From Bombella intestini (lineage in GTDB: Bacteria; Pseudomonadota; Alphaproteobacteria; Acetobacterales; Acetobacteraceae): a DNA stretch of 64,000 nt. The DNA lies in contig NZ_JATM01000004.1 of assembly GCF_002003665.1 (NCBI RefSeq), forward strand, positions 1 through 64,000, given 5' to 3'. How positions within the stretch are numbered: position 1 is the stretch's first letter; the number at the start of each line of letters is the position of its first letter. Below, in pieces: positions 1 through 64,000 of this stretch. A program made the translations under genes and the position numbers. The notes under the pieces were generated by a model, which had not been told where the DNA came from, did not search any database, and saw nothing but the letters and a program-made list of their open reading frames with translations.

Positions 1-113
1 CTTCATAAAAACTTCAAAAACCACAGAAAACAGCCATTTATTAAAAAACTAAACACTCAAACGAATCACATAAAGCGATTCCCAAAAATAAGAATCGGGC
101 CAATCCTAGACAT

Positions 114-144
114 AAAAAAACCGGCCCCCTTTTCAGAGGGCCGG
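114..144 (-). terminator. Rho-independent terminator of clpB
   Basis: Read on the minus strand, a 7-bp stem CCGGCCC/GGGCCGG lies 17 bases after the clpB stop and is followed directly by a run of seven T. This is a classic intrinsic terminator. The remaining sequence to the window edge (1-113) is AT-rich and shows no supportable gene. Confidence 0.85.
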
Positions 145-160
145 CTCCTTACCGATTCAC

Positions 161-2761
161 TCAGTTCTCAACAGTGGACTGTCCATTTATGAGCAGCCCC
201 TGATCGTTAGCAGAGACCGTGATCTCGTCCCCATCATGAATGGTACCCTCCAACAAGAGACCAGCCAGCGGGTTCTGTAATGCACGCTGGATCACCCTCT
301 TAAGAGGACGGGCACCATAAACCGGATCATACCCAGCATCGGCCATCCATTCCCGTGCCTTTTCATCCAAAGACAAGGTGATCTTACGATCCGCCAGCAA
401 ATGCCGCAGACGACCCAGCTGGATCTCCACAATCTGTCCCATATCTGCCCGCTGGAGACGGGAGAAGAGAATGATCTCATCCAGACGATTCAAGAACTCC
501 GGCCGGAAATGCGCCCGGACAACTTCCATCACATCATCCCGCACGGAGTCGGTTGATTCACCATCCTTCTGATGTGCCAGAATCTCAGAACCAAGATTGC
601 TGGTCAGCACAATGATCGTATTGCGGAAGTCCACCACACGACCCTGCCCATCGGTTAGACGGCCATCATCCAGCACCTGAAGCAGAATGTTGAAGACATC
701 CTCATGTGCCTTCTCCACCTCATCAAAAAGGATGACCTGATAAGGGCGACGCCGCACGGCTTCGGTCAACACACCGCCTTCGTCATAACCGACATAACCA
801 GGAGGTGCGCCGATCAGACGAGAAACAGAATGTTTCTCCATGAATTCGCTCATGTCGATCCGCAGCAAGGCGCGTTCATCATCAAAGAGGAACTGCGCCA
901 GCGTCTTGGCAAGCTCCGTCTTACCCACACCGGTCGGACCAAGGAACAGGAAAGAACCAATCGGGCGATTAGGGTCCTGCAACCCAGCACGAGCACGGCG
1001 CACAGCATTGGAGACAGCCACCAAAGCCGCTTCCTGCCCCACGACACGCTCCCGCAGGACAGACTCCATCCGCATCAGCTTGGAACGCTCACCCTCTAAC
1101 ATCCGGTCCACCGGCACACCGGTCCAACGAGACACAACGGCAGCGATTCCCTGATCCGTCACAGTATCAGCAAACAACGAATTGCCGTCAGACTGGGCCT
1201 CTTCCTGCTGAGCCTGCTCAATCTGGCGTTCCAGCTCCGGAATACGACTATACATCAGCTCGGATGCCCGCTGGAGATTCCCCTGACGCTGCGCTACCTC
1301 AACCTCAGACCGAGCCTGGTCCAGCTCCTCCTTGTATTTCTGCACGGCATTCATGCGGTCTTTCTCCGCATGCCACGCCGCACTCATGGCGTCAGACTTC
1401 TCCTGAAGATCAGCCAATTCAGCCTCCAGAGCCTCCAAACGCTCACGGGAAGCCGTGTCATCTTCCTTACGGATAGCTTCACGCTCAATTTTCAGCTGAA
1501 TGATACGGCGATCCAGCTCGTCCAGAGCCTCTGGCTTACTGTCGATCTGCATACGCAGGCGGCTGGCTGCCTCATCAATCAGGTCGATGGCCTTGTCCGG
1601 CAGGAAACGGTCCGTAATGTACCGGTTAGACAGAGTTGCCGCAGAAACCAGTGCATTATCGGTGATCCGCACCCCATGATGCAGCTCATACTTCTCCTTA
1701 ATCCCACGCAGGATAGAAATCGTATCCGCAACAGAAGGCTCACCCACGAAGACCGGCTGGAAACGACGGGCCAGAGCGGCATCTTTCTCAATATATTTGC
1801 GGTACTCATCCAAAGTCGTGGCACCAAGGCAGTGCAGCACACCACGGGCCAGTTCCGGCTTGATGAGGTTGGACGCATCCATCGCCCCGCTAGAACGACC
1901 CGCCCCAACGAGCGTATGCATCTCATCAATAAAGAGAATGATCTGCCCCTCGGCACTCTCAATCTCCTTAAGAACGGCCTTCAGACGTTCCTCAAACTCA
2001 CCCTGATATTTCGCACCGGCGATCAATGCGCCCATGTCGAGAGAAAGCAGCTTCTTGTTACGCAAAGCCTCTGGCACATCACCATTGACGATACGCAGAG
2101 CCAGACCTTCCACAATGGCAGTCTTACCGACACCAGGCTCACCAATCAAAACCGGATTATTCTTGCTGCGGCGTGCCAGAACCTGAATGGCCCGGCGGAT
2201 TTCTTCATCACGCCCAATGACCGGGTCCAGCTTACCTTCCTGCGCTTGAGCCGTCACGTCACGGGCATATTTCTTCAGCGCATCGAAATTGTTCTCTGCC
2301 GAGGCCGAATCTACAGTCCGCCCCTTGCGGACGATCGCAATCGCCTTCTCAAGAGCCTGAGCAGAAGCCCCACCTTGGCGCAAAGCCTCACCGGCAGGAG
2401 TCTTGCTAGCGGCAATCCCTGCCAATAGACGATCCTGCGCGACAAAACTGTCACCAGCAGCTTTGGCAGCGGCCTCCGCACCGTCCAGCACCCGTACGAA
2501 ATCCGGTGTCGGCTGCGGCTGGGAAGCCCCACTCCCCTGCACGGCTGGCAGTTTAGCCAATGCTGCATCATTAGCTTGCCGAACATTTTTCGGGTCGCCC
2601 CCTGCAGCACGAATCAGCCCCGTGGCCGCTCCCTGCTCATCATCCAACAGGGCCTTAAGCAGATGCTCCGGCGTCAACTGCTGATGATAGTCACGTAATG
2701 CGATGGTCTGGGCAGCCTGAATAAAGCCCTGACTACGCTCTGTGAATTTCTGAATATCCAT
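161..2761 (-). CDS. clpB: ATP-dependent disaggregase ClpB
   Basis: Hexameric AAA+ disaggregase that works with DnaK to rescue aggregated cytosolic protein. The 866-residue product has the full family layout: a Clp N domain at about 1-145, a first AAA+ domain with Walker A GEPGVGKT near residue 205 and Walker B ILFIDE, a coiled-coil middle domain around 400-530 rich in Glu/Arg/Gln, and a second AAA+ domain with GPTGVGKT and VILFDE. I chose the ATG that begins [13 protein letters not shown], which matches the usual ClpB N-terminus, over an in-frame start nine codons upstream; AAGGAG lies about 11 bases before the chosen ATG. Upstream is a heat-shock-type promoter and downstream a strong terminator, so it is probably monocistronic. 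Confidence 0.97.
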
Positions 2762-2834
2762 GATGTTCGTCTCTCCTTCTCGCCCCAACTCTGGCAGCGA
2801 TGAATATTCAGCCTGCCCCGATATAGCGACAGAC

Positions 2835-2855
2835 CGTGCCTAAAATTTAGGCACG
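2835..2855. promoter_or_regulatory. 21-bp palindrome over the clpB -10 region
   Basis: Perfect 10-bp arms CGTGCCTAAA and TTTAGGCACG are separated by one base. The palindrome covers the proposed -10 element of the clpB heat-shock promoter, so it could be an operator for a dimeric regulator or a hairpin at the 5' end of the transcript. Confidence 0.5.
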
Positions 2856-2872
2856 ATCACACCGGTTTCAAG
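2845..2872 (-). promoter_or_regulatory. Sigma-32 (RpoH)-type promoter of clpB
   Basis: On the minus strand CTTG (2872-2869) is followed by exactly 17 bases and then CCTAAAT (2851-2845), close to the alphaproteobacterial RpoH consensus CTTG-N17/18-CYTAT. It lies about 85 bases upstream of the clpB start, as expected for a heat-shock gene. The assignment rests on sequence match only. Confidence 0.6.
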
Positions 2873-2995
2873 AGGGTGTTTCTGAAAACATACGCAAAAA
2901 CACCAGTCTGCAAGGAGATTTCAGAACCTTTCAGACAAATGAAGTCTGAGACGAAACAAGAAGACAGGCAATAGAAGAGCAGCCCCGCAGAAAGA

Positions 2996-3604
2996 TTATG
3001 CCTCACCTACTGCAGCTGTAAGAGAAGAAGGCTCTAGCCCTACACTCTCCAAAGCACGCTGCCATTTTGTAGAAGGGTCTCCCCCGAAGACAATACCCTC
3101 ATCCGCCGGGACGACATACCACGCATTACCATGCAGTATTTCTTCTTCGAGCTGCCCCGCAGCCCATGAGGCATGGCCAAGCAGCAGCATAGCCTGCCGT
3201 GGTCCCCGCCCTGCGGCCAGCTCCTTAATCATATCAATACTGGCACTAACCTCCGCCACGGGCGGCTCCCCGGGCAGGACAGTCAGACGGTTACCAACCC
3301 GGCCACGCCCAAGACCTCCCTCCTCTGGCGAGTGAAGAACAAACCCCCGGCCTGGCTCCACTGGCCCACCAACACCCACACCAAAAAGACGCTTCGGCGG
3401 ATTAGGGGATACATCCAAATGACGCAGAAGCTCGCTCACATCTGGGTGCGTCAGCCGACGATTAACAATCACCCCCATCGCTCCATCCTCTGCAGAATAA
3501 GAGCAGAGATAGATGACCGTCTGGGCGAATTCCGTCCCCGTGAGGACAGGGGTTGCGACCAGCAGACGACCCGTCAATGTCTCGATTGGCTCAAGAATCG
3601 GCAT
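2996..3604 (-). CDS. YqgE/AlgH family protein (DUF179)
   Basis: A 202-residue protein of the YqgE/AlgH family. The N-terminal part (GRLLVATP then FAQTVIYLCSY and GAMGVIVNRRL) and the central LLLGHASWAAGQLE segment are characteristic. The molecular function of this family is not established; AlgH was first named for an effect on alginate production in Pseudomonas. The ATG at 3604 is preferred because AGAGGTG lies five bases upstream; a GTG two codons further up is possible. It is divergently transcribed from the SDR gene across a 83-base gap. Confidence 0.88.
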   Translation of the reverse strand: MPILEPIETLTGRLLVATPVLTGTEFAQTVIYLCSYSAEDGAMGVIVNRRLTHPDVSELLRHLDVSPNPPKRLFGVGVGGPVEPGRGFVLHSPEEGGLGRGRVGNRLTVLPGEPPVAEVSASIDMIKELAAGRGPRQAMLLLGHASWAAGQLEEEILHGNAWYVVPADEGIVFGGDPSTKWQRALESVGLEPSSLTAAVGEA

Positions 3605-3687
3605 GAACACCTCTTACAAACAGAACTCAGGTTCAGCATAACAGAAGACAGTTCTGTTTTTCATTCCTCATACACGGAGTTGCCACA

Positions 3688-4449
3688 ATGACGCAGCCGC
3701 AAACCATCCTTGTTACAGGGGCTACATCCGGCTTTGGTAGAAGCATCGCCGTCCGGCTGGTCCGAGAGGGGCACCGTGTCATCGCCACAGGCCGCCGGAG
3801 TGAACGACTGGCCAACCTCCATAAGGAGCTTGGCGACCGCCTCCTTCCCCTTACGTTAGATATGAACGACCGTGCCGCTTTGCGAGCTTTACCCCAAAGC
3901 CTGCCGGAAGACTGGCGTCATATTGATGTGCTCATCAACAATGCTGGGTTAGCATTAGGGGTAACCCCTGCTCAGGATTCCAGTGTGGATGACTGGGAGA
4001 CTATGATCGACACCAACATTTCCGGCCTCGTGGAAATTACCCATGCCCTACTCCCCGGCATGATTGAGCGGAACCGTGGTTATGTCCTCTCCATTGGCAG
4101 CACAGCGGGTCATTACGCTTATCGGGGTGGGAACGTCTATGGGGCCACAAAAGCCTTTGTCGCCCAATTCATGAAAAATCTGCGGACGGACCTACTCGGC
4201 ACCCCCCTGCGTGTCACAACCATTGAACCCGGCCTCGTGGGCGGTAGTGAATTCAGCAACGTGCGGTTGCGTGATGATGCCAAGGCGCAGGCTGTCTATG
4301 AAAACACCACACCGCTCATGCCGGCTGATATTTCAGAAACGGTCTCGTGGCTGATCGGCCTGCCTGCCCATATGAACGTGAATCATCTGGAAATCATGCC
4401 TGTCTGTCAGGCATCAGGCGGGTTAGCTGTTACAAAAAAGGAGGGGTAA
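3688..4449 (+). CDS. SDR family oxidoreductase (YdfG-like)
   Basis: Classical short-chain dehydrogenase/reductase of 253 residues. Visible motifs are the dinucleotide-binding TGATSGFG (10-17), NNAG (84-87), and the catalytic Ser138, Tyr151 and Lys155 in YGATK. The overall sequence resembles YdfG-type NADP-dependent 3-hydroxy acid/serine dehydrogenases, which suggests small hydroxy acids or malonic semialdehyde as substrate, but substrate cannot be read from sequence. It converges with the DEAD-box gene; a GC-rich stem overlaps its stop codon. Confidence 0.88.
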   Translation: MTQPQTILVTGATSGFGRSIAVRLVREGHRVIATGRRSERLANLHKELGDRLLPLTLDMNDRAALRALPQSLPEDWRHIDVLINNAGLALGVTPAQDSSVDDWETMIDTNISGLVEITHALLPGMIERNRGYVLSIGSTAGHYAYRGGNVYGATKAFVAQFMKNLRTDLLGTPLRVTTIEPGLVGGSEFSNVRLRDDAKAQAVYENTTPLMPADISETVSWLIGLPAHMNVNHLEIMPVCQASGGLAVTKKEG

Positions 4450-4458
4450 ACCCCCTCC
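4434..4458 (-). terminator. Terminator of the DEAD-box helicase gene
   Basis: The stem GGAGGGG/CCCCTCC with a short loop containing TTTA is followed on the minus strand by six T. It lies just after the helicase stop and overlaps the stop codon of the convergent SDR gene. On the plus strand the hairpin lacks a good T tract. Confidence 0.75.
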
Positions 4459-4467
4459 TTCTCTGGT

Positions 4468-6270
4468 TCAACGGCGGCGAGTGGATTTCTCGCCGCTACG
4501 GGCCGGACCGGAACGACGTTTAAAGGATGATGGGCCACGCCCACCCTCTCGGCCATCACGACCTTCCCGGCGTCCACCGCCACCGGGGCCACCAAAACGC
4601 CCTTTCGGCGCACCGAAGCGTCGTCCACCCGGCGGGCCACCACGACCACGACGGGGGCCACCACCACCAGCGGGTGCCTCGGCTGGCTCAATAGTCACTT
4701 CATCCTGCTCCGCCCCAGCACGGCAGGAATTAAAGCGGGCCAGCTTTTCATCAGAAATCTGGAAGAGCGTATCATCCTGCTGGATGCAAATATTACCGAT
4801 GTCACGCTTCTGCACCCCACCAAGACGGCAGATGAGCGGAATTAGCCATTTGGGATCAGCCTTCTCGCTGCGTCCCACCCCAAGGCGGAACCATGAGCCA
4901 GACATCTCATACCCACGCCCCCCTTCGCGAGCGGCACCACGGGCGGGCGGCTCAACAGATACAGGGCGGATATCTTCCACACGAGGCAAATGCGCTTTAT
5001 GGAACCCAACCAGCGCACAGGCCAACTGCGTAGCATCAAAACGCTCTGTCAGCTTGGCCACAATCTCTTCTGGCACAGCAACAGAGGTTTCACCGGTCAG
5101 AATCGGATCTTCTAGAAGACGCTGTGCATCCTGCTCAGCAATAGCTTCAGCGGTCGGTACTGGCTCCCACTCGGCCTTCACACGGGCCTGTGCCAGAACA
5201 CGTTCCGCCTTGCGCCGCTGGTTAAACGGCACCATCAGCACGCTCACCCCCTTGCGCCCTGCACGGCCCGTACGGCCAGAGCGATGCAAGAACGTATCAG
5301 AGGAAGACGGCACACTGGCATGAACAACCAAGCCAAGAGCCGGAACATCAATACCACGAGCAGCCACATCTGTTGCCACGCAGACACGGGCCGCACCGGA
5401 GCGCAGGCTCTCGATAGCACGGGAACGCTCATTCTGGCCCATCTCGCCGGAAATGGCGACAGAGGCGAAGCCTCGCTCCAGCAAAGCGGCCTGAACCTGA
5501 TTCACCAACAGGCGGGTGTTACAGAACACCATCGCCGTCTGGCTCTCATAATAACGCAGTACGTTAACGAGGGACCGTTCCACTTCCTGTGGGGCTGTTA
5601 CCACGCAGCGATGGGTAATATCGGCGTGCTGCTTCTGGCCGGAGACCGTATCAATCCGCTTGGCATCTTTCTGATAACGCCGTGCCAGAGAAGCAATTTC
5701 CCGAGCAATAGTAGCGGAAAACAGCAGGGTGCGGCGTTCCTTCGGGGAGGCATCCAGCAGCTGTTCCAGCTCCTCACGGAAGCCCATATCCAGCATCTCA
5801 TCGGCTTCATCCAGCACAACGGCACGCAGGTCTGTTAGGTCCAGCTTACCACGGGAGAGATGATCACACAGGCGGCCCGGCGTACCCACGACAATATGGG
5901 CACCACGCTCCAGGGAGCGGGCCTCACGGCGGGCATCGGTCCCACCAATACAGCTGGCAATACGAGCACCAGTCTCGGCATAGAGCCACGAAAGCTCTGT
6001 CTGAACCTGCATGGCAAGTTCACGGGTCGGGGCAATCACCAGTGCCAGAGGAGCACGGGTCGGGGCCATCTTGTCCCCTTCACCCAGAAGGTCTGACGCA
6101 AAAGCGAGACCAAAAGCAACAGTCTTACCGGAGCCCGTCTGTGCGGAGACGAGCAGATCACGTCCTTCCAACCCCGGCTCCAACACCGCCTCCTGCACGG
6201 GAGTCGGCTGTTCATAGCCACGTGCTGCTAGAGCACGAGTTAGGGCGGGATGGGTATCGGGAAAAGGCAT
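4468..6270 (-). CDS. DEAD-box ATP-dependent RNA helicase with RG-rich tail
   Basis: RNA helicase of about 600 residues. It has a Q motif (GYEQPTPVQEA), motif I AQTGSGKT, motif Ia PTRELA, motif Ib TPGR, motif II DEAD, motif III SAT, and motif VI HRSGRTGRAGR. After the two RecA domains there is a DbpA/CsdA-like RNA-binding domain (LICRLGGVQKRDIGNICIQ) and a basic tail of roughly 75 residues very rich in Gly and Arg. This layout suits ribosome assembly or mRNA decay, as in CsdA/DeaD proteins. The ATG beginning MPFPDTHPAL was chosen as typical; an in-frame ATG nine codons upstream (6297) cannot be excluded because neither has a clear ribosome binding site. Confidence 0.93.
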   Translation of the reverse strand: MPFPDTHPALTRALAARGYEQPTPVQEAVLEPGLEGRDLLVSAQTGSGKTVAFGLAFASDLLGEGDKMAPTRAPLALVIAPTRELAMQVQTELSWLYAETGARIASCIGGTDARREARSLERGAHIVVGTPGRLCDHLSRGKLDLTDLRAVVLDEADEMLDMGFREELEQLLDASPKERRTLLFSATIAREIASLARRYQKDAKRIDTVSGQKQHADITHRCVVTAPQEVERSLVNVLRYYESQTAMVFCNTRLLVNQVQAALLERGFASVAISGEMGQNERSRAIESLRSGAARVCVATDVAARGIDVPALGLVVHASVPSSSDTFLHRSGRTGRAGRKGVSVLMVPFNQRRKAERVLAQARVKAEWEPVPTAEAIAEQDAQRLLEDPILTGETSVAVPEEIVAKLTERFDATQLACALVGFHKAHLPRVEDIRPVSVEPPARGAAREGGRGYEMSGSWFRLGVGRSEKADPKWLIPLICRLGGVQKRDIGNICIQQDDTLFQISDEKLARFNSCRAGAEQDEVTIEPAEAPAGGGGPRRGRGGPPGGRRFGAPKGRFGGPGGGGRREGRDGREGGRGPSSFKRRSGPARSGEKSTRRR

Positions 6271-6402
6271 CGTCAACGAACACTCGGTCATACACATGCT
6301 GCCACGAACCAGATTGTGGCAGCCAGAAAAGCGGTGAATACCCCTTTATGCCCTCCAAGGCCAGAGACGATCCACCACCAGATTAAAAAGCTGGGTTGTC
6401 TC

Positions 6403-7038
6403 TCAGACTGCCACAGGACGGCGGCCAATGACAGCCCGAACCGTATCCTGCCATGCGGTAAGATCCTCCGGCGGGACAACCTCACCGGTATCTAGCTCCG
6501 TAAAACCGGCCCGTTGCATGAGGGCACTGGTAAACCGGACCCGGTCTTCCGGCTCCAGAGCCTGCCAGATAGCCACGGCCTTGGCCGGTACGAATCTGTC
6601 GGAAAAACTGATGATCAACGGCGCACCGGGCCGCAAAACACGGAACAAGTCCTCAATAACCTGCTGCGGCTTTGTCAAATAGGCCAACCCATCGCACAGA
6701 AGAGCCCCATCGAAGCTCGCCTCATCAAACGGCAAGAGAGGCGTTTTATTGAGGTCCTGCTCCACAGCACGGCTCAGAGCCTTATTAGCCTTAAGGGCCG
6801 CCTTATTAATATCCAGCCCAATAAATTCCTGAAAAGTAGCATCCTCTGGCAGATGGCTCATCGCCCCGCACATCAGGTCCAACGTACACCCACCTACGGG
6901 CAGAGCAGTACGATAAAGGGCAGTAATGGCTGTACGCCCCCCCATATCCATCAGGGAATCCAGCTCCTGCTGGGCCCAGAAAGCCTCATCCGGCTCTGAA
7001 GATGCCTGTGTGAATGCTTTTTCGTGTAGGCCCTGCAC
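6403..7038 (-). CDS. Class I SAM-dependent methyltransferase
   Basis: A 211-residue protein with a Rossmann methyltransferase core. Motif I is TLDLMCGAMSHLP, followed by the acidic strand end IGLDIN that should bind the SAM ribose, and LSRAVEQDLNKTPLLPF. The post-motif segment ALLCDGLAYLTKPQQVIED and the FRVLRPGAPLIISFS strand are typical of UbiE-like small-molecule methyltransferases. The substrate is unknown. The start is GTG, with GGGGAAGG close upstream. It is divergent from dapF. Confidence 0.82.
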   Translation of the reverse strand: MQGLHEKAFTQASSEPDEAFWAQQELDSLMDMGGRTAITALYRTALPVGGCTLDLMCGAMSHLPEDATFQEFIGLDINKAALKANKALSRAVEQDLNKTPLLPFDEASFDGALLCDGLAYLTKPQQVIEDLFRVLRPGAPLIISFSDRFVPAKAVAIWQALEPEDRVRFTSALMQRAGFTELDTGEVVPPEDLTAWQDTVRAVIGRRPVAV

Positions 7039-7212
7039 GCCTTCCCCTTTCCGGCTTATTCCTTACTATCGGCCCTTAATATAGGGCAGCGAGAATCCTG
7101 AACAATGCCTGACATACAGGGAAAAACATCCCGGCAACAGGAAGGCTTCATTTTACCCCGGCAACGCAACATTATAGAAGGAGGCGATTTCATCACGTCT
7201 TAGAGGGGCATC

Positions 7213-8025
7213 ATGGGCGTTTCCTTTACAAAAATGCATGGTCTGGGGAATGATTTCATCATTCTGGATGGCAGGACAACACCGCTCTCCCTCTCCTCCG
7301 CCACGCTAATCAGCCGCCTCTGCGACCGCCGTACAGGCATCGGCTGCGACCAACTCGTGACACTTTCCACACCAACACGGGATGGCGCAGACGTACTGGT
7401 CCGCTTTTTTAACCCAGATGGGTCGGAAGCTGGGGCTTGTGGCAATGCCTCTCGCTGCGTTGCAGCCCTCCTAGGTGGCAACCCAACCCTCCAGACACAG
7501 AACGGCCTACTCCCTACCTCTCAAGAAAACGGGCTGGTCTCCGTACTTATGGGGAAGCCCCATTTAGATTGGCAGGCCATCCCTCTCGCCCATAACTGCG
7601 ATACAGCCCATCTCCCCCTACACGATGGAGCTGCCTGCTCCATGGGCAATCCACATCTAACGCTGTTCCGCTCTATTGAGGATGCCGCCCTACTAGGGCC
7701 TGAACTAGAAACCGATCCCCTCTTCCCAGAACGGGCCAATATCGGCTTTGCAGAAATTCTGTCCCCTACCCACATCCGCCTGCGGGTCTGGGAACGGGGA
7801 GCAGGGCTGACACTCGCCTGCGGTTCCGGTGCCTGTGCGGCAGTCGTCAATGCGGCACGGCGGGGCCTCGTGGAGCGGACATGCCGTGTCACAATGGAGT
7901 GTGGCTCCCTCACCATCACATGGAAAGATGATGGTTCCGTCCTGATGACAGGCCCGACCCAAACTGTCTTCACCGGTACGCTGGATGAAAGCTGGCTGGC
8001 GCAGGAGCAGACTGCCACACCATGA
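7213..8025 (+). CDS. dapF: Diaminopimelate epimerase
   Basis: Converts LL- to meso-diaminopimelate for lysine and peptidoglycan synthesis. The 270-residue protein carries both catalytic cysteines in their usual settings, ACGNASRC in the N-terminal half and ACGSGACA in the C-terminal half, and the family N-terminus FTKMHGLGNDFI. GAGG precedes the ATG by six bases. The stop overlaps the mtaB start by four bases (ATGA), so the two are translationally coupled; dapF-mtaB-ftsY is a common alphaproteobacterial order. Confidence 0.97.
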   Translation: MGVSFTKMHGLGNDFIILDGRTTPLSLSSATLISRLCDRRTGIGCDQLVTLSTPTRDGADVLVRFFNPDGSEAGACGNASRCVAALLGGNPTLQTQNGLLPTSQENGLVSVLMGKPHLDWQAIPLAHNCDTAHLPLHDGAACSMGNPHLTLFRSIEDAALLGPELETDPLFPERANIGFAEILSPTHIRLRVWERGAGLTLACGSGACAAVVNAARRGLVERTCRVTMECGSLTITWKDDGSVLMTGPTQTVFTGTLDESWLAQEQTATP

Positions 8026-9236
8026 GCGTCACCCTCCTCACCTTCGGCTGCCGCCTGAATGCTCATGAGAGCGATGCGATGGAACATCTGGCCCGTCAGG
8101 GCCAAACGCAGGACGGAGACACTATCATCGTCAATACCTGCACGGTCACGGCAGAGGCCGAGCGGCAGGCACGTCAGACGATTCGCCGTGCGCATCGGGA
8201 AAACCCAACAGCCCGCATCATCGTGACAGGCTGCGCCTCCGAACGAGCAGCAGAAGCATGGGCCGCCCTGCCGGGTGTCAGCCGGGTGATCCCTAATACG
8301 GAGAAGACACGCCCTTCCACATGGGGACTGCCCGAGAAGGCAGGCCGTACACCGCCTCCCTCCCGCTATATCCGGGCTCTGCTTCAGGTTCAGCAGGGCT
8401 GTGATAATGACTGCACGTTCTGCGTCATTCCAGCAGGGCGGGGGCAGTCCACCTCCATGTCTCCAAAGGAAATTATTCCAAAAGCCCGTGCCCTAACGGA
8501 AGCAGGCCATTGCGAGATCGTACTCACAGGCGTTGATATTGCCTCATGGCAGCAAGAGGATATGGGGCTGGGACAACTCTGCCGCCATCTGCTGAATGAA
8601 GTGCCGGAGATTGCCCGCCTGCGCCTCTCCTCCATCGACCCCATGATCCTAACACCCGATACGGGTGACAAAGCCCTATGGGATCTAATTGCTGATGAAC
8701 CCCGCTTCATGCCGCATCTGCACCTCTCCCTTCAGGCAGGGTCAGACCTCATCCTCAAACGCATGAAACGCCGCCACAGCACGACAGATGTTGCCGGGTT
8801 GATTGCACAAGTCCGCCGCCTGCGGCCTGATACCGGCTTCGGTGCCGATGTGATTGCCGGTTTCCCCACCGAGACGGATGCACTCTTTCAGGAAACGCAT
8901 GATTTTCTGGAAGAACAGGCCATCCCGTTCCTCCATGTCTTTCCCTACAGCGAACGGCCCGGAACACCGGCGGCCCGGATGCCCGCCATGCCAAAAGCCA
9001 TAAGGCAGGAGCGTGCTGCCAGATTGCGAGCCCTCGGCCAGACCATGCGGGACCACTTCCTGCACCGCTTTATCGGGCAGGAAAAGACCGTCCTCATGGA
9101 AAGCCCAACAACCGGCCACACCCCGGAGTTTGCTGCCTTCACCCTTCAGCAAGCCCAACCATCCCACCGGGGACGGCTGGAGCGCATCCGCATCACCGGG
9201 CTAAAAGACGGCATGCTTATGGCAGAAATCCCCTGA
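8022..9236 (+). CDS. mtaB: tRNA t6A37 methylthiotransferase MtaB
   Basis: Radical-SAM methylthiotransferase expected to convert t6A37 to ms2t6A37 in tRNAs reading ANN codons. The N-terminal UPF0004 domain has three cysteines for the auxiliary cluster (FGCRLN, NTCTVT, TGCASE). The radical-SAM CxxxCxxC is CDNDCTFC near residue 127. MtaB is preferred over MiaB because of the short N-terminus and FGCRLNAHESD opening. Length 404 residues. It starts inside the dapF stop and is followed after 44 bases by ftsY. Confidence 0.93.
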   Translation: MSVTLLTFGCRLNAHESDAMEHLARQGQTQDGDTIIVNTCTVTAEAERQARQTIRRAHRENPTARIIVTGCASERAAEAWAALPGVSRVIPNTEKTRPSTWGLPEKAGRTPPPSRYIRALLQVQQGCDNDCTFCVIPAGRGQSTSMSPKEIIPKARALTEAGHCEIVLTGVDIASWQQEDMGLGQLCRHLLNEVPEIARLRLSSIDPMILTPDTGDKALWDLIADEPRFMPHLHLSLQAGSDLILKRMKRRHSTTDVAGLIAQVRRLRPDTGFGADVIAGFPTETDALFQETHDFLEEQAIPFLHVFPYSERPGTPAARMPAMPKAIRQERAARLRALGQTMRDHFLHRFIGQEKTVLMESPTTGHTPEFAAFTLQQAQPSHRGRLERIRITGLKDGMLMAEIP

Positions 9237-9280
9237 ACAGGGCTTGACGGCTCCCCCCTTCTCGCACCAATTCGACAATC

Positions 9281-10195
9281 ATGGCTGGATTTTTTTCTCG
9301 ACTCAAAAAGGGTCTGTCCCGTTCAAGCGCACGCCTTAATGCGGTGTTTGTCAAACGGCAACTTGATGATGAAACGCTGGAAGAACTCGAAGACGAGCTG
9401 ATCGCTGCTGATCTCGGCCCCGCTGTGGCCGGACGGATCATCGAACAGTTCCGAGAGAAAAGCTTCGGGGAGAACATCACTCCAGAGGAAATCCGCCAAA
9501 CACTGGCCACAGAAATTTCCCGTGTTCTAGAACCTGTAGCCCAGCCTTTCGAGCTGGATAGCAGCAAAAAACCCCATGTCGTGCTTGTGGTAGGTGTCAA
9601 TGGTGTCGGTAAGACCACAACCATCGGGAAGATCGCCCATCAATACCACCAGCAGGGCAAGTCCGTGATGATGGTGGCAGGTGATACCTTCCGTGCGGCG
9701 GCGGTCGAACAGCTCCAAATCTGGGGCGAGCGCACCGGCTCCCCCGTCATTGCCGGCAAGCCGGGCGGAGATGCCGCCGGACTGGCCTATGATGGGCTGA
9801 AACGAGCCACAGAAGAAAAAGCCGATCTTCTCCTCGTGGATACGGCGGGCCGTCTGCATAACCGGCAAGCTCTGATGGACGAGCTGGCCAAAATCATCCG
9901 TGTGATGCAGAAATTTGACCCTTCGGCCCCGCATAGCGTCTTACTGGTGCTGGATGCCACAACCGGGCAAAATGCCATTGAGCAGGTGCGGGTCTTCCGT
10001 GACCTCGTGAATGTCAGTGGGCTAGTCGTAACCAAGCTGGATGGCTCTGCCCGTGGCGGAATCGTGGTGGCTCTGGCCGAACAGTTCAAGCTCCCTGTCC
10101 ATCTTGTCGGCGTTGGCGAACAGGCTGAAGATTTGCGGCCTTTCTCTGCCGAAGATTATGCCCGTGGGCTGGTCGGCGATACCAAAGCAGAGTAG
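9281..10195 (+). CDS. ftsY: Signal recognition particle receptor FtsY
   Basis: SRP receptor GTPase that docks ribosome-nascent chain complexes at the inner membrane. The 304-residue product is a compact FtsY with little of the acidic A domain found in E. coli. The N domain covers about 1-95, then the G domain with GVNGVGKT (105-112), DTFRAAAVEQL, DTAGR and TKLDGSARGG. The ATG has no strong ribosome binding site. It is the last recognised gene of the dapF-mtaB-ftsY run, with a small gene 55 bases downstream. Confidence 0.97.
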   Translation: MAGFFSRLKKGLSRSSARLNAVFVKRQLDDETLEELEDELIAADLGPAVAGRIIEQFREKSFGENITPEEIRQTLATEISRVLEPVAQPFELDSSKKPHVVLVVGVNGVGKTTTIGKIAHQYHQQGKSVMMVAGDTFRAAAVEQLQIWGERTGSPVIAGKPGGDAAGLAYDGLKRATEEKADLLLVDTAGRLHNRQALMDELAKIIRVMQKFDPSAPHSVLLVLDATTGQNAIEQVRVFRDLVNVSGLVVTKLDGSARGGIVVALAEQFKLPVHLVGVGEQAEDLRPFSAEDYARGLVGDTKAE

Positions 10196-10250
10196 CCTGT
10201 CCCCGCCCACGGAAATCAAGTGGACACCCGCCTAGAAGGAGGCTTTCTTC

Positions 10251-10358
10251 ATGTTCAGAGTGCTTTTGAGATTCGCTGTCGAGACCGTTATGACAGTCGT
10301 CGTCGGAAAGGTTTTGAAGAAACTGCTGGACAGGCTATTCCCTGACAACAGGGCCTGA
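10251..10358 (+). CDS. Small hydrophobic/basic peptide, 35 residues
   Basis: This short frame has a perfect Shine-Dalgarno AAGGAGG (10236-10242) eight bases before its ATG, and ends just before the shared terminator at 10401. The peptide begins MFRVLLRFAVETVM and continues VVVGKVLKKLLDRLFPDNRA. It would form a single helix with a hydrophobic face and several Arg/Lys, so it could associate with the membrane. I recognise no family. It may be co-transcribed with ftsY or have its own promoter. Confidence 0.55.
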   Translation: MFRVLLRFAVETVMTVVVGKVLKKLLDRLFPDNRA

Positions 10359-10400
10359 ACAGCAGGTCAGGCTGTCCTCAATAGGGCATCAGACAAAAAA

Positions 10401-10432
10401 GGGAGTGTCCAGAAACTGGACACTCCCTTTTT
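10401..10432. terminator. Bidirectional terminator
   Basis: A perfect 12-bp stem GGGAGTGTCCAG/CTGGACACTCCC with loop AAA is flanked by six A on the left and six T on the right, so it works in both directions: for ftsY and the small peptide on the plus strand, and for the BamE-like gene on the minus strand. Confidence 0.92.
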
Positions 10433-10457
10433 TACATGAGCTGCAAACTGATAACTC

Positions 10458-10847
10458 TCAGTTCGAGACCCCGCTATGAGCGGACATATCAGAAGCCGTG
10501 AAGGAATGGTGCCACACACGCCCATGATCATCATAGATTATGAGCAATGTTTTTGCCTGACCATGTGTCCCACTGGAAAATGCCGAATAATAGGGGATGA
10601 AGTTTGTGCCATTGGCACGAGACTTCGAGAAAAGATATTTCCAGACCTCATGGCCACTATCCGTGAAATTAATTGATAACGGATCGCCATACATCGTTCT
10701 GACCTGATCCTTGGTCGTAATCCCGTCCTGAATCTTCTGGTCAACCGTGGTTGATGTCTCATTCTTGATGGACGTGTTCCCCGAAGAGGTGCAGCCAGCC
10801 AGCACGAAAACAGAAGCTACAGCCCCTGCAAACAGTATTTTTCTCAC
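10458..10847 (-). CDS. SmpA/OmlA (BamE-like) lipoprotein
   Basis: A 129-residue predicted lipoprotein. The signal peptide MRKILFAGAVASVFVLAGC ends in a LAGC lipobox with Cys19 as the lipidation site. The mature part has DGITTKDQVRTMYGDP, the hallmark of the SmpA/OmlA fold seen in BamE, then a strand-rich section (EVWKYLFSK, KTLLIIYDDHGRVWHHS). A role at the outer membrane is likely; whether it is the BAM-complex BamE or a paralogue is open. It starts at GTG with AAGGG ten bases upstream. Confidence 0.78.
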   Translation of the reverse strand: MRKILFAGAVASVFVLAGCTSSGNTSIKNETSTTVDQKIQDGITTKDQVRTMYGDPLSINFTDSGHEVWKYLFSKSRANGTNFIPYYSAFSSGTHGQAKTLLIIYDDHGRVWHHSFTASDMSAHSGVSN

Positions 10848-10928
10848 AGAAATGACCCTTATCCTTTAAAAAACGAACTGAGAGAGAACAATTACTCAAA
10901 TCGGGAGGATATTAAAATGGTCAATATC

Positions 10929-10959
10929 AAAAAAAAGGCCAGCCTATACGGCTGACCTT
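10929..10959 (-). terminator. Terminator of purA
   Basis: On the minus strand a 10-bp stem AAGGTCAGCC/GGCTGGCCTT (one G-T pair), loop GTATA, is followed by a T run. It lies 25 bases downstream of the purA stop. Confidence 0.85.
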
Positions 10960-10983
10960 TAAGTAATAATTAATAAATACTGA

Positions 10984-12273
10984 TCAACCCTCGAAAGGAT
11001 CCGTCACGAGGATAGTATCCTCACGCTCCGGGCTGGTAGAAAGCAGCGTCACAGGTGTACCGATCAGTTCCTCAATCCGGCGAACATATTTAATGGCCTG
11101 AGCTGGTAGCTCTGCCCAAGAACGAGCCCCACCAGTGGTCTCATTCCAACCCGGCATAGTCTCCAGAATCGGCTTCACACGGGCCTGTGCCCCCGGTGCG
11201 GACGGGAAGTTATCAATCTTCTGTCCATCCAGCTCGTAACCAACACAGATGGACACTTCCTTCATGCCATCCAAAATATCCAGCTTCGTCAGAGCCACAC
11301 CGCTGACACCACCGACCCGCACAGCCCGGCGGACCATAGCAGCATCGAACCAACCACAGCGGCGGGGACGACCCGTTACGGTACCGAACTCACGCCCACG
11401 CTCGGCCATACCCTGCCCAACGTCATCAAACAATTCGGAGGGGAACGGACCTTCACCAACACGAGTCGTATAGGCTTTAGCAATGCCCAGCACGAATCCA
11501 ACCGATTTCGGGCTCATGCCACTACCAGATGCCGCAATAGCCGCTACCGTGTTGGAGCTGGTCACGAACGGATAAGTCCCGTGGTCTACATCCAGCATGA
11601 CAGCCTGCGCGCCTTCAAAAAGGATGCGCTTGCCTGCACGATCAGCTTCGGCCAGACGGTCCCATGCACAGCAGGCATAGGGCAGAAGGCGGGGTGTGAT
11701 TTCCTTCAAGAAGGCCAGAATCTCTTCCTTGGTGAAGGTCTCTGCTCCCAAACCAGCCAGAAGCGTGTTGTGATGAAGCAGCAGCTCGTCAATCTTCCAG
11801 TCCAGCGTTTCAGGCTCGGAAAGATCGCAGATTCGGATAGCACGGCGGGCCACCTTATCCTCATAAGCCGGACCAATGCCACGGCCTGTCGTGCCGATCT
11901 TGTGGTTACCACGGGCAAGCTCCCGTGCACGATCCAGCGCACCATGCACCGGCAGGATAAGCGGGGCTGTCTCGGCGATCCAGAGCGTTTCCGGTGTGAC
12001 GACAAGCCCCTGCTCGGTCACACGATCAATCTCGCTCATCAGGGCCTTGGGGTCTACCACCACACCATTGCCGATGACACCTATTTTCCCACCGACCAGA
12101 CCGGAGGGAAGCAGAGAAAGTTTATAGACCTGGTCATTCACGACCAGCGTATGGCCGGCATTATGCCCCCCTTGAAAGCGGACAACGATATCGGCCCGGC
12201 TGGCGAGCCAGTCCACAATCTTGCCTTTACCCTCATCGCCCCACTGGGTTCCGATTACGGTAACATTGGCCAT
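10984..12273 (-). CDS. purA: Adenylosuccinate synthetase
   Basis: GTP-dependent enzyme joining IMP and aspartate, the first committed step to AMP. The 429-residue length is normal. The N-terminal P-loop [19 protein letters not shown], the [13 protein letters not shown] loop and [11 protein letters not shown] are all present. It is the last gene of a minus-strand series serC-hisZ-purA and has its own terminator. The gap to hisZ is 48 bases. Confidence 0.98.
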
Positions 12274-12321
12274 AAGAATGTCTTCCCCTAACGTCTCACA
12301 ATGGCGGGCCCTGCCAGCACC

Positions 12322-13467
12322 TCAACGTGCCAGCGCAACGGGCTTTCCATCTTTCCAGATATGGCTACACCGTAAATGATGCGCCTCCTGCTCCATTTCG
12401 CCTGATAGCCCAAGCGATGCGATCGTGGCATAGCCTGCCTCATGCAGACTGGACAAGTCTTTCTGCACCATCACAGATGGAACGAGGCACCGTTTCCGCC
12501 GTTTTGGCTTCGCAGCGACCCGCAGAAACGCCTGCGGATTAAGCGTCAACCCGCAGGCAGGCTCGTCACCTGCTAGATAGCGGCCACCTCTCCCCAGCTC
12601 CTCCCGGGAGTGCATGGCAAAGACTGTCACGCATACGCCTGTATGATACCGCCACCCCCGGAAATCCACCGGGTCCACCGTCAGGCGAGCACCCGGCAGG
12701 CGGGCCAAAATAGCGGCCACATCAGCCCTCAAACGGGCCACATGTGGCTTGAGCATGGCAGGAAAATCTAGCTTCTCCAGTTTTTCCAAAGCACTAGCAG
12801 CCGGACCAACCGCTTCCATCATGCCCAACAGCAGCTCCGCCCATGCGCCACCATATTCCCGCACGGCGGCGGCATCACGCCGGTCTAGCGCATGAATGAT
12901 GCTCTCCCGCTCAATACCGGAGAAACTACCGTCAATCAGGCTCCAAACCATCACCGGCATGGAGAGGTCAAAAGACACATTGGCAATGCCCAAGCGGGCA
13001 AGAGCCTCTGCCCCCAGAGCGATCACCTCTGCATCCGCCTCGGCCTTATCCGGGCCGATAAGCTCGATACCAGCCTGCGCTATCTGCCTCTGCCCCTCAC
13101 GACCGGGCGTACCAATCACCACGCAATCCCCCGCATAGGAGAGACGCAACGGGCGGGGACAGTCCTGCATCCGCACAGCAGCAATACGGGCAATCTGGGT
13201 CGTCATATCCGGCCGCAGAGCCATCATACGGTGAGAGGCAGGGTCTAAAAGGCGGAAACTCTGGTCTGCTAGAGCCTCACCGGCACCGCTCAGCAGAGAG
13301 CCTTCAAACTCCAACAGAGGAGGCCGAACACGCTCATATCCATGACATGAGAAGACCTCCATCACCTCGGCAAGGCCTCGGGCCTCGGCCTCGGCCTCAG
13401 CCGGGAGCAGGTCTACAAATCCCATGGGCAGCAGGGCGGGGCTGGATGTCTCGGGGCCGTTAATCAT
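12322..13467 (-). CDS. hisZ: ATP phosphoribosyltransferase regulatory subunit HisZ
   Basis: Histidyl-tRNA synthetase paralogue that activates the short form of HisG in histidine synthesis. The 381-residue protein starts its catalytic-like core with PMGFVDLLPAEAEAE and has FRLLDPASHRMMALRPDMTTQIARI, matching the class II fold of HisZ, but lacks an anticodon-binding domain. HisG itself is not in this window. Its ATG overlaps the serC stop (ATGA). In related genomes hisZ sits beside purA. Confidence 0.9.
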   Translation of the reverse strand: MINGPETSSPALLPMGFVDLLPAEAEAEARGLAEVMEVFSCHGYERVRPPLLEFEGSLLSGAGEALADQSFRLLDPASHRMMALRPDMTTQIARIAAVRMQDCPRPLRLSYAGDCVVIGTPGREGQRQIAQAGIELIGPDKAEADAEVIALGAEALARLGIANVSFDLSMPVMVWSLIDGSFSGIERESIIHALDRRDAAAVREYGGAWAELLLGMMEAVGPAASALEKLEKLDFPAMLKPHVARLRADVAAILARLPGARLTVDPVDFRGWRYHTGVCVTVFAMHSREELGRGGRYLAGDEPACGLTLNPQAFLRVAAKPKRRKRCLVPSVMVQKDLSSLHEAGYATIASLGLSGEMEQEAHHLRCSHIWKDGKPVALAR

Positions 13468-14630
13468 GGCGTCGCAAACTTTTCTTCAGTACGGGCAAAG
13501 GCCCAATCCAGCCAAGGCAGCAGAGCCTCGATATCTTCGGCCTCCACCGTGGCACCACCCCAGATACGCAAACCTGCTGGAGCATCACGATACCCCGCAA
13601 GATCATACCCGGCCTTTTCTTCCTCCAGCAGGCCCGTCATGGCCTTGATAACCTTGGACCGTGCGGCATCATCCAACGCCTCGAACCACGGTGCTGTAAT
13701 TTTCAAACAAATGGAAGTGCAGGACCGTGTCTCTTTCGCCTCACTGAGAAAAGCCACCCAGTCACGTTTGGCGACCCAATTTTCCACGATGGATAGATTC
13801 CGGCGGGAGCGTGCTTTAAGGGCTTCCAGCCCCCCAACAGACTCGGCCCAGCGCAGACTATCCAGCGCATCCTCCACACACAGCATGGAGGGTGTGTTGA
13901 TGGTATCACCCCGGAAGATGGCTTCGTTCAGGCCCTTCTTATTTGTCAGCCGGAAAATCTTCGGGAGAGGACGCTGGCTTCCCTCCTCCAAGCGTTTCAC
14001 AGCCTTCGGGCTGAGGGCCACCATGCCGTGCGCTGCCTCCCCACCCAGAGCCTTCTGCCATGACCATGTAACAACATCCAACCGGTCCCAAGGCAGGTCC
14101 ATTGCAAAAGCAGCAGATGTGGCATCGCAGATCACGAGACCATCATGCTGCGCTGGCACACTCTCCACGGAGGGGATGCAAACACCCGAAGTTGTGCCAT
14201 TCCATGTCAGCACCACATCACGGGACCAATCAATCTGCGCCATATCGGGCAGCTCACCATAGGGAGCCTCCAGTACCCGCAAGTCTTCCAACTTCAGGAT
14301 ATCTTTCAGATCCTGCGCCCATGTACCGGAAAAACTCTCAAAAGAGAGGACATCCATACCCCGTTGGCCTGCCAATGCCCAGAGAATCATCTCCACGGCC
14401 CCTGTATCGGAGGCGGGAACGATACCGACTTGCCAATCTTCTGGCACACCTAGCAGAGCGATAGACCGGGTAATGACTTCATTAAGCCGTGCCCGCCCTT
14501 CTGCAGCACGATGGGACCGCCCTAGGAAGGCCCCTTTCAGCACCTCCGGTGTCCAGCCCGGGCGTTTGACACAAGGCCCGGATGAAAAATAGGGTCGCTG
14601 AGGACGATGCGAAGGCTTGGCTGCGGTCAT
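13464..14630 (-). CDS. serC: Phosphoserine transaminase SerC
   Basis: PLP enzyme converting 3-phosphohydroxypyruvate to phosphoserine. The sequence fits the alphaproteobacterial/archaeal-type SerC of about 390 residues: PYFSSGPCVKRPGW near the N-terminus, GIVPASDTGAVEM, and VVTWSWQKALGGEAAHG with the PLP lysine. I chose MTAAKPSHRP as start; an ATG six codons upstream (14648) is also open, and neither has a strong ribosome binding site. The 4-base overlap with hisZ indicates an operon. Two hairpins precede the gene. Confidence 0.92.
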   Translation of the reverse strand: MTAAKPSHRPQRPYFSSGPCVKRPGWTPEVLKGAFLGRSHRAAEGRARLNEVITRSIALLGVPEDWQVGIVPASDTGAVEMILWALAGQRGMDVLSFESFSGTWAQDLKDILKLEDLRVLEAPYGELPDMAQIDWSRDVVLTWNGTTSGVCIPSVESVPAQHDGLVICDATSAAFAMDLPWDRLDVVTWSWQKALGGEAAHGMVALSPKAVKRLEEGSQRPLPKIFRLTNKKGLNEAIFRGDTINTPSMLCVEDALDSLRWAESVGGLEALKARSRRNLSIVENWVAKRDWVAFLSEAKETRSCTSICLKITAPWFEALDDAARSKVIKAMTGLLEEEKAGYDLAGYRDAPAGLRIWGGATVEAEDIEALLPWLDWAFARTEEKFATP

Positions 14631-14671
14631 GATTGGCAGGTCATCCATAATTCAAAAACCGCAGACGCCAC

Positions 14672-14724
14672 ATGGTCACGACCCGACCATACAAAGGGTA
14701 GCCGGTGCATGGAAAACCCATGCA
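14672..14724 (-). promoter_or_regulatory. Two-hairpin leader upstream of serC (serC-motif candidate)
   Basis: Two hairpins lie 24-95 bases upstream of serC on its coding strand. The distal one is a perfect 7-bp stem TGCATGG/CCATGCA (14706-14724) with loop GTTTT. The proximal one is a 6-bp stem ATGGTC/GACCAT (14672-14690). A conserved serC RNA motif is known upstream of serC in alphaproteobacteria, and this may be an instance; I cannot confirm the match without a covariance model. Confidence 0.4.
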
Positions 14725-14846
14725 GCGCCTTACGGTAAAACACTTAACTTTTTTCTTAGGTGTCACAGGCATCAGGAGGGGTCAAGCCAGCCGGCCATCG
14801 GCCGAACCACTACCCCTGATATCCACAAGGCCTGCTGAAAAGAAAA

Positions 14847-14931
14847 TGGTGCGAAAGAGGGGACTCGAACCCCTATGCCTTGCGGCGGTCGATTTTGAGC
14901 CGACTGCGTCTACCAGTTCCGCCACTCTCGC
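14847..14931 (-). tRNA. tRNA-Leu (CAA)
   Basis: An 85-base type II tRNA with CCA encoded. The acceptor stem is GCGAGAG/CTTTCGC, the anticodon loop is CTCAAAA closed by GTCGG/TCGAC, giving anticodon CAA, and there is a long variable arm followed by GGTTCGAGTCC in the T arm. Confidence 0.95.
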
Positions 14932-15035
14932 CCATTGTGTCTGCACCTTCAAAATGCAGAAAGCGCTCTGCTTATAAAATATCTGAGAACAAAGAGCCAG
15001 AGAGAGGCCAGAAAAAAATTAGCCTCTCTCACATA

Positions 15036-15947
15036 TCATGCAATATCCTGCCCGCTCATCAACAGAATGTTACGCATGGCCGCCCCAGATGCCCCCTTGC
15101 CGAGGTTATCCAGACAAGCTGTCAAAAGGGCCTGCCCGCTATGGCCACTGACACGCAGCTCCATATCATCACGGCCAGCCATAGTCTCAGCGACAAGTTT
15201 CGGCTCAGACTCCATGACACGAATGGTCTTAGCATCCTTGTAAAAGGCTTTGAGTACCGCCGTAACATCCTCAATCATCGGCACACCGGGCAATGAAACC
15301 AGATGCAGCGGAATGGACACAATCATCCCCTGCGGGAAATGACCAACAGACGGCACAAACAGCGGATTGCGTGTTAGACCGCTATATTGCGTCATCTCCG
15401 GCAGATGCTTGTGCTGAAGGTTCAGCCCATAGAGGAAAAAGGCAGGGCCTCCTGCTTGTTCCTGCTGTTCAATCATCGTACGGCCGCCGCCGCTATAGCC
15501 AGATACGGCATTGATGGCCACATGCGCATCCACCGGCAACAACCCTGCCTGAACGAGAGGACGCAGCAAGGCAATCGCACCCGTTGCATAACAACCGGGA
15601 TTACTGACGAATCGGGCCTTCCTAATCCGTTCCGGCTGGGTAGCGTCCAATTCTGGTAGGCCATAGACCCAGTCCGGATTAACCCGATGGGCCGTGCTAG
15701 CATCAAGAAACCGTGTCCCCGTATCCTGCCCCAGAGCTACTGCCTCACGAGCGGCATCATCTGGCAGGCACAACACGGTGATATCCGCCTGAGCCATGAG
15801 GTCTCGGCGAGCCTGCGGGTCTTTCCGCTGACTCGGATCGATGCTCAACAAGCGGAGATCATGACGGTCTGCCACAGCCTCGATACGGCGGCGAATCCCC
15901 AGCCCCGTTGTTCCTGCTTCACCATCAATGAATATATGCGTTGCCAT
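15036..15947 (-). CDS. argC: N-acetyl-gamma-glutamyl-phosphate reductase (short type)
   Basis: NADPH-dependent reductase in arginine synthesis. The N-terminal [14 protein letters not shown] marks the short, type 2 ArgC, and [12 protein letters not shown] contains the catalytic cysteine. The chosen start gives 303 residues, close to the family length. A longer frame starts at 16001, where ATGGTGA overlaps the stop of the upstream acetyltransferase, but its first 18 residues do not look like ArgC. Other arginine genes (argD, argF) lie some 35 kb away. Confidence 0.93.
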
Positions 15948-15994
15948 CGTCCCGGCTTCCCTGTTGCCTGCCCCCTTGAGCGGGGCGGGGCCGC

Positions 15995-16504
15995 TCACCA
16001 TTGGAACAGCGCCCGTCTCTTTTCATACAAGAGCATGATGTGCCCGTCCCGTTCGAACTGGTCAAGCAGGCTCATGCCGATACTACCCAGCACAATACGG
16101 GAGGGACAATTATCCTGACGGGCCACAGCCACGACACGCTCCACCCCAGCATCTAACACAAAATTGAGGGCCGTACTGGCAGCCTCACGGGCAATGCCTC
16201 GTCCCGCTGCCCACGGAAACAGAGCAAAACGCAAGCCGATGCCTCGGCCATCAGGGCGATCATGCACGCCGGTCATGCCGACAAAACGCCCCTGCTCGAG
16301 AATGGAAAAAATACCGATGCCACGCTCGGCCCAAAAAGCCACATCTTCGGCCATTTCGGCCTCGGCCTTTGCACGGGTGCGCACACCACCCAGCATGACC
16401 CCGAACGCTCCAACATCCGCTTTCAGCCTTGCCATATCCTCCATATCCGGCCAGTTGACCGGACGGAGGACAAGGCGGGCTGTCCGCAGCTCATTGCCTA
16501 GCAC
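15995..16504 (-). CDS. GNAT family N-acetyltransferase (RimJ/RimL-like)
   Basis: A 169-residue acetyltransferase. [20 protein letters not shown] is the usual opening of RimJ/RimL-type GNAT proteins, and [17 protein letters not shown] gives the acetyl-CoA pyrophosphate-binding loop (R/Q-x-x-G-x-G/A type). The substrate is unknown; protein N-termini or a small amine are possible. The start is GTG. It sits between ettA (21 bases upstream) and argC (48 bases downstream to the chosen start). Confidence 0.85.
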
Positions 16505-16525
16505 AACATGCCGCCCGAAAGGCGA

Positions 16526-18205
16526 TTAGCGAGCGATGGGACGATAACGAATCCGGCTCGGCTCTGTCGAGTCAGGCCCCAGACGGCGGCGTTTATCTTC
16601 CTCATACTGCTGGAAGTTACCCTCAAACCATTCCACATGGCTATCCCCTTCAAAGGCGAGGATATGCGTGGCCAGACGGTCAAGGAACCAACGGTCATGG
16701 CTGATGACCACGGCGCAGCCTGCGAAAGATTCCAGAGCATCCTCCAGCGCACGAAGCGTATCGACATCCAGATCGTTTGTCGGTTCGTCAAGCAGCAGGA
16801 CGTTATTGTCTTCCTTAAGCATCTTGGCCAGATGCACGCGGTTACGTTCACCACCGGAAAGAACGCCCAGACGCTTCTGCTGATCCGGCCCCTTGAAGTT
16901 GAAAGCCCCGACATAGGCACGGGACGGCACCGACCGCTTACCCAGATGGATGACATCCGTTCCGCCGGAGATTTCCTCCCAAACGGTCTTGCTGTCATCC
17001 AAATCGTTACGGGACTGGTCGACATAGCCCAGCTTGACCGTATCACCAATCTTCAGAGAGCCAGAATCCGGCTGCTCCTGCCCAGTGATCATTTTGAAGA
17101 GCGTGGACTTACCGGCACCATTCGGCCCGATAACCCCTACGATACCACCCGGCGGCAGCTTGAAGTTGAGATTATCAATCAGCTGACGGTCACCAAAGCC
17201 TTTGCAGAGATTCTCAGCCTCGATGACTGTCTGGCCCAGACGGGGGCCGGGTGTGATAACGATTTCTGCCGTGCCTCCGGCAGCTTCCTGCCCGGCAGCC
17301 AGCATTTCCTCATAGCGCGTGATACGGGCCTTGCTCTTCGCCTGACGGGCCTTAGGAGAGCTGGCAATCCACTGCTGTTCAGCGGCCAAGGCACGCTGGC
17401 GGGAGCTTTCTTCTTTCTCCTCCTGTTCCAGACGCTTGCGCTTCTGCTCCAGCCAAGAAGAGTAATTGCCCTCGAACGGATAGCCACGGCCACGCTCGAT
17501 CTCAAGAATCCAGTTGGTGACATTGTCGAGGAAGTAACGGTCATGGGTAATGACCATCACGGTGCCCTTGTACTCACGCAGGGTCTTTTCGAGCCAAGCT
17601 ACGCTCTCGGCATCCAGATGGTTGGTCGGCTCATCGAGCAGCAGAATGTCGGGCTTCTCCAGAAGCAGGCGGCACAGGGCCACACGACGCTTCTCACCAC
17701 CGGAGAGCTTGTCTACCGGGCTATCTGCCGGCGGGCAGCGCAGCGCATCCAAAGCGATCTCCAGATGACGGTCAAGCTCCCAGCCATCTTCCGCATCAAT
17801 CTTTTCCTGAAGCTCGGCCTGCTCGGCAAGGAGATCGTTCATCTCCTCATCGGACATGGGTTCTGCGAACTTCATGGAGATTTCATTAAAACGCTCTACG
17901 GCTTTCTTCAGCGCACCAAAGCCTAGGGCAGCGTTTTCGCCAACCGTTAGGTTCGGGTCCAACTGCGGTTCCTGCTCCAGGTAACCGATGCGGATGCCTT
18001 CGGCAGCCCAAGCTTCACCACCGAATTCTTTCTCGATCCCGGCCATGATCTTCAGCAGGGTGGATTTACCCGCACCGTTCACGCCGAGGATACCGATCTT
18101 CACCCCCGGCAGGAAGGAAAGCGTAATCCCCTTGAACACCTCACGGCCGCCCGGATAGGACTTAGTGACGTCCTTCATGACATAGACATACTGATAGGCG
18201 GCCAT
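16526..18205 (-). CDS. ettA: ABC-F translation factor EttA
   Basis: Energy-dependent translational throttle protein, an ABC-F ATPase acting at the ribosomal E site. Length 559 is close to E. coli EttA. There are two ATPase domains: Walker [10 protein letters not shown] with [16 protein letters not shown] and [11 protein letters not shown], and GPNGAGKST with [15 protein letters not shown] and [11 protein letters not shown]. The linker around residues 240-300 is charged and helical. No membrane domain is present, consistent with a soluble translation factor. Confidence 0.95.
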
Positions 18206-18320
18206 GGAACGGTCTCCCTCTAAAACACACGAACGAAAAGGCAGGAAGCAGGGCTATGCCCCCTCTCGCCCGGGGCGTTTCCCAAAAAAACAGGCTGCTC
18301 CACACTGTGGAGGCGTCACC

Positions 18321-18394
18321 TGCGCCCGGCAGGACTCGAACCCGCAACCTAGCCGTTATGAGCGGCCAGCTCTAACCAATTGAGCTACAGGCGC
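18321..18394 (-). tRNA. tRNA with CAU anticodon, probably tRNA-Ile2
   Basis: A 74-base tRNA. Acceptor GCGCCTG/CGGGCGC, D arm AGCTCAATTGGTTAGAGC, anticodon loop CTCATAA (CAU), T arm GCGGGTTCGAGTCCTGC. CCA is not encoded. The body resembles the lysidine-modified isoleucine tRNA more than initiator or elongator tRNA-Met, but the choice between Ile2 and Met needs a model score. Confidence 0.88.
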
Positions 18395-18612
18395 ACAGAC
18401 ATTCCGCCACATCGCTCATACGCAATTTTTTTTCAAGCCCTATAGAGCAAAAACTACGATGTCTCGGGCAAATATTATCTCTTTCTTTATGGCACCCCCA
18501 GCTAATGGCCCGCCCAGCGGGGCGGGCAGTAAAGCGATACACATATACAAAACAGGGTCTATCCATTATGAATACGCCCATCACATCATCATAGACACGG
18601 ATGGAACAGACG

Positions 18613-19137
18613 ATGGATGTTACCAAGATTTCTTCCGGCAAGGACGTGCCGAATGACATCAATGTCGTAATTGAGATTCCGCAGGGTTCTCAGGTCAAGT
18701 ACGAAGTGGACAAAGACAGCGGTGCCGTTTTTGTGGACCGTTTCCTCTTCACACCTATGGCCTATCCGGCTGCTTATGGCTTCATCCCCAACACGCTGGC
18801 CGCCGATGGTGACCCGGTGGATGCTCTGGTACTAACACCGGCTGATGTCCTCCCCGGCAGTGTCATCCGTTCCCGCCCGATTGGCGTGCTGAAGATGGAA
18901 GACGAGAGCGGACAGGATGAAAAGCTGATCTGCGTGCCGCACGACAAGATTCATCCACAGTTCAGCAAAATCGACTCTCTCAACCAGCTGCCTGAAATCA
19001 CACTGAAGGCCATTGCTCACTTCTTCGAGCGTTACAAGGACCTCGAACCCAACAAGTGGGTGAAAGTCTCCGGTTGGGGCGATAAGGCCGAGGCTGGCAA
19101 GGTTATCGAAGCCGCTATTGCCGCAGCAAAGAAATAA
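18613..19137 (+). CDS. ppa: Inorganic pyrophosphatase
   Basis: Soluble family I pyrophosphatase of 174 residues that hydrolyses PPi and so drives biosynthetic reactions. The metal-binding signature DGDPVDALVLTP is present together with IEIPQGSQVKYE and YGFIPNTLA. I chose the ATG at 18613 because GGAA lies seven bases upstream; another ATG four codons earlier is less well placed. A strong terminator follows. Confidence 0.96.
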   Translation: MDVTKISSGKDVPNDINVVIEIPQGSQVKYEVDKDSGAVFVDRFLFTPMAYPAAYGFIPNTLAADGDPVDALVLTPADVLPGSVIRSRPIGVLKMEDESGQDEKLICVPHDKIHPQFSKIDSLNQLPEITLKAIAHFFERYKDLEPNKWVKVSGWGDKAEAGKVIEAAIAAAKK

Positions 19138-19155
19138 GTCTCCATAACGAGACAG

Positions 19156-19190
19156 CGGGCAGTTCCTCACAGGGGGACTGCCCGTTTTTT
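19156..19190 (+). terminator. Terminator of ppa
   Basis: An 8-bp stem CGGGCAGT/ACTGCCCG with a 13-base loop is followed by six T, 18 bases after the ppa stop. Confidence 0.88.
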
Positions 19191-19271
19191 GTATCCATTC
19201 CACGGAATAGAAAACAGCAGATACAAAAAAACCACTCCGTCTTAACTGACAAAGTGGCTCTTCCGTTAATC

Positions 19272-19346
19272 TGGAGCGGGCGAAGGGATTCGAACCCTCG
19301 ACCCCAACCTTGGCAAGGTTGTGCTCTACCCCTGAGCTACGCCCGC
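19272..19346 (-). tRNA. tRNA-Gly (GCC), copy 1
   Basis: A 75-base tRNA with CCA encoded. Acceptor GCGGGCG/CGCCCGC, anticodon loop TTGCCAA giving GCC, T arm GAGGGTTCGAATCCCTT. The sequence is identical to the neighbouring copy. Confidence 0.96.
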
Positions 19347-19384
19347 ATCACATTTTTACCAGCAGCTCTCCAGAGTTTGAAATC

Positions 19385-19459
19385 TGGAGCGGGCGAAGGG
19401 ATTCGAACCCTCGACCCCAACCTTGGCAAGGTTGTGCTCTACCCCTGAGCTACGCCCGC
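19385..19459 (-). tRNA. tRNA-Gly (GCC), copy 2
   Basis: Identical to the copy 113 bases away, in the same orientation with CCA encoded. As the upstream member on the minus strand it is probably co-transcribed with copy 1. Confidence 0.96.
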
Positions 19460-19663
19460 ACGCTGTCGGTGGGAGGCTTATGCCCCAAAGTGGACCTTGA
19501 TGCAATCCCCCTTCTGCATTTTATTTTCCTTTTTTGAAGGTTCTACAGCTCTTTCCATCCGCCCCCTTGCCACTGCCCGATAACGAAACAATCTTGACTA
19601 GAGGAGCGGTAATACAACACCGCACAGCCCTCTCACTCTCCAGCCGCTAGAGGTTCTCCAACA

Positions 19664-20587
19664 ATGACAGACACTCTTTTCTCCCCCGACAGGACATCAC
19701 CTGCGCAGGAGGTGGATCAGTCCAGCTTCATGAAGCTCGTTGTCGAGGCCAGCAAGACAGTGCCAGTACTGGTGGAGTTCTGGTCCCCCTCTTCAGCTAC
19801 ATGCCAACAGCTAACCCCTATTCTGGAGAAAACCGTCCGCGCTACAGAGGGGCGGGTGAAGCTGACACGGCTGGATGTAACGGCCAACCGGACACTGATA
19901 GCGCAGCTTCTTCAGATGGGATTACCTCTACAAGCAACCCCCACAGTGGTCGCCTTCTGGCAGGGGCAGGTGCGTGACCTCTTCCAGGGTGTGCAGCCGG
20001 AAAATAAGATCAGATCCTTTATTGAGCAGCTTCTAAAAGACAGCGGGCAAGCCATGCCCGTTGCAGAGCAGCTCAAGAATGCCGATTCTGCATTGCATGC
20101 TGGAGAACTGGCCGAGGCAATCAACCTCTATGCTGGGGTGTTGGAAAGCGAGCCAGAAAATGCTGCCGGTTGGGCCGGGCTGATCCGCTGCATGATCGCT
20201 ATGGATGACATAGAAGGCGCAGAAGAAGCTGCTTCCCAGATTCCGGAAGGCATCAACAACGATCCTCTCATTGTCAGTGCCCTAAGTAGCCTGAAACTCT
20301 ATCAGGAGGGCCGGGAGCATGCGGAAAAGATTGATGATATCCGCCAGAAACTGGATCAATCCCCGCATGATGCAGAACTGAAAACAGAGCTGGCCAAAGC
20401 CCTAAACGGCACAGGACAGCGGGAAGATGCCGCCGAACTACTGCTAGGCATCATCGCCGAGGATAAGGACAGCACCACCGGGCAAACTGCGAAAGCCGAG
20501 CTCCTAAAATTCTTTGAAGCTTGGGGCATGACAGACCCCGCCACATTGGCGGCCCGACGCAAACTGTCCTCCTTACTTTTCTCATAA
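19664..20587 (+). CDS. CnoX/YbbN-like thioredoxin-TPR protein
   Basis: A 307-residue two-domain protein. The thioredoxin domain (about 20-125) has VPVLVEFWSPSSATCQQLTP; the usual WCGPC is replaced by SATC (44-47), so only the second cysteine remains, as in E. coli YbbN (SxxC). The rest is helical with TPR-like repeats (AEAINLYAGVLESEPENAAGWAGL). CnoX-type proteins are redox-controlled holdases that pass clients to GroEL and DnaK. A similar chaperone role is inferred here. A LON-domain gene follows, the usual neighbour in alphaproteobacteria. Confidence 0.85.
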   Translation: MTDTLFSPDRTSPAQEVDQSSFMKLVVEASKTVPVLVEFWSPSSATCQQLTPILEKTVRATEGRVKLTRLDVTANRTLIAQLLQMGLPLQATPTVVAFWQGQVRDLFQGVQPENKIRSFIEQLLKDSGQAMPVAEQLKNADSALHAGELAEAINLYAGVLESEPENAAGWAGLIRCMIAMDDIEGAEEAASQIPEGINNDPLIVSALSSLKLYQEGREHAEKIDDIRQKLDQSPHDAELKTELAKALNGTGQREDAAELLLGIIAEDKDSTTGQTAKAELLKFFEAWGMTDPATLAARRKLSSLLFS

Positions 20588-20673
20588 CCAATCAGCCGTA
20601 AAAAACGACCATATGCAGGGAAATGGTTCATCCATGATGCGGTCCCTGCCCGCCCTACTGGAGGACATATCCC

Positions 20674-21351
20674 ATGCCTGATACACACAACGCCACCCGT
20701 GGTGCGCCCTCTGACACCAGACGCCGCATCCCGGCCTTAACAGACATGACACTGGCGGACCTTCCGCCCCGTATTGGGCTGCTACCACTGGCAGGGACGA
20801 TCCTTCTACCACAGGGGCAACTGCCCCTGACCATCTTCGAGCCCCGCTATCTGACCCTTCTGGAAGACTGCCTCACCCAACATCGCCTCATCGGCATCAT
20901 CCAGCCCTCCGAGGCCGCCTGCTACGGCGACATGAATCCCCCGCTGGAATCAGTCGGAACCCTTGGGCGTGTTACCTCCTTCATGGAGCAAGAAAGCGGG
21001 CAGTTTTTCATCACTCTTACAGGAGTTTGCCGGTTCCGCTTGTTACAAGACCAACTGACAGATCGAGGCTGGCGGGAAGGACGCATCAACACGATGCCAT
21101 TCTCTCACGATCTTCTGGAGAGCCCGTCCCTTAATCTCGACCGCAAGGACTTTGCCACGGTTCTCCAATATTACAACGAACGCCACGCTATTCCCATTAA
21201 CTGGGACAACCTGAAAAAACTGGATGATGACACATTGCTTTCAATGCTGACCATGCTCCTGCCATTCCCAGCCGATGTGAAACAGAAACTTCTAGAATGC
21301 CCAGACCTGACGGAACGGGCCAGCCTGCTCTTGGATGAACTATCCCGCTAG
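20674..21351 (+). CDS. LON substrate-binding domain protein
   Basis: A 225-residue protein consisting of the N-terminal substrate-binding domain of Lon without ATPase or protease parts. LPLAGTILLPQGQLPLTIFEPRYLTLLEDCL and RLIGIIQPS are characteristic, as is the C-terminal helical section FPADVKQKLLECPDLTERASLLLDEL. GGAGG lies about nine bases before the ATG. Function is unknown; its position after the CnoX-like gene suggests a shared role in protein quality control. Confidence 0.88.
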   Translation: MPDTHNATRGAPSDTRRRIPALTDMTLADLPPRIGLLPLAGTILLPQGQLPLTIFEPRYLTLLEDCLTQHRLIGIIQPSEAACYGDMNPPLESVGTLGRVTSFMEQESGQFFITLTGVCRFRLLQDQLTDRGWREGRINTMPFSHDLLESPSLNLDRKDFATVLQYYNERHAIPINWDNLKKLDDDTLLSMLTMLLPFPADVKQKLLECPDLTERASLLLDELSR

Positions 21352-21463
21352 GCTAGCTGGCAAGCCCCATAGAGGATGAAAGGGCCTTCACATAAGGCTG
21401 GCCCCTCACCTTCGAGCGTTTTATGCTTGCTCCCACCACATCAGCCCGCATGAAAAGGCCATC

Positions 21464-21646
21464 ATGACCAACACAGCCCCTTCTCCCGAACTTCTGGCCC
21501 GCCTTGTCTGCCCCATCACAAAAGGGCCTGTCCGCTATGACCCGGCCAGCAACAGCATCATCAGCCCCCAGGCCGGACTAGCCTTCCCTGTGCATGATGG
21601 TATTCCCGTCATGCTGCCAGAGCAGGCCGCAACACTGGAAGACTAA
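21464..21646 (+). CDS. Trm112 family protein (UPF0434)
   Basis: A 60-residue protein of the Trm112/YcaR family. [17 protein letters not shown] followed by [14 protein letters not shown] is the family signature. In eukaryotes and archaea Trm112 stabilises methyltransferases; the bacterial role is less clear. It closes a plus-strand series after the thioredoxin-TPR and LON-domain genes. Confidence 0.9.
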
Positions 21647-21689
21647 AACCTTTTCCCGTTGCTCGCCTCCTACCAAATAGCTCTTCCCT

Positions 21690-22067
21690 TTATTTCTGCT
21701 GGGTCGGAGGCGCACCGTAGGAGGCTTCGGTATGTGTCTGTGCCGGGAAATGAGGCAGATCATCCCCTCCACCGTTGCTTCCCTCCCGCGTATGAACGGT
21801 ACGGCCTGAAATTTCATCTGGTGTTGGCTGAATGGACTGCACCATCGGTACCATTCCTCCTGAATAAGGTGGCATGGGGTGATGAAGCTCTCGGAACGGT
21901 TTTTTAGGGTAGGCCTCTCTCATGTCCGCTTTGGGCAAATGATGCACGGGGGCATCCTCGTCCTCTTCCGCCGCACAACCTGCCAGAAGGACACAGCCCA
22001 ACACACAGGCCGACATAGCCCGGAAGACCGGACGAACAAACAGGACAGGGGGAAAAGACAGCCTCAT
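21690..22067 (-). CDS. Hypothetical lipoprotein
   Basis: A 125-residue predicted lipoprotein with no recognised family. The signal sequence MRLSFPPVLFVRPVFRAMSA continues CVLGCVLLAGC, with a LAGC lipobox. The mature part is hydrophilic and low-complexity, rich in Pro, His and Glu, and looks unfolded. I chose the ATG with GGAGG three bases upstream; the open frame extends further up but without lipoprotein character. It is divergent from the phosphatase gene 48 bases away. Confidence 0.65.
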   Translation of the reverse strand: MRLSFPPVLFVRPVFRAMSACVLGCVLLAGCAAEEDEDAPVHHLPKADMREAYPKKPFRELHHPMPPYSGGMVPMVQSIQPTPDEISGRTVHTREGSNGGGDDLPHFPAQTHTEASYGAPPTQQK

Positions 22068-22115
22068 GACCTCCACCCTATAGCACTTCTGTACGATTGA
22101 CGAAGACCCGTAGCC

Positions 22116-22793
22116 GTGAAAAGAACGGGCATGTTCAAAGGCACCCTTTCCTCCCCCATACAGAGGCTTCGTGCGTGGTATGATGGCCTCTTTGTCGATC
22201 ATGCCATCTTCCGGCTGGTCTGGACGAATCTGTCCCCTGTCGTGCCAAAACGTGTCTGGCGCAGCAATCACCCCACACCGGGCCGTCTGCGCCGCTGGCG
22301 TCGGACTCTGGGGCTAGTCATGGTCATCAATCTCCGTGGGCACCGACAATGTGGGGCCGATGCCCTAGGACGTGAGGCCTGCCAGAAACTGGGTCTCCCC
22401 TATCTCGACATGGCTTTCGAAAGCCGCAATGCACCCCATAAAGACCGCATTCTCCGCTTTCATCAGCTGTATACTGAAGCCCGCTTTCCCCTGTTGTTGC
22501 ATTGCAAATCCGGGGCGGATAGAGCCGGTCTAGCCAGTGGGCTCGTCATTCTATTCGAAGGCGGCACAGCCGAAGAAGCCCTCAACCACCTGCACTGGCG
22601 TTTTCTGCACTTCCGGCGGTCCCGCACAGGGATTCTGGATGCTTTTTTCCAGCTTTACCAAAAAACGGCAGAGGGGCGTCTTCCATTCCTCGACTGGGTA
22701 AAACAGGAATATGACGAAGAGGCACTCCGCAATGCTTACAGAGCCGGACGCTTCAGCTCATTTCTAAATGATGCAGTCTTACGGCGGGAGTAA
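22116..22793 (+). CDS. Dual-specificity/tyrosine phosphatase-like protein
   Basis: A 225-residue protein with the cysteine phosphatase P-loop HCKSGADRAG (Cx5R) preceded by FPLLLHC, and an N-terminal VMVINLRGH strand with a possible general-acid region downstream. This is the DSP/PTP-like fold found in many alphaproteobacteria; substrate could be a phosphoprotein, phosphoinositide or lipid-A-linked phosphate and is not known. The first start is GTG; an ATG five codons later (22131) is an alternative. No ribosome binding site is clear for either. Confidence 0.8.
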   Translation: MKRTGMFKGTLSSPIQRLRAWYDGLFVDHAIFRLVWTNLSPVVPKRVWRSNHPTPGRLRRWRRTLGLVMVINLRGHRQCGADALGREACQKLGLPYLDMAFESRNAPHKDRILRFHQLYTEARFPLLLHCKSGADRAGLASGLVILFEGGTAEEALNHLHWRFLHFRRSRTGILDAFFQLYQKTAEGRLPFLDWVKQEYDEEALRNAYRAGRFSSFLNDAVLRRE

Positions 22794-22814
22794 ACACCTC
22801 CCCGGCACTCTGGA

Positions 22815-23282
22815 TCAAGAAGAGCGTTCTGCTACATCCCGAATAAAGTTCATCAACTGCTGACGAATCTTCTCATCACTGATGCTGTAATAGGCACGTG
22901 CCAGCTCCAGAGTTTCTGGCAGCATCAAGAGTTCGATCCCGCCATCTTTTTTATCTGGCGTTTCGCTGGACGTCTTTTCACTGCTGCCCTTACTCTTCTG
23001 GAAAGGGGCCTGCCTTTCATGCAGTCTTCCCATCCTGACATCTGAACTACCAAAGCCTTCCAGCTCATCAAAAAAGAAACCAACAGGTACTTCCAAAATC
23101 TGGGCCAACTCATACAGACGCCCAGCACCAACACGATTTACCCCACGCTCATATTTCTGCACTTGCTGGAAAGTGATCCCAAGTGCCTTGGCCAATTTCT
23201 CCTGCGAATATTTCCGTAACCCCCGAAGGAGTCGAATCCGTCTGCCTACATGTGCATCGACAAACGACGCCAGCTCTGTCAT
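22815..23282 (-). CDS. XRE-family helix-turn-helix regulator
   Basis: A 155-residue transcription regulator. The HTH lies at about 12-66: VGRRIRLLRGLRKYSQEKLA, LGITFQQVQKYERGVNRV, AGRLYELAQILEVPVGFFF. This alphaproteobacterial subgroup has a C-terminal helical tail, here ELARAYYSISDEKIRQQLMNF, after a Ser/Lys-rich linker. Target genes are unknown. The start with MTELASFVDAH is typical; a longer frame begins nine codons upstream. It lies upstream of lnt with about 100 bases between them. Confidence 0.87.
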   Translation of the reverse strand: MTELASFVDAHVGRRIRLLRGLRKYSQEKLAKALGITFQQVQKYERGVNRVGAGRLYELAQILEVPVGFFFDELEGFGSSDVRMGRLHERQAPFQKSKGSSEKTSSETPDKKDGGIELLMLPETLELARAYYSISDEKIRQQLMNFIRDVAERSS

Positions 23283-23380
23283 CAATCCCACACCTTCAAA
23301 TAGAAACAAGTCGAAAAGTTCTACTATTCATCCATAGTGGTTAACAATAAATTATCTTTTTCCATGACATAAGACCGTCC

Positions 23381-24910
23381 TTATGTATCTGCCTTGGCTC
23401 TCCGCCATCTCGTGAGGGCTCCCCCCACCAACAAAATGGACATCAGGCACGGTATCCAACGCCCTATCATGGCGAATGGAGTCGCTGCCTCAGGCCCGGG
23501 CAGCGGGCGAATAAGCACTTGCGCTCTGCCCCATTCTGTCCGCCCCATTTCCTTGCCCCGGGCATCATAAATAGCAGACACACCACGGTTATTAGCAAAG
23601 ACAACAGGCAGTCCTTCTTCTACTGCCCGCAAACGCCCCGTAGCCAAATGCTGCCGTGGCCCAGCACTATTGCCATACCAAGCATCATTAGAGATCGTCA
23701 GCAACCAATCGGGCCGTACACCCGGAGCAACGACACTGCCAGAAAAAACGATCTCATAACAAACCATGGGGCCGACACGGCCAATCTGCGGCAAGTTCCA
23801 CGTTTGAAGGCCCGGCCCCGGTACCACTTCGGCTGGAAGCAGATGAAATGGTATGATCCACGGGTCATATTCTCCGAATGGAACCAGACGGCTTTTATCA
23901 TAAATAGCCTCTATCTGGCCGTCCGGGGCAAGCGCCATCAAGCTATTATACCAGCGACCTACCCCATCAGCCCGCCTATCCGACCCAAGCAGCACCGGGG
24001 CACCAGCTGCTGCATCAGCAATCATCTGACGTGCCACTCCCTCCTCATCCAGAAGGCCGGGGAAAGCCGACTCCGGCCAGATGACGACAACAGGACGGCC
24101 CGGCAACAGATGCTGCGCCTGCTTTACACCCTGCGCTGTTAGCTCAAGGTAAGACCGAAACTGGGACACGGCACTGTCCCGCTCCAGCACTTCATTCTCT
24201 GTGACATTTCCTTGAACAATCACAGCAACCGGATTGATATGCCCCGGCAGGACAGCCTCATGCTCGGCACGCCATGCCCCCCATCCACACCAAAGAGCCG
24301 CACAGACGCCAACAGCCAACACAGCCCGCCGCCCCTGCCAAAGAGCCAGCGAAGCCAAAACCAGCATCAATGTCAGACCATCCACGCCGATCAGGGATGC
24401 TGGCTGAATGAGCCAATCCCCCAACCAACCCGGTACCTCCAGCGCACTGCCCAGAGGATTCCACGGAAAACCAGAAAAATAAAAAACCCGGGCCATATCA
24501 GCCAGAGTCCAGCTTCCAGCAAACATCAACACCCGTGGCCAACCTGCGGGAACAAGACGACACAATACAGCCGGAACCATTATGAGGGGGGCAATCAGCA
24601 GTGCAACACCGGGGGAGGCAAAAGGCACCACCCACCAAAACTCATGCACGCGGGTTAGGATCGCATTTGTCAGCCAATATAGGCCCGCTGTGTAATACCC
24701 CATCCCGAAAAGAAAGCCCCTTAGGGCAGCGGATCGGTGATTAGGGGCTACACAGACAGCCTGATAGAAGATACCCAGCACCAGAGGCAGGACTGGTACA
24801 AGACAAAGGGGCGGTAGAGCCAGCGCAGCTAGCCCACCTAGTATCAGCATGAAGACGGTACTGCGCCACCCTCCTTGCCGCAGAAGGAAGCACAACGCCT
24901 TCATCTCCAT
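23381..24910 (-). CDS. lnt: Apolipoprotein N-acyltransferase
   Basis: Inner-membrane enzyme that adds the third acyl chain to the N-terminal cysteine of lipoproteins. The 509-residue protein has an N-terminal membrane part with several hydrophobic helices and a periplasmic nitrilase-like domain. The Glu-Lys-Cys triad can be placed at VVIWPESAFPG (Glu), YDKSRLVPFGEY (Lys) and GPMVCYEIVF (Cys). AAGG lies seven bases before the ATG. The window also encodes lspA and many lipoproteins. Confidence 0.95.
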   Translation of the reverse strand: MEMKALCFLLRQGGWRSTVFMLILGGLAALALPPLCLVPVLPLVLGIFYQAVCVAPNHRSAALRGFLFGMGYYTAGLYWLTNAILTRVHEFWWVVPFASPGVALLIAPLIMVPAVLCRLVPAGWPRVLMFAGSWTLADMARVFYFSGFPWNPLGSALEVPGWLGDWLIQPASLIGVDGLTLMLVLASLALWQGRRAVLAVGVCAALWCGWGAWRAEHEAVLPGHINPVAVIVQGNVTENEVLERDSAVSQFRSYLELTAQGVKQAQHLLPGRPVVVIWPESAFPGLLDEEGVARQMIADAAAGAPVLLGSDRRADGVGRWYNSLMALAPDGQIEAIYDKSRLVPFGEYDPWIIPFHLLPAEVVPGPGLQTWNLPQIGRVGPMVCYEIVFSGSVVAPGVRPDWLLTISNDAWYGNSAGPRQHLATGRLRAVEEGLPVVFANNRGVSAIYDARGKEMGRTEWGRAQVLIRPLPGPEAATPFAMIGRWIPCLMSILLVGGALTRWRRAKADT

Positions 24911-24921
24911 GACCAGACCTT

Positions 24922-25863
24922 CTAATCTAGCGCATCCTTTAGGCGGCGCTCATAGTGACGATAGTATTTATCCGCCAGAAGCTCGCTTTTAACGAGTACG
25001 GCCACATCGGTAGTGTTGAACTGCTCATCCACTACAGCACCATCCCCTACATAACCACCAAGGCGCAGATACCCCTTGATAAGCGGTGGCAACTTATTGA
25101 TGCAGGTGCGGCGATCCAACGTGGCGGGATCAACCCGACACATATCAACATAACGCTCCGGCAATGCACGAACACGCAAAGCAGGCGGCGCCAGATGGTT
25201 ATGATAGAGCCATGTCAGCTCATCACTCATGGTATCTGGAGATGTGCCATGCAAGCTGGCACAACCAAAGAGCACGTCTATCCTATGCAGGAAGATATAG
25301 GACGCAATCCCCCGCCAAAGGAGCTGCATAGCGGCACGGCCACGATAATCCCGCGCCACGCAGGACCGGCCAACTTCAAGCAAGCGCCCTGAGAAATCAG
25401 TCAGGCAAGAAATGTCATATTCATCTGCCGTATAAAAACGACCACCTTCACCCAGCGAATCGGAACGTAACAGACGATACGTCCCCACCACACTGGCACC
25501 ACCACTGCCAAGAGCGTGATCTACGACCAGAAGATGATCTGCGATCTCATCGAACTTGTCTGAGTCCAGACGGGTCCGCAAAGCCTCCTCGCTAGGATGA
25601 GCACCCATCTCATCAAAGAACACACGATAACGCAGAGCCTGCGCCGCACGGATCTCTTCCTCCGTTGTGGCAAGGCGCACACCCAAACTACCGCCACGCA
25701 GCTCCTGAAAACCGCCTTCACGATTCAAGGCAAGGGTTGCCAAGGTGTCCATTTGCCGCTGCGTTTTCTCGCTGCTGACAAAATCCCCCTTTTCCACCTC
25801 TTCTACGTTGCAGGAGGTGATGCATGCATCCCCAGTGATATCTGACGGCCTCTTCCCGGTCAT
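24922..25863 (-). CDS. Ornithine-lipid N-acyltransferase (OlsB-like)
   Basis: A 313-residue GNAT-fold acyltransferase of the OlsB type, which makes lyso-ornithine lipid from ornithine and 3-hydroxyacyl-ACP. Supporting segments are EIRAAQALRYRVFFDEMGA, DHLLVVD, GTYRLLR, LEVGRSCVARDYRGRAAMQLLWRGI, FGCASLHGT and PPLIKGYLRLGGYVG. The N-terminal 35-50 residues are not conserved-looking and the true start could be downstream. The gene follows fur by 17 bases and precedes lnt by 11, so the three are probably co-transcribed. That would couple ornithine-lipid synthesis to a metal regulator, which is an inference. Confidence 0.82.
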   Translation of the reverse strand: MTGKRPSDITGDACITSCNVEEVEKGDFVSSEKTQRQMDTLATLALNREGGFQELRGGSLGVRLATTEEEIRAAQALRYRVFFDEMGAHPSEEALRTRLDSDKFDEIADHLLVVDHALGSGGASVVGTYRLLRSDSLGEGGRFYTADEYDISCLTDFSGRLLEVGRSCVARDYRGRAAMQLLWRGIASYIFLHRIDVLFGCASLHGTSPDTMSDELTWLYHNHLAPPALRVRALPERYVDMCRVDPATLDRRTCINKLPPLIKGYLRLGGYVGDGAVVDEQFNTTDVAVLVKSELLADKYYRHYERRLKDALD

Positions 25864-25880
25864 ACGAAATCAATTACTCC

Positions 25881-26417
25881 CTATGCCCGGCCTGATGGGT
25901 TGGACTTGCTCCCATCATCAGTCTTCCCTGATGTGGTGTCTTTCTTCCTGTCCGATGCCGTGCGACGCCCAAAAAGCTCTGCACGGTGGGACATGAGGTC
26001 AAACCCCAGCTCGGCTGCAATCTTTGCCAGCAGGCCGACCAGCTCATCATTCTCAAATTCAATAACATTACCGCTATCAATATCAATCAAATGATAATGA
26101 TGTCCATTCTCGCTGGCTTCATAGCGGGCACGGCCCCCGCCAAAATCCCGACGCTCCAGAATCCCTTTTTCTTCCAGCAGACGGACCGTCCGGTAAACGG
26201 TAGCAACGGAAATGCGGCTGTCCAACTCCGAGGCCCTGCGATACAGCTCCTCCACGTCCGGGTGATCTTCCGCCTCGGAAAGAACACGGGCAATAACCCG
26301 CCGCTGCCCGGTCATTTTCAGACCATGCTTAACGCAGAGACGTGCGATAGGAGAATCACCTACCGCCTCCCCAGACGCAGCACTATCGCGCCCCATTTTT
26401 TTTGTGCTCATCACCAT
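25881..26417 (-). CDS. fur: Fur family metal-responsive repressor
   Basis: A 178-residue Fur-family regulator. The DNA-binding part has GLKMTGQRRVIARVLSEAEDHPDVEELYRRA and RISVATVYRTVRLLEEKGIL; the metal site includes HHYH (106-109) and later MSHRAELFG. There is a single cysteine (Cys28) and none in the C-terminal half, so no CxxC structural zinc site, as in alphaproteobacterial Fur/Mur proteins. The metal could be iron or manganese. The tail is Lys/Ser/Asp-rich. Start choice among ATGs at 26417 and 26411 is uncertain. A perfect 12-bp dyad lies 17 bases upstream. Confidence 0.85.
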   Translation of the reverse strand: MVMSTKKMGRDSAASGEAVGDSPIARLCVKHGLKMTGQRRVIARVLSEAEDHPDVEELYRRASELDSRISVATVYRTVRLLEEKGILERRDFGGGRARYEASENGHHYHLIDIDSGNVIEFENDELVGLLAKIAAELGFDLMSHRAELFGRRTASDRKKDTTSGKTDDGSKSNPSGRA

Positions 26418-26433
26418 ATTGATGATCTATCCG

Positions 26434-26467
26434 ATTATGATGTGGTTTGTCCAATCCACATCATAAT
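26434..26467. promoter_or_regulatory. Perfect 12-bp inverted repeat upstream of fur
   Basis: ATTATGATGTGG and CCACATCATAAT are exact reverse complements separated by ten bases, so the half-site centres are 22 bases (two helical turns) apart. The outer halves ATTATGAT/ATCATAAT resemble Fur-box repeats. The site is 17 bases upstream of the fur start and suggests autoregulation. It could instead be a hairpin in the leader. Confidence 0.55.
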
Positions 26468-26534
26468 ACGAAACGCACCCTCCCCTATTTACAAATGTAG
26501 TCATCCCTGCCCCTAGGGGCAGTATCTGACAATT

Positions 26535-26954
26535 TTAGGATGGTTCGCTAGTCTCACGGCGGCGGCCTAGCCCGATGCGCCGTGCAAGAGAAGACCGATG
26601 ATTAGCATAATTGGGTGCAACCATTGGGTATTCCGGCGGCAGGCCCCAGCGTTCACGATATTCCTGCGGGGTCATGTTATAAGCTGTTTTAAGATGACGG
26701 CGCAGAAGCTTCAGTTTTTTACCATCTTCCAAGCAGATGATGTAGTCGGGGAAGACCGACTTGCGAGGGGGCACCGCCGGTACCGGCTTCTCTGGCTCAG
26801 CCTCAGCGGCGACACCAGCATCAGCAAGAGCCCCATGCACTGAGCGGACCAAATCGGGCAGAGCTTCTGCAGCGACATCGTGACTGCTCACATATGCTGT
26901 GACGATCTGTGCTGTCAGTTGGCGCAGAGCCTGTGTTTCTGTCTCAGACGACAT
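26535..26954 (-). CDS. mucR: MucR/Ros family transcriptional regulator
   Basis: A 139-residue zinc-finger regulator of the MucR/Ros family. The N-terminal helix (ALRQLTAQIVTAYVSSHDVA) is the oligomerisation part; the finger region PDYIICLEDGKKLKLLRRHLKTAYNMTPQEYRERWGLP is diagnostic. As in many Acetobacteraceae and Rhizobiales MucR proteins, one cysteine-histidine finger is degenerate (Cys-x-x-Asp). These are H-NS-like silencers that bind AT-rich DNA with T-A steps. The ATG at 26954 was chosen, with AGG six bases upstream. An AT-rich intergenic region lies directly upstream. Confidence 0.9.
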   Translation of the reverse strand: MSSETETQALRQLTAQIVTAYVSSHDVAAEALPDLVRSVHGALADAGVAAEAEPEKPVPAVPPRKSVFPDYIICLEDGKKLKLLRRHLKTAYNMTPQEYRERWGLPPEYPMVAPNYANHRSSLARRIGLGRRRETSEPS

Positions 26955-26972
26955 AAAAAACCTATCTCCCAA

Positions 26973-27418
26973 GAAATTTAGTTCGACCTATAACGGATTG
27001 TAGAGAAAGACAACAAGAAAAACAGTTTCTGTAATAGTAAACACTTATTGATAAGATAAGAAATTCCCTCACACAAACAGAAATCTTTCCAGCATAATGA
27101 TACTACATGGAGGAATTGCCTCCATTATCAATAGGTTAAATAACAACATATTCCATTCAAAAATGAATTTCCGCCTCATATATCATACTGTTTTATATGA
27201 AATATTCTCCATTCAAAGAATTTCCACCACAATACAGTCCATTGCATGATTATTTAAATATAAGATGTTACAGAAACATAAAAATATATAATATCTTTTA
27301 TGATACCACATACCATTACAGTCTAGCTATGCAGAAAGACCATGCACTTATCAAGAAGCCATTCCATAATTACACAACATATTCCCGGCATCACAAGACA
27401 CAGAGACAATAGTCTCCC
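26973..27418. other. AT-rich intergenic region upstream of mucR
   Basis: About 450 bases with no supportable gene and a base composition far more AT-rich than the rest of the window. It has many T-A steps, an imperfect direct repeat (TCCATTCAAA then AATTTCC, starting near 27152 and 27208) and a small dyad ATGGAGG/CCTCCAT (27107-27125). An open frame at 27197-27412 has neither a ribosome binding site nor a recognisable product. The region may be a MucR binding or nucleation site. Confidence 0.5.
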
Positions 27419-27946
27419 TCATCCGGGAGACCACCGCAGAAGCCGGGCATCCTCACCATCCTCGTAATAACGGCGGCGGACTGCTACTTGCTGGAAGCCA
27501 AATTGGCCATATAGACCGAAGGCCGCTTCATTACTAAACCGCACTTCCAAAAATAAAGTGGCCTTATTCTGCTGGGCTCTCTTGACGACATGGGCCAGAA
27601 GACTGCGTGCAATCCCCCGCCGCTGCCAGTCTGGATGAACACCCAAAGACAATATCTCGCCTTCATCCATGACATAACGGCTAATGATAAACCCTACGGG
27701 CACCATTCCTTGCTCGCTCGAACTACCCTGTACACAGGCCAGCCAAGCTTCCACACCCTGCAGTGCTAGAATCTGCCCGATGGCGGTCTCATCCCAAGGC
27801 TCTCGCCCTAGAAAAGCAGCATGATGCAGCACCGACAGAAGACGAGCCGCCTCCAACCCTACGGCAGATAGCTCAATACCTGATGTTCCCGACCGCCCAG
27901 TCCCTGCACTCTGTGCCATGTGAGCCGTCTTACGCTGACAATCCAT
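27419..27946 (-). CDS. rimI: GNAT acetyltransferase, RimI-like
   Basis: A 175-residue GNAT protein. The acetyl-CoA loop DWQRRGIARSLLAHVVKRA and the following KATLFLEVRFSNEAAFGLYGQFGFQ match ribosomal protein S18-alanine N-acetyltransferase RimI and close relatives. Its position directly after tsaB (eight bases, with GAGG from the tsaB end serving as ribosome binding site) is the common tsaB-rimI pairing. The N-terminal 30 residues are not part of the domain. Confidence 0.85.
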   Translation of the reverse strand: MDCQRKTAHMAQSAGTGRSGTSGIELSAVGLEAARLLSVLHHAAFLGREPWDETAIGQILALQGVEAWLACVQGSSSEQGMVPVGFIISRYVMDEGEILSLGVHPDWQRRGIARSLLAHVVKRAQQNKATLFLEVRFSNEAAFGLYGQFGFQQVAVRRRYYEDGEDARLLRWSPG

Positions 27947-27954
27947 ACCGAGCC

Positions 27955-28650
27955 TCAGCGTGGAGTCGGTCTTAGACCACCTGCTGGAGGTTTTGCCTCT
28001 GGAGGGTCCACATAAAGAGGCTCAAGCGCATAAGCTCGAACCGAACCACTCTCACTACTTCGGCAAGCGGCCCGAAAAATACCCTCAGCCGTTGGGGCGG
28101 CATAGGGCAAACGCACCACCTCACGGCCCAGCACATCACCCCCTGCCGACTCGCTCAACTCTGGCAGGGCATCATCGCCATAAACAGCATCACCCGCTAC
28201 GGCTGCCCAACTCCCCGGCTGAATCTGCTTCACGGGCAGGGCATAGGCATCATAGACGGGCGGATCCACAAAAATGCGCCCCCGACGGGCCAGACACAGA
28301 ATGGTTGCTTCTTCTTGCTGCATGGTGGCCCGCAAGGCATCTCCAAGTCGTACCCCAACACCTCGACAGCCCCAGCCCCGAACAAGCCCAGCAGCAAGAG
28401 AAAGAGACGCCCGTAACCCCGTGAACGAGCCGGGCCCTACCACAGCGGCAACCAGCTCTGGTGGGGCATCCCACCCCGCCCGTGTCAACATCGCCTGCAC
28501 AGTAGGGGCAAAACGCTCCGAAGCTCCCCGACCAGAGAGCACCTGCTCATCCACAACAAGACCACGCTCCAGCAGAGCGATCAGATTACTCTGCCCTCGC
28601 CCTGCTCCAGCCCCGTTCATGACAAGGCACCGCTCCGGCTTTACAGCCAC
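27955..28650 (-). CDS. tsaB: tRNA t6A synthesis protein TsaB
   Basis: Pseudo-ATPase partner of TsaD in the complex that makes t6A37 on ANN-reading tRNAs. The 231-residue protein has the family signature VVGPGSFTGLRASLSLAAGLVRGW. The first strand (CLVMNGAGAGRG) differs from the usual DTS opening. GTG is the start, with GAGG seven bases upstream; it overlaps the end of the nitroreductase gene by ten bases. MtaB at 8-9.2 kb would act on the t6A that this pathway makes. Confidence 0.88.
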   Translation of the reverse strand: MAVKPERCLVMNGAGAGRGQSNLIALLERGLVVDEQVLSGRGASERFAPTVQAMLTRAGWDAPPELVAAVVGPGSFTGLRASLSLAAGLVRGWGCRGVGVRLGDALRATMQQEEATILCLARRGRIFVDPPVYDAYALPVKQIQPGSWAAVAGDAVYGDDALPELSESAGGDVLGREVVRLPYAAPTAEGIFRAACRSSESGSVRAYALEPLYVDPPEAKPPAGGLRPTPR

Positions 28651-29279
28651 AGGCAGGCCTCCTCATGCGGTAGGCGGGGTGCACGGGGTGAGGACACATC
28701 CCCCTCCGGATACCCCAACGCCACGAGGAAATTAGCCCGCCAACCTTGCTTGCGGAGATATTCTTCTTCCACCATCACAGCATCAAAACCCGACATGGGC
28801 CGCACAGCCAGCCCCAACGCCCGAGCCGCCATGATGAGATAAGCCCCCTGCAATGTTCCGTTACGGAAGGCTGTCTCATCACTCAGCCCCACATCAGCGG
28901 CAAACCAATCCCGCAGACCGGGCATGGGATTGAGTGTTTCGAACTTTTCGAAAAATAGCGGGTCGTAACAAACAATCACCAGCACCGGCGCAGACATGGC
29001 CAGCTCGACATTCCCTAAAGACAAAGCCGGACGGATTTTCTGACGGGCTTCTTCTGTTTTTAGGAAAGCAAAACGGGCAGGGGAACAGTTGCCCGATGTT
29101 GGCCCCATCCTGAGCATGTCATACAGACGGTACAACACATCCTCACCCACGGGACGGTCGGAAAAACTTTCCGCCGTGCGGCAGCGCATAAAAAGCTCCT
29201 CGGCCAAAACAGGGCTAGTGGCCTCTTCCTCCACCCGCTTGTCGACCTGCTGCCCTTCCGGGGCTGGTGATGCTGTCAT
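28641..29279 (-). CDS. Nitroreductase family protein (RutE/HadB-like)
   Basis: FMN-dependent oxidoreductase of 212 residues. ELFMRCRTAESFSDRPV, GPTSGNCSPARFAFLKT and LGLAVRPMSGFDAVMVEEEY are hallmarks of the subgroup that includes the malonic semialdehyde reductase RutE. Substrate is not certain. No other rut genes are nearby, so a pyrimidine-degradation role is not supported. AGGAG precedes the ATG by nine bases. It lies between nfu and tsaB in one transcription unit. Confidence 0.85.
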   Translation of the reverse strand: MTASPAPEGQQVDKRVEEEATSPVLAEELFMRCRTAESFSDRPVGEDVLYRLYDMLRMGPTSGNCSPARFAFLKTEEARQKIRPALSLGNVELAMSAPVLVIVCYDPLFFEKFETLNPMPGLRDWFAADVGLSDETAFRNGTLQGAYLIMAARALGLAVRPMSGFDAVMVEEEYLRKQGWRANFLVALGYPEGDVSSPRAPRLPHEEACLWL

Positions 29280-29285
29280 CGGCTC

Positions 29286-29867
29286 TTACTCCTCTACAGG
29301 TTCAACTGCCGTCACCTCCGGGATGTAGTGACGGAGCATGTTCTCCACACCGTGACGCAATGTCGCTCTGGAAGAAGGACAGCCAGAACAGGCCCCCTGC
29401 ATGCTAAGATAGACGACACCTTCCCGATAACCACGGAAAACAATATCCCCACCATCACTAGCCACAGCTGGGCGCACCCGTGTATCCAGCAGTTCCTTCA
29501 CCCGGGCTACGACTTCGCTGTCCTCGGGGAAAATATCAGCCTCTGGTGCGGCGATATTCTCTGCCAGAACGGGCTTTCCACTTTTGAAGAAATCCGTCAG
29601 GGCTACCAGTATCTGAGGGCGCAGAGCATCCCAATCGGCTCCATCATCCTTTGTGACAGAGACGAAGTCACTCCCCAGAAAAACGCGCTTTACGTCAGTC
29701 ATGCTGAAAAGGGCATCCGCCAGAGCAGAACGCCCCGCCACAACACCTGCCTCCGCAAAATCGACAGGCGGACGCCCCCCCGTCACATCACGGCCCGGCA
29801 AAAATTTCAGTGTTGCCGGGTTGGGAGTATCTTCAGTTTCTATCATCATGAGATCACTCTGTGTCAT
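29286..29867 (-). CDS. NifU-family Fe-S scaffold/carrier (Nfu)
   Basis: A 193-residue Nfu protein. The N-terminal Nfu domain begins IETEDTPNPATLKFLPG, and the C-terminal NifU domain has the cluster-binding CxxC in GACSGCPSSRATLRHGVEN. Such proteins carry [4Fe-4S] clusters to targets. Candidate clients in this window are MtaB and the Cys-rich dehydrogenase subunit, which is speculation. The first ATG has AGAGG five bases upstream. It is the first gene of the minus-strand run nfu-nitroreductase-tsaB-rimI. Confidence 0.92.
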   Translation of the reverse strand: MTQSDLMMIETEDTPNPATLKFLPGRDVTGGRPPVDFAEAGVVAGRSALADALFSMTDVKRVFLGSDFVSVTKDDGADWDALRPQILVALTDFFKSGKPVLAENIAAPEADIFPEDSEVVARVKELLDTRVRPAVASDGGDIVFRGYREGVVYLSMQGACSGCPSSRATLRHGVENMLRHYIPEVTAVEPVEE

Positions 29868-30039
29868 AAACGCCTCTCTTATCAGATACCCAATAAAATG
29901 AGCACCCTTTAACGCAACTCACTTACTTTTGGACCTTTATAGTCCTATTTTCAGACGATATGTATATCAGACTAGCAGAACAGGCTATCTCTGCTACGGT
30001 CAGTCCCCTTCTACCATACCCCACATCCTGAGAAGCTCC

Positions 30040-31158
30040 ATGATGTCCTCTACACCCGCCCCTTCTGTCGTCCGTGCGCCAGCCATTCCACCGGGTGTTG
30101 TGAGTGGGGATACCTACCGGGCCCTGCTTCAGGCCTGCCGTAAAGGGGGCTATGCCCTGCCGGCTGTCAATGTCAGCTCCTCCTCCACTGCCAATGCTGC
30201 CCTCGCAGCGGCACGAGAGAACAAGGCTGATATTGTCATCCAGATTTCCGCCGGCGGCGCTCGCTTCTATGCGGGGCAGGCCCTGCCTGACGAACAGCAA
30301 GCCCGCATTCTAGGGGCCACGGCTCTGGCGCAGCATGTCCATCTTCTGGCCCGCCATTATGGTGTGGCAGTTATTCTGCATACAGACCATGCTAACCGCC
30401 CCTTACTGGGCTGGATTGACGGCCTTGTGGAGGAAAGCCGCCGCCACTATGCGCAAACAGGCCGCCCTCTATTTTCCTCCCACATGCTCGACCTATCGAC
30501 CGAGCCACTCGCCGATAACATTGCCGCAGCCTCTACTCTGATGGGCAAGCTATCCCCTCTGGGGATTGGCCTCGAAATTGAACTCGGAATGACAGGTGGG
30601 GAGGAAGATGGCATCGGGCAGGAACTGCATGACGGAAACCCAAGCTGCAACCCTTCCCTCTACACCAACCCGGAAGATGTCCTGACCGCTTGGAAAACCC
30701 TGTCCCCTCTGGGAATGCTCTCCATCGCCGCCTCCTTCGGGAATATTCATGGAGTCTATGCGCCCGGTAATGTCTGCCTCCGTCCGGAAATCCTACGTGC
30801 GTCTCAAGCACTCGTAGCAGAGCGACTCCATACAGGCCCTAACCCCATCCCGCTGGTTTTTCATGGAGGGTCAGGGTCGGAAGAAACGGCCATCAGACAA
30901 GCCATCAACTTTGGTGTCTTCAAGTTCAACATTGATACGGATACGCAGTTTGCCTACGCACAGGGCATTGCCCACTATATCCGAAACCATGAAGAAGCCT
31001 TCACCCATCAGGTGTCCCCACTCACGGGGCGTCCACTCAAAAAATCCTACGATATTCGCTGTTGGATGAAGGCCGGAGAGGATCGTTTCACCCAACGCCT
31101 GACAGACTGTTTCCACATTCTGGGGGCCCGAGGACGCAGCATCGCTCGCCCCTCATGA
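30040..31158 (+). CDS. fba: Class II fructose-bisphosphate aldolase
   Basis: Zinc-dependent aldolase cleaving or forming fructose 1,6-bisphosphate. The 372-residue protein belongs to the FbaA-type subgroup. GYALPAVNVSSSSTANAAL, the zinc-binding VILHTDHAN, IELGMTGGEEDGI, GNIHGVYAPGN and VFHGGSGS are all present. The ATG at 30040 (MMSSTPAP) was chosen; the frame is open for 37 codons upstream but those residues look non-coding. It is divergent from nfu. Confidence 0.95.
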   Translation: MMSSTPAPSVVRAPAIPPGVVSGDTYRALLQACRKGGYALPAVNVSSSSTANAALAAARENKADIVIQISAGGARFYAGQALPDEQQARILGATALAQHVHLLARHYGVAVILHTDHANRPLLGWIDGLVEESRRHYAQTGRPLFSSHMLDLSTEPLADNIAAASTLMGKLSPLGIGLEIELGMTGGEEDGIGQELHDGNPSCNPSLYTNPEDVLTAWKTLSPLGMLSIAASFGNIHGVYAPGNVCLRPEILRASQALVAERLHTGPNPIPLVFHGGSGSEETAIRQAINFGVFKFNIDTDTQFAYAQGIAHYIRNHEEAFTHQVSPLTGRPLKKSYDIRCWMKAGEDRFTQRLTDCFHILGARGRSIARPS

Positions 31159-31186
31159 GGCAGGGGGCAGTCCTGCCCCCTCTCCA

Positions 31187-31498
31187 CTATCGTGCGGGTG
31201 TTATCGTATTCTGTTCTGGCACGTTCTGGCAGGAAACTGTCCCAGTTGACACCTGCTTACAGGCGGGCAACGGGCCATGACTCCCCGGTAAAGGCCAAAA
31301 AAGCTCTATCCCTAAAGATACAAGCATAAGCACAACCGCCAACAGAACCCACGGTAGAAAACGGGGCTTATGCCCCAGAAGAGACGGAATACCCGTCTCT
31401 ACCTGAAAGCGTCGCCCCTCTTCCAACAATGCGGCTGAATCCCGGACAGGACCAGCGGGCCGGTCTTCCTCATCCAGAAAATGATTGGAGCCTGACAC
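31187..31498 (-). CDS. Hypothetical single-pass membrane protein
   Basis: A 103-residue protein of unknown function. It has a charged N-terminal half, one strongly hydrophobic segment at about 48-70 (FLPWVLLAVVLMLVSLGIEL) and a short C-terminal part with two cysteines, probably periplasmic. The GTG start lies three bases after the thyX stop and has AAGG seven bases upstream, which supports translation coupled to thyX. I do not recognise a family. Confidence 0.6.
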   Translation of the reverse strand: MSGSNHFLDEEDRPAGPVRDSAALLEEGRRFQVETGIPSLLGHKPRFLPWVLLAVVLMLVSLGIELFWPLPGSHGPLPACKQVSTGTVSCQNVPEQNTITPAR

Positions 31499-31501
31499 GA
31501 T

Positions 31502-32407
31502 TCAGCCTTCCAGAACGGCCTGCATCTCTGTCCATTCCCGCTTTGTCAGGCCGGATGTCTCCTGCGTGACACTCTCTCCAGCAAGGCGGCGGCGAAGCAC
31601 TTTCAACATCCCAGCGGAGAAACTGTAAGCCCCGAGGCGATACTCCTCAAAAGCCTGCGCTGTATGCGGCACCCATGCCTTGAGAATCTCGATCATTTTC
31701 TGGGCGTAAACACGGATTTCATACTGGGCATGAGGGTCAGACCGCAGTGCCAGAAAATGCATCAGATTATGCAGGTCAATCTTCCAGTACCACTGCGTAT
31801 AGGCATTGAGTGTCAGATTGATGCGGGCCAGTTCACGGGCCACACCCAGACCTTCCGGGTCGAGCATCCGTTCGTAATCACCATAACATTGCAGAGCATC
31901 ACGCTGGAGGATGGACAATACCTCTGCAGCCGTTTCTGGGCTCAGCGTCTCACCCCGCCCCTGATTGTTGACTTTGCTCTGTGCAGCAATCTGCGTGGCA
32001 TCAGGCAGATAGAATTCCTTATCCAGAACAGAATAACGGGCAGAATATTCATTCACACTTGCCATGCGATGGCGAATCCACTGCCGAGCAACAAAAAGTG
32101 GCAGTTTCACGTGAAACTTGATCTCGCACATCTCGAATGGTGTGGAGTGACGATGCCGCATCAAATAGCGGATCAACCCGGCATCCTCTGATGTCTTCTT
32201 GGTACCCTTGCCGTAGGAAACGCGGGCAGCCTGCACAACAGCCGAATCGCCCCCCATATAATCCACAACACGGATGAATCCATGATCCAACAGAGGGAAT
32301 GGCTCGAAGAGAAGTGCCTCCATAGCCGGGACCGTTGGCCGCACTGTCTGATGAGGGGCGGCACGCACGGCCTCTATCTCGGAACGCTGCTCGTCTGTCA
32401 GGGCCAT
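31502..32407 (-). CDS. thyX: FAD-dependent thymidylate synthase ThyX
   Basis: Flavin-dependent synthesis of dTMP from dUMP. The 301-residue protein has the ThyX motif [15 protein letters not shown], an upstream [19 protein letters not shown] and a C-terminal [19 protein letters not shown]. ThyX makes tetrahydrofolate-sparing dTMP, unlike ThyA. It starts a minus-strand unit that continues into a small membrane protein. The tmRNA gene lies divergently upstream. Confidence 0.97.
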
Positions 32408-32553
32408 GACTGTCTCTCCCGCTCGTTTGGCTATGCCGGACTATCCATAAGAAGCGGCCGGTACAACTCTCCGCTTCCCTTGGCCACTGATGTAGCCAAT
32501 GTGACCACATCTGTCACCAATGACATAAGGGGACATAAGAGGATGCCATTCCC

Positions 32554-32582
32554 TTGCCATCTCAAGCAAAGCTGCCTATATC
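32554..32582 (+). promoter_or_regulatory. Promoter of ssrA (tmRNA)
   Basis: TTGCCA (32554-32559) and TATATC (32577-32582) are separated by 17 bases, a good sigma-70-type match. They lie directly before the tmRNA precursor, with transcription expected to begin near 32589. Confidence 0.6.
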
Positions 32583-32586
32583 TCTC

Positions 32587-32890
32587 GGTGCCGGAGGTTT
32601 CGACCTTGGCTATGGCGATAAACGGTAGATGAAATAAGTGTTGTGGACCCGGGGGCAGTGCCCGGCGTCTCCACCATCAGCCTTACGGGCTGACGCTATG
32701 GGGACGAAACAGGCTCGACACGCATGGTAAAGATCTACTTTTTGCCCGGTATTGTTCCGCCGTCATCGGGCTGACTTTACAAGTGCCAACGATAACTCTG
32801 AGGTGCTCGCTGTTGCTGCATAAGCGATAAGCGCGGTTCGGGGGGTGCACCGGGCAACAGAAGCCCCCCCACCTGTTTCTTTTCTGAAAC
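32587..32890 (+). ncRNA. ssrA: Two-piece (circularly permuted) tmRNA
   Basis: Trans-translation RNA in the permuted alphaproteobacterial arrangement. The acceptor piece comes first and ends ...CGTCTCC-A-CCA (CCA 32674-32676) after a T arm CCGGG/CCCGG. A short spacer with hairpin TCAGCC/GGGCTGA follows. The coding piece begins GGGGACG (32700), whose seven bases pair with CGTCTCC to form the acceptor stem. CGACAC (32716-32721) pairs with GTGTTG (32638-32643) as helix P2. The tag frame at 32785-32823 reads ANDNSEVLAVAA then TAA. The outer ends are approximate. No protein gene is supported between thyX and sspB. Confidence 0.93.
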
Positions 32891-33007
32891 ACTTTTCCCC
32901 AATAAAATACCAACTTTGAAAATATGCATGCGGCCCCTTGCGATTTCACGCAGCCTGTCGCACATCTGAGGGGATTTTCCAGATGTAACAGGTGATGGTG
33001 CTGCTCC

Positions 33008-33646
33008 ATGAGTGACGATACCAACGGTTCCGACGGTTTTGATCCTTCCATGCCAACCAGTCTCCTCCCTTACGATCGCTGGATGGAAGAAGCCCAGCGT
33101 GCCGTCATGCTCAAGGCACTGGACCATGTCAGCGAACATGGCCTCCCCGGGGATCACCACTTCTACATGACATTTCGCACCAACGTTCCGGGGGTGGATA
33201 TCCCCTCCCGCCTGAAGGAACGCTACCCGGAAGAAATGACCATCGTTCTGCAACATCAGTTCCAGAATCTCACAATAGACCACACAGCCCGCACCTTCTC
33301 TGTCGGGCTATCTTTTGGGGGGATTCCCAGCACGTTGCATATCCCCCTCAAGGCTATCACGGCTTTTGCAGACCCACATGTCCACCTTGTCATGCATTTT
33401 ACCGCCCGTCCCGATGTGGCAGACAACAGTGCATACGAAGAAGAGAACGATGCCACTGTGGCAGAAGTCCACACACTTCGCCCGCTGACCGAGGAACCCA
33501 AAACAGAAGCCACAACACAGGGGCCTGAGGGGACGGCAAGCCACAGCCAGAGCCACGAAGGGGCAGAGGTTGTCAGTCTGGCGGCTTTCCGCAAAAAGCC
33601 TTCAGACAGTGAACCCTCCGGAGCCCCTGATGACAGGAACAGCTAA
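33008..33646 (+). CDS. sspB: SspB-alpha adaptor for ClpXP
   Basis: Adaptor that tethers ssrA-tagged peptides to ClpXP. The 212-residue protein has the substrate-binding SspB fold (LPYDRWMEEAQRAVMLKAL, HHFYMTFRTNVPGVDIP, TIVLQHQFQNLTI, FSVGLSFGGIPSTLHIPLKAITAFADP) and a long acidic disordered linker. Near the C-terminus AEVVSLAAFRKK looks like the ClpX-docking motif of the alphaproteobacterial form. It lies about 120 bases downstream of the ssrA gene in the same direction, so tag RNA and tag reader are linked. Confidence 0.92.
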   Translation: MSDDTNGSDGFDPSMPTSLLPYDRWMEEAQRAVMLKALDHVSEHGLPGDHHFYMTFRTNVPGVDIPSRLKERYPEEMTIVLQHQFQNLTIDHTARTFSVGLSFGGIPSTLHIPLKAITAFADPHVHLVMHFTARPDVADNSAYEEENDATVAEVHTLRPLTEEPKTEATTQGPEGTASHSQSHEGAEVVSLAAFRKKPSDSEPSGAPDDRNS

Positions 33647-33661
33647 GCAGGGGCGGGGCGT

Positions 33662-34777
33662 GTGACCCTCTCGTCACCTTCTTGGCGGTCCTACGGGGTA
33701 CGCTGGTTAGGGCTGCTCTTTTTTTCTGCTCTGATTTCAGGCCTCTTCCTAATGCTGCACCTAACGGCAGGCATGATGTTGGGGCCGATGGCGGCAGGCA
33801 TTATCATGTCTGTCAAAAATCGGGGCGTTACCATAAAGCCCGTTTTCTTCACCATGGCGCAGGCCATTCTGGCCTGTGTGGTCGTCAATAGCCTGACATT
33901 TTCTGTTCTCCATCACATCATGTCTCACTGGATACTGGTTCTTTTCAGTGTCCTGTCCGTCATTTTTGTTAGTTTTACCACAGGGGCCTGTCTGGCCTGG
34001 TTTGGGGTCATGCCCGGGACGACAGCCCTTTGGGGGACGTCACCGGGAGCAGCCTCCACCATGGTTATGCTCTGCGGGGCGTTTGGGGCCGATACAAGGC
34101 TGACAGCCTTCATGCTCTATTTCAGGGTCATCATGGTCGCTGTTGCCACGTCCCTGGTCTCCTGGATCGTCATACGCACAAGCCACCCCTCCCATATGCC
34201 TATGCCGGTCCGGGGAGACCTTCTACCTACACTGATTCTGATCGCCGTTAGCACGCTAGTAGGGTTAAAGCTGCGCTCACCTGCTGCTACGCTGTTACTC
34301 ACCATACTAACTGGTGCTGTTGCCCAATTGAGCGGCTTATTCCAGATCAGCGCACCATTCTGGATCCGCATCCCAGCCTATTTGACCATAGGCTGGTCCA
34401 TTGGTCTGCGCTTTACAGCCCCCATCCTACGCTATGCATTGCGATCCATCCCAGCCGTTGCTCTATCCTCGGCAACGCTCATCGCCAGCTGTGCCTTACT
34501 GGCCCTTCCCGTAGCCCATTTCGCCCATATTGATCTCCTTAGTGCCTACCTAGCCACAAGTCCGGGCGGACTAGATACTATCATCGTCATCAGTGCCAAT
34601 ATTCCTATTGCACTGCCCTTTATTATCGCTATGCAAACAGCCCGCATGTTGGCCGTCATCACACTAGGCCCGGCTATAGCCCGCCCCCTTGGCCGCTGGC
34701 TGGAACGCCATATACGCACACCCGCTTCGACTGAGCATACCGAAAAGCTGGCACAGCCATCCTCAACAAGCGACTAA
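33662..34777 (+). CDS. AbrB family membrane transporter
   Basis: A 371-residue polytopic inner-membrane protein of the AbrB/ammonia monooxygenase-related family. It has about ten hydrophobic helices in two similar halves, with Gly-rich LHLTAGMMLGPMAAGIIM near the start, WGTSPGAASTMVML in the first half and ATSPGGLDTIIV in the second. The paired SPG-A/LDT motifs reflect the internal duplication. Substrate is unknown. The start is GTG after a GGGGCGGGG run, 15 bases from sspB. A bidirectional terminator follows. Confidence 0.85.
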   Translation: MTLSSPSWRSYGVRWLGLLFFSALISGLFLMLHLTAGMMLGPMAAGIIMSVKNRGVTIKPVFFTMAQAILACVVVNSLTFSVLHHIMSHWILVLFSVLSVIFVSFTTGACLAWFGVMPGTTALWGTSPGAASTMVMLCGAFGADTRLTAFMLYFRVIMVAVATSLVSWIVIRTSHPSHMPMPVRGDLLPTLILIAVSTLVGLKLRSPAATLLLTILTGAVAQLSGLFQISAPFWIRIPAYLTIGWSIGLRFTAPILRYALRSIPAVALSSATLIASCALLALPVAHFAHIDLLSAYLATSPGGLDTIIVISANIPIALPFIIAMQTARMLAVITLGPAIARPLGRWLERHIRTPASTEHTEKLAQPSSTSD

Positions 34778-34801
34778 TGAGTCTAACTGACCTCTTATAA
34801 A

Positions 34802-34826
34802 AAAACCCTCCACAAGGGAGGGTTTT
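34802..34826. terminator. Bidirectional terminator
   Basis: Perfect 10-bp arms AAAACCCTCC/GGAGGGTTTT with loop ACAAG. It lies between the convergent transporter and glycosyltransferase genes; A and T tracts make it usable from both sides. Confidence 0.85.
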
Positions 34827-34854
34827 CCTACATCTCACACCACGTTGGAGAAGA

Positions 34855-35721
34855 TCACTCCTCAATGCGCAATGCGTCAAATTCGCTAACCACGCCGGGT
34901 TGATAAGACTGGCGGGCTTTTTCGAGATATTTCTCCCACTGCGGGACATAATAACCATAGCCAGCTGGGTTCTGGAAGAACCAGTGACGCCACGCATGGA
35001 AGACATGGTCATGCTCACGATAAGCAGGATCATCCAGCAGATGACGTGCTGCCGGAGGCTTAGCTGCATGGAAGTGCACGATAGTGGCACGGTCATCCAC
35101 GCCCCAATATGGCTTCCAATTAAAGCGAGCAGAAAGCGGGCTCCACTGAGCATTATAGAAAATACGCAGCAGCTCCTGATCATACCCAGCAACATAGTCC
35201 AGGTTATCGCACAGGAAGTCCACCATTGCCGGCAGGTCACGACGCATACGCTCGAGGTTCATCACCATGACACCCGAGTTCATATCCACGTAGTAATCCT
35301 GCTTACCGAACTGCCCACAGGCAGCAAAGATTTCCGGCTTGCAGAACTCGACCTGCGGGTCCTTCAGGAACATCACGTCACAATCGGTATACAGGACGTA
35401 CTGATCCTCCTGCTCCAGCAGGGGCAGCTCCAACCGCATGAAGGCACCAGCAGCAGTGAAGATATAATTAGGCCATTCCGGCTTGAGACGACGCTGCGCC
35501 TCCAGCAGGCGGTCATAAAAATGCAAGCGGTGGAAAATGACATTCACCCCCGCAGCACGCATCTCCCGTGTGAAGTCACATTCATTGCCATCAAACACCA
35601 TGTGCGGAATCAGCGTTGTATTCTCACGAGCCGACTGCACAGCAGCCCGAATACAGTCGATAAAACCATGGTCAGGGTCGTTGGACAGCGTTTGCTCTGT
35701 AATCGCAAAAAACCACTTCAT
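34855..35721 (-). CDS. GT8-like glycosyltransferase
   Basis: A 288-residue protein resembling glycosyltransferase family 8 and similar nucleotide-sugar transferases. YVLYTDCDVMFLKDP carries the metal-binding DxD at 113-115, and YYVDMNSGVMVMNLERMR is the acceptor-side motif of this fold. ATIVHFHAAKPP near the C-terminus supplies a metal-ligand histidine. No signal peptide or membrane helix is evident, so it is cytosolic. No surface-polysaccharide genes flank it, so acceptor and product are unknown. Confidence 0.75.
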   Translation of the reverse strand: MKWFFAITEQTLSNDPDHGFIDCIRAAVQSARENTTLIPHMVFDGNECDFTREMRAAGVNVIFHRLHFYDRLLEAQRRLKPEWPNYIFTAAGAFMRLELPLLEQEDQYVLYTDCDVMFLKDPQVEFCKPEIFAACGQFGKQDYYVDMNSGVMVMNLERMRRDLPAMVDFLCDNLDYVAGYDQELLRIFYNAQWSPLSARFNWKPYWGVDDRATIVHFHAAKPPAARHLLDDPAYREHDHVFHAWRHWFFQNPAGYGYYVPQWEKYLEKARQSYQPGVVSEFDALRIEE

Positions 35722-35802
35722 TCCTTAAAACTCCCCAATGCCCAGTCTCTTAAAATACTATGATTGTTCATTCACTACGCCTCGATTCCAGCCAATACTT
35801 CA

Positions 35803-36021
35803 TCACCAATTTCTGGAGATCAGCCAGAACTCCTCAGAAGTCAGAGTCACCGTCCCCTGCCCTGCTGTTTCTGCCGCAGCTTTAGCAAGAGCATGAATAC
35901 GCTCGATTAGAATCGTTTTACGCTGGTGCGCTTCAGACACTTCCTTCTCCCCGGCCAACGTCTGCAAGGCCAACTCGGCAGCCCGGGCGACCCGGGATGC
36001 ATCCAGCGCAGCATAAGACAT
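35803..36021 (-). CDS. Small hypothetical protein
   Basis: A 72-residue frame beginning MSYAALDASRVARAAEL. It is mainly helical and Ala/Glu-rich, with TAGQGTVTLTSEEFWLISRNW at the end. GAGG lies nine bases upstream of the chosen ATG; the frame extends to a TTG five codons higher. I recognise no family. It lies upstream of the GT8-like gene in the same direction with an 81-base gap. Confidence 0.5.
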   Translation of the reverse strand: MSYAALDASRVARAAELALQTLAGEKEVSEAHQRKTILIERIHALAKAAAETAGQGTVTLTSEEFWLISRNW

Positions 36022-36274
36022 GCTCTCGTACCTCAATTCCCATCATGCAACCAACGACCAGTTACAATAGGCAGCAACACCAAACACCACCTCTACCGCA
36101 ACATAATCAGCGCCACAGTAAGCCGGTTGCCCCTCCTTTTTCAATCCCCCGCCCCGCTATTAAGCCTCTTTTATAACGTGATCTTTACTTATAAAAACCA
36201 GACATCTCTCTGCCTCCCTCTACTCCCGTGATAGAAAAACAAGCTTTGTGCATGTTCCCGTTCAGGAAGCCCTC

Positions 36275-37480
36275 ATGATACGCACTGCCCCGTGTTCCTC
36301 TTCCCTGCGTATGGTCCGCCTCTGTTTTGCCATGCTGCTACCTGTCTTACTGGCAGCCTGCGCCACACGCACCGGCAGCAATGGTCCGACTATGCCCGTA
36401 CTAGAAGAACAGGCAGACTATCAGGCCCATGCTCGATCTCACTATACGCCGCCCGGCCCACCCGAAGACCCTTGGGGCCCCTATATTGATGAAGCATCAA
36501 GCCGTTTCGATGTTCCAACGGAATGGATCAGGGCCGTTATCCACCAGGAATCTGGGGGGCATTTGTACGACCGTTACGGCAATTTCATTACCTCTACCCC
36601 CGGTGCCATGGGGCTAATGCAGATCATGCCACCCGCTTATGATGACCTGCGCACCCAGTACAATCTTGGCCCAGACCCCTACGACCCGCACGACAACATC
36701 CTCGCCGGAACAGCCTATATCCGCCAAATGTATGAAATATACGGCTCCCCCGGCTTTCTAGCCGCCTATAATTACGGCCCGGGCAGTCTGGACCATTACC
36801 TCCGCCAGAACAGGGCCCTCCCACGGGAGACACGCAATTATGTGGCCGCCATTGCCCCAAAGATCATGGGGATATGGCCACGTCAGCGTTCCCGCAATGA
36901 CCTCATCGTGGCCCGCCACGACAGGACAGCACGGACCTCCCGCCGGATAGACACAGCCTCCCCGCTGGACGAGGATAACGACACCGCACCCGAATCGGTC
37001 GTGCAGACAGCCGAAACACAGGACATCCGGGCAGCATGGGCAGCACGGGGATATTCCGGCCCTCAGTCACGGTCTGCTGCGCCTACCACCCGGCCCCGCC
37101 CCCAGCCCTCTGCCCCACCACGGCCTTCCCCGCCCGAGGAGCAGAGAAACACGCTGCGCATCCAATCCATTCCTCTGGCTGACGCCCCGGCTAGTCGGAG
37201 AGGAGCCACCGATATGCTGGCCGAATCAACCCATGATTGGGCCATCCAACTAGGAAGTTATGGCGGCGAGAAACAAGCTCTCATGGTCGCGACACAACTG
37301 CGCCCCCGCATCACCCCTATTGCGGGTAGTGCGTCTGTGCAGGTCATGCCTGTCCATACAGTCAGAGGCACACTCTACCGGGCCCGTCTAATCAACCTGA
37401 CACATAGCCAAGCCACCGGAGCATGCAGACGCCTGCACAATACGATCGACTGCATCACCATCCCTCCCAACGCCCCCTGA
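36275..37480 (+). CDS. Lytic transglycosylase lipoprotein with SLT and SPOR-like domains
   Basis: Peptidoglycan-cleaving outer-membrane lipoprotein, about 401 residues. The signal peptide ends LLPVLLAAC (lipobox LAAC). An SLT domain follows with SRFDVPTEWIRAVIHQESGG (catalytic Glu in HQESGG), GAMGLMQIMP and AAYNYGPGS. Then comes a Pro/Arg/Ser-rich linker and a C-terminal SPOR-like domain (DWAIQLGSYGGEKQALMVATQL, GTLYRARLINLTHSQATGACR), which would target septal denuded glycan. AGGA is seven bases before the ATG. Confidence 0.9.
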   Translation: MIRTAPCSSSLRMVRLCFAMLLPVLLAACATRTGSNGPTMPVLEEQADYQAHARSHYTPPGPPEDPWGPYIDEASSRFDVPTEWIRAVIHQESGGHLYDRYGNFITSTPGAMGLMQIMPPAYDDLRTQYNLGPDPYDPHDNILAGTAYIRQMYEIYGSPGFLAAYNYGPGSLDHYLRQNRALPRETRNYVAAIAPKIMGIWPRQRSRNDLIVARHDRTARTSRRIDTASPLDEDNDTAPESVVQTAETQDIRAAWAARGYSGPQSRSAAPTTRPRPQPSAPPRPSPPEEQRNTLRIQSIPLADAPASRRGATDMLAESTHDWAIQLGSYGGEKQALMVATQLRPRITPIAGSASVQVMPVHTVRGTLYRARLINLTHSQATGACRRLHNTIDCITIPPNAP

Positions 37481-37499
37481 TACATAAAGGATAGAGGCA

Positions 37500-38057
37500 A
37501 TGCCGCACGCACCACACCATGTTGGCACGGCCAAGCCGCTGCGTTTGGCCGATGACGTCACCAGCACGGCCCTCTATGCCGGACCCGGTGACTGCTACCG
37601 CTATACGCTCAGACGCTCATGGGATGAGGCAAAGCCCTTCATCATGTGGATCATGATGAATCCCTCTGTCGCCACGGAATATGGCGATGATCGTTCTGTA
37701 GCCAAATGCCAGCGTTACAGCCGACAATGGGGCTATGGAGGGATGTTTATTGGCAATAGCTTTGCCTATCGCTGCACAGACCAAAAACGCCTGCTGGAGG
37801 TAACCGATCCTGTAGGCCCAGAGACGGACCATTATTTACTCGAAATGGCCAGACAGGCTGATCTCATCGTGCTGGCTTATGGCACTCCGCAAGCAAAAGA
37901 GCTGCGCTACCGTGGGCCGGAGATCGCTAAACTTCTGCTCAGAGCTGGCCACAAAGTCACAGCCCTGCGGCTGAGCCGCAAGGGCCATCGCCCTGAACAT
38001 CCCCTCTATCTACCTGCACATCTGACACCCATCCCACTGACGGAAGACGACTTCTAA
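37500..38057 (+). CDS. DUF1643 domain protein
   Basis: A 185-residue protein of the DUF1643 family. YRYTLRRSWDEAKPFIMWIMMNPSVA, DDRSVAKCQRYSRQWGYGG and IGNSFAYRCTD are the family signature. Function is unknown; members are often found near phage-related or accessory genes, but here the neighbours are housekeeping. It begins 19 bases after the transglycosylase gene. Confidence 0.87.
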   Translation: MPHAPHHVGTAKPLRLADDVTSTALYAGPGDCYRYTLRRSWDEAKPFIMWIMMNPSVATEYGDDRSVAKCQRYSRQWGYGGMFIGNSFAYRCTDQKRLLEVTDPVGPETDHYLLEMARQADLIVLAYGTPQAKELRYRGPEIAKLLLRAGHKVTALRLSRKGHRPEHPLYLPAHLTPIPLTEDDF

Positions 38058-38115
38058 CCCCGCCCCCACCACGCAGGCAGGCAGGACCTCCCCTATAAGG
38101 AGGCCCTATCTAACT

Positions 38116-39831
38116 TCAGACGCTTTCGGCGGCCCAGTTCTTCTTTTTTGTCTGGCGGCCAATGCCGGGGTTCAGACAGTTACAGGGGTCGAGTGACCGG
38201 TAATGGTCGGCCATACTCTGTGGTGCATGATAGAGATGGCCCACATTATGCTCGGCCGGGTAACGGGCACCCCGCTTATCCAAGATCGGCCACATAAACC
38301 GCTGTTCGACATCCATAGGGTCTACACCGGGCTTGACGACATAATCCTGATGCATGACATGGCAAAGAAAATGCCCGTAATAGAGCTTCAGTACCAGCTG
38401 ATCATCCACTTCTGGCGGCAAACGCTCCAGCCATTCCCAATCATTCCGGCGCAGCGCAACATCTAGTGCCATCATACCACCAGTACTCTTGCCATGAACG
38501 GCAACATACCTGTTGGCAGCCCCTGCCGCTGCGAACCGATGCAGAAAGGCCAATGTACCTTCCTGTGTCGTACATTCAAAAAATGCCCCTTCCGCACCCT
38601 GATCATCCGCAAAGAAGCTCTTCAACCACGGGCGAACCTGCTGAGCCAAAGTACCCGAAACACGCAGCATGAGATGATGATCATATTTCCTATGATAATC
38701 CATCATGCGCGCCGGAACTTGCGAAGGCAGAAAGCGACTACCAAACTGCATAAGCAGGTCGCTCAGACCATCCGGCAGCCATGAAATACGTCGCGCAAAG
38801 GAATCCACCCATGCCTTCATACGGAACATAAGCGGCAGATATTTCGTCCCCAGAAAGCGGATCAACGCTACCGTATCCCGGCCATATTTATCGGCAATGG
38901 CAAAAGCATCACGGTGCATATATTCGCCAGCAATCGGCAGCTCTTCAAACGCTGTCAGCAGGTGGCGACGGACCTTCTCCAGCGTATCCGTCTTGTTACT
39001 GCCGATATAGAAGACAGCCGTATCCTGTGCTGCAGGGAAGGTATCCAACCGCACAGCGAAGACAATCAGCTTACCTGCATTGCCAGAGGCCTCGAATAGA
39101 CGGCCTGGATCGGCATTGTACCGCCCCGGCGAAGCCTCATCGACCTGACGGATACGGTTAACATAATCATCATCATGGGCCTTCTGTTCACCCGACCAGT
39201 CCACATCATCCGGGCTGTAACGGCCGTGCTCCAGCGCATCCAGCACTGATTCAGCGACCTCCTCATTTTGGAAACGAATACCCAGATGATTGACCAGATG
39301 CAGCCTACCCTCACCATCCACCTGCCCATAAAGGGCCATTTCCGTATAGGCTGGGCCACGCTGTACCAACGCACCACCGGAATTATTACTTACCCCACCA
39401 AGGACAGACGCCCCGATACAAGATGAGCCAATGACAGAATGAGGCTCCCTCCCCAGCGGAGCCAGCATTTGCTCCAGCTCGTACAAATCCGCCCCCGGCA
39501 GGCAGACGACCTGTTTACCCTCACCCAGAAGCTGAATCCCTTTCAGCCTGCGTGTGCTGATGAGAATAATCGGCCTGTCATAATCGTTACCATCGGGTGT
39601 GGAACCACCCGTTAACCCTGTGTTGGAAGCCTGCATGAGGATGATACGCCCAGCTTCCACCGCCAACTTTGCTATGCGCCACAGCTCCACCAAAGAGCTA
39701 GGAATGACAACGGCTTCCACCTTGCCATCGCCAAAACGGAACCCTTTACGGTACCCATAAGTCGCACTCTCTGACGTCAGGACATTTCCGGTTCCAACAA
39801 CAGACTTCAGCTCATCAACAATATCGGCCAT
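38116..39831 (-). CDS. dld: Quinone-dependent D-lactate dehydrogenase
   Basis: Peripheral membrane flavoenzyme that oxidises D-lactate to pyruvate and passes electrons to quinone. The 571-residue length equals E. coli Dld. The FAD-binding PCMH domain includes ILMQASNTGLTGGSTPDG and VIGSSCIGASVLGGVSNNSGG; the C-terminal membrane-binding domain of this family follows (HHLMLRVSGTLAQQVRPWL, EHNVGHLYHAPQSMADHYRSLDP). GAGG is five bases before the ATG. It stands alone and would supply lactate-derived electrons to the respiratory chain. Confidence 0.96.
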   Translation of the reverse strand: MADIVDELKSVVGTGNVLTSESATYGYRKGFRFGDGKVEAVVIPSSLVELWRIAKLAVEAGRIILMQASNTGLTGGSTPDGNDYDRPIILISTRRLKGIQLLGEGKQVVCLPGADLYELEQMLAPLGREPHSVIGSSCIGASVLGGVSNNSGGALVQRGPAYTEMALYGQVDGEGRLHLVNHLGIRFQNEEVAESVLDALEHGRYSPDDVDWSGEQKAHDDDYVNRIRQVDEASPGRYNADPGRLFEASGNAGKLIVFAVRLDTFPAAQDTAVFYIGSNKTDTLEKVRRHLLTAFEELPIAGEYMHRDAFAIADKYGRDTVALIRFLGTKYLPLMFRMKAWVDSFARRISWLPDGLSDLLMQFGSRFLPSQVPARMMDYHRKYDHHLMLRVSGTLAQQVRPWLKSFFADDQGAEGAFFECTTQEGTLAFLHRFAAAGAANRYVAVHGKSTGGMMALDVALRRNDWEWLERLPPEVDDQLVLKLYYGHFLCHVMHQDYVVKPGVDPMDVEQRFMWPILDKRGARYPAEHNVGHLYHAPQSMADHYRSLDPCNCLNPGIGRQTKKKNWAAESV

Positions 39832-40004
39832 TCCATCCTCTTTCCGACCGCTTCTTCCCGATCAGCTCTGCAAAGAAAAGGTCATATCCACGAAATAAGA
39901 GGAGATACTACCTCTTCCAATACCCGGAAAACCATAGAGAGATGCTGCAGGACAGCCCATTTCCTTGTCAAAGAAATGTGAAAAAGCCTTCCAGAACCAG
40001 ACCG

Positions 40005-41924
40005 TTACTTGGTTCTTCCAAAGAGCTTTTCCAGCCCGTCCTTATCCAGCTTTAACCATGTAGGGCGACCATGAGGGCATGTATTAGCCCGGGGGTGCTG
40101 CTCCATCCCCCGTAATAGGGCCTCCATTTCTTCCTGCTTGAGGATACGCCCAGCCCGGATGCTGCCATGACAGGCCATGCGGGCCATGATGGCCTCAAAC
40201 CGCCCGTCCAAACTATCTGTCTGCCGGGCTGGCAAATCAGGCATTTGGACAAGCTCTTCCGCTACATCACGCAGAAGACCAGCCACATCACTGCCACTCA
40301 AAGGCGCAGGCAGGCTACGAACCAGAATACTGCCAGTGCCAAATGGTTCGATCTCCAGACCAAAACGGGCCAGCTCCTCCGCACACTGCGCCAGAGCCTC
40401 CGCTGACCCATGTGGTAGGTCCACTACTTCCGGCATCAGCAGGGCCTGCGCCCGCACGGTTCCCTCGGCAAAACGGGCCCGTAGACGCTCATGTGTCAGA
40501 CGCTCATGCGCCGCATGTTGGTCCGTCAGGATCAGATCCCCATCCGGGGCGATGGACAAAATATAAGTGGCGTGAATCTGACCGATTGGCACACCAAGAG
40601 GTTGCGCCGTCTGGCTCTCCTCAACTGGAGATGGTAGCACCTCCCCACACTCACCCGTTGTACTGTCCCAACCCGCAGAGGCAGCATAGTGGCGTTGCCC
40701 TTCTTCCAAACCAGACACGGGCGTCTGATCCCGCATGGAAGGAAGCGGCTCCCCTACAGGTGAGGGAGATGAGGACGGAAACCGCCTGACAGATGTCCCA
40801 AACCCAAAATCCACCGGCGGTGTCTGAGTGGCTCCCGTATGATCGTAAGAATAGGAGGAACCGGGCACCCTCTGCCCGATTGCGGAGGCTCGGCGGCCAA
40901 TAATGCCAAGGTCTGCTTGAATGCCACCGCCTTCACCAGCACTACGAGCCAGTGCACGCCCCACCGCCCCAATAACAAAGGCCCGCACCTCGGCTTCATC
41001 CGCAAAACGCAATTCTGTCTTAGCTGGATGGACATTTACATCTACCCGATCCAACGGAAGCTGAAGATGCAGCAGTAAAACAGGGAAACGCCCTTTCTCA
41101 ATCACAGGGCGGTAGGCCACTCGTATAGCGGTTCTCAAAATAGGGTCCATCACGGGGCGATGATTCACCAGCATGAATTGCCCGTTCCCCGTCCGGCGCG
41201 TTTCACCCGGCCCGCAGATATAACCGGACAACCGCATGGCCCCTCGCTGCTCATCCACTGCGAGCAGGCCATCCTCCGGCACGTTAAGAACGCTAGCAAC
41301 CCGGCGGCGGATATCCTGCGGAGGAAGGCTGAAAATCTCCCGCCCGTCCATGATAAAGGTAATGGCACAATCCGGAGCGCTCAATGCCACACGCCGCATG
41401 ACGGTCTCGGCATGGTTACCCTCCACTCGTGCCGTTTTTAAAAATTTACGGCGGGCTGGTGTAGCAAAGAACAGGTCCCGTACCACAACACGAGTACCCA
41501 CCGCCCCAGCAGACGGTACCGGCCCCTCGACAATACCGCCCTGCACGGAAAGTTCCCACGCTGTATCGGCTGTCTCTGTCCGTGATGTCAGGAAAAGGCG
41601 AGCACTGGCCCCAATGGAAGGCAACGCCTCCCCCCGGAATCCCAGCGTCTTGATGGCGGTCAGGTCATCATCTGGTAGTTTAGAGGTGCAATGCCGTTCC
41701 ACGGCTAAAGGCAGCTCTTCGGCCTCCATGCCCCGGCCATTATCGCTGACCTCAATCAGCTCGCAGCCGCCACCTCGCAAAATGACTTCAAGCCGGGTTG
41801 CCCCAGCATCCAAAGCATTTTCCACCAGCTCCTTGAGGGCAGCAGCGGGACGCTCCACGACCTCACCGGCTGCAATAAGGTCCACAACATGGTTGGAAAG
41901 ACGACGGATGACAGGCCGTACCAC
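40005..41924 (-). CDS. mutL: DNA mismatch repair protein MutL (endonuclease type)
   Basis: Mismatch-repair ATPase of 639 residues. The N-terminal GHKL domain has ELVENALDAGATRLEV, DNGRGME and TLGFRGEALPSIG. The C-terminal domain contains the nicking-endonuclease motif DQHAAHERLTHE and CPHGRPT, so this MutL should incise DNA as in MutH-less bacteria. A long Pro/Ser-rich linker joins the domains. The start is GTG with AGGAGG four bases before it. It is the last gene of the ribF-ileS-lspA-DUF3035-mutL run. Confidence 0.96.
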   Translation of the reverse strand: MVRPVIRRLSNHVVDLIAAGEVVERPAAALKELVENALDAGATRLEVILRGGGCELIEVSDNGRGMEAEELPLAVERHCTSKLPDDDLTAIKTLGFRGEALPSIGASARLFLTSRTETADTAWELSVQGGIVEGPVPSAGAVGTRVVVRDLFFATPARRKFLKTARVEGNHAETVMRRVALSAPDCAITFIMDGREIFSLPPQDIRRRVASVLNVPEDGLLAVDEQRGAMRLSGYICGPGETRRTGNGQFMLVNHRPVMDPILRTAIRVAYRPVIEKGRFPVLLLHLQLPLDRVDVNVHPAKTELRFADEAEVRAFVIGAVGRALARSAGEGGGIQADLGIIGRRASAIGQRVPGSSYSYDHTGATQTPPVDFGFGTSVRRFPSSSPSPVGEPLPSMRDQTPVSGLEEGQRHYAASAGWDSTTGECGEVLPSPVEESQTAQPLGVPIGQIHATYILSIAPDGDLILTDQHAAHERLTHERLRARFAEGTVRAQALLMPEVVDLPHGSAEALAQCAEELARFGLEIEPFGTGSILVRSLPAPLSGSDVAGLLRDVAEELVQMPDLPARQTDSLDGRFEAIMARMACHGSIRAGRILKQEEMEALLRGMEQHPRANTCPHGRPTWLKLDKDGLEKLFGRTK

Positions 41925-41984
41925 GGTTCCTCCTCAGACAAGGCAACGCAGAACCGACCGGAAGACAGGGACGCAAGCCGTCCC

Positions 41985-42521
41985 TTACTTGCTGCCACCC
42001 TTCCGCAAGGTCGGCGTAGCCCCTTCGGTGAAATTCTGCCCAAGAGCTTCATTCTTCTGGATGCGGCGGTTCTCCGCCTCACCATCCACAACGTTACCAG
42101 CCCGGCCACCCCGCCAGAAGAGCAGGCTATCCACAAAACCGGCATCAGCATCGCCAAGCTCAGCATTATTCGGGCTGCGGGCCGCAGATGTAGCACTTTG
42201 CACAAGTGCCTTCTGACCGTTACTGTCCGTCCCCTCATTGGGGTGCAGAGCCACATCCGGGTCCAGCGTTTCCAACGCCTGCATACGGGGGCTTTCATCC
42301 GGGCGGTTAGCATTAGCAGCACCGGGGAGAGCCAGCTTCTCGGATGGCGGCATAGAAAGAGGTGCACGGGTCGTCACGGTATATTCATCCGGCAGGCTAC
42401 GCTGAAGGCCAAAACCCCGCGCCACGTCGCTGCCGGAGCACCCAGCCAACGCCAGCCCAAACGTGGCCAGAGCACCTAACCGGACTCCATGACGTATAAC
42501 TGAAGGAGCAAAAAGCCGCAT
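41985..42521 (-). CDS. DUF3035 lipoprotein (BamF-like)
   Basis: A 178-residue lipoprotein of the DUF3035 family. The signal sequence from MRLFAPSVIRHG ends LATFGLALAGC (lipobox LAGC). The mature start GFGLQRSLPDEYTVTTRAPLSMPP is the family hallmark. A Caulobacter member (BamF) belongs to the outer-membrane assembly complex, so a similar role is possible. The ATG at 42521 has GGGA seven bases upstream; a longer frame would overlap lspA and lose lipoprotein character. Confidence 0.85.
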   Translation of the reverse strand: MRLFAPSVIRHGVRLGALATFGLALAGCSGSDVARGFGLQRSLPDEYTVTTRAPLSMPPSEKLALPGAANANRPDESPRMQALETLDPDVALHPNEGTDSNGQKALVQSATSAARSPNNAELGDADAGFVDSLLFWRGGRAGNVVDGEAENRRIQKNEALGQNFTEGATPTLRKGGSK

Positions 42522-42600
42522 GACTGGTTCCCGCACTGCACAGACAAAAGGATGCCCAATCCTATAGAGCCTACCCACAATGAGCAAGCTGCTTGTCGCT

Positions 42601-43137
42601 TTATCCATGTTGGCTACGCCGCTCTACCAAAAAGGAGTCCAACAGCCACAGCCCAACACCACAGACAATAGCAGAATCCGCAATATTGAAGACGTACCAA
42701 GACCAACCCCCGACATGAAAATGCAGGAAGTCCACCACCGCTTTATACTGGAGGCGGTCAATCACATTGCCGATGGCACCCCCAATAATTCCCCCACAGG
42801 CCAGACTGACTAGCCGACGGCGGGACCGCAGCAGAACAACCAACAGCCCCAGCACCGCCAGTGTGGAAATGATGATGAACAGCCAACGCCCATGCCCGCC
42901 GAACATGCCAAACGTCACGGCATGGTTCCACACCATCGTGAAGTTGAGGAAGGGCATCACAGCTACGCTGCCCCGTACTGGCAGCTCCAGCCAATAGAGA
43001 ATCCACGCCTTGCTCGCCTGATCTACTACCAGAACGACCAGAGCCGTTATCAACCCGATCAGCCGCCACCGTGGCGAAGACGGTACAGAGGGGGAGGATG
43101 CACCGCCCCCTGTACCTCCGGTCTCAGTCGACTTCAT
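42601..43137 (-). CDS. lspA: Lipoprotein signal peptidase (signal peptidase II)
   Basis: Aspartic protease of the inner membrane that cleaves prolipoprotein signal peptides. The 178-residue protein has four hydrophobic helices and the two catalytic aspartates in GGAIGNVIDRL and YVFNIADSAI. The ATG overlaps the ileS stop (ATGA), the widespread ileS-lspA arrangement. With lnt at 23.4 kb two of the three lipoprotein-maturation enzymes are in this window. Confidence 0.95.
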   Translation of the reverse strand: MKSTETGGTGGGASSPSVPSSPRWRLIGLITALVVLVVDQASKAWILYWLELPVRGSVAVMPFLNFTMVWNHAVTFGMFGGHGRWLFIIISTLAVLGLLVVLLRSRRRLVSLACGGIIGGAIGNVIDRLQYKAVVDFLHFHVGGWSWYVFNIADSAIVCGVGLWLLDSFLVERRSQHG

Positions 43138-46103
43138 GCACTTACCGCATCAAAGCAACGCAAGCAGAGATGGCTATGATCCTCATTCTGCCCAACATCC
43201 GGCAGGACACGCCAGCAACGAGCACATTTCTGCCCATCCGCACGGCTGACCTTCACCTCATCCTCGGCCTGCCCTTCCCGAACATGAACCTCAGATGCAA
43301 GGCTAAGCTCTGCCCAGTCCACACCTTCGGACACCACCTGCTCTTCTGCTGTCAGAGGTAGTTTTACCTGTGCTTCCAACGAAGAACCGATCATCCCCTC
43401 ACGGCGTGCCCCTTCCAGAGCCGTGGTGACACGGCGGCGGATCTGGCGCAGACTCTCCCAGCGTTCAGCCAGTTCAGGGTCATACCAACCATCTTCCGGC
43501 ACGAAGAAACGCTCTAGGTGCACACTGCCTTCCTGACCAAAACGGGCCTGCCATGATTCTTCTGCCGTAAAGACCAGAGCCGGAGCCAACCATGTCGTCA
43601 AGGCACGGTGCAGCACATCCAACACTGTCCGAGCCGCACGGCGTGTATGGGAGTCCGCCGGGTCGCAGTAGATGACATCCTTGCGGATATCGAAATAGAA
43701 GGCCGACAGTTCGTTATTACAGAAATTATGCAGCAGCGGATAAACGCCATTCCACTGATGGGTTTGCACAGCCTCCTGCACACGTTGATACAGCTCGTAC
43801 AGACGATGCAGGATATACTGCTCCAGCAGCGGCAGAGCCTTACGGGCCTTCAGCGTTGCTTTATGGCGCAGGGCACGAGCGGCCTCATCTGGGACCAGCT
43901 TGTCCAGCACGACATCCACCGGAGCGGAGACATCATCCCAGCCCAGCGGCAGAGCCTCAGCCTCCGTAAAGCCCTCCAACGCCCCGAGCAGCCAGCGCAG
44001 CGTATTCCGCACACGGCGATAGAGTTCGCCCTGCTGCTTGAGGATCTCCTTGCTGATCCGCAGATCTTCATTAGTATCAGAGTTCAGAACCCACAGGCGC
44101 AGCACATCCGCACCCAGTGTCTTCGTCACGTCATCAGGCACGATGGTGTTGCCGAGGGACTTGGACATCTTGCGCCCCTGCCCATCTAGCACAAAACCAT
44201 TCGTCACGACCGCCTTGTAAGACGCCGCACCTTCTGCCCCCACGCTCTCCAACAGGGAAGACTGGAACCACCCACGATGCTGGTCGGACCCTTCCAGATA
44301 CAAATCAGCCGGGTAGTTCACGCCATCCTGATGCAGGACAAAGCGATGGCTACATCCACTCTCGAACCACACATCGACAATATCGAAGACCTGATCATAA
44401 TCTTCCGGGTTGCGACCTTCACCGAGATAGACAGCGGGGTCCGTATCGTACCACGCATCCGCCCCACGCTCCCTGAAGCTCTGTACAATACGAGCCATGA
44501 CGTCCGCATCCCGCAGGACCTCACCGGTGCGTTTCTCCACGAACACGGCAATCGGCACGCCCCACGACCGCTGACGGGAGATGCACCAATCTGGCCGCTG
44601 CTCGATCATGCTTGTCAAGCGGCGGCGGGAGCTGGCGGGAACAAAGCTAATATCATCAAGAGCCTTCAAGGCCCGCTCACGCAGGCCGGGTCCGCCTTCA
44701 TCCCCTTCACGGGGTTCCATCGCGATGAACCATTGTGGCGTAGCCCGGAAAATCACCGGCTTCTTGGAACGCCATGAATGTGGGTAAGAATGGACAATCT
44801 CAGCACGGGCCATCAGACCACGGGCCGGAGTCTTTTCCTGCTGTGCCTGTTCCCGTGCCTGCGTCAGCAGGTCACAGACGGGCTGCGTAGCCTTGAAGAC
44901 ATGGATGCCCCCTAGTTCCGGCATCCACTCAACATAGGTTCCGTTATCGCAGACCTCTTCTGTCACTTCCACACCGTGGGCACGACACAGCATAAAGTCG
45001 TCATGCCCATGCGCAGGGGCCATATGCACCAACCCGGTACCAGCATCAGTCGTAACGAACTCACCAAGCAGCAGCGGCACGTCATAATCAAACCCACGCC
45101 CTCGCAACGGATGGGCGAACACGGCCCCTTCCAATGCGCTGCCGGGGAGAGTGTGCAGAACCTCATGCCCGCTGATGCCAGCCCCAGTCAGGAAGTCCGC
45201 CAGACGGTCCTCGGCAATAATGAGCTTTGCATCAACCGGTACGAGGCTATCCTCGTTTACAGCCGTAACACGGATGACATTGTAGGTGATGTCCGGCCCA
45301 GCGGCGAGCGCACGGTTGACGGGGATCGTCCACGGGGTCGTGGTCCAGATCACTGCCGATGCACCAGAAAGGAGCTGCCCCTCTGTCGGGTCTTTCACAT
45401 TAGGGAAGGCCACGAACAGGGTTGTTGATGTGATGTCGTGATATTCGACTTCGGCCTCGGCCAGAGCGGTCTTTTCAACCGGACTCCACATGACAGGCCG
45501 CAGCCCACGATAAAGGCGACCATTCAGCAAGAATTTGCCGATTTCCTCGGCAATCTGTGCCTCGGAGGAGAAATCCATCGTCACATAACGATTATCCCAC
45601 TCCGCCTGAATCCCCAGACGCTTGAAGTCCTCCCGCTGAGCTTCCACCCATTTTGCGGCATAGTCCCGACATTCTGCACGGAACTGAAGAACCGGCACGG
45701 CATCCTTGTCCTTGCCCTTCTTGCGGTATTCTTCCTCGACTTTCCACTCGATTGGCAAACCGTGGCAGTCCCAGCCCGGCATGTAGCGCACTTCTGCCCC
45801 GTTCATGCGCTGGGCACGGTTGATGACGTCCTTCATCACCTTATTGAGCGCATGGCCGATATGGATATGCCCGTTGGCATAGGGGGGGCCATCATGCAGT
45901 GTAAAGACGGAATCCGCTTTGCGTCCAGCTTCTGCTATCCGGCTATCCAGCCCTATTTCCGCCCAGTGGGCCAGCATGTCCGGCTCCCGCTTAGGCAGGT
46001 TGCCCCGCATGGGGAAAGACGTTTTGGGCAGGAAGACCGTCTCCCGGTAACGCTCCTGCTGCTCACGGAAAACGGTATCGGTCTTTTCTACAGGCTCAGA
46101 CAT
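43134..46103 (-). CDS. ileS: Isoleucyl-tRNA synthetase
   Basis: Class Ia synthetase of 989 residues. The HIGH motif appears in PPYANGHIHIGHALNK, and KMSKS in LDGQGRKMSKSLGN. The CP1 editing domain (SAVIWTTTPWTIPVNRAL) is in the first half. The C-terminus has a zinc site CARCWRVLPD ... LCLRCFDAV, which marks the bacterial IleS1 type. It lies 70 bases after ribF and overlaps lspA. Confidence 0.98.
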   Translation of the reverse strand: MSEPVEKTDTVFREQQERYRETVFLPKTSFPMRGNLPKREPDMLAHWAEIGLDSRIAEAGRKADSVFTLHDGPPYANGHIHIGHALNKVMKDVINRAQRMNGAEVRYMPGWDCHGLPIEWKVEEEYRKKGKDKDAVPVLQFRAECRDYAAKWVEAQREDFKRLGIQAEWDNRYVTMDFSSEAQIAEEIGKFLLNGRLYRGLRPVMWSPVEKTALAEAEVEYHDITSTTLFVAFPNVKDPTEGQLLSGASAVIWTTTPWTIPVNRALAAGPDITYNVIRVTAVNEDSLVPVDAKLIIAEDRLADFLTGAGISGHEVLHTLPGSALEGAVFAHPLRGRGFDYDVPLLLGEFVTTDAGTGLVHMAPAHGHDDFMLCRAHGVEVTEEVCDNGTYVEWMPELGGIHVFKATQPVCDLLTQAREQAQQEKTPARGLMARAEIVHSYPHSWRSKKPVIFRATPQWFIAMEPREGDEGGPGLRERALKALDDISFVPASSRRRLTSMIEQRPDWCISRQRSWGVPIAVFVEKRTGEVLRDADVMARIVQSFRERGADAWYDTDPAVYLGEGRNPEDYDQVFDIVDVWFESGCSHRFVLHQDGVNYPADLYLEGSDQHRGWFQSSLLESVGAEGAASYKAVVTNGFVLDGQGRKMSKSLGNTIVPDDVTKTLGADVLRLWVLNSDTNEDLRISKEILKQQGELYRRVRNTLRWLLGALEGFTEAEALPLGWDDVSAPVDVVLDKLVPDEAARALRHKATLKARKALPLLEQYILHRLYELYQRVQEAVQTHQWNGVYPLLHNFCNNELSAFYFDIRKDVIYCDPADSHTRRAARTVLDVLHRALTTWLAPALVFTAEESWQARFGQEGSVHLERFFVPEDGWYDPELAERWESLRQIRRRVTTALEGARREGMIGSSLEAQVKLPLTAEEQVVSEGVDWAELSLASEVHVREGQAEDEVKVSRADGQKCARCWRVLPDVGQNEDHSHLCLRCFDAVSA

Positions 46104-46173
46104 GGGATAGGTGCGCCAGCTCTCAGTACGGAATAAAAATACCTGTACTTATGGAGAGAGGGTACCGTCCCGG

Positions 46174-47106
46174 TCAACCCCCTGTCTTGCCAAGCACCTG
46201 CTTCGCCTGTGCCGCATCAACGGCGATCTGGGTCTTCAGCTCTTCAAGGGAGGCAAAGCGTTTTTCGTCCCGCAGCAGAGCAACCAGCTCTACACCCAGT
46301 ATCTGGCCGTACAGGTCTTCATCCAGATCGAACAGATGTGCCTCCAGCCGACTTTCCCGCCCATCATTAATGGTTGGGCGGCGGCCAAGATTGGCCACAC
46401 CGGGAATCAGCCTGCCATCCGGCATCTGTACCCGCACGGCGTAAACGCCTCTGGCTGGCTCCAGATGTTCACCCAGAGCAATATTTGCCGTGGGGAAGCC
46501 CAGAAGCCGCCCTCGCTGATCCCCTTTGACGACCTCTCCCGTAATAGCCCAGTTACGCCCCAGAAGCTCCGCTGCTTTTTCTGGATACCCTTCCTGAAGG
46601 AGACGACGTATCCGACTGGAGGAAACGGGCCCGGCGACATCCGCCAGCTGCGGAACAATACTGACACCAACGCCATGCTCGACCAAAAGCTGCTCTAGAA
46701 AAGCAACATCACCTTCCCGCCGATGCCCAAAAGCAAAGTCCGCCCCACAGGCCACATGCGCCACATGCAGCCCCTCTATCAGCACATCCCGTACGAACGC
46801 CTCAGCCCCAAGATGGGAGAAAGCATCATCAAAATCTGCCTGCACGATACAGCTTACGCCCTGCTCCTTCAAAGCAGCGGCACGCACCTCCGGCCGCATG
46901 AGGCGGAAGGGCGGGTCCTGCGGCCGAAAGAAAGAACGGGGGTGAGGCTCGAAGGTCAACACGCCCAACCGGCAGCCGGGACGGGCCATCTTCAAGCTCT
47001 GGAGTAAATGGGCATGGCCACGATGCACACCATCAAAATTTCCCAGAGCGACAGCCGCCCCCCAATAGGAGCGGGGCACGGCCCGCCAGTCTGTGCAGAA
47101 AGTCAT
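46174..47106 (-). CDS. ribF: Bifunctional riboflavin kinase/FAD synthetase
   Basis: Makes FMN then FAD from riboflavin. The 310-residue protein has an N-terminal adenylyltransferase domain (GNFDGVHRGHAHLLQ, LTFEPHPRSFF, VSSSRIRRLLQEG) and a C-terminal riboflavin kinase domain (GRLLGFPTANIAL, GVYAVRV, VANLGRRPTI, EAHLFDLDEDLYG). It is the first gene of the minus-strand run that continues with ileS and lspA. Flavin supply is relevant to dld, thyX and the GMC dehydrogenase in this window. Confidence 0.96.
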   Translation of the reverse strand: MTFCTDWRAVPRSYWGAAVALGNFDGVHRGHAHLLQSLKMARPGCRLGVLTFEPHPRSFFRPQDPPFRLMRPEVRAAALKEQGVSCIVQADFDDAFSHLGAEAFVRDVLIEGLHVAHVACGADFAFGHRREGDVAFLEQLLVEHGVGVSIVPQLADVAGPVSSSRIRRLLQEGYPEKAAELLGRNWAITGEVVKGDQRGRLLGFPTANIALGEHLEPARGVYAVRVQMPDGRLIPGVANLGRRPTINDGRESRLEAHLFDLDEDLYGQILGVELVALLRDEKRFASLEELKTQIAVDAAQAKQVLGKTGG

Positions 47107-47154
47107 AGCGGCATTATCGGATCGTCATGTACAGCAAAGGCCATCCTATGCGGG

Positions 47155-47439
47155 TCAGTGAGTATGGCGACTCTCATCGTCAGCCATGCGAACATCCTGC
47201 TGCTGATGCGCTGTCGTACCCGGCTGCTGGCTGGTCTGCTGCTCTGACGGAGGAGAAAGACGCTCATCTGCCGGCTTCGGAGCGGCACCATCCCGGTCAT
47301 CTTCAGCCATACCCTTCTTGAAGGATTTGATCCCCTTGGCAAAATCACCCATCAAGCTGCTGATCTTGCCGCCACCACCGAACAGCACCAGCACAATAAC
47401 GGCAAGAATTATCCAGTGAATCGGACTCATGCTGCCCAT
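47155..47439 (-). CDS. tatA: Twin-arginine translocase subunit TatA
   Basis: Pore-forming component of the Tat export system. The N-terminal membrane helix and amphipathic helix are clear in [19 protein letters not shown], followed by [16 protein letters not shown], then an acidic, Gln/Pro-rich tail. The chosen start gives 94 residues. Two ATGs three codons apart are possible. No tatB or tatC lies next to it. The small subunit of the flavocytochrome dehydrogenase at 55.9 kb has a Tat signal and is a likely passenger. Confidence 0.93.
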
Positions 47440-47540
47440 AGGACCATACTCCCTGATAAGGTTGAGGCGTTCTTCATGTGGCAGGGGCGTGTAGATTGTG
47501 CAACCCCTCAGGCCATGCCCCTTTTCATCTCGGAGGCATC

Positions 47541-48035
47541 CTAACGCATTGGCAAAATAAAACCATAGGTCAGATACGCACGCCTGCCCATACTTCCGGC
47601 AGGAGCCCACCAGACCCGGACAGATGACCAATCCCCCCGTGGAGAGATATCCTCTACTGGCACGCCATGTTCAACCCGCCCACCAACCCAGTTGGCTTGG
47701 TCCACTTCAATTTGCCGCCTTGTACGGATGCGCCGTACGACCGAGACATGCCCGTCTGGGATACGGGAGCTCGACCGGAAAACCAGCACACTCCCCGGCT
47801 GCGGCCTATGGCTGCGCTGATAATGGCCTCTTGCCTCCCACCACCAGCTAGCAGCCCGCCCCCGCAAATTGATTCCACTGACCTGTCGTGCATAAGGCGC
47901 ACACTGCACCGGCCCATGATACGACCCAACGGAGCTGCACGCACCAAGAGTGAGGCAGAATACAAAGCATACAACCTGCCACCATCTGAAATGGCCTGCC
48001 GTTACCTCTTTCGCTACATGCCTAGCTGCAATCAC
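47541..48035 (-). CDS. CHAP-domain lipoprotein (putative peptidoglycan amidase)
   Basis: A 164-residue protein with an N-terminal signal ending [13 protein letters not shown] (lipobox LGAC-type). The CHAP domain has the catalytic cysteine in [19 protein letters not shown], and the histidine in GHVSVVRRI, followed by VDQANW. CHAP proteins usually cut peptide bonds in peptidoglycan. The start is GTG with AAGG five bases upstream. It lies between recX and tatA on the minus strand. Confidence 0.8.
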
Positions 48036-48124
48036 AACGGCCTTGCTCTTTCTGCCTCGTCCACTGTGCTAAGCTATACCATAGCTAAATGCATCAATGG
48101 TAAATCTCGGCCACCCCTCCTGCC

Positions 48125-48730
48125 TTACAGAGACCGAAACTCAATAATCAGATCCTCTGCGTCTTCCCGTTCCATCTCAAGGGCTTTCATCGCAATATCC
48201 TGAGAGAAACCATTACGAGCGAAGATGGCCAGCACTTTCATGCGCTCTTTCTCCGGCCTATCAGGCCTATGAAAAGGCCCAACTGCTCTTTTGCGGGCTA
48301 GAATAACAGCAGCGGCCAACTCAGCCTGACGGGCTTGCTCCTCCCCAACTTCTCCCAGACTCTCATCCATGGCTTGCCGGACTGTCTCGCCATCAACCCC
48401 CTTCCCTTGAAGATGAGCCTGCACAGCCCGGCGGGACCGCCCAGAACGGGCCAGATTACGGGACCTAGACCGGGAGAAAGCCGCATCATCCACAGCACCG
48501 AGACGCTCCATCTCTTCGGCAATCTGCTCAATCAAAGGCTGGCAGGCTTCCTCATATGTAGCGACCTCCTCGGCAAACATACCTGCCCTGACAGCCCGGA
48601 CACCCCAGCGGCGAACACGCCGCTGCAACATCTGCCGCAAGCTCTGCCGAGTAGTGGCAAACCGGGCTAGATGAGCCAGAGCTGCTTCTTTCAAACTCTG
48701 ATAATCCGGTGAAGGTGGGATAGCATCCAT
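48125..48730 (-). CDS. recX: Regulatory protein RecX family
   Basis: A 201-residue helical protein of the RecX family, which modulates RecA filaments. SLKEAALAHLARFATTRQSLRQML and DDAAFSRSRSRNLARSGRSRRAVQAHLQ are typical tandem three-helix repeats. No recA is present in the window. It is divergent from the D-aminopeptidase-like gene. Confidence 0.85.
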   Translation of the reverse strand: MDAIPPSPDYQSLKEAALAHLARFATTRQSLRQMLQRRVRRWGVRAVRAGMFAEEVATYEEACQPLIEQIAEEMERLGAVDDAAFSRSRSRNLARSGRSRRAVQAHLQGKGVDGETVRQAMDESLGEVGEEQARQAELAAAVILARKRAVGPFHRPDRPEKERMKVLAIFARNGFSQDIAMKALEMEREDAEDLIIEFRSL

Positions 48731-48823
48731 GCAATTCAGTCCATAACTTACTCTTGCCCTGCCCGTGCAAAATCTTCATCACTGGTAACAGGTTCCCGTC
48801 ATCTTACCCGCCAGTGAGTTCCC

Positions 48824-50467
48824 ATGCACGCACAACGCTCCAGCCGGCCCAGAAGCGGGCACATACAGGCCGAAATATACGCCGTAGCAGATCGTTATCC
48901 CGGTCCCGGCGGGGGTGTGGCAGTCCTGCACGAGGGGAAGGTAATCGCCCAACATTGCTGGGGCTATGCCTCTCTGGAACACCGCCTGCCTTTTACATCC
49001 TCCAGCCTGTTCCGCATCTGCTCCATTACCAAGCAGTTTACCTGCGCCACCATGCTGGACCGCTACACAGACCCCGAAACCCTCGCTCCTTACATTCAAA
49101 AACGCCTGCCTCATCTACGCTCCGACCCACCGACCGTCACGCAACTGGCACATAACCAGTCCGGCCTACGAGATTACTGGGCCGTTGCCATGCTGCACGG
49201 GGCTGCCATTGAAGGCACATTCAGTCCGGCGGATTCCGAACGCGTCATTGCTGGAACACACTCTCTACAGTTTATCCCCGGCACGTCCTATTCCTACGTT
49301 AATCAGAACTTCCGCCTCATTTCCGAAGCAATGGAAGATGAAAGCGGACTGAGCTTTGCTGAACTTCTCCAGCAACATGTTTTCGATAAAGTCGGCATGA
49401 AGCGAGCCATCCTTGCTGCGGAGACCAGTGCCCTACCCGACGGCACGACTGGCTACGAAGGCACGCAGGAAGGAGGCTACTGGCCCGCTCGTAATCATAT
49501 CTACTGGACAGGCGATGCCGGAATGGCCGCTTCACTCGATGATATGATCTCTTGGGAGAAATTCATCGACCAGCAGCGTGATAATCCCGATGGCCTCTAC
49601 AACCGCATGAGCCGCCCCGTGCAGTTCGATAACGGACACAAAGCTCCCTATGGCTTTGGGCTACAGCATGGGAAGATCGCTGGACATGAGATCACCGCTC
49701 ATGGTGGGGCTTTAAGGGGCTGGCGGTCCCATAGGCTACATTGCGCTGCGTTGCGCCTTTCGGTCATCGTCCTCTTCAACCACATGTCGCCAGCCCAACA
49801 AGCAGCGGCAAGCCTGTTCCGGGCCTTTCTGGGGGAAGAAGAAAAACCAGCCAACAGGCCGCAGCCTCAATCCACCAACCAGCCTCATGCACTGGAAGGC
49901 CTCTGGCTGGATGAGGAAACCGGCCTCTCCGCCCGTATCACAGCAGCGGGGGGCGACAAGCTCCAGCTCCGCTACCTCATGCTGCCCGAAACGCTGGACA
50001 TCATCACCCCCCAGCTTGCCGAGGCCGGAAGTGTTCGTATTCGTCACATTCAGGGTGAACACATGCAGGCCAATGCACATGGCCCCTCCGGCCCGCATAT
50101 CATCATGGGGCGACCGGGAGAGAACCGCCATGTCCTGCTCCGCCCCTACCCTACCACTCCCCAACCCGACCCGGTAGAACTTGTAGGAATCTATGAGTGT
50201 GATGAGCTGGACCAATCCCGCTTCGTCATCACCAATCAGGGCGGATTACTGCACGGAGGGTTCTCCGGCTTTCTAGGCACAGGGCGGATGGAACGGCTAA
50301 CCTCCCTAGGGCCGGACCTATGGACCTTCCCCTGCCCCCGTGCCCTCGACCACACACCACCCGGTGACTGGACATTACTCTTTGAGCGGCGGAACAAGCG
50401 CATCCATCAGGTACGCATCAGCTGCTGGCTAGCACGAAACCTCGTCTATCACCGTCTAGCGGACTGA
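48824..50467 (+). CDS. Penicillin-recognising serine hydrolase, D-aminopeptidase-like
   Basis: A 547-residue protein with a beta-lactamase/penicillin-binding domain followed by two beta-barrel-like domains, the layout of D-aminopeptidase (DAP) from Ochrobactrum. SITK (67-70) gives the nucleophile and lysine, YSYVN the second motif, and HGG the third. No signal peptide is evident, consistent with a cytosolic D-amino-acid peptidase. Substrates could be D-Ala-containing peptides. The alternative is a general serine hydrolase/esterase of family S12. Confidence 0.82.
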   Translation: MHAQRSSRPRSGHIQAEIYAVADRYPGPGGGVAVLHEGKVIAQHCWGYASLEHRLPFTSSSLFRICSITKQFTCATMLDRYTDPETLAPYIQKRLPHLRSDPPTVTQLAHNQSGLRDYWAVAMLHGAAIEGTFSPADSERVIAGTHSLQFIPGTSYSYVNQNFRLISEAMEDESGLSFAELLQQHVFDKVGMKRAILAAETSALPDGTTGYEGTQEGGYWPARNHIYWTGDAGMAASLDDMISWEKFIDQQRDNPDGLYNRMSRPVQFDNGHKAPYGFGLQHGKIAGHEITAHGGALRGWRSHRLHCAALRLSVIVLFNHMSPAQQAAASLFRAFLGEEEKPANRPQPQSTNQPHALEGLWLDEETGLSARITAAGGDKLQLRYLMLPETLDIITPQLAEAGSVRIRHIQGEHMQANAHGPSGPHIIMGRPGENRHVLLRPYPTTPQPDPVELVGIYECDELDQSRFVITNQGGLLHGGFSGFLGTGRMERLTSLGPDLWTFPCPRALDHTPPGDWTLLFERRNKRIHQVRISCWLARNLVYHRLAD

Positions 50468-50534
50468 TCCCCACCAAGCGAACTACAAGCCATGCCATGA
50501 AGGCTCCCTCATTGCTTCCCTATAAAAACAGGGT

Positions 50535-50566
50535 TTGACGATTTTACTTTCTGCAAGCAGTATAGT
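50535..50566 (+). promoter_or_regulatory. Candidate promoter of argD-argF
   Basis: TTGACG (50535-50540) and TATAGT (50561-50566) are good hexamers, but the 20-base spacing is longer than optimal. If used, transcription would start near 50573 and give a leader of about 120 bases. Confidence 0.45.
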
Positions 50567-50572
50567 CTGGCA

Positions 50573-50694
50573 GTTTCCCCCTGATCTGAAAGTCCAGACA
50601 GGGGTGTTTTCCGTTGAAAGCATGGGGAAACACCATGAAACGGAACGCAGGCTGCATATCGTCAGTTTTTAGATCAGGAACGCGTCCACAATGA
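50573..50694 (+). promoter_or_regulatory. Structured leader with 19-codon upstream frame before argD
   Basis: Two hairpins lie end to end. H1 pairs CCCCTG-A-TCTG (50578-50588) with CAGACAGGGG (50595-50604), one bulged A, loop AAAGTC. H2 pairs TGTTTTCC (50605-50612) with GGGAAACA (50625-50632) through one G-T pair. The GGGGA in the H2 3' arm is also a ribosome binding site for an ATG at 50635. That frame encodes 19 residues (MKRNAGCISSVFRSGTRPQ) and its TGA overlaps the argD ATG as ATGA. Confidence 0.5.
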
Positions 50695-51866
50695 TCGCCT
50701 CCATCATGCCGAACTATAAACGCTTTGACCTCGCCTTTGAGCATGGCGAAGGACTCTGGCTTACCGGCACGGATGGGCGACGTTATCTGGATTTCGGGGC
50801 TGGTATTGCCGTTTCTTCCCTTGGGCACAGCCACCCAGCCCTTGTAAAGGCCATCACCGAACAGGCGAAGAAGGTCATCCACGTCTCCAATCTCTATCAG
50901 GTACCGCAGGCTAAGGCCCTGGCGGATATTCTGGTCGCCAACAGCTTTGCGGATTCCGTCCTCTTCTGCAATTCAGGTGCGGAAGCCAATGAAGGACTCA
51001 TCAAGCTGATCCGGCGGGCACAATATAAGAACGGCCATCCCGAACGCACACGGATCATCTGCTTCAACAACGCCTTTCATGGCCGGACATTGGCCACCAT
51101 CTCCGCCACAGGCAACCCGGCTTACCTGGAAGGCTTCGGCACACCGGTGGACGGGTTCGACCATGTGCCTTTCAACGATATTGAAGCCGTCCGGGCTGCT
51201 GTGACAGATCAGACAGCCGGTATCCTGCTTGAACCTGTACAGGGAGAAAGTGGCATCCGGGTCGCAGACCCTGCCTTCCTGCGTGATCTGCGTGCTCTGT
51301 GCGATAAAAAAGGACTCTACCTAGGCATTGATGAGGTCCAAAGTGGCATGGGCCGTACCGGTACGCTCTTTGCTTTCGAACAGGCAGGGATTACGCCGGA
51401 TGTCGTATCCTCCGCCAAGGGCATTGGGGGCGGCTTCCCTCTTGGGGCTGTACTCGCCCGGGAGACGCTGGCTAAGCACCTTACACCCGGAACACATGGT
51501 ACTACCTATGGCGGCAATCCACTGGCCTGCTCCGCCGGGCTGGCCGTGCTGAAAGAAATTCTGGCCCCCGGTTTTCTGGACCATGTCCGCAAAACCGGTG
51601 AGGCTTTCGGGGCCATGCTCCAGACATGCGTGACGAACTACCCAACCATCTTTGAAGAAGCCCGTGGGATCGGGCTGATGCGGGGGCTGCGCTGCCGCAT
51701 CCCTGTCGGGGAGGTGCTAGAAGCTGTCATGGCCGAGGGTCTTCTGGCCATCGGCGCAGGGGACAATGTGCTGCGTCTGGTTCCCCCCCTCATCGCAACC
51801 GAGGCTGACTGTCAGGAAGCCTCCACCCGCATCGGGCGTGCTGCTCACGCCCTTGCCAACAAGTAA
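50691..51866 (+). CDS. argD: Acetylornithine aminotransferase
   Basis: Class III PLP aminotransferase of arginine synthesis, 391 residues. GTDGRRYLDFGAGIAV, NSGAEANEGLIKLIRR, AFHGRTL, GIDEVQSGMGRTGTLFAFE and SSAKGIGGGFPLGAV with the PLP lysine are present. It may also act on succinyl-diaminopimelate as in other bacteria. The ATG has only a weakly placed AGGA, and it overlaps the stop of a 19-codon upstream frame, so coupled translation is likely. argF follows after 12 bases. Confidence 0.96.
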   Translation: MIASIMPNYKRFDLAFEHGEGLWLTGTDGRRYLDFGAGIAVSSLGHSHPALVKAITEQAKKVIHVSNLYQVPQAKALADILVANSFADSVLFCNSGAEANEGLIKLIRRAQYKNGHPERTRIICFNNAFHGRTLATISATGNPAYLEGFGTPVDGFDHVPFNDIEAVRAAVTDQTAGILLEPVQGESGIRVADPAFLRDLRALCDKKGLYLGIDEVQSGMGRTGTLFAFEQAGITPDVVSSAKGIGGGFPLGAVLARETLAKHLTPGTHGTTYGGNPLACSAGLAVLKEILAPGFLDHVRKTGEAFGAMLQTCVTNYPTIFEEARGIGLMRGLRCRIPVGEVLEAVMAEGLLAIGAGDNVLRLVPPLIATEADCQEASTRIGRAAHALANK

Positions 51867-51878
51867 GGAGACACCTGC

Positions 51879-52847
51879 GTGAGCACCACCAAGGCCTCAT
51901 CGCCCCGTCACTTTCTGGACATCAAAGATCACTCCACAGAGACCTTACGGCACATCCTCGCACTCGCCGCACGGGTTAAGACGCTCCAACAGGGCCGTAA
52001 GCACCCACTCTGCCCCGGTCTGCCGCTAGCAGGTCGTGCATTGGGGCTGATGATGTCCCGTCCTTCCACCCGCACCCGTGTCTCTTTCGAAGTCGGAATG
52101 AAGCAGCTGGGCGGGACCGTTAATGTCCTGTCCCCCTCCGAAATGCAGCTGGGCCGTGGAGAAACTGTTGCCGATACAGCCCGCGTCCTTTCTCGCTTTC
52201 TGGATGTTATCACGCTGCGTACCGGTACAGATGCCAACCTACGGGAACTGGCCCGCTGGAGCAGCGTGCCCGTCATCAATGGGCTAACGCCCGTCTCCCA
52301 CCCCGTGCAAATTCTGGCTGATATCCTCACCTTTGAGGAACATCGTGGCCCGATTACCGGCAAAAAACTCGCATGGATCGGCGACGGTAACAATGTTGCC
52401 ACCTCCATGATCGAAGCAGCAGCTCGTTTGGGCTTCTCCCTGCATCTGGCCACACCAGAAGGCGAGTTCACTCCCTCCGAAACCGCCGTGAACTGGGCTC
52501 GGGAGAATGGCGGTGACATCCGGCTGACACACGACCCCAAAGAAGCCGCAGAAGGCGCGGATGCTGTCATCACGGATACATGGGTTAGCATGGGGGACAA
52601 GGATGCGGAGAAACGCCTCAAAATTTTCCGCCCCTACCATGTGGATGAAGCCCTCATGGCTCTGGCATCTCCGCAGGCCCTGTTCATGCACTGCCTGCCT
52701 GCCCATATAGGGGAGGAAGTTAGCGAAGCCGTGTTCGAAAGCCCGGCTTCCGTTGTGTTTGATGAAGCAGAAAACCGCCTGCACGCCCAGAAGGGGCTCC
52801 TGCTCTGGTGCATGGAAAAGGATGACCTTTCAGCCTATCAGGGTTAA
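51879..52847 (+). CDS. argF: Ornithine carbamoyltransferase
   Basis: Condenses ornithine and carbamoyl phosphate to citrulline. The 322-residue protein has the carbamoyl-phosphate motif SRPSTRTRVSFE, the ornithine-binding SMG-type segment WVSMGDKD and HCLPAH. The start is GTG with AAGGAG eight bases upstream. It is co-transcribed with argD. A hairpin without a T tract lies between argF and hslO, so read-through into hslO is possible. Confidence 0.97.
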   Translation: MSTTKASSPRHFLDIKDHSTETLRHILALAARVKTLQQGRKHPLCPGLPLAGRALGLMMSRPSTRTRVSFEVGMKQLGGTVNVLSPSEMQLGRGETVADTARVLSRFLDVITLRTGTDANLRELARWSSVPVINGLTPVSHPVQILADILTFEEHRGPITGKKLAWIGDGNNVATSMIEAAARLGFSLHLATPEGEFTPSETAVNWARENGGDIRLTHDPKEAAEGADAVITDTWVSMGDKDAEKRLKIFRPYHVDEALMALASPQALFMHCLPAHIGEEVSEAVFESPASVVFDEAENRLHAQKGLLLWCMEKDDLSAYQG

Positions 52848-52856
52848 CCCTTCCTC

Positions 52857-52888
52857 CTGATGCCTCCTCCAGCAGGATGAGGCATCAG
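52857..52888. other. Intercistronic hairpin between argF and hslO
   Basis: Perfect 10-bp arms CTGATGCCTC/GAGGCATCAG with a 12-base loop. There is no T run on either side, so it is more likely a processing or stability element than an intrinsic terminator. Confidence 0.5.
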
Positions 52889-52907
52889 GGCAGGCCCGAC
52901 AGAGAGG

Positions 52908-53888
52908 ATGATCACCCCGGTGACAGAGACCACCACCTCCCATCGCCCGCATGATGTACCCGACCTCACGGTCGCTCATGCCATCACACCGTTCCATCTC
53001 GGCCATGTGCCGGTGCGGGGACGACTCATCACACTTGGCCCGCTTGCTGGTGCCATTCTCTCCCGCCATGATGAGCTGCCGGAGCCAGTGCGCCTTCTTG
53101 GTGGGCAGGCTCTTGCCCTCGTAGCGGCCATGTCAACGGCACTCAAATTCAAGGGCTCCTTCTCCCTTCAGGTCAAGGGAGACGGGCCTGTCTCCCTGTT
53201 TCTGGCCGACTGCACAGATACAGGCGAGCTGCGCTTTACAGCGCGCATGGCTGAAGACTACACGCTTCCCCTACCCAATGACGCCTCTGGATTGCTGGGT
53301 AAGGGGTATATGGCCTTCACGGTCGATCAAGGGCCGGATACGGACCGCTATCAGGGCATTGTCGGGCTAGAAGGCCCTAATCTGGCCAGCATGGCCGAGC
53401 ATTACTTCCAAACTAGCGAGCAACACGACTGCGCCATCCACCTCTTCTCCCGCCATACAGAAGCAGGCTGGCAGGCTGGTGCTCTGGTGCTGGAACGTCT
53501 GCCAGACAGTACCCCCATTGCGGGCAATGATGACCATAAACCCTTAGACGCCACCATTCAGGACCTGTGGGAAACAGCTTGCACCTTTGGGCAGACCCTC
53601 AAGGCGGACGAGCTATTTGACCCGAGCCTTGCGCCCGCTACGCTCATTAACCGTTTATTCGGCACTCTGGGGGTAGAACTAGCCCCGGCCAGACCGCTTT
53701 CCTTCGGCTGCCGATGCAGTCGGGCACGGCTTCAGGGTGTGTTGGAGCGCTTCAGCAAGGATGATCTCGACCATATGGCGCAGGATGGTGTGATCTCTAT
53801 GGAATGTCACTTCTGCAACACCGCCTTCACCTTCAACAGGGACACTCTGCCCGATAGTGCAGAAAAAGGTAACGCTGGCGCATCATGA
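52908..53888 (+). CDS. hslO: Redox-regulated chaperone Hsp33
   Basis: Cytosolic holdase activated by oxidation of its zinc-binding cysteines. The 326-residue protein ends with the metal site CRC then, about 33 residues on, CHFC. Upstream motifs include LGGQALALVAAMSTALKFKGSF and GDGPVSLFLADC. The ATG directly abuts a GAGAGG run, which is close for a ribosome binding site; a GTG four codons later (52920) is a good alternative. The stop overlaps the start of the next gene (ATGA). Confidence 0.94.
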   Translation: MITPVTETTTSHRPHDVPDLTVAHAITPFHLGHVPVRGRLITLGPLAGAILSRHDELPEPVRLLGGQALALVAAMSTALKFKGSFSLQVKGDGPVSLFLADCTDTGELRFTARMAEDYTLPLPNDASGLLGKGYMAFTVDQGPDTDRYQGIVGLEGPNLASMAEHYFQTSEQHDCAIHLFSRHTEAGWQAGALVLERLPDSTPIAGNDDHKPLDATIQDLWETACTFGQTLKADELFDPSLAPATLINRLFGTLGVELAPARPLSFGCRCSRARLQGVLERFSKDDLDHMAQDGVISMECHFCNTAFTFNRDTLPDSAEKGNAGAS

Positions 53889-54943
53889 CAGCAGAGTTGC
53901 CAGCATCTCTCCGGCGGGATGGAAAGCCTCTCCGGCAACTCTATCCCGGCTGGCATGTCATCGGGCGACACTGGGCACCTGCGGGGCTGGACGTTCTCAT
54001 TCTCCGCCATAGACAGACAGGGCAGGATGTCTGCTGGTGGCTCTCCCCGGATGATAACCTTCTCGCCTGCCACGCTCTGGCACTGGATGCCCATTGGGGC
54101 GGCCGGGTCATGGAGGCCGTCACTCCGGGCCTCCAGCAGCTCAGCACGACCTTGCTGGGTAAGGTCACCCCCCTACCAGAAGAGGCCCACTTCCCGCATG
54201 ACGCTCTGGCTCCGCTGGCCCGCCTGCCTCATGCGGCCTGCCTCCAACTAATCGGCCTCTGGTTCCGCACTGTCTGTACGGAGCTGCGCCTCCTGCCTCC
54301 TTCCGTTCTACTCGAACAAGACGACACGCCGCCGGAGGATGAGGAGGCCGAAGACAACTCACCCCCCTTTTCCCCCAAACTTATTAAAGCTCTGCTAGAG
54401 ACCCGCCCTGCTGGTCCCCATACGCTGACTTGTTCACCCTTCAGTGGCCGTATCGTACGGGCCGAACTGACTATGCCAACAGAGAAAGGTGTAGCCTGCC
54501 GCTTCAGCGATGAAAGAAATGGACAGACTTTCTATCTCTTCTGGCCTACCCCGGCAGAAAAAAGCGAATCTCAGGCAACGCCTGCCCCGCTCTTTTATCA
54601 CCCGCAAGGGCAGCTCCTGATAGGGGATGGACCCTTAACGCCGCTCGTGCCCATCTTCCTTCTCGCATGGTTCATTAATCATCCTCATTGCATTGAAGAG
54701 CTGAAACATGCCCGCCCCTTCCGATTGGAAGATTATGGTGTAGGGCGGGCCTCCGCTTTGTGGGAAGAACATGAAGAGGCTGGACAAAGCCAGACATCTT
54801 TTCCATTTTCTTCTAAACTCTGGGTGCAGTCCTCTATCCTAGAGGCAGGCCGGATAGCAGGCCTGCCGGACCGGGAACAGCTCACCCCGCAGAATCACGA
54901 AAAGAAACCAGGCGCCGGACATGAAAACCATGACAAACCATAG
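53885..54943 (+). CDS. Hypothetical protein
   Basis: A 352-residue protein that I do not recognise. There is no signal peptide. LYPGWHVIGRHWAPAGLDVLILRH opens the sequence, a Pro/Glu/Asp-rich stretch at about 147-162 separates two parts, and the second part has LKHARPFRLEDYGVG. No catalytic motif is evident. It is translationally coupled to hslO by a 4-base overlap and overlaps the next lipoprotein frame, so all three appear to be co-expressed. Confidence 0.7.
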   Translation: MTAELPASLRRDGKPLRQLYPGWHVIGRHWAPAGLDVLILRHRQTGQDVCWWLSPDDNLLACHALALDAHWGGRVMEAVTPGLQQLSTTLLGKVTPLPEEAHFPHDALAPLARLPHAACLQLIGLWFRTVCTELRLLPPSVLLEQDDTPPEDEEAEDNSPPFSPKLIKALLETRPAGPHTLTCSPFSGRIVRAELTMPTEKGVACRFSDERNGQTFYLFWPTPAEKSESQATPAPLFYHPQGQLLIGDGPLTPLVPIFLLAWFINHPHCIEELKHARPFRLEDYGVGRASALWEEHEEAGQSQTSFPFSSKLWVQSSILEAGRIAGLPDREQLTPQNHEKKPGAGHENHDKP

Positions 54944-55787
54944 TGCCAGAAGACCTCATCTGATGAGCCGCATGAAGCTGCGTCCCTCTTTCTCCACTCT
55001 GGGGCTGTTCTGCGGGCTGGCCCTCCTCGCTGGCTGTGCCTCCAGCAATCCCAGCGAAGAGACCTTCCCCACGCCGGATTACAGCTATCTGCCCCCTCTT
55101 AACCTGAATGTTAGTCAGGTTAATGTTGGCACTCAAACCCAGCCGGACAGTGATGATATTTCCTCCAAAAGTCCGACAAACCCTGCCGATACACTTACCC
55201 TGATGGCTCATCAGCGTCTGCACGCCATGGGGTCATCTGGTACGGCTAACCTCACCATCACCAAGGCAGAAATGACCAAAGCCCCGCACCATGCGCTCAG
55301 CGGAAGCTACACGGTCAAGCTGAACCTTAATGATACAGCCCATAATCATCATGGCTTCATCACGGCCCATGTTCAGCGCACGATTGATGCCCCCAGCGAT
55401 CTCGGGCTGGAACATAACCTCCATACGCTCAATAGCCAGCTAATGGACGATATGAATGTCGAGCTGGAGTATCAGGTGCGTAGTCATCTTGCCTCTTGGC
55501 TGACCGATGCGACAGGCACACCTTTGGATGCCGCAACCATTCAGAGCCAAGACCTGAGCAGCACGGACCTCTCTGCCCCCAACTCAACGGCGACTCAGTC
55601 CTCGGCCGGTACTGCTGTGAGCGGGGCCACTGCAACAGCTGGACGGGCTACCAGCAATGCTACCAATTCCGCAAACGCCGCCATCAAAGGCTGGCAACAA
55701 CCTGCTACAGCGGAAATCGGGCAGGCAGCACCCTCAACAGGTCGGCTTCACTCCCCACCGCCGGGTGTTCTCACACTGCCCCAATAA
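54921..55787 (+). CDS. Hypothetical lipoprotein
   Basis: A predicted lipoprotein of up to 288 residues. The signal sequence runs from MKLRPSFSTLGLFCGLALLAGC with a LAGC lipobox; ATGs at 54921, 54963 and 54972 are all possible starts. The longest would overlap the upstream gene by 23 bases. The mature part contains DTLTLMAHQRLHAMGSSGTANLTI, a beta-rich section, then a Ser/Thr/Ala-rich low-complexity C-terminal third. I recognise no family. Outer-membrane placement is likely. Confidence 0.68.
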   Translation: MKTMTNHSARRPHLMSRMKLRPSFSTLGLFCGLALLAGCASSNPSEETFPTPDYSYLPPLNLNVSQVNVGTQTQPDSDDISSKSPTNPADTLTLMAHQRLHAMGSSGTANLTITKAEMTKAPHHALSGSYTVKLNLNDTAHNHHGFITAHVQRTIDAPSDLGLEHNLHTLNSQLMDDMNVELEYQVRSHLASWLTDATGTPLDAATIQSQDLSSTDLSAPNSTATQSSAGTAVSGATATAGRATSNATNSANAAIKGWQQPATAEIGQAAPSTGRLHSPPPGVLTLPQ

Positions 55788-55929
55788 GGGGAACAGCAAG
55801 CGGGACGCAGAAAAAAGACATTCAGTAGCGGGGATGACAGCGGCGTAACTTGTTTTCTGCTGTCTTTTTTCCCATTCTGCCCCTCTGCTGGATGTTTTTT
55901 TACTTTCTTAAACCGGGCTGCGCTGTGCG

Positions 55930-56712
55930 ATGACATCATCTTCTCCTCTTCCCCCCCACGGTGTTTCTGCCCCGCTGTCCCGGCGTGGCTTCATGGGGGG
56001 GGCCGCTTCCCTTTCCAGCGTTTCCCTGCTCAGCCATGCGGCCAAAGCGGACGAAAAGAACACAGGGCAGCAACCCAACGCACCAGACGATAACCCGGCT
56101 CATTACAAGCCTGTCTTCTTCAATCCAGAAGAATATCTCTTTCTCTGCCATGCTTGCGAGCGCATCCTTCCACAGGATGAAAACGGGCCGGGGGCACAAG
56201 CTCTTGGCGTGCCCCGCTTCATCGACCGGCAGATGACCACCCCCTACGGTCATGGCGACCTCTGGTATATGAAGGCCCCTTTCGTAAATGGCCCGCCCGA
56301 GCTGGGCTATCAGCTGCCTTACAGCCCGCAGGACCTGTATCGTGGGGCCATCACACCCATCAACACCTATTGCCTCATGACCTATCACGCCATCTTTGCC
56401 GCTCTCGCTCCGGAATGGCAGGATGATGTCCTGCACACACTGGAAGACAATAAACTCTCTTTCAATGAGATTCCCGGTTCTACCTTCTTCGAGCAGCTAC
56501 GTACCAACACGTTGGAAGGTGCCTTCTCCGACCCCGCTTATGGTGGCAACTACGCTATGGGCGGCTGGAAGATGATGGGCTTTCCCGGTGCCCGGGCGGA
56601 CTTCATGGACTGGATCAATCAAGAAGGGGCTCCCTACCCTCTAGGGCCGGTTGGCATGCCTCCCAAACCCGACCCTTATAGCCCCTCTTTCCAGAATGAT
56701 GAGGAGGGCTGA
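55930..56712 (+). CDS. Membrane-bound dehydrogenase small subunit (gluconate 2-dehydrogenase subunit 3 family)
   Basis: A 260-residue gamma-type subunit. The N-terminus carries a Tat signal SRRGFMGGAA (17-26) and a hydrophobic stretch ending in HAAKA. The mature part (FFNPEEYLFLCHACERILPQD, GVPRFIDRQM) is the gluconate 2-dehydrogenase subunit 3 signature. It chaperones Tat export of the partner flavoprotein, which lacks its own signal. The flavoprotein gene starts four bases downstream, so this is an S-L-C operon. Confidence 0.92.
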   Translation: MTSSSPLPPHGVSAPLSRRGFMGGAASLSSVSLLSHAAKADEKNTGQQPNAPDDNPAHYKPVFFNPEEYLFLCHACERILPQDENGPGAQALGVPRFIDRQMTTPYGHGDLWYMKAPFVNGPPELGYQLPYSPQDLYRGAITPINTYCLMTYHAIFAALAPEWQDDVLHTLEDNKLSFNEIPGSTFFEQLRTNTLEGAFSDPAYGGNYAMGGWKMMGFPGARADFMDWINQEGAPYPLGPVGMPPKPDPYSPSFQNDEEG

Positions 56713-56716
56713 CCCC

Positions 56717-58510
56717 ATGACGGACCAGACATTTCCTCCCACAAAACCGGATGTTGTTGTCATTGGTGCGGGCTGGGCAGGCAGCATCATGGCCAAGGAA
56801 CTGACAGAAGCAGGGCTGAACGTCACTATGCTGGAGCGTGGGCACGATCACAGCACAGCTGTTGAGGGGACCTATCCCGGGTCCATCGATGAGCTACGAG
56901 GGGCTGTGCGCAAACGCCTCTTCCAAAAACTAGCCCATACCTCCCTGACCATCCGCAACAAACCAAACGAGACTGCCCTACCCTACCGCCAACTGGCAGC
57001 GTTCCTGCCCGGCGAGGGAGTCGGCGGGGCCGGGCTGCATTGGTCGGGGTGCCACTTCCGGGTTACGGAAGATGACCTCCGTCTGCGTAGTGCCACCATC
57101 GAACGCTACGGGCAAAAATTCATCCCCAAGGACATGCATCTTCAGGACTACGGCATCAGCTACAAAGAGCTAGAGCCGTTCTTCGACAAAGCAGAAAAGG
57201 TCTTTGGCACCTCTGGAGAAGCCTCTTCCGTTCAAGGAAAAAAAACCGGGCAAGGTAACATCTTTGCCCCAGACCGGTCCGACCATTTCCCCTTGCCAGC
57301 CATGGCAGACACCTTCTCGGCTAGTGTCTTCCGCAAGGCGGCCAGCGAAGCAGGCTTCCACCCCTATAGTATGCCTGCTGCCAATGCATCCCAGCCCTAC
57401 ACCAACCCTTATGGCTGCCAGATGGGACCCTGCAATTTCTGCGGCTATTGCAGTGGGTATGCCTGCTACCTCTACTCCAAAGCCTCACCCAACGTGAACA
57501 TCCTACCCGCCCTGCGGCAGGATAAACGCTTCAACCTCATCACACAGGCGCAAGTGCTGGAGATCATGCTGGATGATACCCGCAAGAGAGCCACCGGCGT
57601 GCGGTATATCGACCTCAAAACTGAATCCGAGCAAATTATTGAGGCTGATCTTGTCATTCTCAGCGCATTCCAGCTGAATAATGTTCACCTCATGCTAACA
57701 TCTGGTATTGGCAAGCCTTACGATCCAGTCAGCCAGACTGGGACCATTGGCCGCAACTTCACCTACCAGACTATTACTTCATCCCGTGTCTGGCTGCCTG
57801 AAAATCGCTTTACCAACCAGTTTGTCGGTGCTGGCGGTGGTGGTGTAGCCATTGATGACTTCAACCATTCCGGGCTTGATCGTGGCAAAGCTGGTTTCAT
57901 TGGCGGCTCCCCCATCTGGGTGAATCAGGCTGGCCTAAAGCCCATTACAGCAGCCCAGAACAGCGGTGGAAAAGGCGCACCCCGCTGGGGTAGTGCCTAC
58001 AAAGCCGCCATGATCGACCAGTACAAACATTCCCTCGCCATTGATGCTCACGGTAGCAACATGGCCTACCGGGATGTCTATCTCGACCTAGACCCCACAT
58101 GGCGCAATGCTTACGGCCAACCTATGCTACGGATGACCTTCACCTGGAAGGATAACGACATCCGCATGAACCAGTTTGTCGTCAACCATATTGGCGACAT
58201 TGCCCAGGCCATGGGAGCCACAAAAACCAGCCTGAACAGCCTCCACCCCGGCCAACCTTTCGATAGCCGTGTCTATCAGACGACCCATCTCAATGGTGGG
58301 GTTATTCTAGGGAACAATCCAAAAACAAGTGCTCTGAACCGGTATCTTCAAAGCTGGGATGTCTCAAATCTGTTCGTTATCGGCTCCAGCGCTTTTCCGC
58401 AGGGAATGGGCTACAATCCAACCGGGCTGGTGGCGGCACTGGCCTATTGGTCTGCCTACCATATCCGCCAGACCTACCTCCGCAATCCCGGCCCGATGGT
58501 ACATGCCTGA
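56717..58510 (+). CDS. Membrane-bound dehydrogenase large subunit (GMC flavoprotein)
   Basis: FAD-containing catalytic subunit of 597 residues, periplasmic. The dinucleotide motif is VVVIGAGWAGSIMAKEL (GAGWAG 17-22) and LPGEGVGGAGLHWSG follows. A cysteine group C234-x4-C-x2-C-x2-C-x4-C250 in YGCQMGPCNFCGYCSGYAC should hold an Fe-S cluster, as known for fructose and FAD-glucose dehydrogenases. The C-terminus has the GMC active-site region FVIGSSAFPQGMGYNPTG. The S-L-C gene order fits sorbitol, gluconate or 2-ketogluconate dehydrogenase; the substrate is not decided. GGAGGG lies eight bases before the ATG. Confidence 0.93.
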   Translation: MTDQTFPPTKPDVVVIGAGWAGSIMAKELTEAGLNVTMLERGHDHSTAVEGTYPGSIDELRGAVRKRLFQKLAHTSLTIRNKPNETALPYRQLAAFLPGEGVGGAGLHWSGCHFRVTEDDLRLRSATIERYGQKFIPKDMHLQDYGISYKELEPFFDKAEKVFGTSGEASSVQGKKTGQGNIFAPDRSDHFPLPAMADTFSASVFRKAASEAGFHPYSMPAANASQPYTNPYGCQMGPCNFCGYCSGYACYLYSKASPNVNILPALRQDKRFNLITQAQVLEIMLDDTRKRATGVRYIDLKTESEQIIEADLVILSAFQLNNVHLMLTSGIGKPYDPVSQTGTIGRNFTYQTITSSRVWLPENRFTNQFVGAGGGGVAIDDFNHSGLDRGKAGFIGGSPIWVNQAGLKPITAAQNSGGKGAPRWGSAYKAAMIDQYKHSLAIDAHGSNMAYRDVYLDLDPTWRNAYGQPMLRMTFTWKDNDIRMNQFVVNHIGDIAQAMGATKTSLNSLHPGQPFDSRVYQTTHLNGGVILGNNPKTSALNRYLQSWDVSNLFVIGSSAFPQGMGYNPTGLVAALAYWSAYHIRQTYLRNPGPMVHA

Positions 58511-59886
58511 TGTCCTTGCTTCTCCCTTCTACCGGCACGAAACACACACTCTCCCTCCGCCCCCTGTTGATGGTGGGATTAGGTCTGCTGGGCATCATGG
58601 CGACCACCCTGCCAACCCGGGCCGCACAGGCTGACGATGCTGCCCCGCTGCCTGCAGGGCTGATTGAAGAAGGCCATTATCAAGCCATTCTAGGGGACTG
58701 CGCTGCCTGCCATACCCAGCCGGGCCGCCCTGCCTATAGCGGTGGGATGCCCTTCAAACTGCCCATGGGGACCATCTACTCCACCAACATCTCGCCGGAC
58801 CCTATTCACGGTATCGGTCATTATTCCGAGGCAGAATTCGCCCGGGCCGTTCAGCTCGGCATCCGCAAGGATGGCAGTGCGCTCTACCCGGCCATGCCTT
58901 ATCCGTCTTACGCACGACTAAGCAAGGCAGACATCCACGCCCTCTATGTCTATTTCCAGCGGGGCGTTACGCCGCAACCGGTTGACCCACCCGCCAACGG
59001 AATCATCTGGCCACTCTCCATGCGCTGGCCGTTGCATATCTGGCGGTGGCTGTTCTCTCCCTCCATCCAGTCCGCCCAGCTACGCACCAACAACCAGTTT
59101 TCCGATCCTGTGCTTGCCCGTGGGGCCTATCTGGTAGAAGGCCCCGGCCATTGCGGTGCCTGCCACAGTCCTCGCAGCATTACTCTCAATGAGAAAGCCC
59201 AGACCGCCAAGGATGGGCCACTCTTTCTCTCCGGTGGTGGCGTAGTGGAACAATGGGTTGTTCCCTCCATCCGGCAAGAAAATCGCACAGGACTGGGCCG
59301 CTGGAGCGAAGAGGACATTGTGGAGTTTCTCCGCACAGGCCGGGCACGAACAGGTGCTAGCTTTGGGGGCATGACACCCGTCATCGTCCATAGTGCCCAT
59401 GCCTTTAAGGATGCAGACCTGCACGCTATCGCCCGTTACCTCATGCTGTTAACCCCAACCCAGAAAGAAATGCCGTGGGTCTACGATCCCTCAACAGCGG
59501 CTATGCTGCGCCGTGCCGACATGTCCCAGCCAGGTGCACAAATTTACATGGACCGCTGCGCCGCCTGCCATCGCACCGATGGAGCGGGTTACGGAACGGT
59601 CTTCCCACCGCTGGCCGGCAATCCAGTCGTAATGACGGCAGATGCCACCTCGCTCATTCATATCGTCCTAGCAGGTGACAACACACACGCCCTACATACG
59701 TCACCCTCTGCCTTCACCATGCCGGGTTTCGCAGACACGCTTTCCGACAAAGATGTGGCCGACGTTGTCAGCTTCATACGAAAGAGCTGGGGCAATAACA
59801 GCAAGAGCGTAAAGGACAGTGCCGTGCGGCGCATCCGCCGTTCCATGCCACAGCCGGCTACTCCGGAGCAGCGTCCCAAGAACTAA
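58510..59886 (+). CDS. Membrane-bound dehydrogenase triheme cytochrome c subunit
   Basis: A 458-residue cytochrome subunit that takes electrons from the flavoprotein to ubiquinone in the inner membrane. There are three heme c motifs: CAACH (64-68), CGACH and CAACH. An N-terminal signal peptide (LLMVGLGLLGIMATTLPTRAAQA) exports it. The start ATG shares one base with the large-subunit stop (TGATG), so translation is coupled. A terminator follows the gene. Confidence 0.94.
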   Translation: MSLLLPSTGTKHTLSLRPLLMVGLGLLGIMATTLPTRAAQADDAAPLPAGLIEEGHYQAILGDCAACHTQPGRPAYSGGMPFKLPMGTIYSTNISPDPIHGIGHYSEAEFARAVQLGIRKDGSALYPAMPYPSYARLSKADIHALYVYFQRGVTPQPVDPPANGIIWPLSMRWPLHIWRWLFSPSIQSAQLRTNNQFSDPVLARGAYLVEGPGHCGACHSPRSITLNEKAQTAKDGPLFLSGGGVVEQWVVPSIRQENRTGLGRWSEEDIVEFLRTGRARTGASFGGMTPVIVHSAHAFKDADLHAIARYLMLLTPTQKEMPWVYDPSTAAMLRRADMSQPGAQIYMDRCAACHRTDGAGYGTVFPPLAGNPVVMTADATSLIHIVLAGDNTHALHTSPSAFTMPGFADTLSDKDVADVVSFIRKSWGNNSKSVKDSAVRRIRRSMPQPATPEQRPKN

Positions 59887-59914
59887 CGCCCGAACAAACA
59901 AAACAAAAACTACG

Positions 59915-59955
59915 ATCAGCCTCCCGCCTCCATGGTTGGGGGCTGATTTATTTTT
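59915..59955 (+). terminator. Terminator of the dehydrogenase operon
   Basis: Stem ATCAGCC/GGCTGAT with further C-G pairs inside is followed by TTATTTTT, 28 bases after the cytochrome subunit stop. Confidence 0.75.
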
Positions 59956-60127
59956 GTGACCTTTCTGTAATCTGAAATACGCATCAGAGACTGACTCACA
60001 AGAGCCTCTACCAGCAAGAAAAAGCCGCCTTGCAAGAGCTACAGCTACTCATGGACTTCCTTACAGGGATGTCATAAAGCAGACTAAAACAGTATTTAAT
60101 TCGCCTTATCGCCCTTTTTGCCTAAAT

Positions 60128-60167
60128 TGTTCCAACTTCCTTCTGCCTCTGGAATAAAACTGGAACA
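60128..60167. promoter_or_regulatory. Inverted repeat before the RND permease gene
   Basis: TGTTCCA (60128-60134) and TGGAACA (60161-60167) are exact reverse complements 26 bases apart, ending nine bases before the permease ATG. They could be a regulator site or a leader hairpin. The rest of 59956-60176 holds no supportable gene. Confidence 0.35.
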
Positions 60168-60176
60168 GTCAAACCC

Positions 60177-63100
60177 ATGAATGCCATTGTCATCACCGCC
60201 CTGAAGCGGCCTCTGACCTTTGTGGTACTGTCCATCCTGATCGTGATGTTCGGGGTGATGTCAGTCTTCAAAACACCGACTGACGTCTTTCCGAATATCA
60301 AGATCCCGGTGGTCTCTGCCGTCTGGACCTATGGCGGGATGCTGCCTGAGGAATTCGCAGGCCGTATCATCTACAACTACGAGCTGATGGTGACCTCCAC
60401 CGTGGAGGGCATCGAACATATGGAGTCCAACTCCTATTATGGGCGTGGGATTGTAACAATCTTCTTCCAACCCGGGTCTGAGATTGGCGAAGCAGAGGCG
60501 GAAGTGACCGCCATTTCCCAGACCGTCATCAAGCAGCTACCCGTGAACATCCCTGCCCCGATGATCATGCGGCTAGATGCATCTTCTGTTCCGGTTATCT
60601 CTCTGCAGATCACCTCAGACAAACAAACGCCCTCCGACCTCTACAAACTGGCGATGATCCGTGTTCGCCCGCTTCTAGTCACTGTTGAGGGGGCCGTGGT
60701 GCCACACCCCTATGGTGGGATGGATAGCTTCGTGATGGTCACGCTGAATCAGGACCAGCTCCGGGCGCACCATCTCTCGGCCATGGATGTGCAAAACGCC
60801 ATGCATGACCAGAACATCGTCCTCCCTGCTGGTGACCAGAAGATTGACGCTGTGGACTGGATGGTACAGACCAACGCCACCCCCAAGAGCATGAAGGCCA
60901 TCGGCAACATTCCGGTCAAGCGCGTGGGCAATGCCGTGATCTATGTGCATGACGTGGCGGATGTTTACCGAGGCGGCCATCCACAAACCAACCTTGTTCT
61001 CGTCAAAGGGCGTCAGGGTGTTGAGGTTGTCGTCATGAAGAGTGGTGAAGCCTCCACGCTGGATGTCGTGGATGGCGTGAAGAAAGCCCTCCCCCGCCTG
61101 CGGGCCGTCTTACCGGATGACGTGAAGGTCAGCATCCTGACCGATGCCTCCATCTTCGTGAAGGATGCCATCAAGGACGTGGTGCGGGAGATGGTCACCG
61201 CCGCCTTCCTGACCGGTATCGTGGTACTACTTTTCCTCGGGTCGTGGCGTTCTACTGTCATCATTGCGACCTCTATCCCGCTGGCCATTCTCTGCTCAGT
61301 CATCGGGCTGGGCTGGGCTGGTGAATCCATCAATGTCATGACGCTCGGCGGGCTTGCTCTGGCCGTTGGTATCCTCGTGGATGACGCCACGGTGATGATC
61401 GAGAACATCGACACGCATCTGGAGATGGGCAAAGCACTTGAGCCTGCCATCATTGATGCGGCCAACCAGATCGTGACGGCGACCTTTGTCTCCACCACCT
61501 GCATCTGCATTGTCTGGCTGCCCCTCTTTGAACTGGATGGCGTAGCTGGTTACCTATTCCGCCCTATGGCAGAAGCCATCATCTTCGCCATGATCGCCTC
61601 GTTTATCCTCTCCCGGACACTCGTCCCGACAATGGCAAAGTATCTGCTGGCCAATCACAGCCACGGCCAGAACATCCCCGACAAAGAACAACACATTGCT
61701 GATGCCAACAATGCAGCGGCAGCAGCAGGGCACCCTATCCAGCGTGGGGATGGCACGGACAGCCACAACCGCCCTACCCCCCTGCCGACACGCAGCGGTG
61801 TCATGGGCTTTTTCATCCGCTTTCAGCAAGGGTTTGAAAAACGGTTCAACAACTTCCGGGATAGCTACTACGCCTTGCTGGTTCGCTGTGTGGAACAGCG
61901 CAAGATATTTGTCGGCGTCTTCCTTGGCCTCTCAATCCTTTCACTGGGGTTGTATTTCACGGCGGGAAGAGACTTCTTCCCAGAGACGAAGTCTAATGCG
62001 CTCCAAATGCATATGCGTGCCCCGCTAGGTACCCGTATTGAGGTTGCCGGACGCATTGCCGCTCTGGTCTCCGACCGCATCGAGCATGATCTACCCGGGC
62101 AGGTCGAAGAGATCGTCAGCAACTGTGGCCTGCCAGAAGGGGCGCATAACCAGGCCTTCATCCCCACCCCGACCATCGGAACACAGGATTGCGACCTGAC
62201 AATAGCCCTGAAGGATGAAGCCTCCCCTGTTTGGGATTATCGTGCCCTACTGCGGAAGGACCTGTCCGCCCGCTTCCCCGGCACGGTCTTCACCTTCCAG
62301 CCAGCAGACCTGACAGCCAAAATCCTCAACTTCGGCTCTCCCGCACCGATCGACATTCAGATCAACGGGCCAGATATTGCGGATAATTATGACTATGCCC
62401 GCAAGATCATAGCCCGCCTGCGTCATATTCCGGGTGCTGCCGATGTCGTCATCCAGCAGACGATGAAAACACCAACCCTGATGATCCGTGGCAACCGGAC
62501 CTTCAGCCAGGCCACCGGCCTGACCGAAGCCGACCTCGCCAACAACCAGCTCATGACGCTTTCTGGCTCCAGCACGGTGGACCCACAGTTCTGGCTCGAC
62601 CCCAGCAACGATGTCACCTTCCCGCTGAACACCTACGTCTCGCAGGACCAGCTAACGCATCTGAGCGACCTGCTGACCATTCCGGTGGATAAGGGCGATG
62701 GTAACCCGACCGGGACGGGCGACCAGCTTCTGGGAAGCATCAGCACTGTCGTGCCGACTGGCACGCCGGGTGAGGTCTCTCACTTCAACTCCATGCCGGA
62801 GGTGGACATCTATGTCTCCACCGAAGGGCGAGACCTTGGTGCTGTCCTAACGGACGTCAAGAAGGTCATCAACGACACGAAACCCCTGCTGCCCAAAACG
62901 GCTGCAACGGAGATTCACGGGGCCGCCGTGACCATGTATGGGGCCTACAGCCAGCTTGTTATCGGGCTGATGGTTTCTGTCGTGCTGATCTATCTGCTGA
63001 TTGTCGTCAACTTCCAATCCTGGATGGATCCATTCATCATCATCACGGCTCTGCCCGGCGCACTGGCAGGGATCGCTTGGGCCCTGTTCCTCACCGGAAC

Positions 63101-63446
63101 ACGTCTATCCGTCCCGGCCCTGACGGGTGCCATCATGTGCATGGGGACCGCCACGGCGAACTCCATTCTTGTGGTGTCCTTCGCCAGAGAGCGGATCGAA
63201 ATGCATGGCGATGCCCTCCGGGCGGCAACAGAAGCCGGACGGGAACGTATCCGCCCCGTGCTGATGACCGCCCTTGCCATGGTGGTGGGGATGATCCCCA
63301 TGGCGACCTCCAACTCTACCAATGCCCCACTGGGCCGAGCCGTGATTGGCGGGCTGATTGTCGCCACGCTTTCCACGCTGCTCTTTGTTCCCTGTGTCTA
63401 TGCAATCCTCCACAACCGTAATGCGCGTCATAAGGAGACCGTCTGA
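60177..63446 (+). CDS. RND efflux transporter permease (HAE1-like)
   Basis: Proton-driven inner-membrane pump subunit of 1089 residues, 12 predicted membrane helices with two large periplasmic loops. The proton-relay aspartates are in LAVGILVDDATVMIENI. The later helix reads MCMGTATANSILVVSFARE; where AcrB has the relay lysine (SAKNAIL) this protein has alanine. A Gln/His/Asn-rich cytoplasmic loop of about 60 residues occurs after the sixth helix. The adaptor gene follows with a one-base overlap (TGATG). Substrates are unknown. Confidence 0.92.
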   Translation: MNAIVITALKRPLTFVVLSILIVMFGVMSVFKTPTDVFPNIKIPVVSAVWTYGGMLPEEFAGRIIYNYELMVTSTVEGIEHMESNSYYGRGIVTIFFQPGSEIGEAEAEVTAISQTVIKQLPVNIPAPMIMRLDASSVPVISLQITSDKQTPSDLYKLAMIRVRPLLVTVEGAVVPHPYGGMDSFVMVTLNQDQLRAHHLSAMDVQNAMHDQNIVLPAGDQKIDAVDWMVQTNATPKSMKAIGNIPVKRVGNAVIYVHDVADVYRGGHPQTNLVLVKGRQGVEVVVMKSGEASTLDVVDGVKKALPRLRAVLPDDVKVSILTDASIFVKDAIKDVVREMVTAAFLTGIVVLLFLGSWRSTVIIATSIPLAILCSVIGLGWAGESINVMTLGGLALAVGILVDDATVMIENIDTHLEMGKALEPAIIDAANQIVTATFVSTTCICIVWLPLFELDGVAGYLFRPMAEAIIFAMIASFILSRTLVPTMAKYLLANHSHGQNIPDKEQHIADANNAAAAAGHPIQRGDGTDSHNRPTPLPTRSGVMGFFIRFQQGFEKRFNNFRDSYYALLVRCVEQRKIFVGVFLGLSILSLGLYFTAGRDFFPETKSNALQMHMRAPLGTRIEVAGRIAALVSDRIEHDLPGQVEEIVSNCGLPEGAHNQAFIPTPTIGTQDCDLTIALKDEASPVWDYRALLRKDLSARFPGTVFTFQPADLTAKILNFGSPAPIDIQINGPDIADNYDYARKIIARLRHIPGAADVVIQQTMKTPTLMIRGNRTFSQATGLTEADLANNQLMTLSGSSTVDPQFWLDPSNDVTFPLNTYVSQDQLTHLSDLLTIPVDKGDGNPTGTGDQLLGSISTVVPTGTPGEVSHFNSMPEVDIYVSTEGRDLGAVLTDVKKVINDTKPLLPKTAATEIHGAAVTMYGAYSQLVIGLMVSVVLIYLLIVVNFQSWMDPFIIITALPGALAGIAWALFLTGTRLSVPALTGAIMCMGTATANSILVVSFARERIEMHGDALRAATEAGRERIRPVLMTALAMVVGMIPMATSNSTNAPLGRAVIGGLIVATLSTLLFVPCVYAILHNRNARHKETV

Positions 63447-64000
63447 TGGCCAGCATGTCCCGTAAACATAAATTACTGCTTGGCCTGATCGCCCTAGTGC
63501 TTGGCCTGTACGTCATCGTGCTTCTGCTTGGCCGCATCACCCATAATGCCCATCTGCATGATGTCGCCGAGGAAAGTGCCGTGCCTAACGTGGCCGTCAT
63601 CCTCCCCCACAAGGCGGACAGCAAAGTGAGCCTCACCCTCCCAGGCACAGTTGACGCCTGGTATCAGGCCCCGATCTATGCGCAGGTCTCCGGCTATGTG
63701 AAAATGTGGTACAAAGATTACGGTGCCGTCGTCCATCAAGGTGACGTGCTGGCCGAAATCAACGCCCCGGCACTGGATGCCCAGTATGCTCAGGCTCTGG
63801 CTGATCTAGACGCCCAAAAGGCCAAGTATAATCTGGCCTCCGTAACAGCCAATCGCTGGCGGGCAATGGGCCACTCCCAGGCTGTGTCTGGTCAGTCCGT
63901 CTCCGTTGCCACAGCAGATGAACAGGCCGCCTATGCCAAGATGGAGGCTGCCCAGCGCAATGTGGACCACTTCGCCGCACTGGAGAAGTTCAAGCAGATC
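63446..64000 (+). CDS. RND efflux periplasmic adaptor subunit (partial)
   Basis: The window ends after 185 codons of a membrane-fusion protein. An uncleaved N-terminal anchor HKLLLGLIALVLGLYVIVLL is followed by the lipoyl half-motif VSLTLPGTVDAWYQAPIYAQ then VSGYVKMWYKDYGAVVHQGD and VLAEINAPALDAQ, and then a coiled-coil section. AAGGAG lies eight bases before the ATG. It overlaps the permease stop by one base; the adaptor-after-permease order is less common than the reverse. Confidence 0.92.
   Translation, partial: MASMSRKHKLLLGLIALVLGLYVIVLLLGRITHNAHLHDVAEESAVPNVAVILPHKADSKVSLTLPGTVDAWYQAPIYAQVSGYVKMWYKDYGAVVHQGDVLAEINAPALDAQYAQALADLDAQKAKYNLASVTANRWRAMGHSQAVSGQSVSVATADEQAAYAKMEAAQRNVDHFAALEKFKQI

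Follow-up and report, generated by a model that had tools for sequence, protein, structure and literature searches.

The window, by which we mean the whole 64,000-nt stretch of the Bombella intestini contig NZ_JATM01000004.1 that was analyzed, carries two neighbouring reading frames of 391 and 322 amino acids. The first has one strong relative in each of the 11 genomes of the genus and is presumably argD, coding for acetylornithine aminotransferase; among the matches listed, the closest named ArgD was that of Saccharibacter sp. EH611 (78% identical). The second frame, located downstream, we take to be an argF-like gene. Elsewhere in the window, Rfam identified an alphaproteobacterial (permuted) tmRNA gene at 32550-32871 and two neighbouring tRNA genes with equal scores on the minus strand (19275-19346 and 19388-19459).

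The region upstream from argD forms a leader with predicted helices P1, P2 and P3. Its parts, with the basis of each assignment in brackets, are listed below. Types A (the form of the window's genus), B and C are leader forms named in this analysis and assigned by eye.

50535-50540, + strand: TTGACG, -35 element of the putative argD promoter (TTGAC-to-P1 spacing in congeners and type C)
50558-50563, + strand: putative -10 element CAGTAT after a 17-nt spacer, with the predicted +1 at about 50570 (read off the genus leaders)
50570-50575, + strand: 5' strand of P1, at the predicted +1 (fold of the element; partner arrangements in 5 species)
50578-50604, + strand: P2, a GC-rich hairpin with one bulged A, identical to the hairpin described earlier as H1 (folding energy against shuffles)
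50605-50615, + strand: U-rich strand, which is the 5' strand of P3 and a possible terminator tract (folds; T counts after P2)
50639-50649, + strand: 3' strand of P3, AACGGAA and then GCA past one bulge (folds; partner-swap test)
50650-50655, + strand: 3' strand of P1, GGCTGC, closing the three-way junction (fold of the element; partner arrangements)
50635-50694, + strand: 19-codon frame, probably not a gene (not conserved)
50676-50688, + strand: AGGAACGCGTCCA, purine stretch and box ahead of the argD start (11 genus leaders, with small changes)
50691-51866, + strand: argD, 391-aa frame (relatives in the genus)
51879-52847, + strand: argF-like gene, 322-aa frame (reading frame)

Promoter, start codon and the 19-codon frame

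Counted between the first bases of TTGAC and of P1, the distance was 33-35 nt in all 11 congeners and 34-39 nt in all 25 type-C elements, a set that includes one contig-end copy and near-duplicates. This near-fixed distance places the beginning of P1 at the predicted transcription start or right beside it. A consensus promoter scan of the window reported no promoter at the argD leader. The available part of a Gluconobacter start-site study (PMC5756330) contained nothing on argD, nor the word "arginine", and neither "arginine" nor "argD" occurred in the available part of PMC6191907. A control comparison with other TTGAC promoters of the window comprised two cases only, too few to draw on, and gave -36.9 kcal/mol with the 5' end paired at 0.75 for argD, and -23.0 kcal/mol and 0.38 for the other.

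The preliminary description had drawn attention to a 19-codon frame located in the leader. The frame is indeed present, from the ATG at 50635 to the TGA at 50692-50694; it contains the three Arg codons reported (CGG, AGA and CGT) and its TGA overlaps the argD ATG at 50691 as ATGA. Leaders of 11 species of the genus, including the window, were compared in order to follow this frame. A homologous start ATG was found in two of them only, the window and its nearest relative G003 (leader 97% identical). In the leader of G009 (92% identical) the ATG is replaced by ATC, and G001 has no in-phase start and carries a stop ten codons ahead of the overlap.

In-phase ATG frames lying inside the predicted transcript were found in 5 of the 11 species (L002, L003, L004, L005 and L008), with variable starts and lengths. 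No such frame was found in the other six (L006, L007, L009, L010, L011 and L012): the ATG of L007 is located upstream of the predicted +1, and L009, L010, L011 and L012 have in-phase GTG or TTG codons. Starts are not shared across the genus, and the 19-codon frame is thus no conserved part of the leader. The overlapping stop is explained by the start of argD itself: the gene begins with ATGATC in 11/11 species, and every one of them thereby carries a TGA in the other phase. As judged from these comparisons, the 19-codon frame is probably incidental and not a gene.

The same leaders did not bear out the proposal that argD, with its own ribosome binding site poorly placed, is translated only when the upstream frame is. 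A purine stretch (AGGA or GGGA) is kept ahead of argD in 11/11 species, which implies that argD need not borrow ribosomes from an upstream frame; in the window it is AGGA at 50676-50679, 11 nt ahead of the ATG.

Predicted fold of the leader in the genus

The two hairpins described earlier, H1 (50578-50604) and H2 (strands 50605-50612 and 50624-50632), can be recognized in the sequence. Folded alone, H1 reached -15.2 kcal/mol, equalled by 2 of 200 shuffles, and H2 (50604-50632) reached -9.0 kcal/mol, equalled by 3 of 200. The z score of both hairpins folded together (50571-50634) was -2.90 (3/200 shuffles). The whole leader was only mildly more stable than its shuffles (z scores of -1.62, -1.36 and -1.76).

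When the element was folded with ends chosen by us, a choice that favours the junction, the minimum-energy fold was a three-way junction of P1, P2 and P3 in 11/11 congeners. When the leader was folded from 35 nt past TTGAC to the start codon, the junction was obtained in 9/11; L004 and L011 folded otherwise. In the window, P1 pairs 50570-50575 with 50650-50655, and P3 pairs 50605-50615 with 50639-50649. In folds of the whole leader, the expected number of P1 pairs dropped to 2.1-3.1 in L002, L004, L005 and L011.

The strands of P1 change their letters from species to species and keep their pairing, as in GCAG/CTGC, ATAGC/GCTAT, CTATCC/GGATAG and GAGCT/GGCTC. For 5 of the 11 species, the own P1 partners were the best among all 120 possible arrangements. 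An unrestricted version of the swap test, in which the partner could lie anywhere in the downstream region, found own P1 partners no better than swapped ones (p 0.25). The P3 strands preferred their own partner over swapped ones (p 0.0004) in a test of 9 of the 11 species, the near-duplicates L003 and L012 being left out; the own partner was the single best in 3/9. For P2, 10 pairs are kept in the genus, none of them with a change on both sides, and RNAalifold run on a MAFFT alignment of the genus recovered P2 alone, with no two-sided change.

A folded leader ahead of argD, as previously proposed, is supported. Two features had been suggested for comparison among relatives: two-sided stem changes that keep pairing, which were found, and conservation of the small frame, which was not.

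H2 and P3 (50605-50649) compete for the same U-rich strand; H2 is predicted to form first, with P3 taking over once the RNA extends past about 50650. The starts and ends of the window leader RNA were shifted and pair probabilities were computed; 35 combinations of ends reached at least 50655. The mean pair probability of H2 was 0-0.3 in 32 of these 35, the exceptions being RNAs starting at 50571, 50572 or 50574 and ending at 50693 (0.62-0.74). Outside these three exceptions, the probability of the P3 core was 0.64-0.92 in RNA reaching at least 50655. H2 was dominant in RNA ending at 50634 (0.60-0.97), shared with P3 for most starts in RNA ending at 50648, and was also present in the minimum-energy fold of two fragments starting at 50571 and reaching 50694 or 50710. 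H2 was rejected as a lasting helix, as it is mostly displaced by P3, some RNA ends excepted.

With a start at 50570 and an end at or beyond 50655, the probability of P1 in the window was 0.73-0.95. In RNA reaching at least 50693 it was 0.01-0.40 for starts at 50565-50569, and at most 0.01 for starts at 50571-50574. The exact start would therefore decide whether P1 forms in the window species, and in these calculations P3 is more robust than P1 to the choice of RNA ends.

Leader types in relatives of the genus

Type B is represented by 24 hand-delimited leaders, with Komagataeibacter and Acetobacter as named members; here the U-rich strand past P2 can form pairs with the 5' end. In the 18 of these leaders that were permuted (L041, L054, L057, L064, L065 and L101, near-duplicates among them, were left out), the own P1 partner was preferred over swapped ones (p 0.0012) and was the single best in 1/18.

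Type C is a two-helix form (P1-P2) of 49 nt located ahead of argD; its only named record is L102, a metagenome-assembled genome listed as Asaia bogorensis. Model R1, for which seven argD leaders served as training set, was searched against 200 genomes of the family and matched 26 places in 25 of them. Twenty of the 26 places were directly ahead of argD, in the 7 training genomes and in 13 others. Five places were not at argD (E 8.4e-4 to 0.0068). The remaining one, L187, is a contig-end place on a piece that lacks argD, and was taken as a copy of L205, with which it shares score and genome. Covariation in the type-C alignment A8 (25 matches, 22 distinct), which was fitted to the model, leans towards it and still contains the weak row L189:96-153, was 0.374, compared with 0.191 for shuffled alignments (0/500) and at most 0.168 for slid partners.

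Alignment A9 retained 21 of the 25 matches, leaving out the duplicates L186, L073 and L094 and the weak match L189:96-153. The unpaired AA ahead of P2 was almost invariant (19 and 21 of 21 type-C elements), and so was the loop A-N-G-G (A in 19, G in 20 and G in 20 of 21). A model built from 21 type-C elements (R2) was searched against 395 genomes of the order and matched 23 places in 22 genomes: 22 were ahead of argD and the other was the same contig-end place. Eighteen of the 22 matched genomes belonged to the training set, and the matches in the 4 untrained genomes were all at argD. R2 gave no match in the window's genus among the 395 genomes. L063, L069 and L078 show a further form of argD leader, with the loop AAGG and a long P1, which was not captured by R2.

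A third model (R3) was built from the 11 genus leaders. Its best match was at argD in 11/11 congeners (51.7-95.9 bits), these being the training sequences themselves, and the next match anywhere reached 27.3 bits. No argD leader outside the genus was found with R3 among 120 genomes of the family; weak matches occurred in six genomes outside the genus (E 9e-4 to 0.045), none of them at the known argD places.

MAFFT alignments across the leader forms were poor. As judged from the gene, the position and the topology, types A, B and C may form one family; core letters are not common to the window's type and type C. Not every leader shows such a form. With the promoter picked by script, 10 of the 39 leaders L060-L098 were at most 56 nt long and several others had no clear P1-P2, and two Commensalibacter leaders look unstructured. 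Leaders with no clear P1-P2, kept outside the swap tests, include L035, L037, L060, L062, L070-L072, L076 and L080-L083, as well as L086-L089, L091-L093, L095, L096, L098, L105 and L129. L042 and L049, which were not placed at the start codon by the script, were left out.

Possible modes of action of the leader

The most likely reading, which we put at just short of even, is that of a cis-acting regulatory leader setting the output of argD-argF. The computed support consists of the fold, the co-variation of its strands, the placement at argD and the fixed distance from TTGAC. In the proposed mechanism, the argD(-argF) mRNA would start with a structured leader, the 5' end of which would pair through P1 with a downstream strand and enclose P2, the GC-rich hairpin; P3, a third helix, would complete the three-way junction in the window's genus. 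The leader might then set the amount of argD mRNA that is completed, kept or translated, acting through a bound metabolite, a bound protein or the fold itself.

A serious rival, on balance unlikely, is that the fold merely protects the mRNA, the sealed 5' end resisting 5'-initiated decay with nothing being sensed. Such a role would agree with the position of P1, which begins at the predicted +1 or immediately beside it in 36/36 elements counted, and with the persistence of a paired 5' end while helices swap letters and type between genera. It leaves unexplained, however, the near-invariant AA and ANGG loop of the 21 type-C elements, and does not account for the finding of the element at argD by the models; in the window, moreover, whether the 5' end is paired depends on exactly where the RNA starts and stops.

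The readout of a regulatory leader would most likely be transcriptional in types A and B: P2, together with the U-rich strand, would serve as a weak terminator or pause site beside the promoter. In 39 hand-delimited leaders of these two types, the mean T content was 6.5 per 12 nt past P2 and 3.2 per 12 nt over the final 60 nt ahead of the ATG. The weak second matches of R3 in the genus that were inspected lay beside other genes and were hairpins resembling terminators; two had a similar tail. Together, the U-richness past P2 and these matches make a transcriptional readout plausible in types A and B. One such hairpin (L231 and L220, about position 1501; G003:C1:443634-443704 and G000:C6:190302-190371) has a stem and a CCGTTGG tail that resemble P2 of argD and its U-rich strand; the frame beside the L231/L220 hairpin is presumably enolase-like.

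The same two observations could also mean that P2 is a plain intrinsic terminator right after the promoter, resulting in constitutive attenuation or a tiny RNA, with the other helices as by-products. We regard this as distinctly improbable. Type C retains P1 and P2 but has no U-tract, the U-run of the genus leaders begins two bases past the P2 stem, and no antiterminator strand was found by eye in the genus leaders and their folds; besides, a terminator scan of the window reported no site at the argD leader, and the strands of P1 and P3 co-vary.

It is less probable again, and must be regarded as speculative, that the leaders represent a new riboswitch class for arginine or a precursor (ornithine, acetylornithine or citrulline), with subtypes ranging from the two-helix form with the ANGG tetraloop to the three-way junction of the window.

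The box (A/G)GGAACGCGTCCA, located ahead of the argD ATG (50676-50688), is near-identical in the 11 genus leaders, with changes in G010 and G002. A switch of the U-rich strand between P3 and this box, hiding the ribosome site, was considered, as GGGAACGC is complementary to GCGUUUUCC and the minimum-energy fold of the whole L011 leader pairs the U-rich strand with the box. It was rejected as very improbable: of 39 leaders listed, 22 were permuted and own partners did no better than swapped ones (p 0.91), and the pairing fell below 0.05 against shuffles in only 1 of the 8 genus leaders tested.

The least credible reading is the original one, in which argD is translated only through coupling to the 19-codon frame with H2 hiding its ribosome site: the frame and the overlap exist in the window, and H2 is predicted to form in nascent RNA and with some RNA ends, but the start is homologous in 2/11 species only, in 6/11 the predicted transcript lacks an ATG frame in phase, P3 mostly displaces H2 and argD retains its own purine stretch.

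The regulatory leader that we favour was compared with known systems. Rfam gave no match in the window leader at the gathering threshold and, on 20 loci with E up to 5, two matches far below the cut-offs, neither of them in a leader; a known Rfam family for the argD leader was thus rejected. In agreement with the preliminary description, the literature searched, which did not include most subscription journals, yielded neither an argD leader of this form nor any paper on argD leaders in this group of bacteria.

Metabolite riboswitches include a kind with a P1 helix at the 5' end of the transcript. The argD leader resembles them in having a 5' helix that closes a hairpin or a three-way junction, in being gene-specific and, in type C, in having some invariant unpaired bases; it differs in having no Rfam match and in core letters that are not the same in the window's type and in type C. 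Leader-peptide attenuators occur in amino-acid operons and likewise place hairpins ahead of a biosynthetic gene, and the argD leader has, in its types A and B, a hairpin resembling a terminator; unlike the attenuators, the argD leader shows no conserved frame, and no antiterminator could be found by eye. The ompA leader of E. coli carries a 5' stem-loop that stabilises the mRNA. The argD leader shares with it a 5' end placed in a helix, whereas the models used find the argD element at argD only, and type C has invariant loop bases.

Control by ArgR concerns the same pathway, but ArgR is a DNA-binding protein, and its family (PF01316) was found in none of 40 genomes searched, the window's genome included, in a search that detected the control in 9/14. 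According to the available part of PMC5343134, many gammaproteobacteria share a conserved ArgR, which is absent from other classes.

The argD leader appears to be an undescribed folded RNA element on an arginine gene, the letters of which change in relatives while the fold is preserved. To our knowledge, few studies have dealt with the control of arginine synthesis in alphaproteobacteria that have no ArgR. With its gene-specific and covarying RNA leader, argD of the acetic acid bacteria and their relatives offers a defined object for tests.
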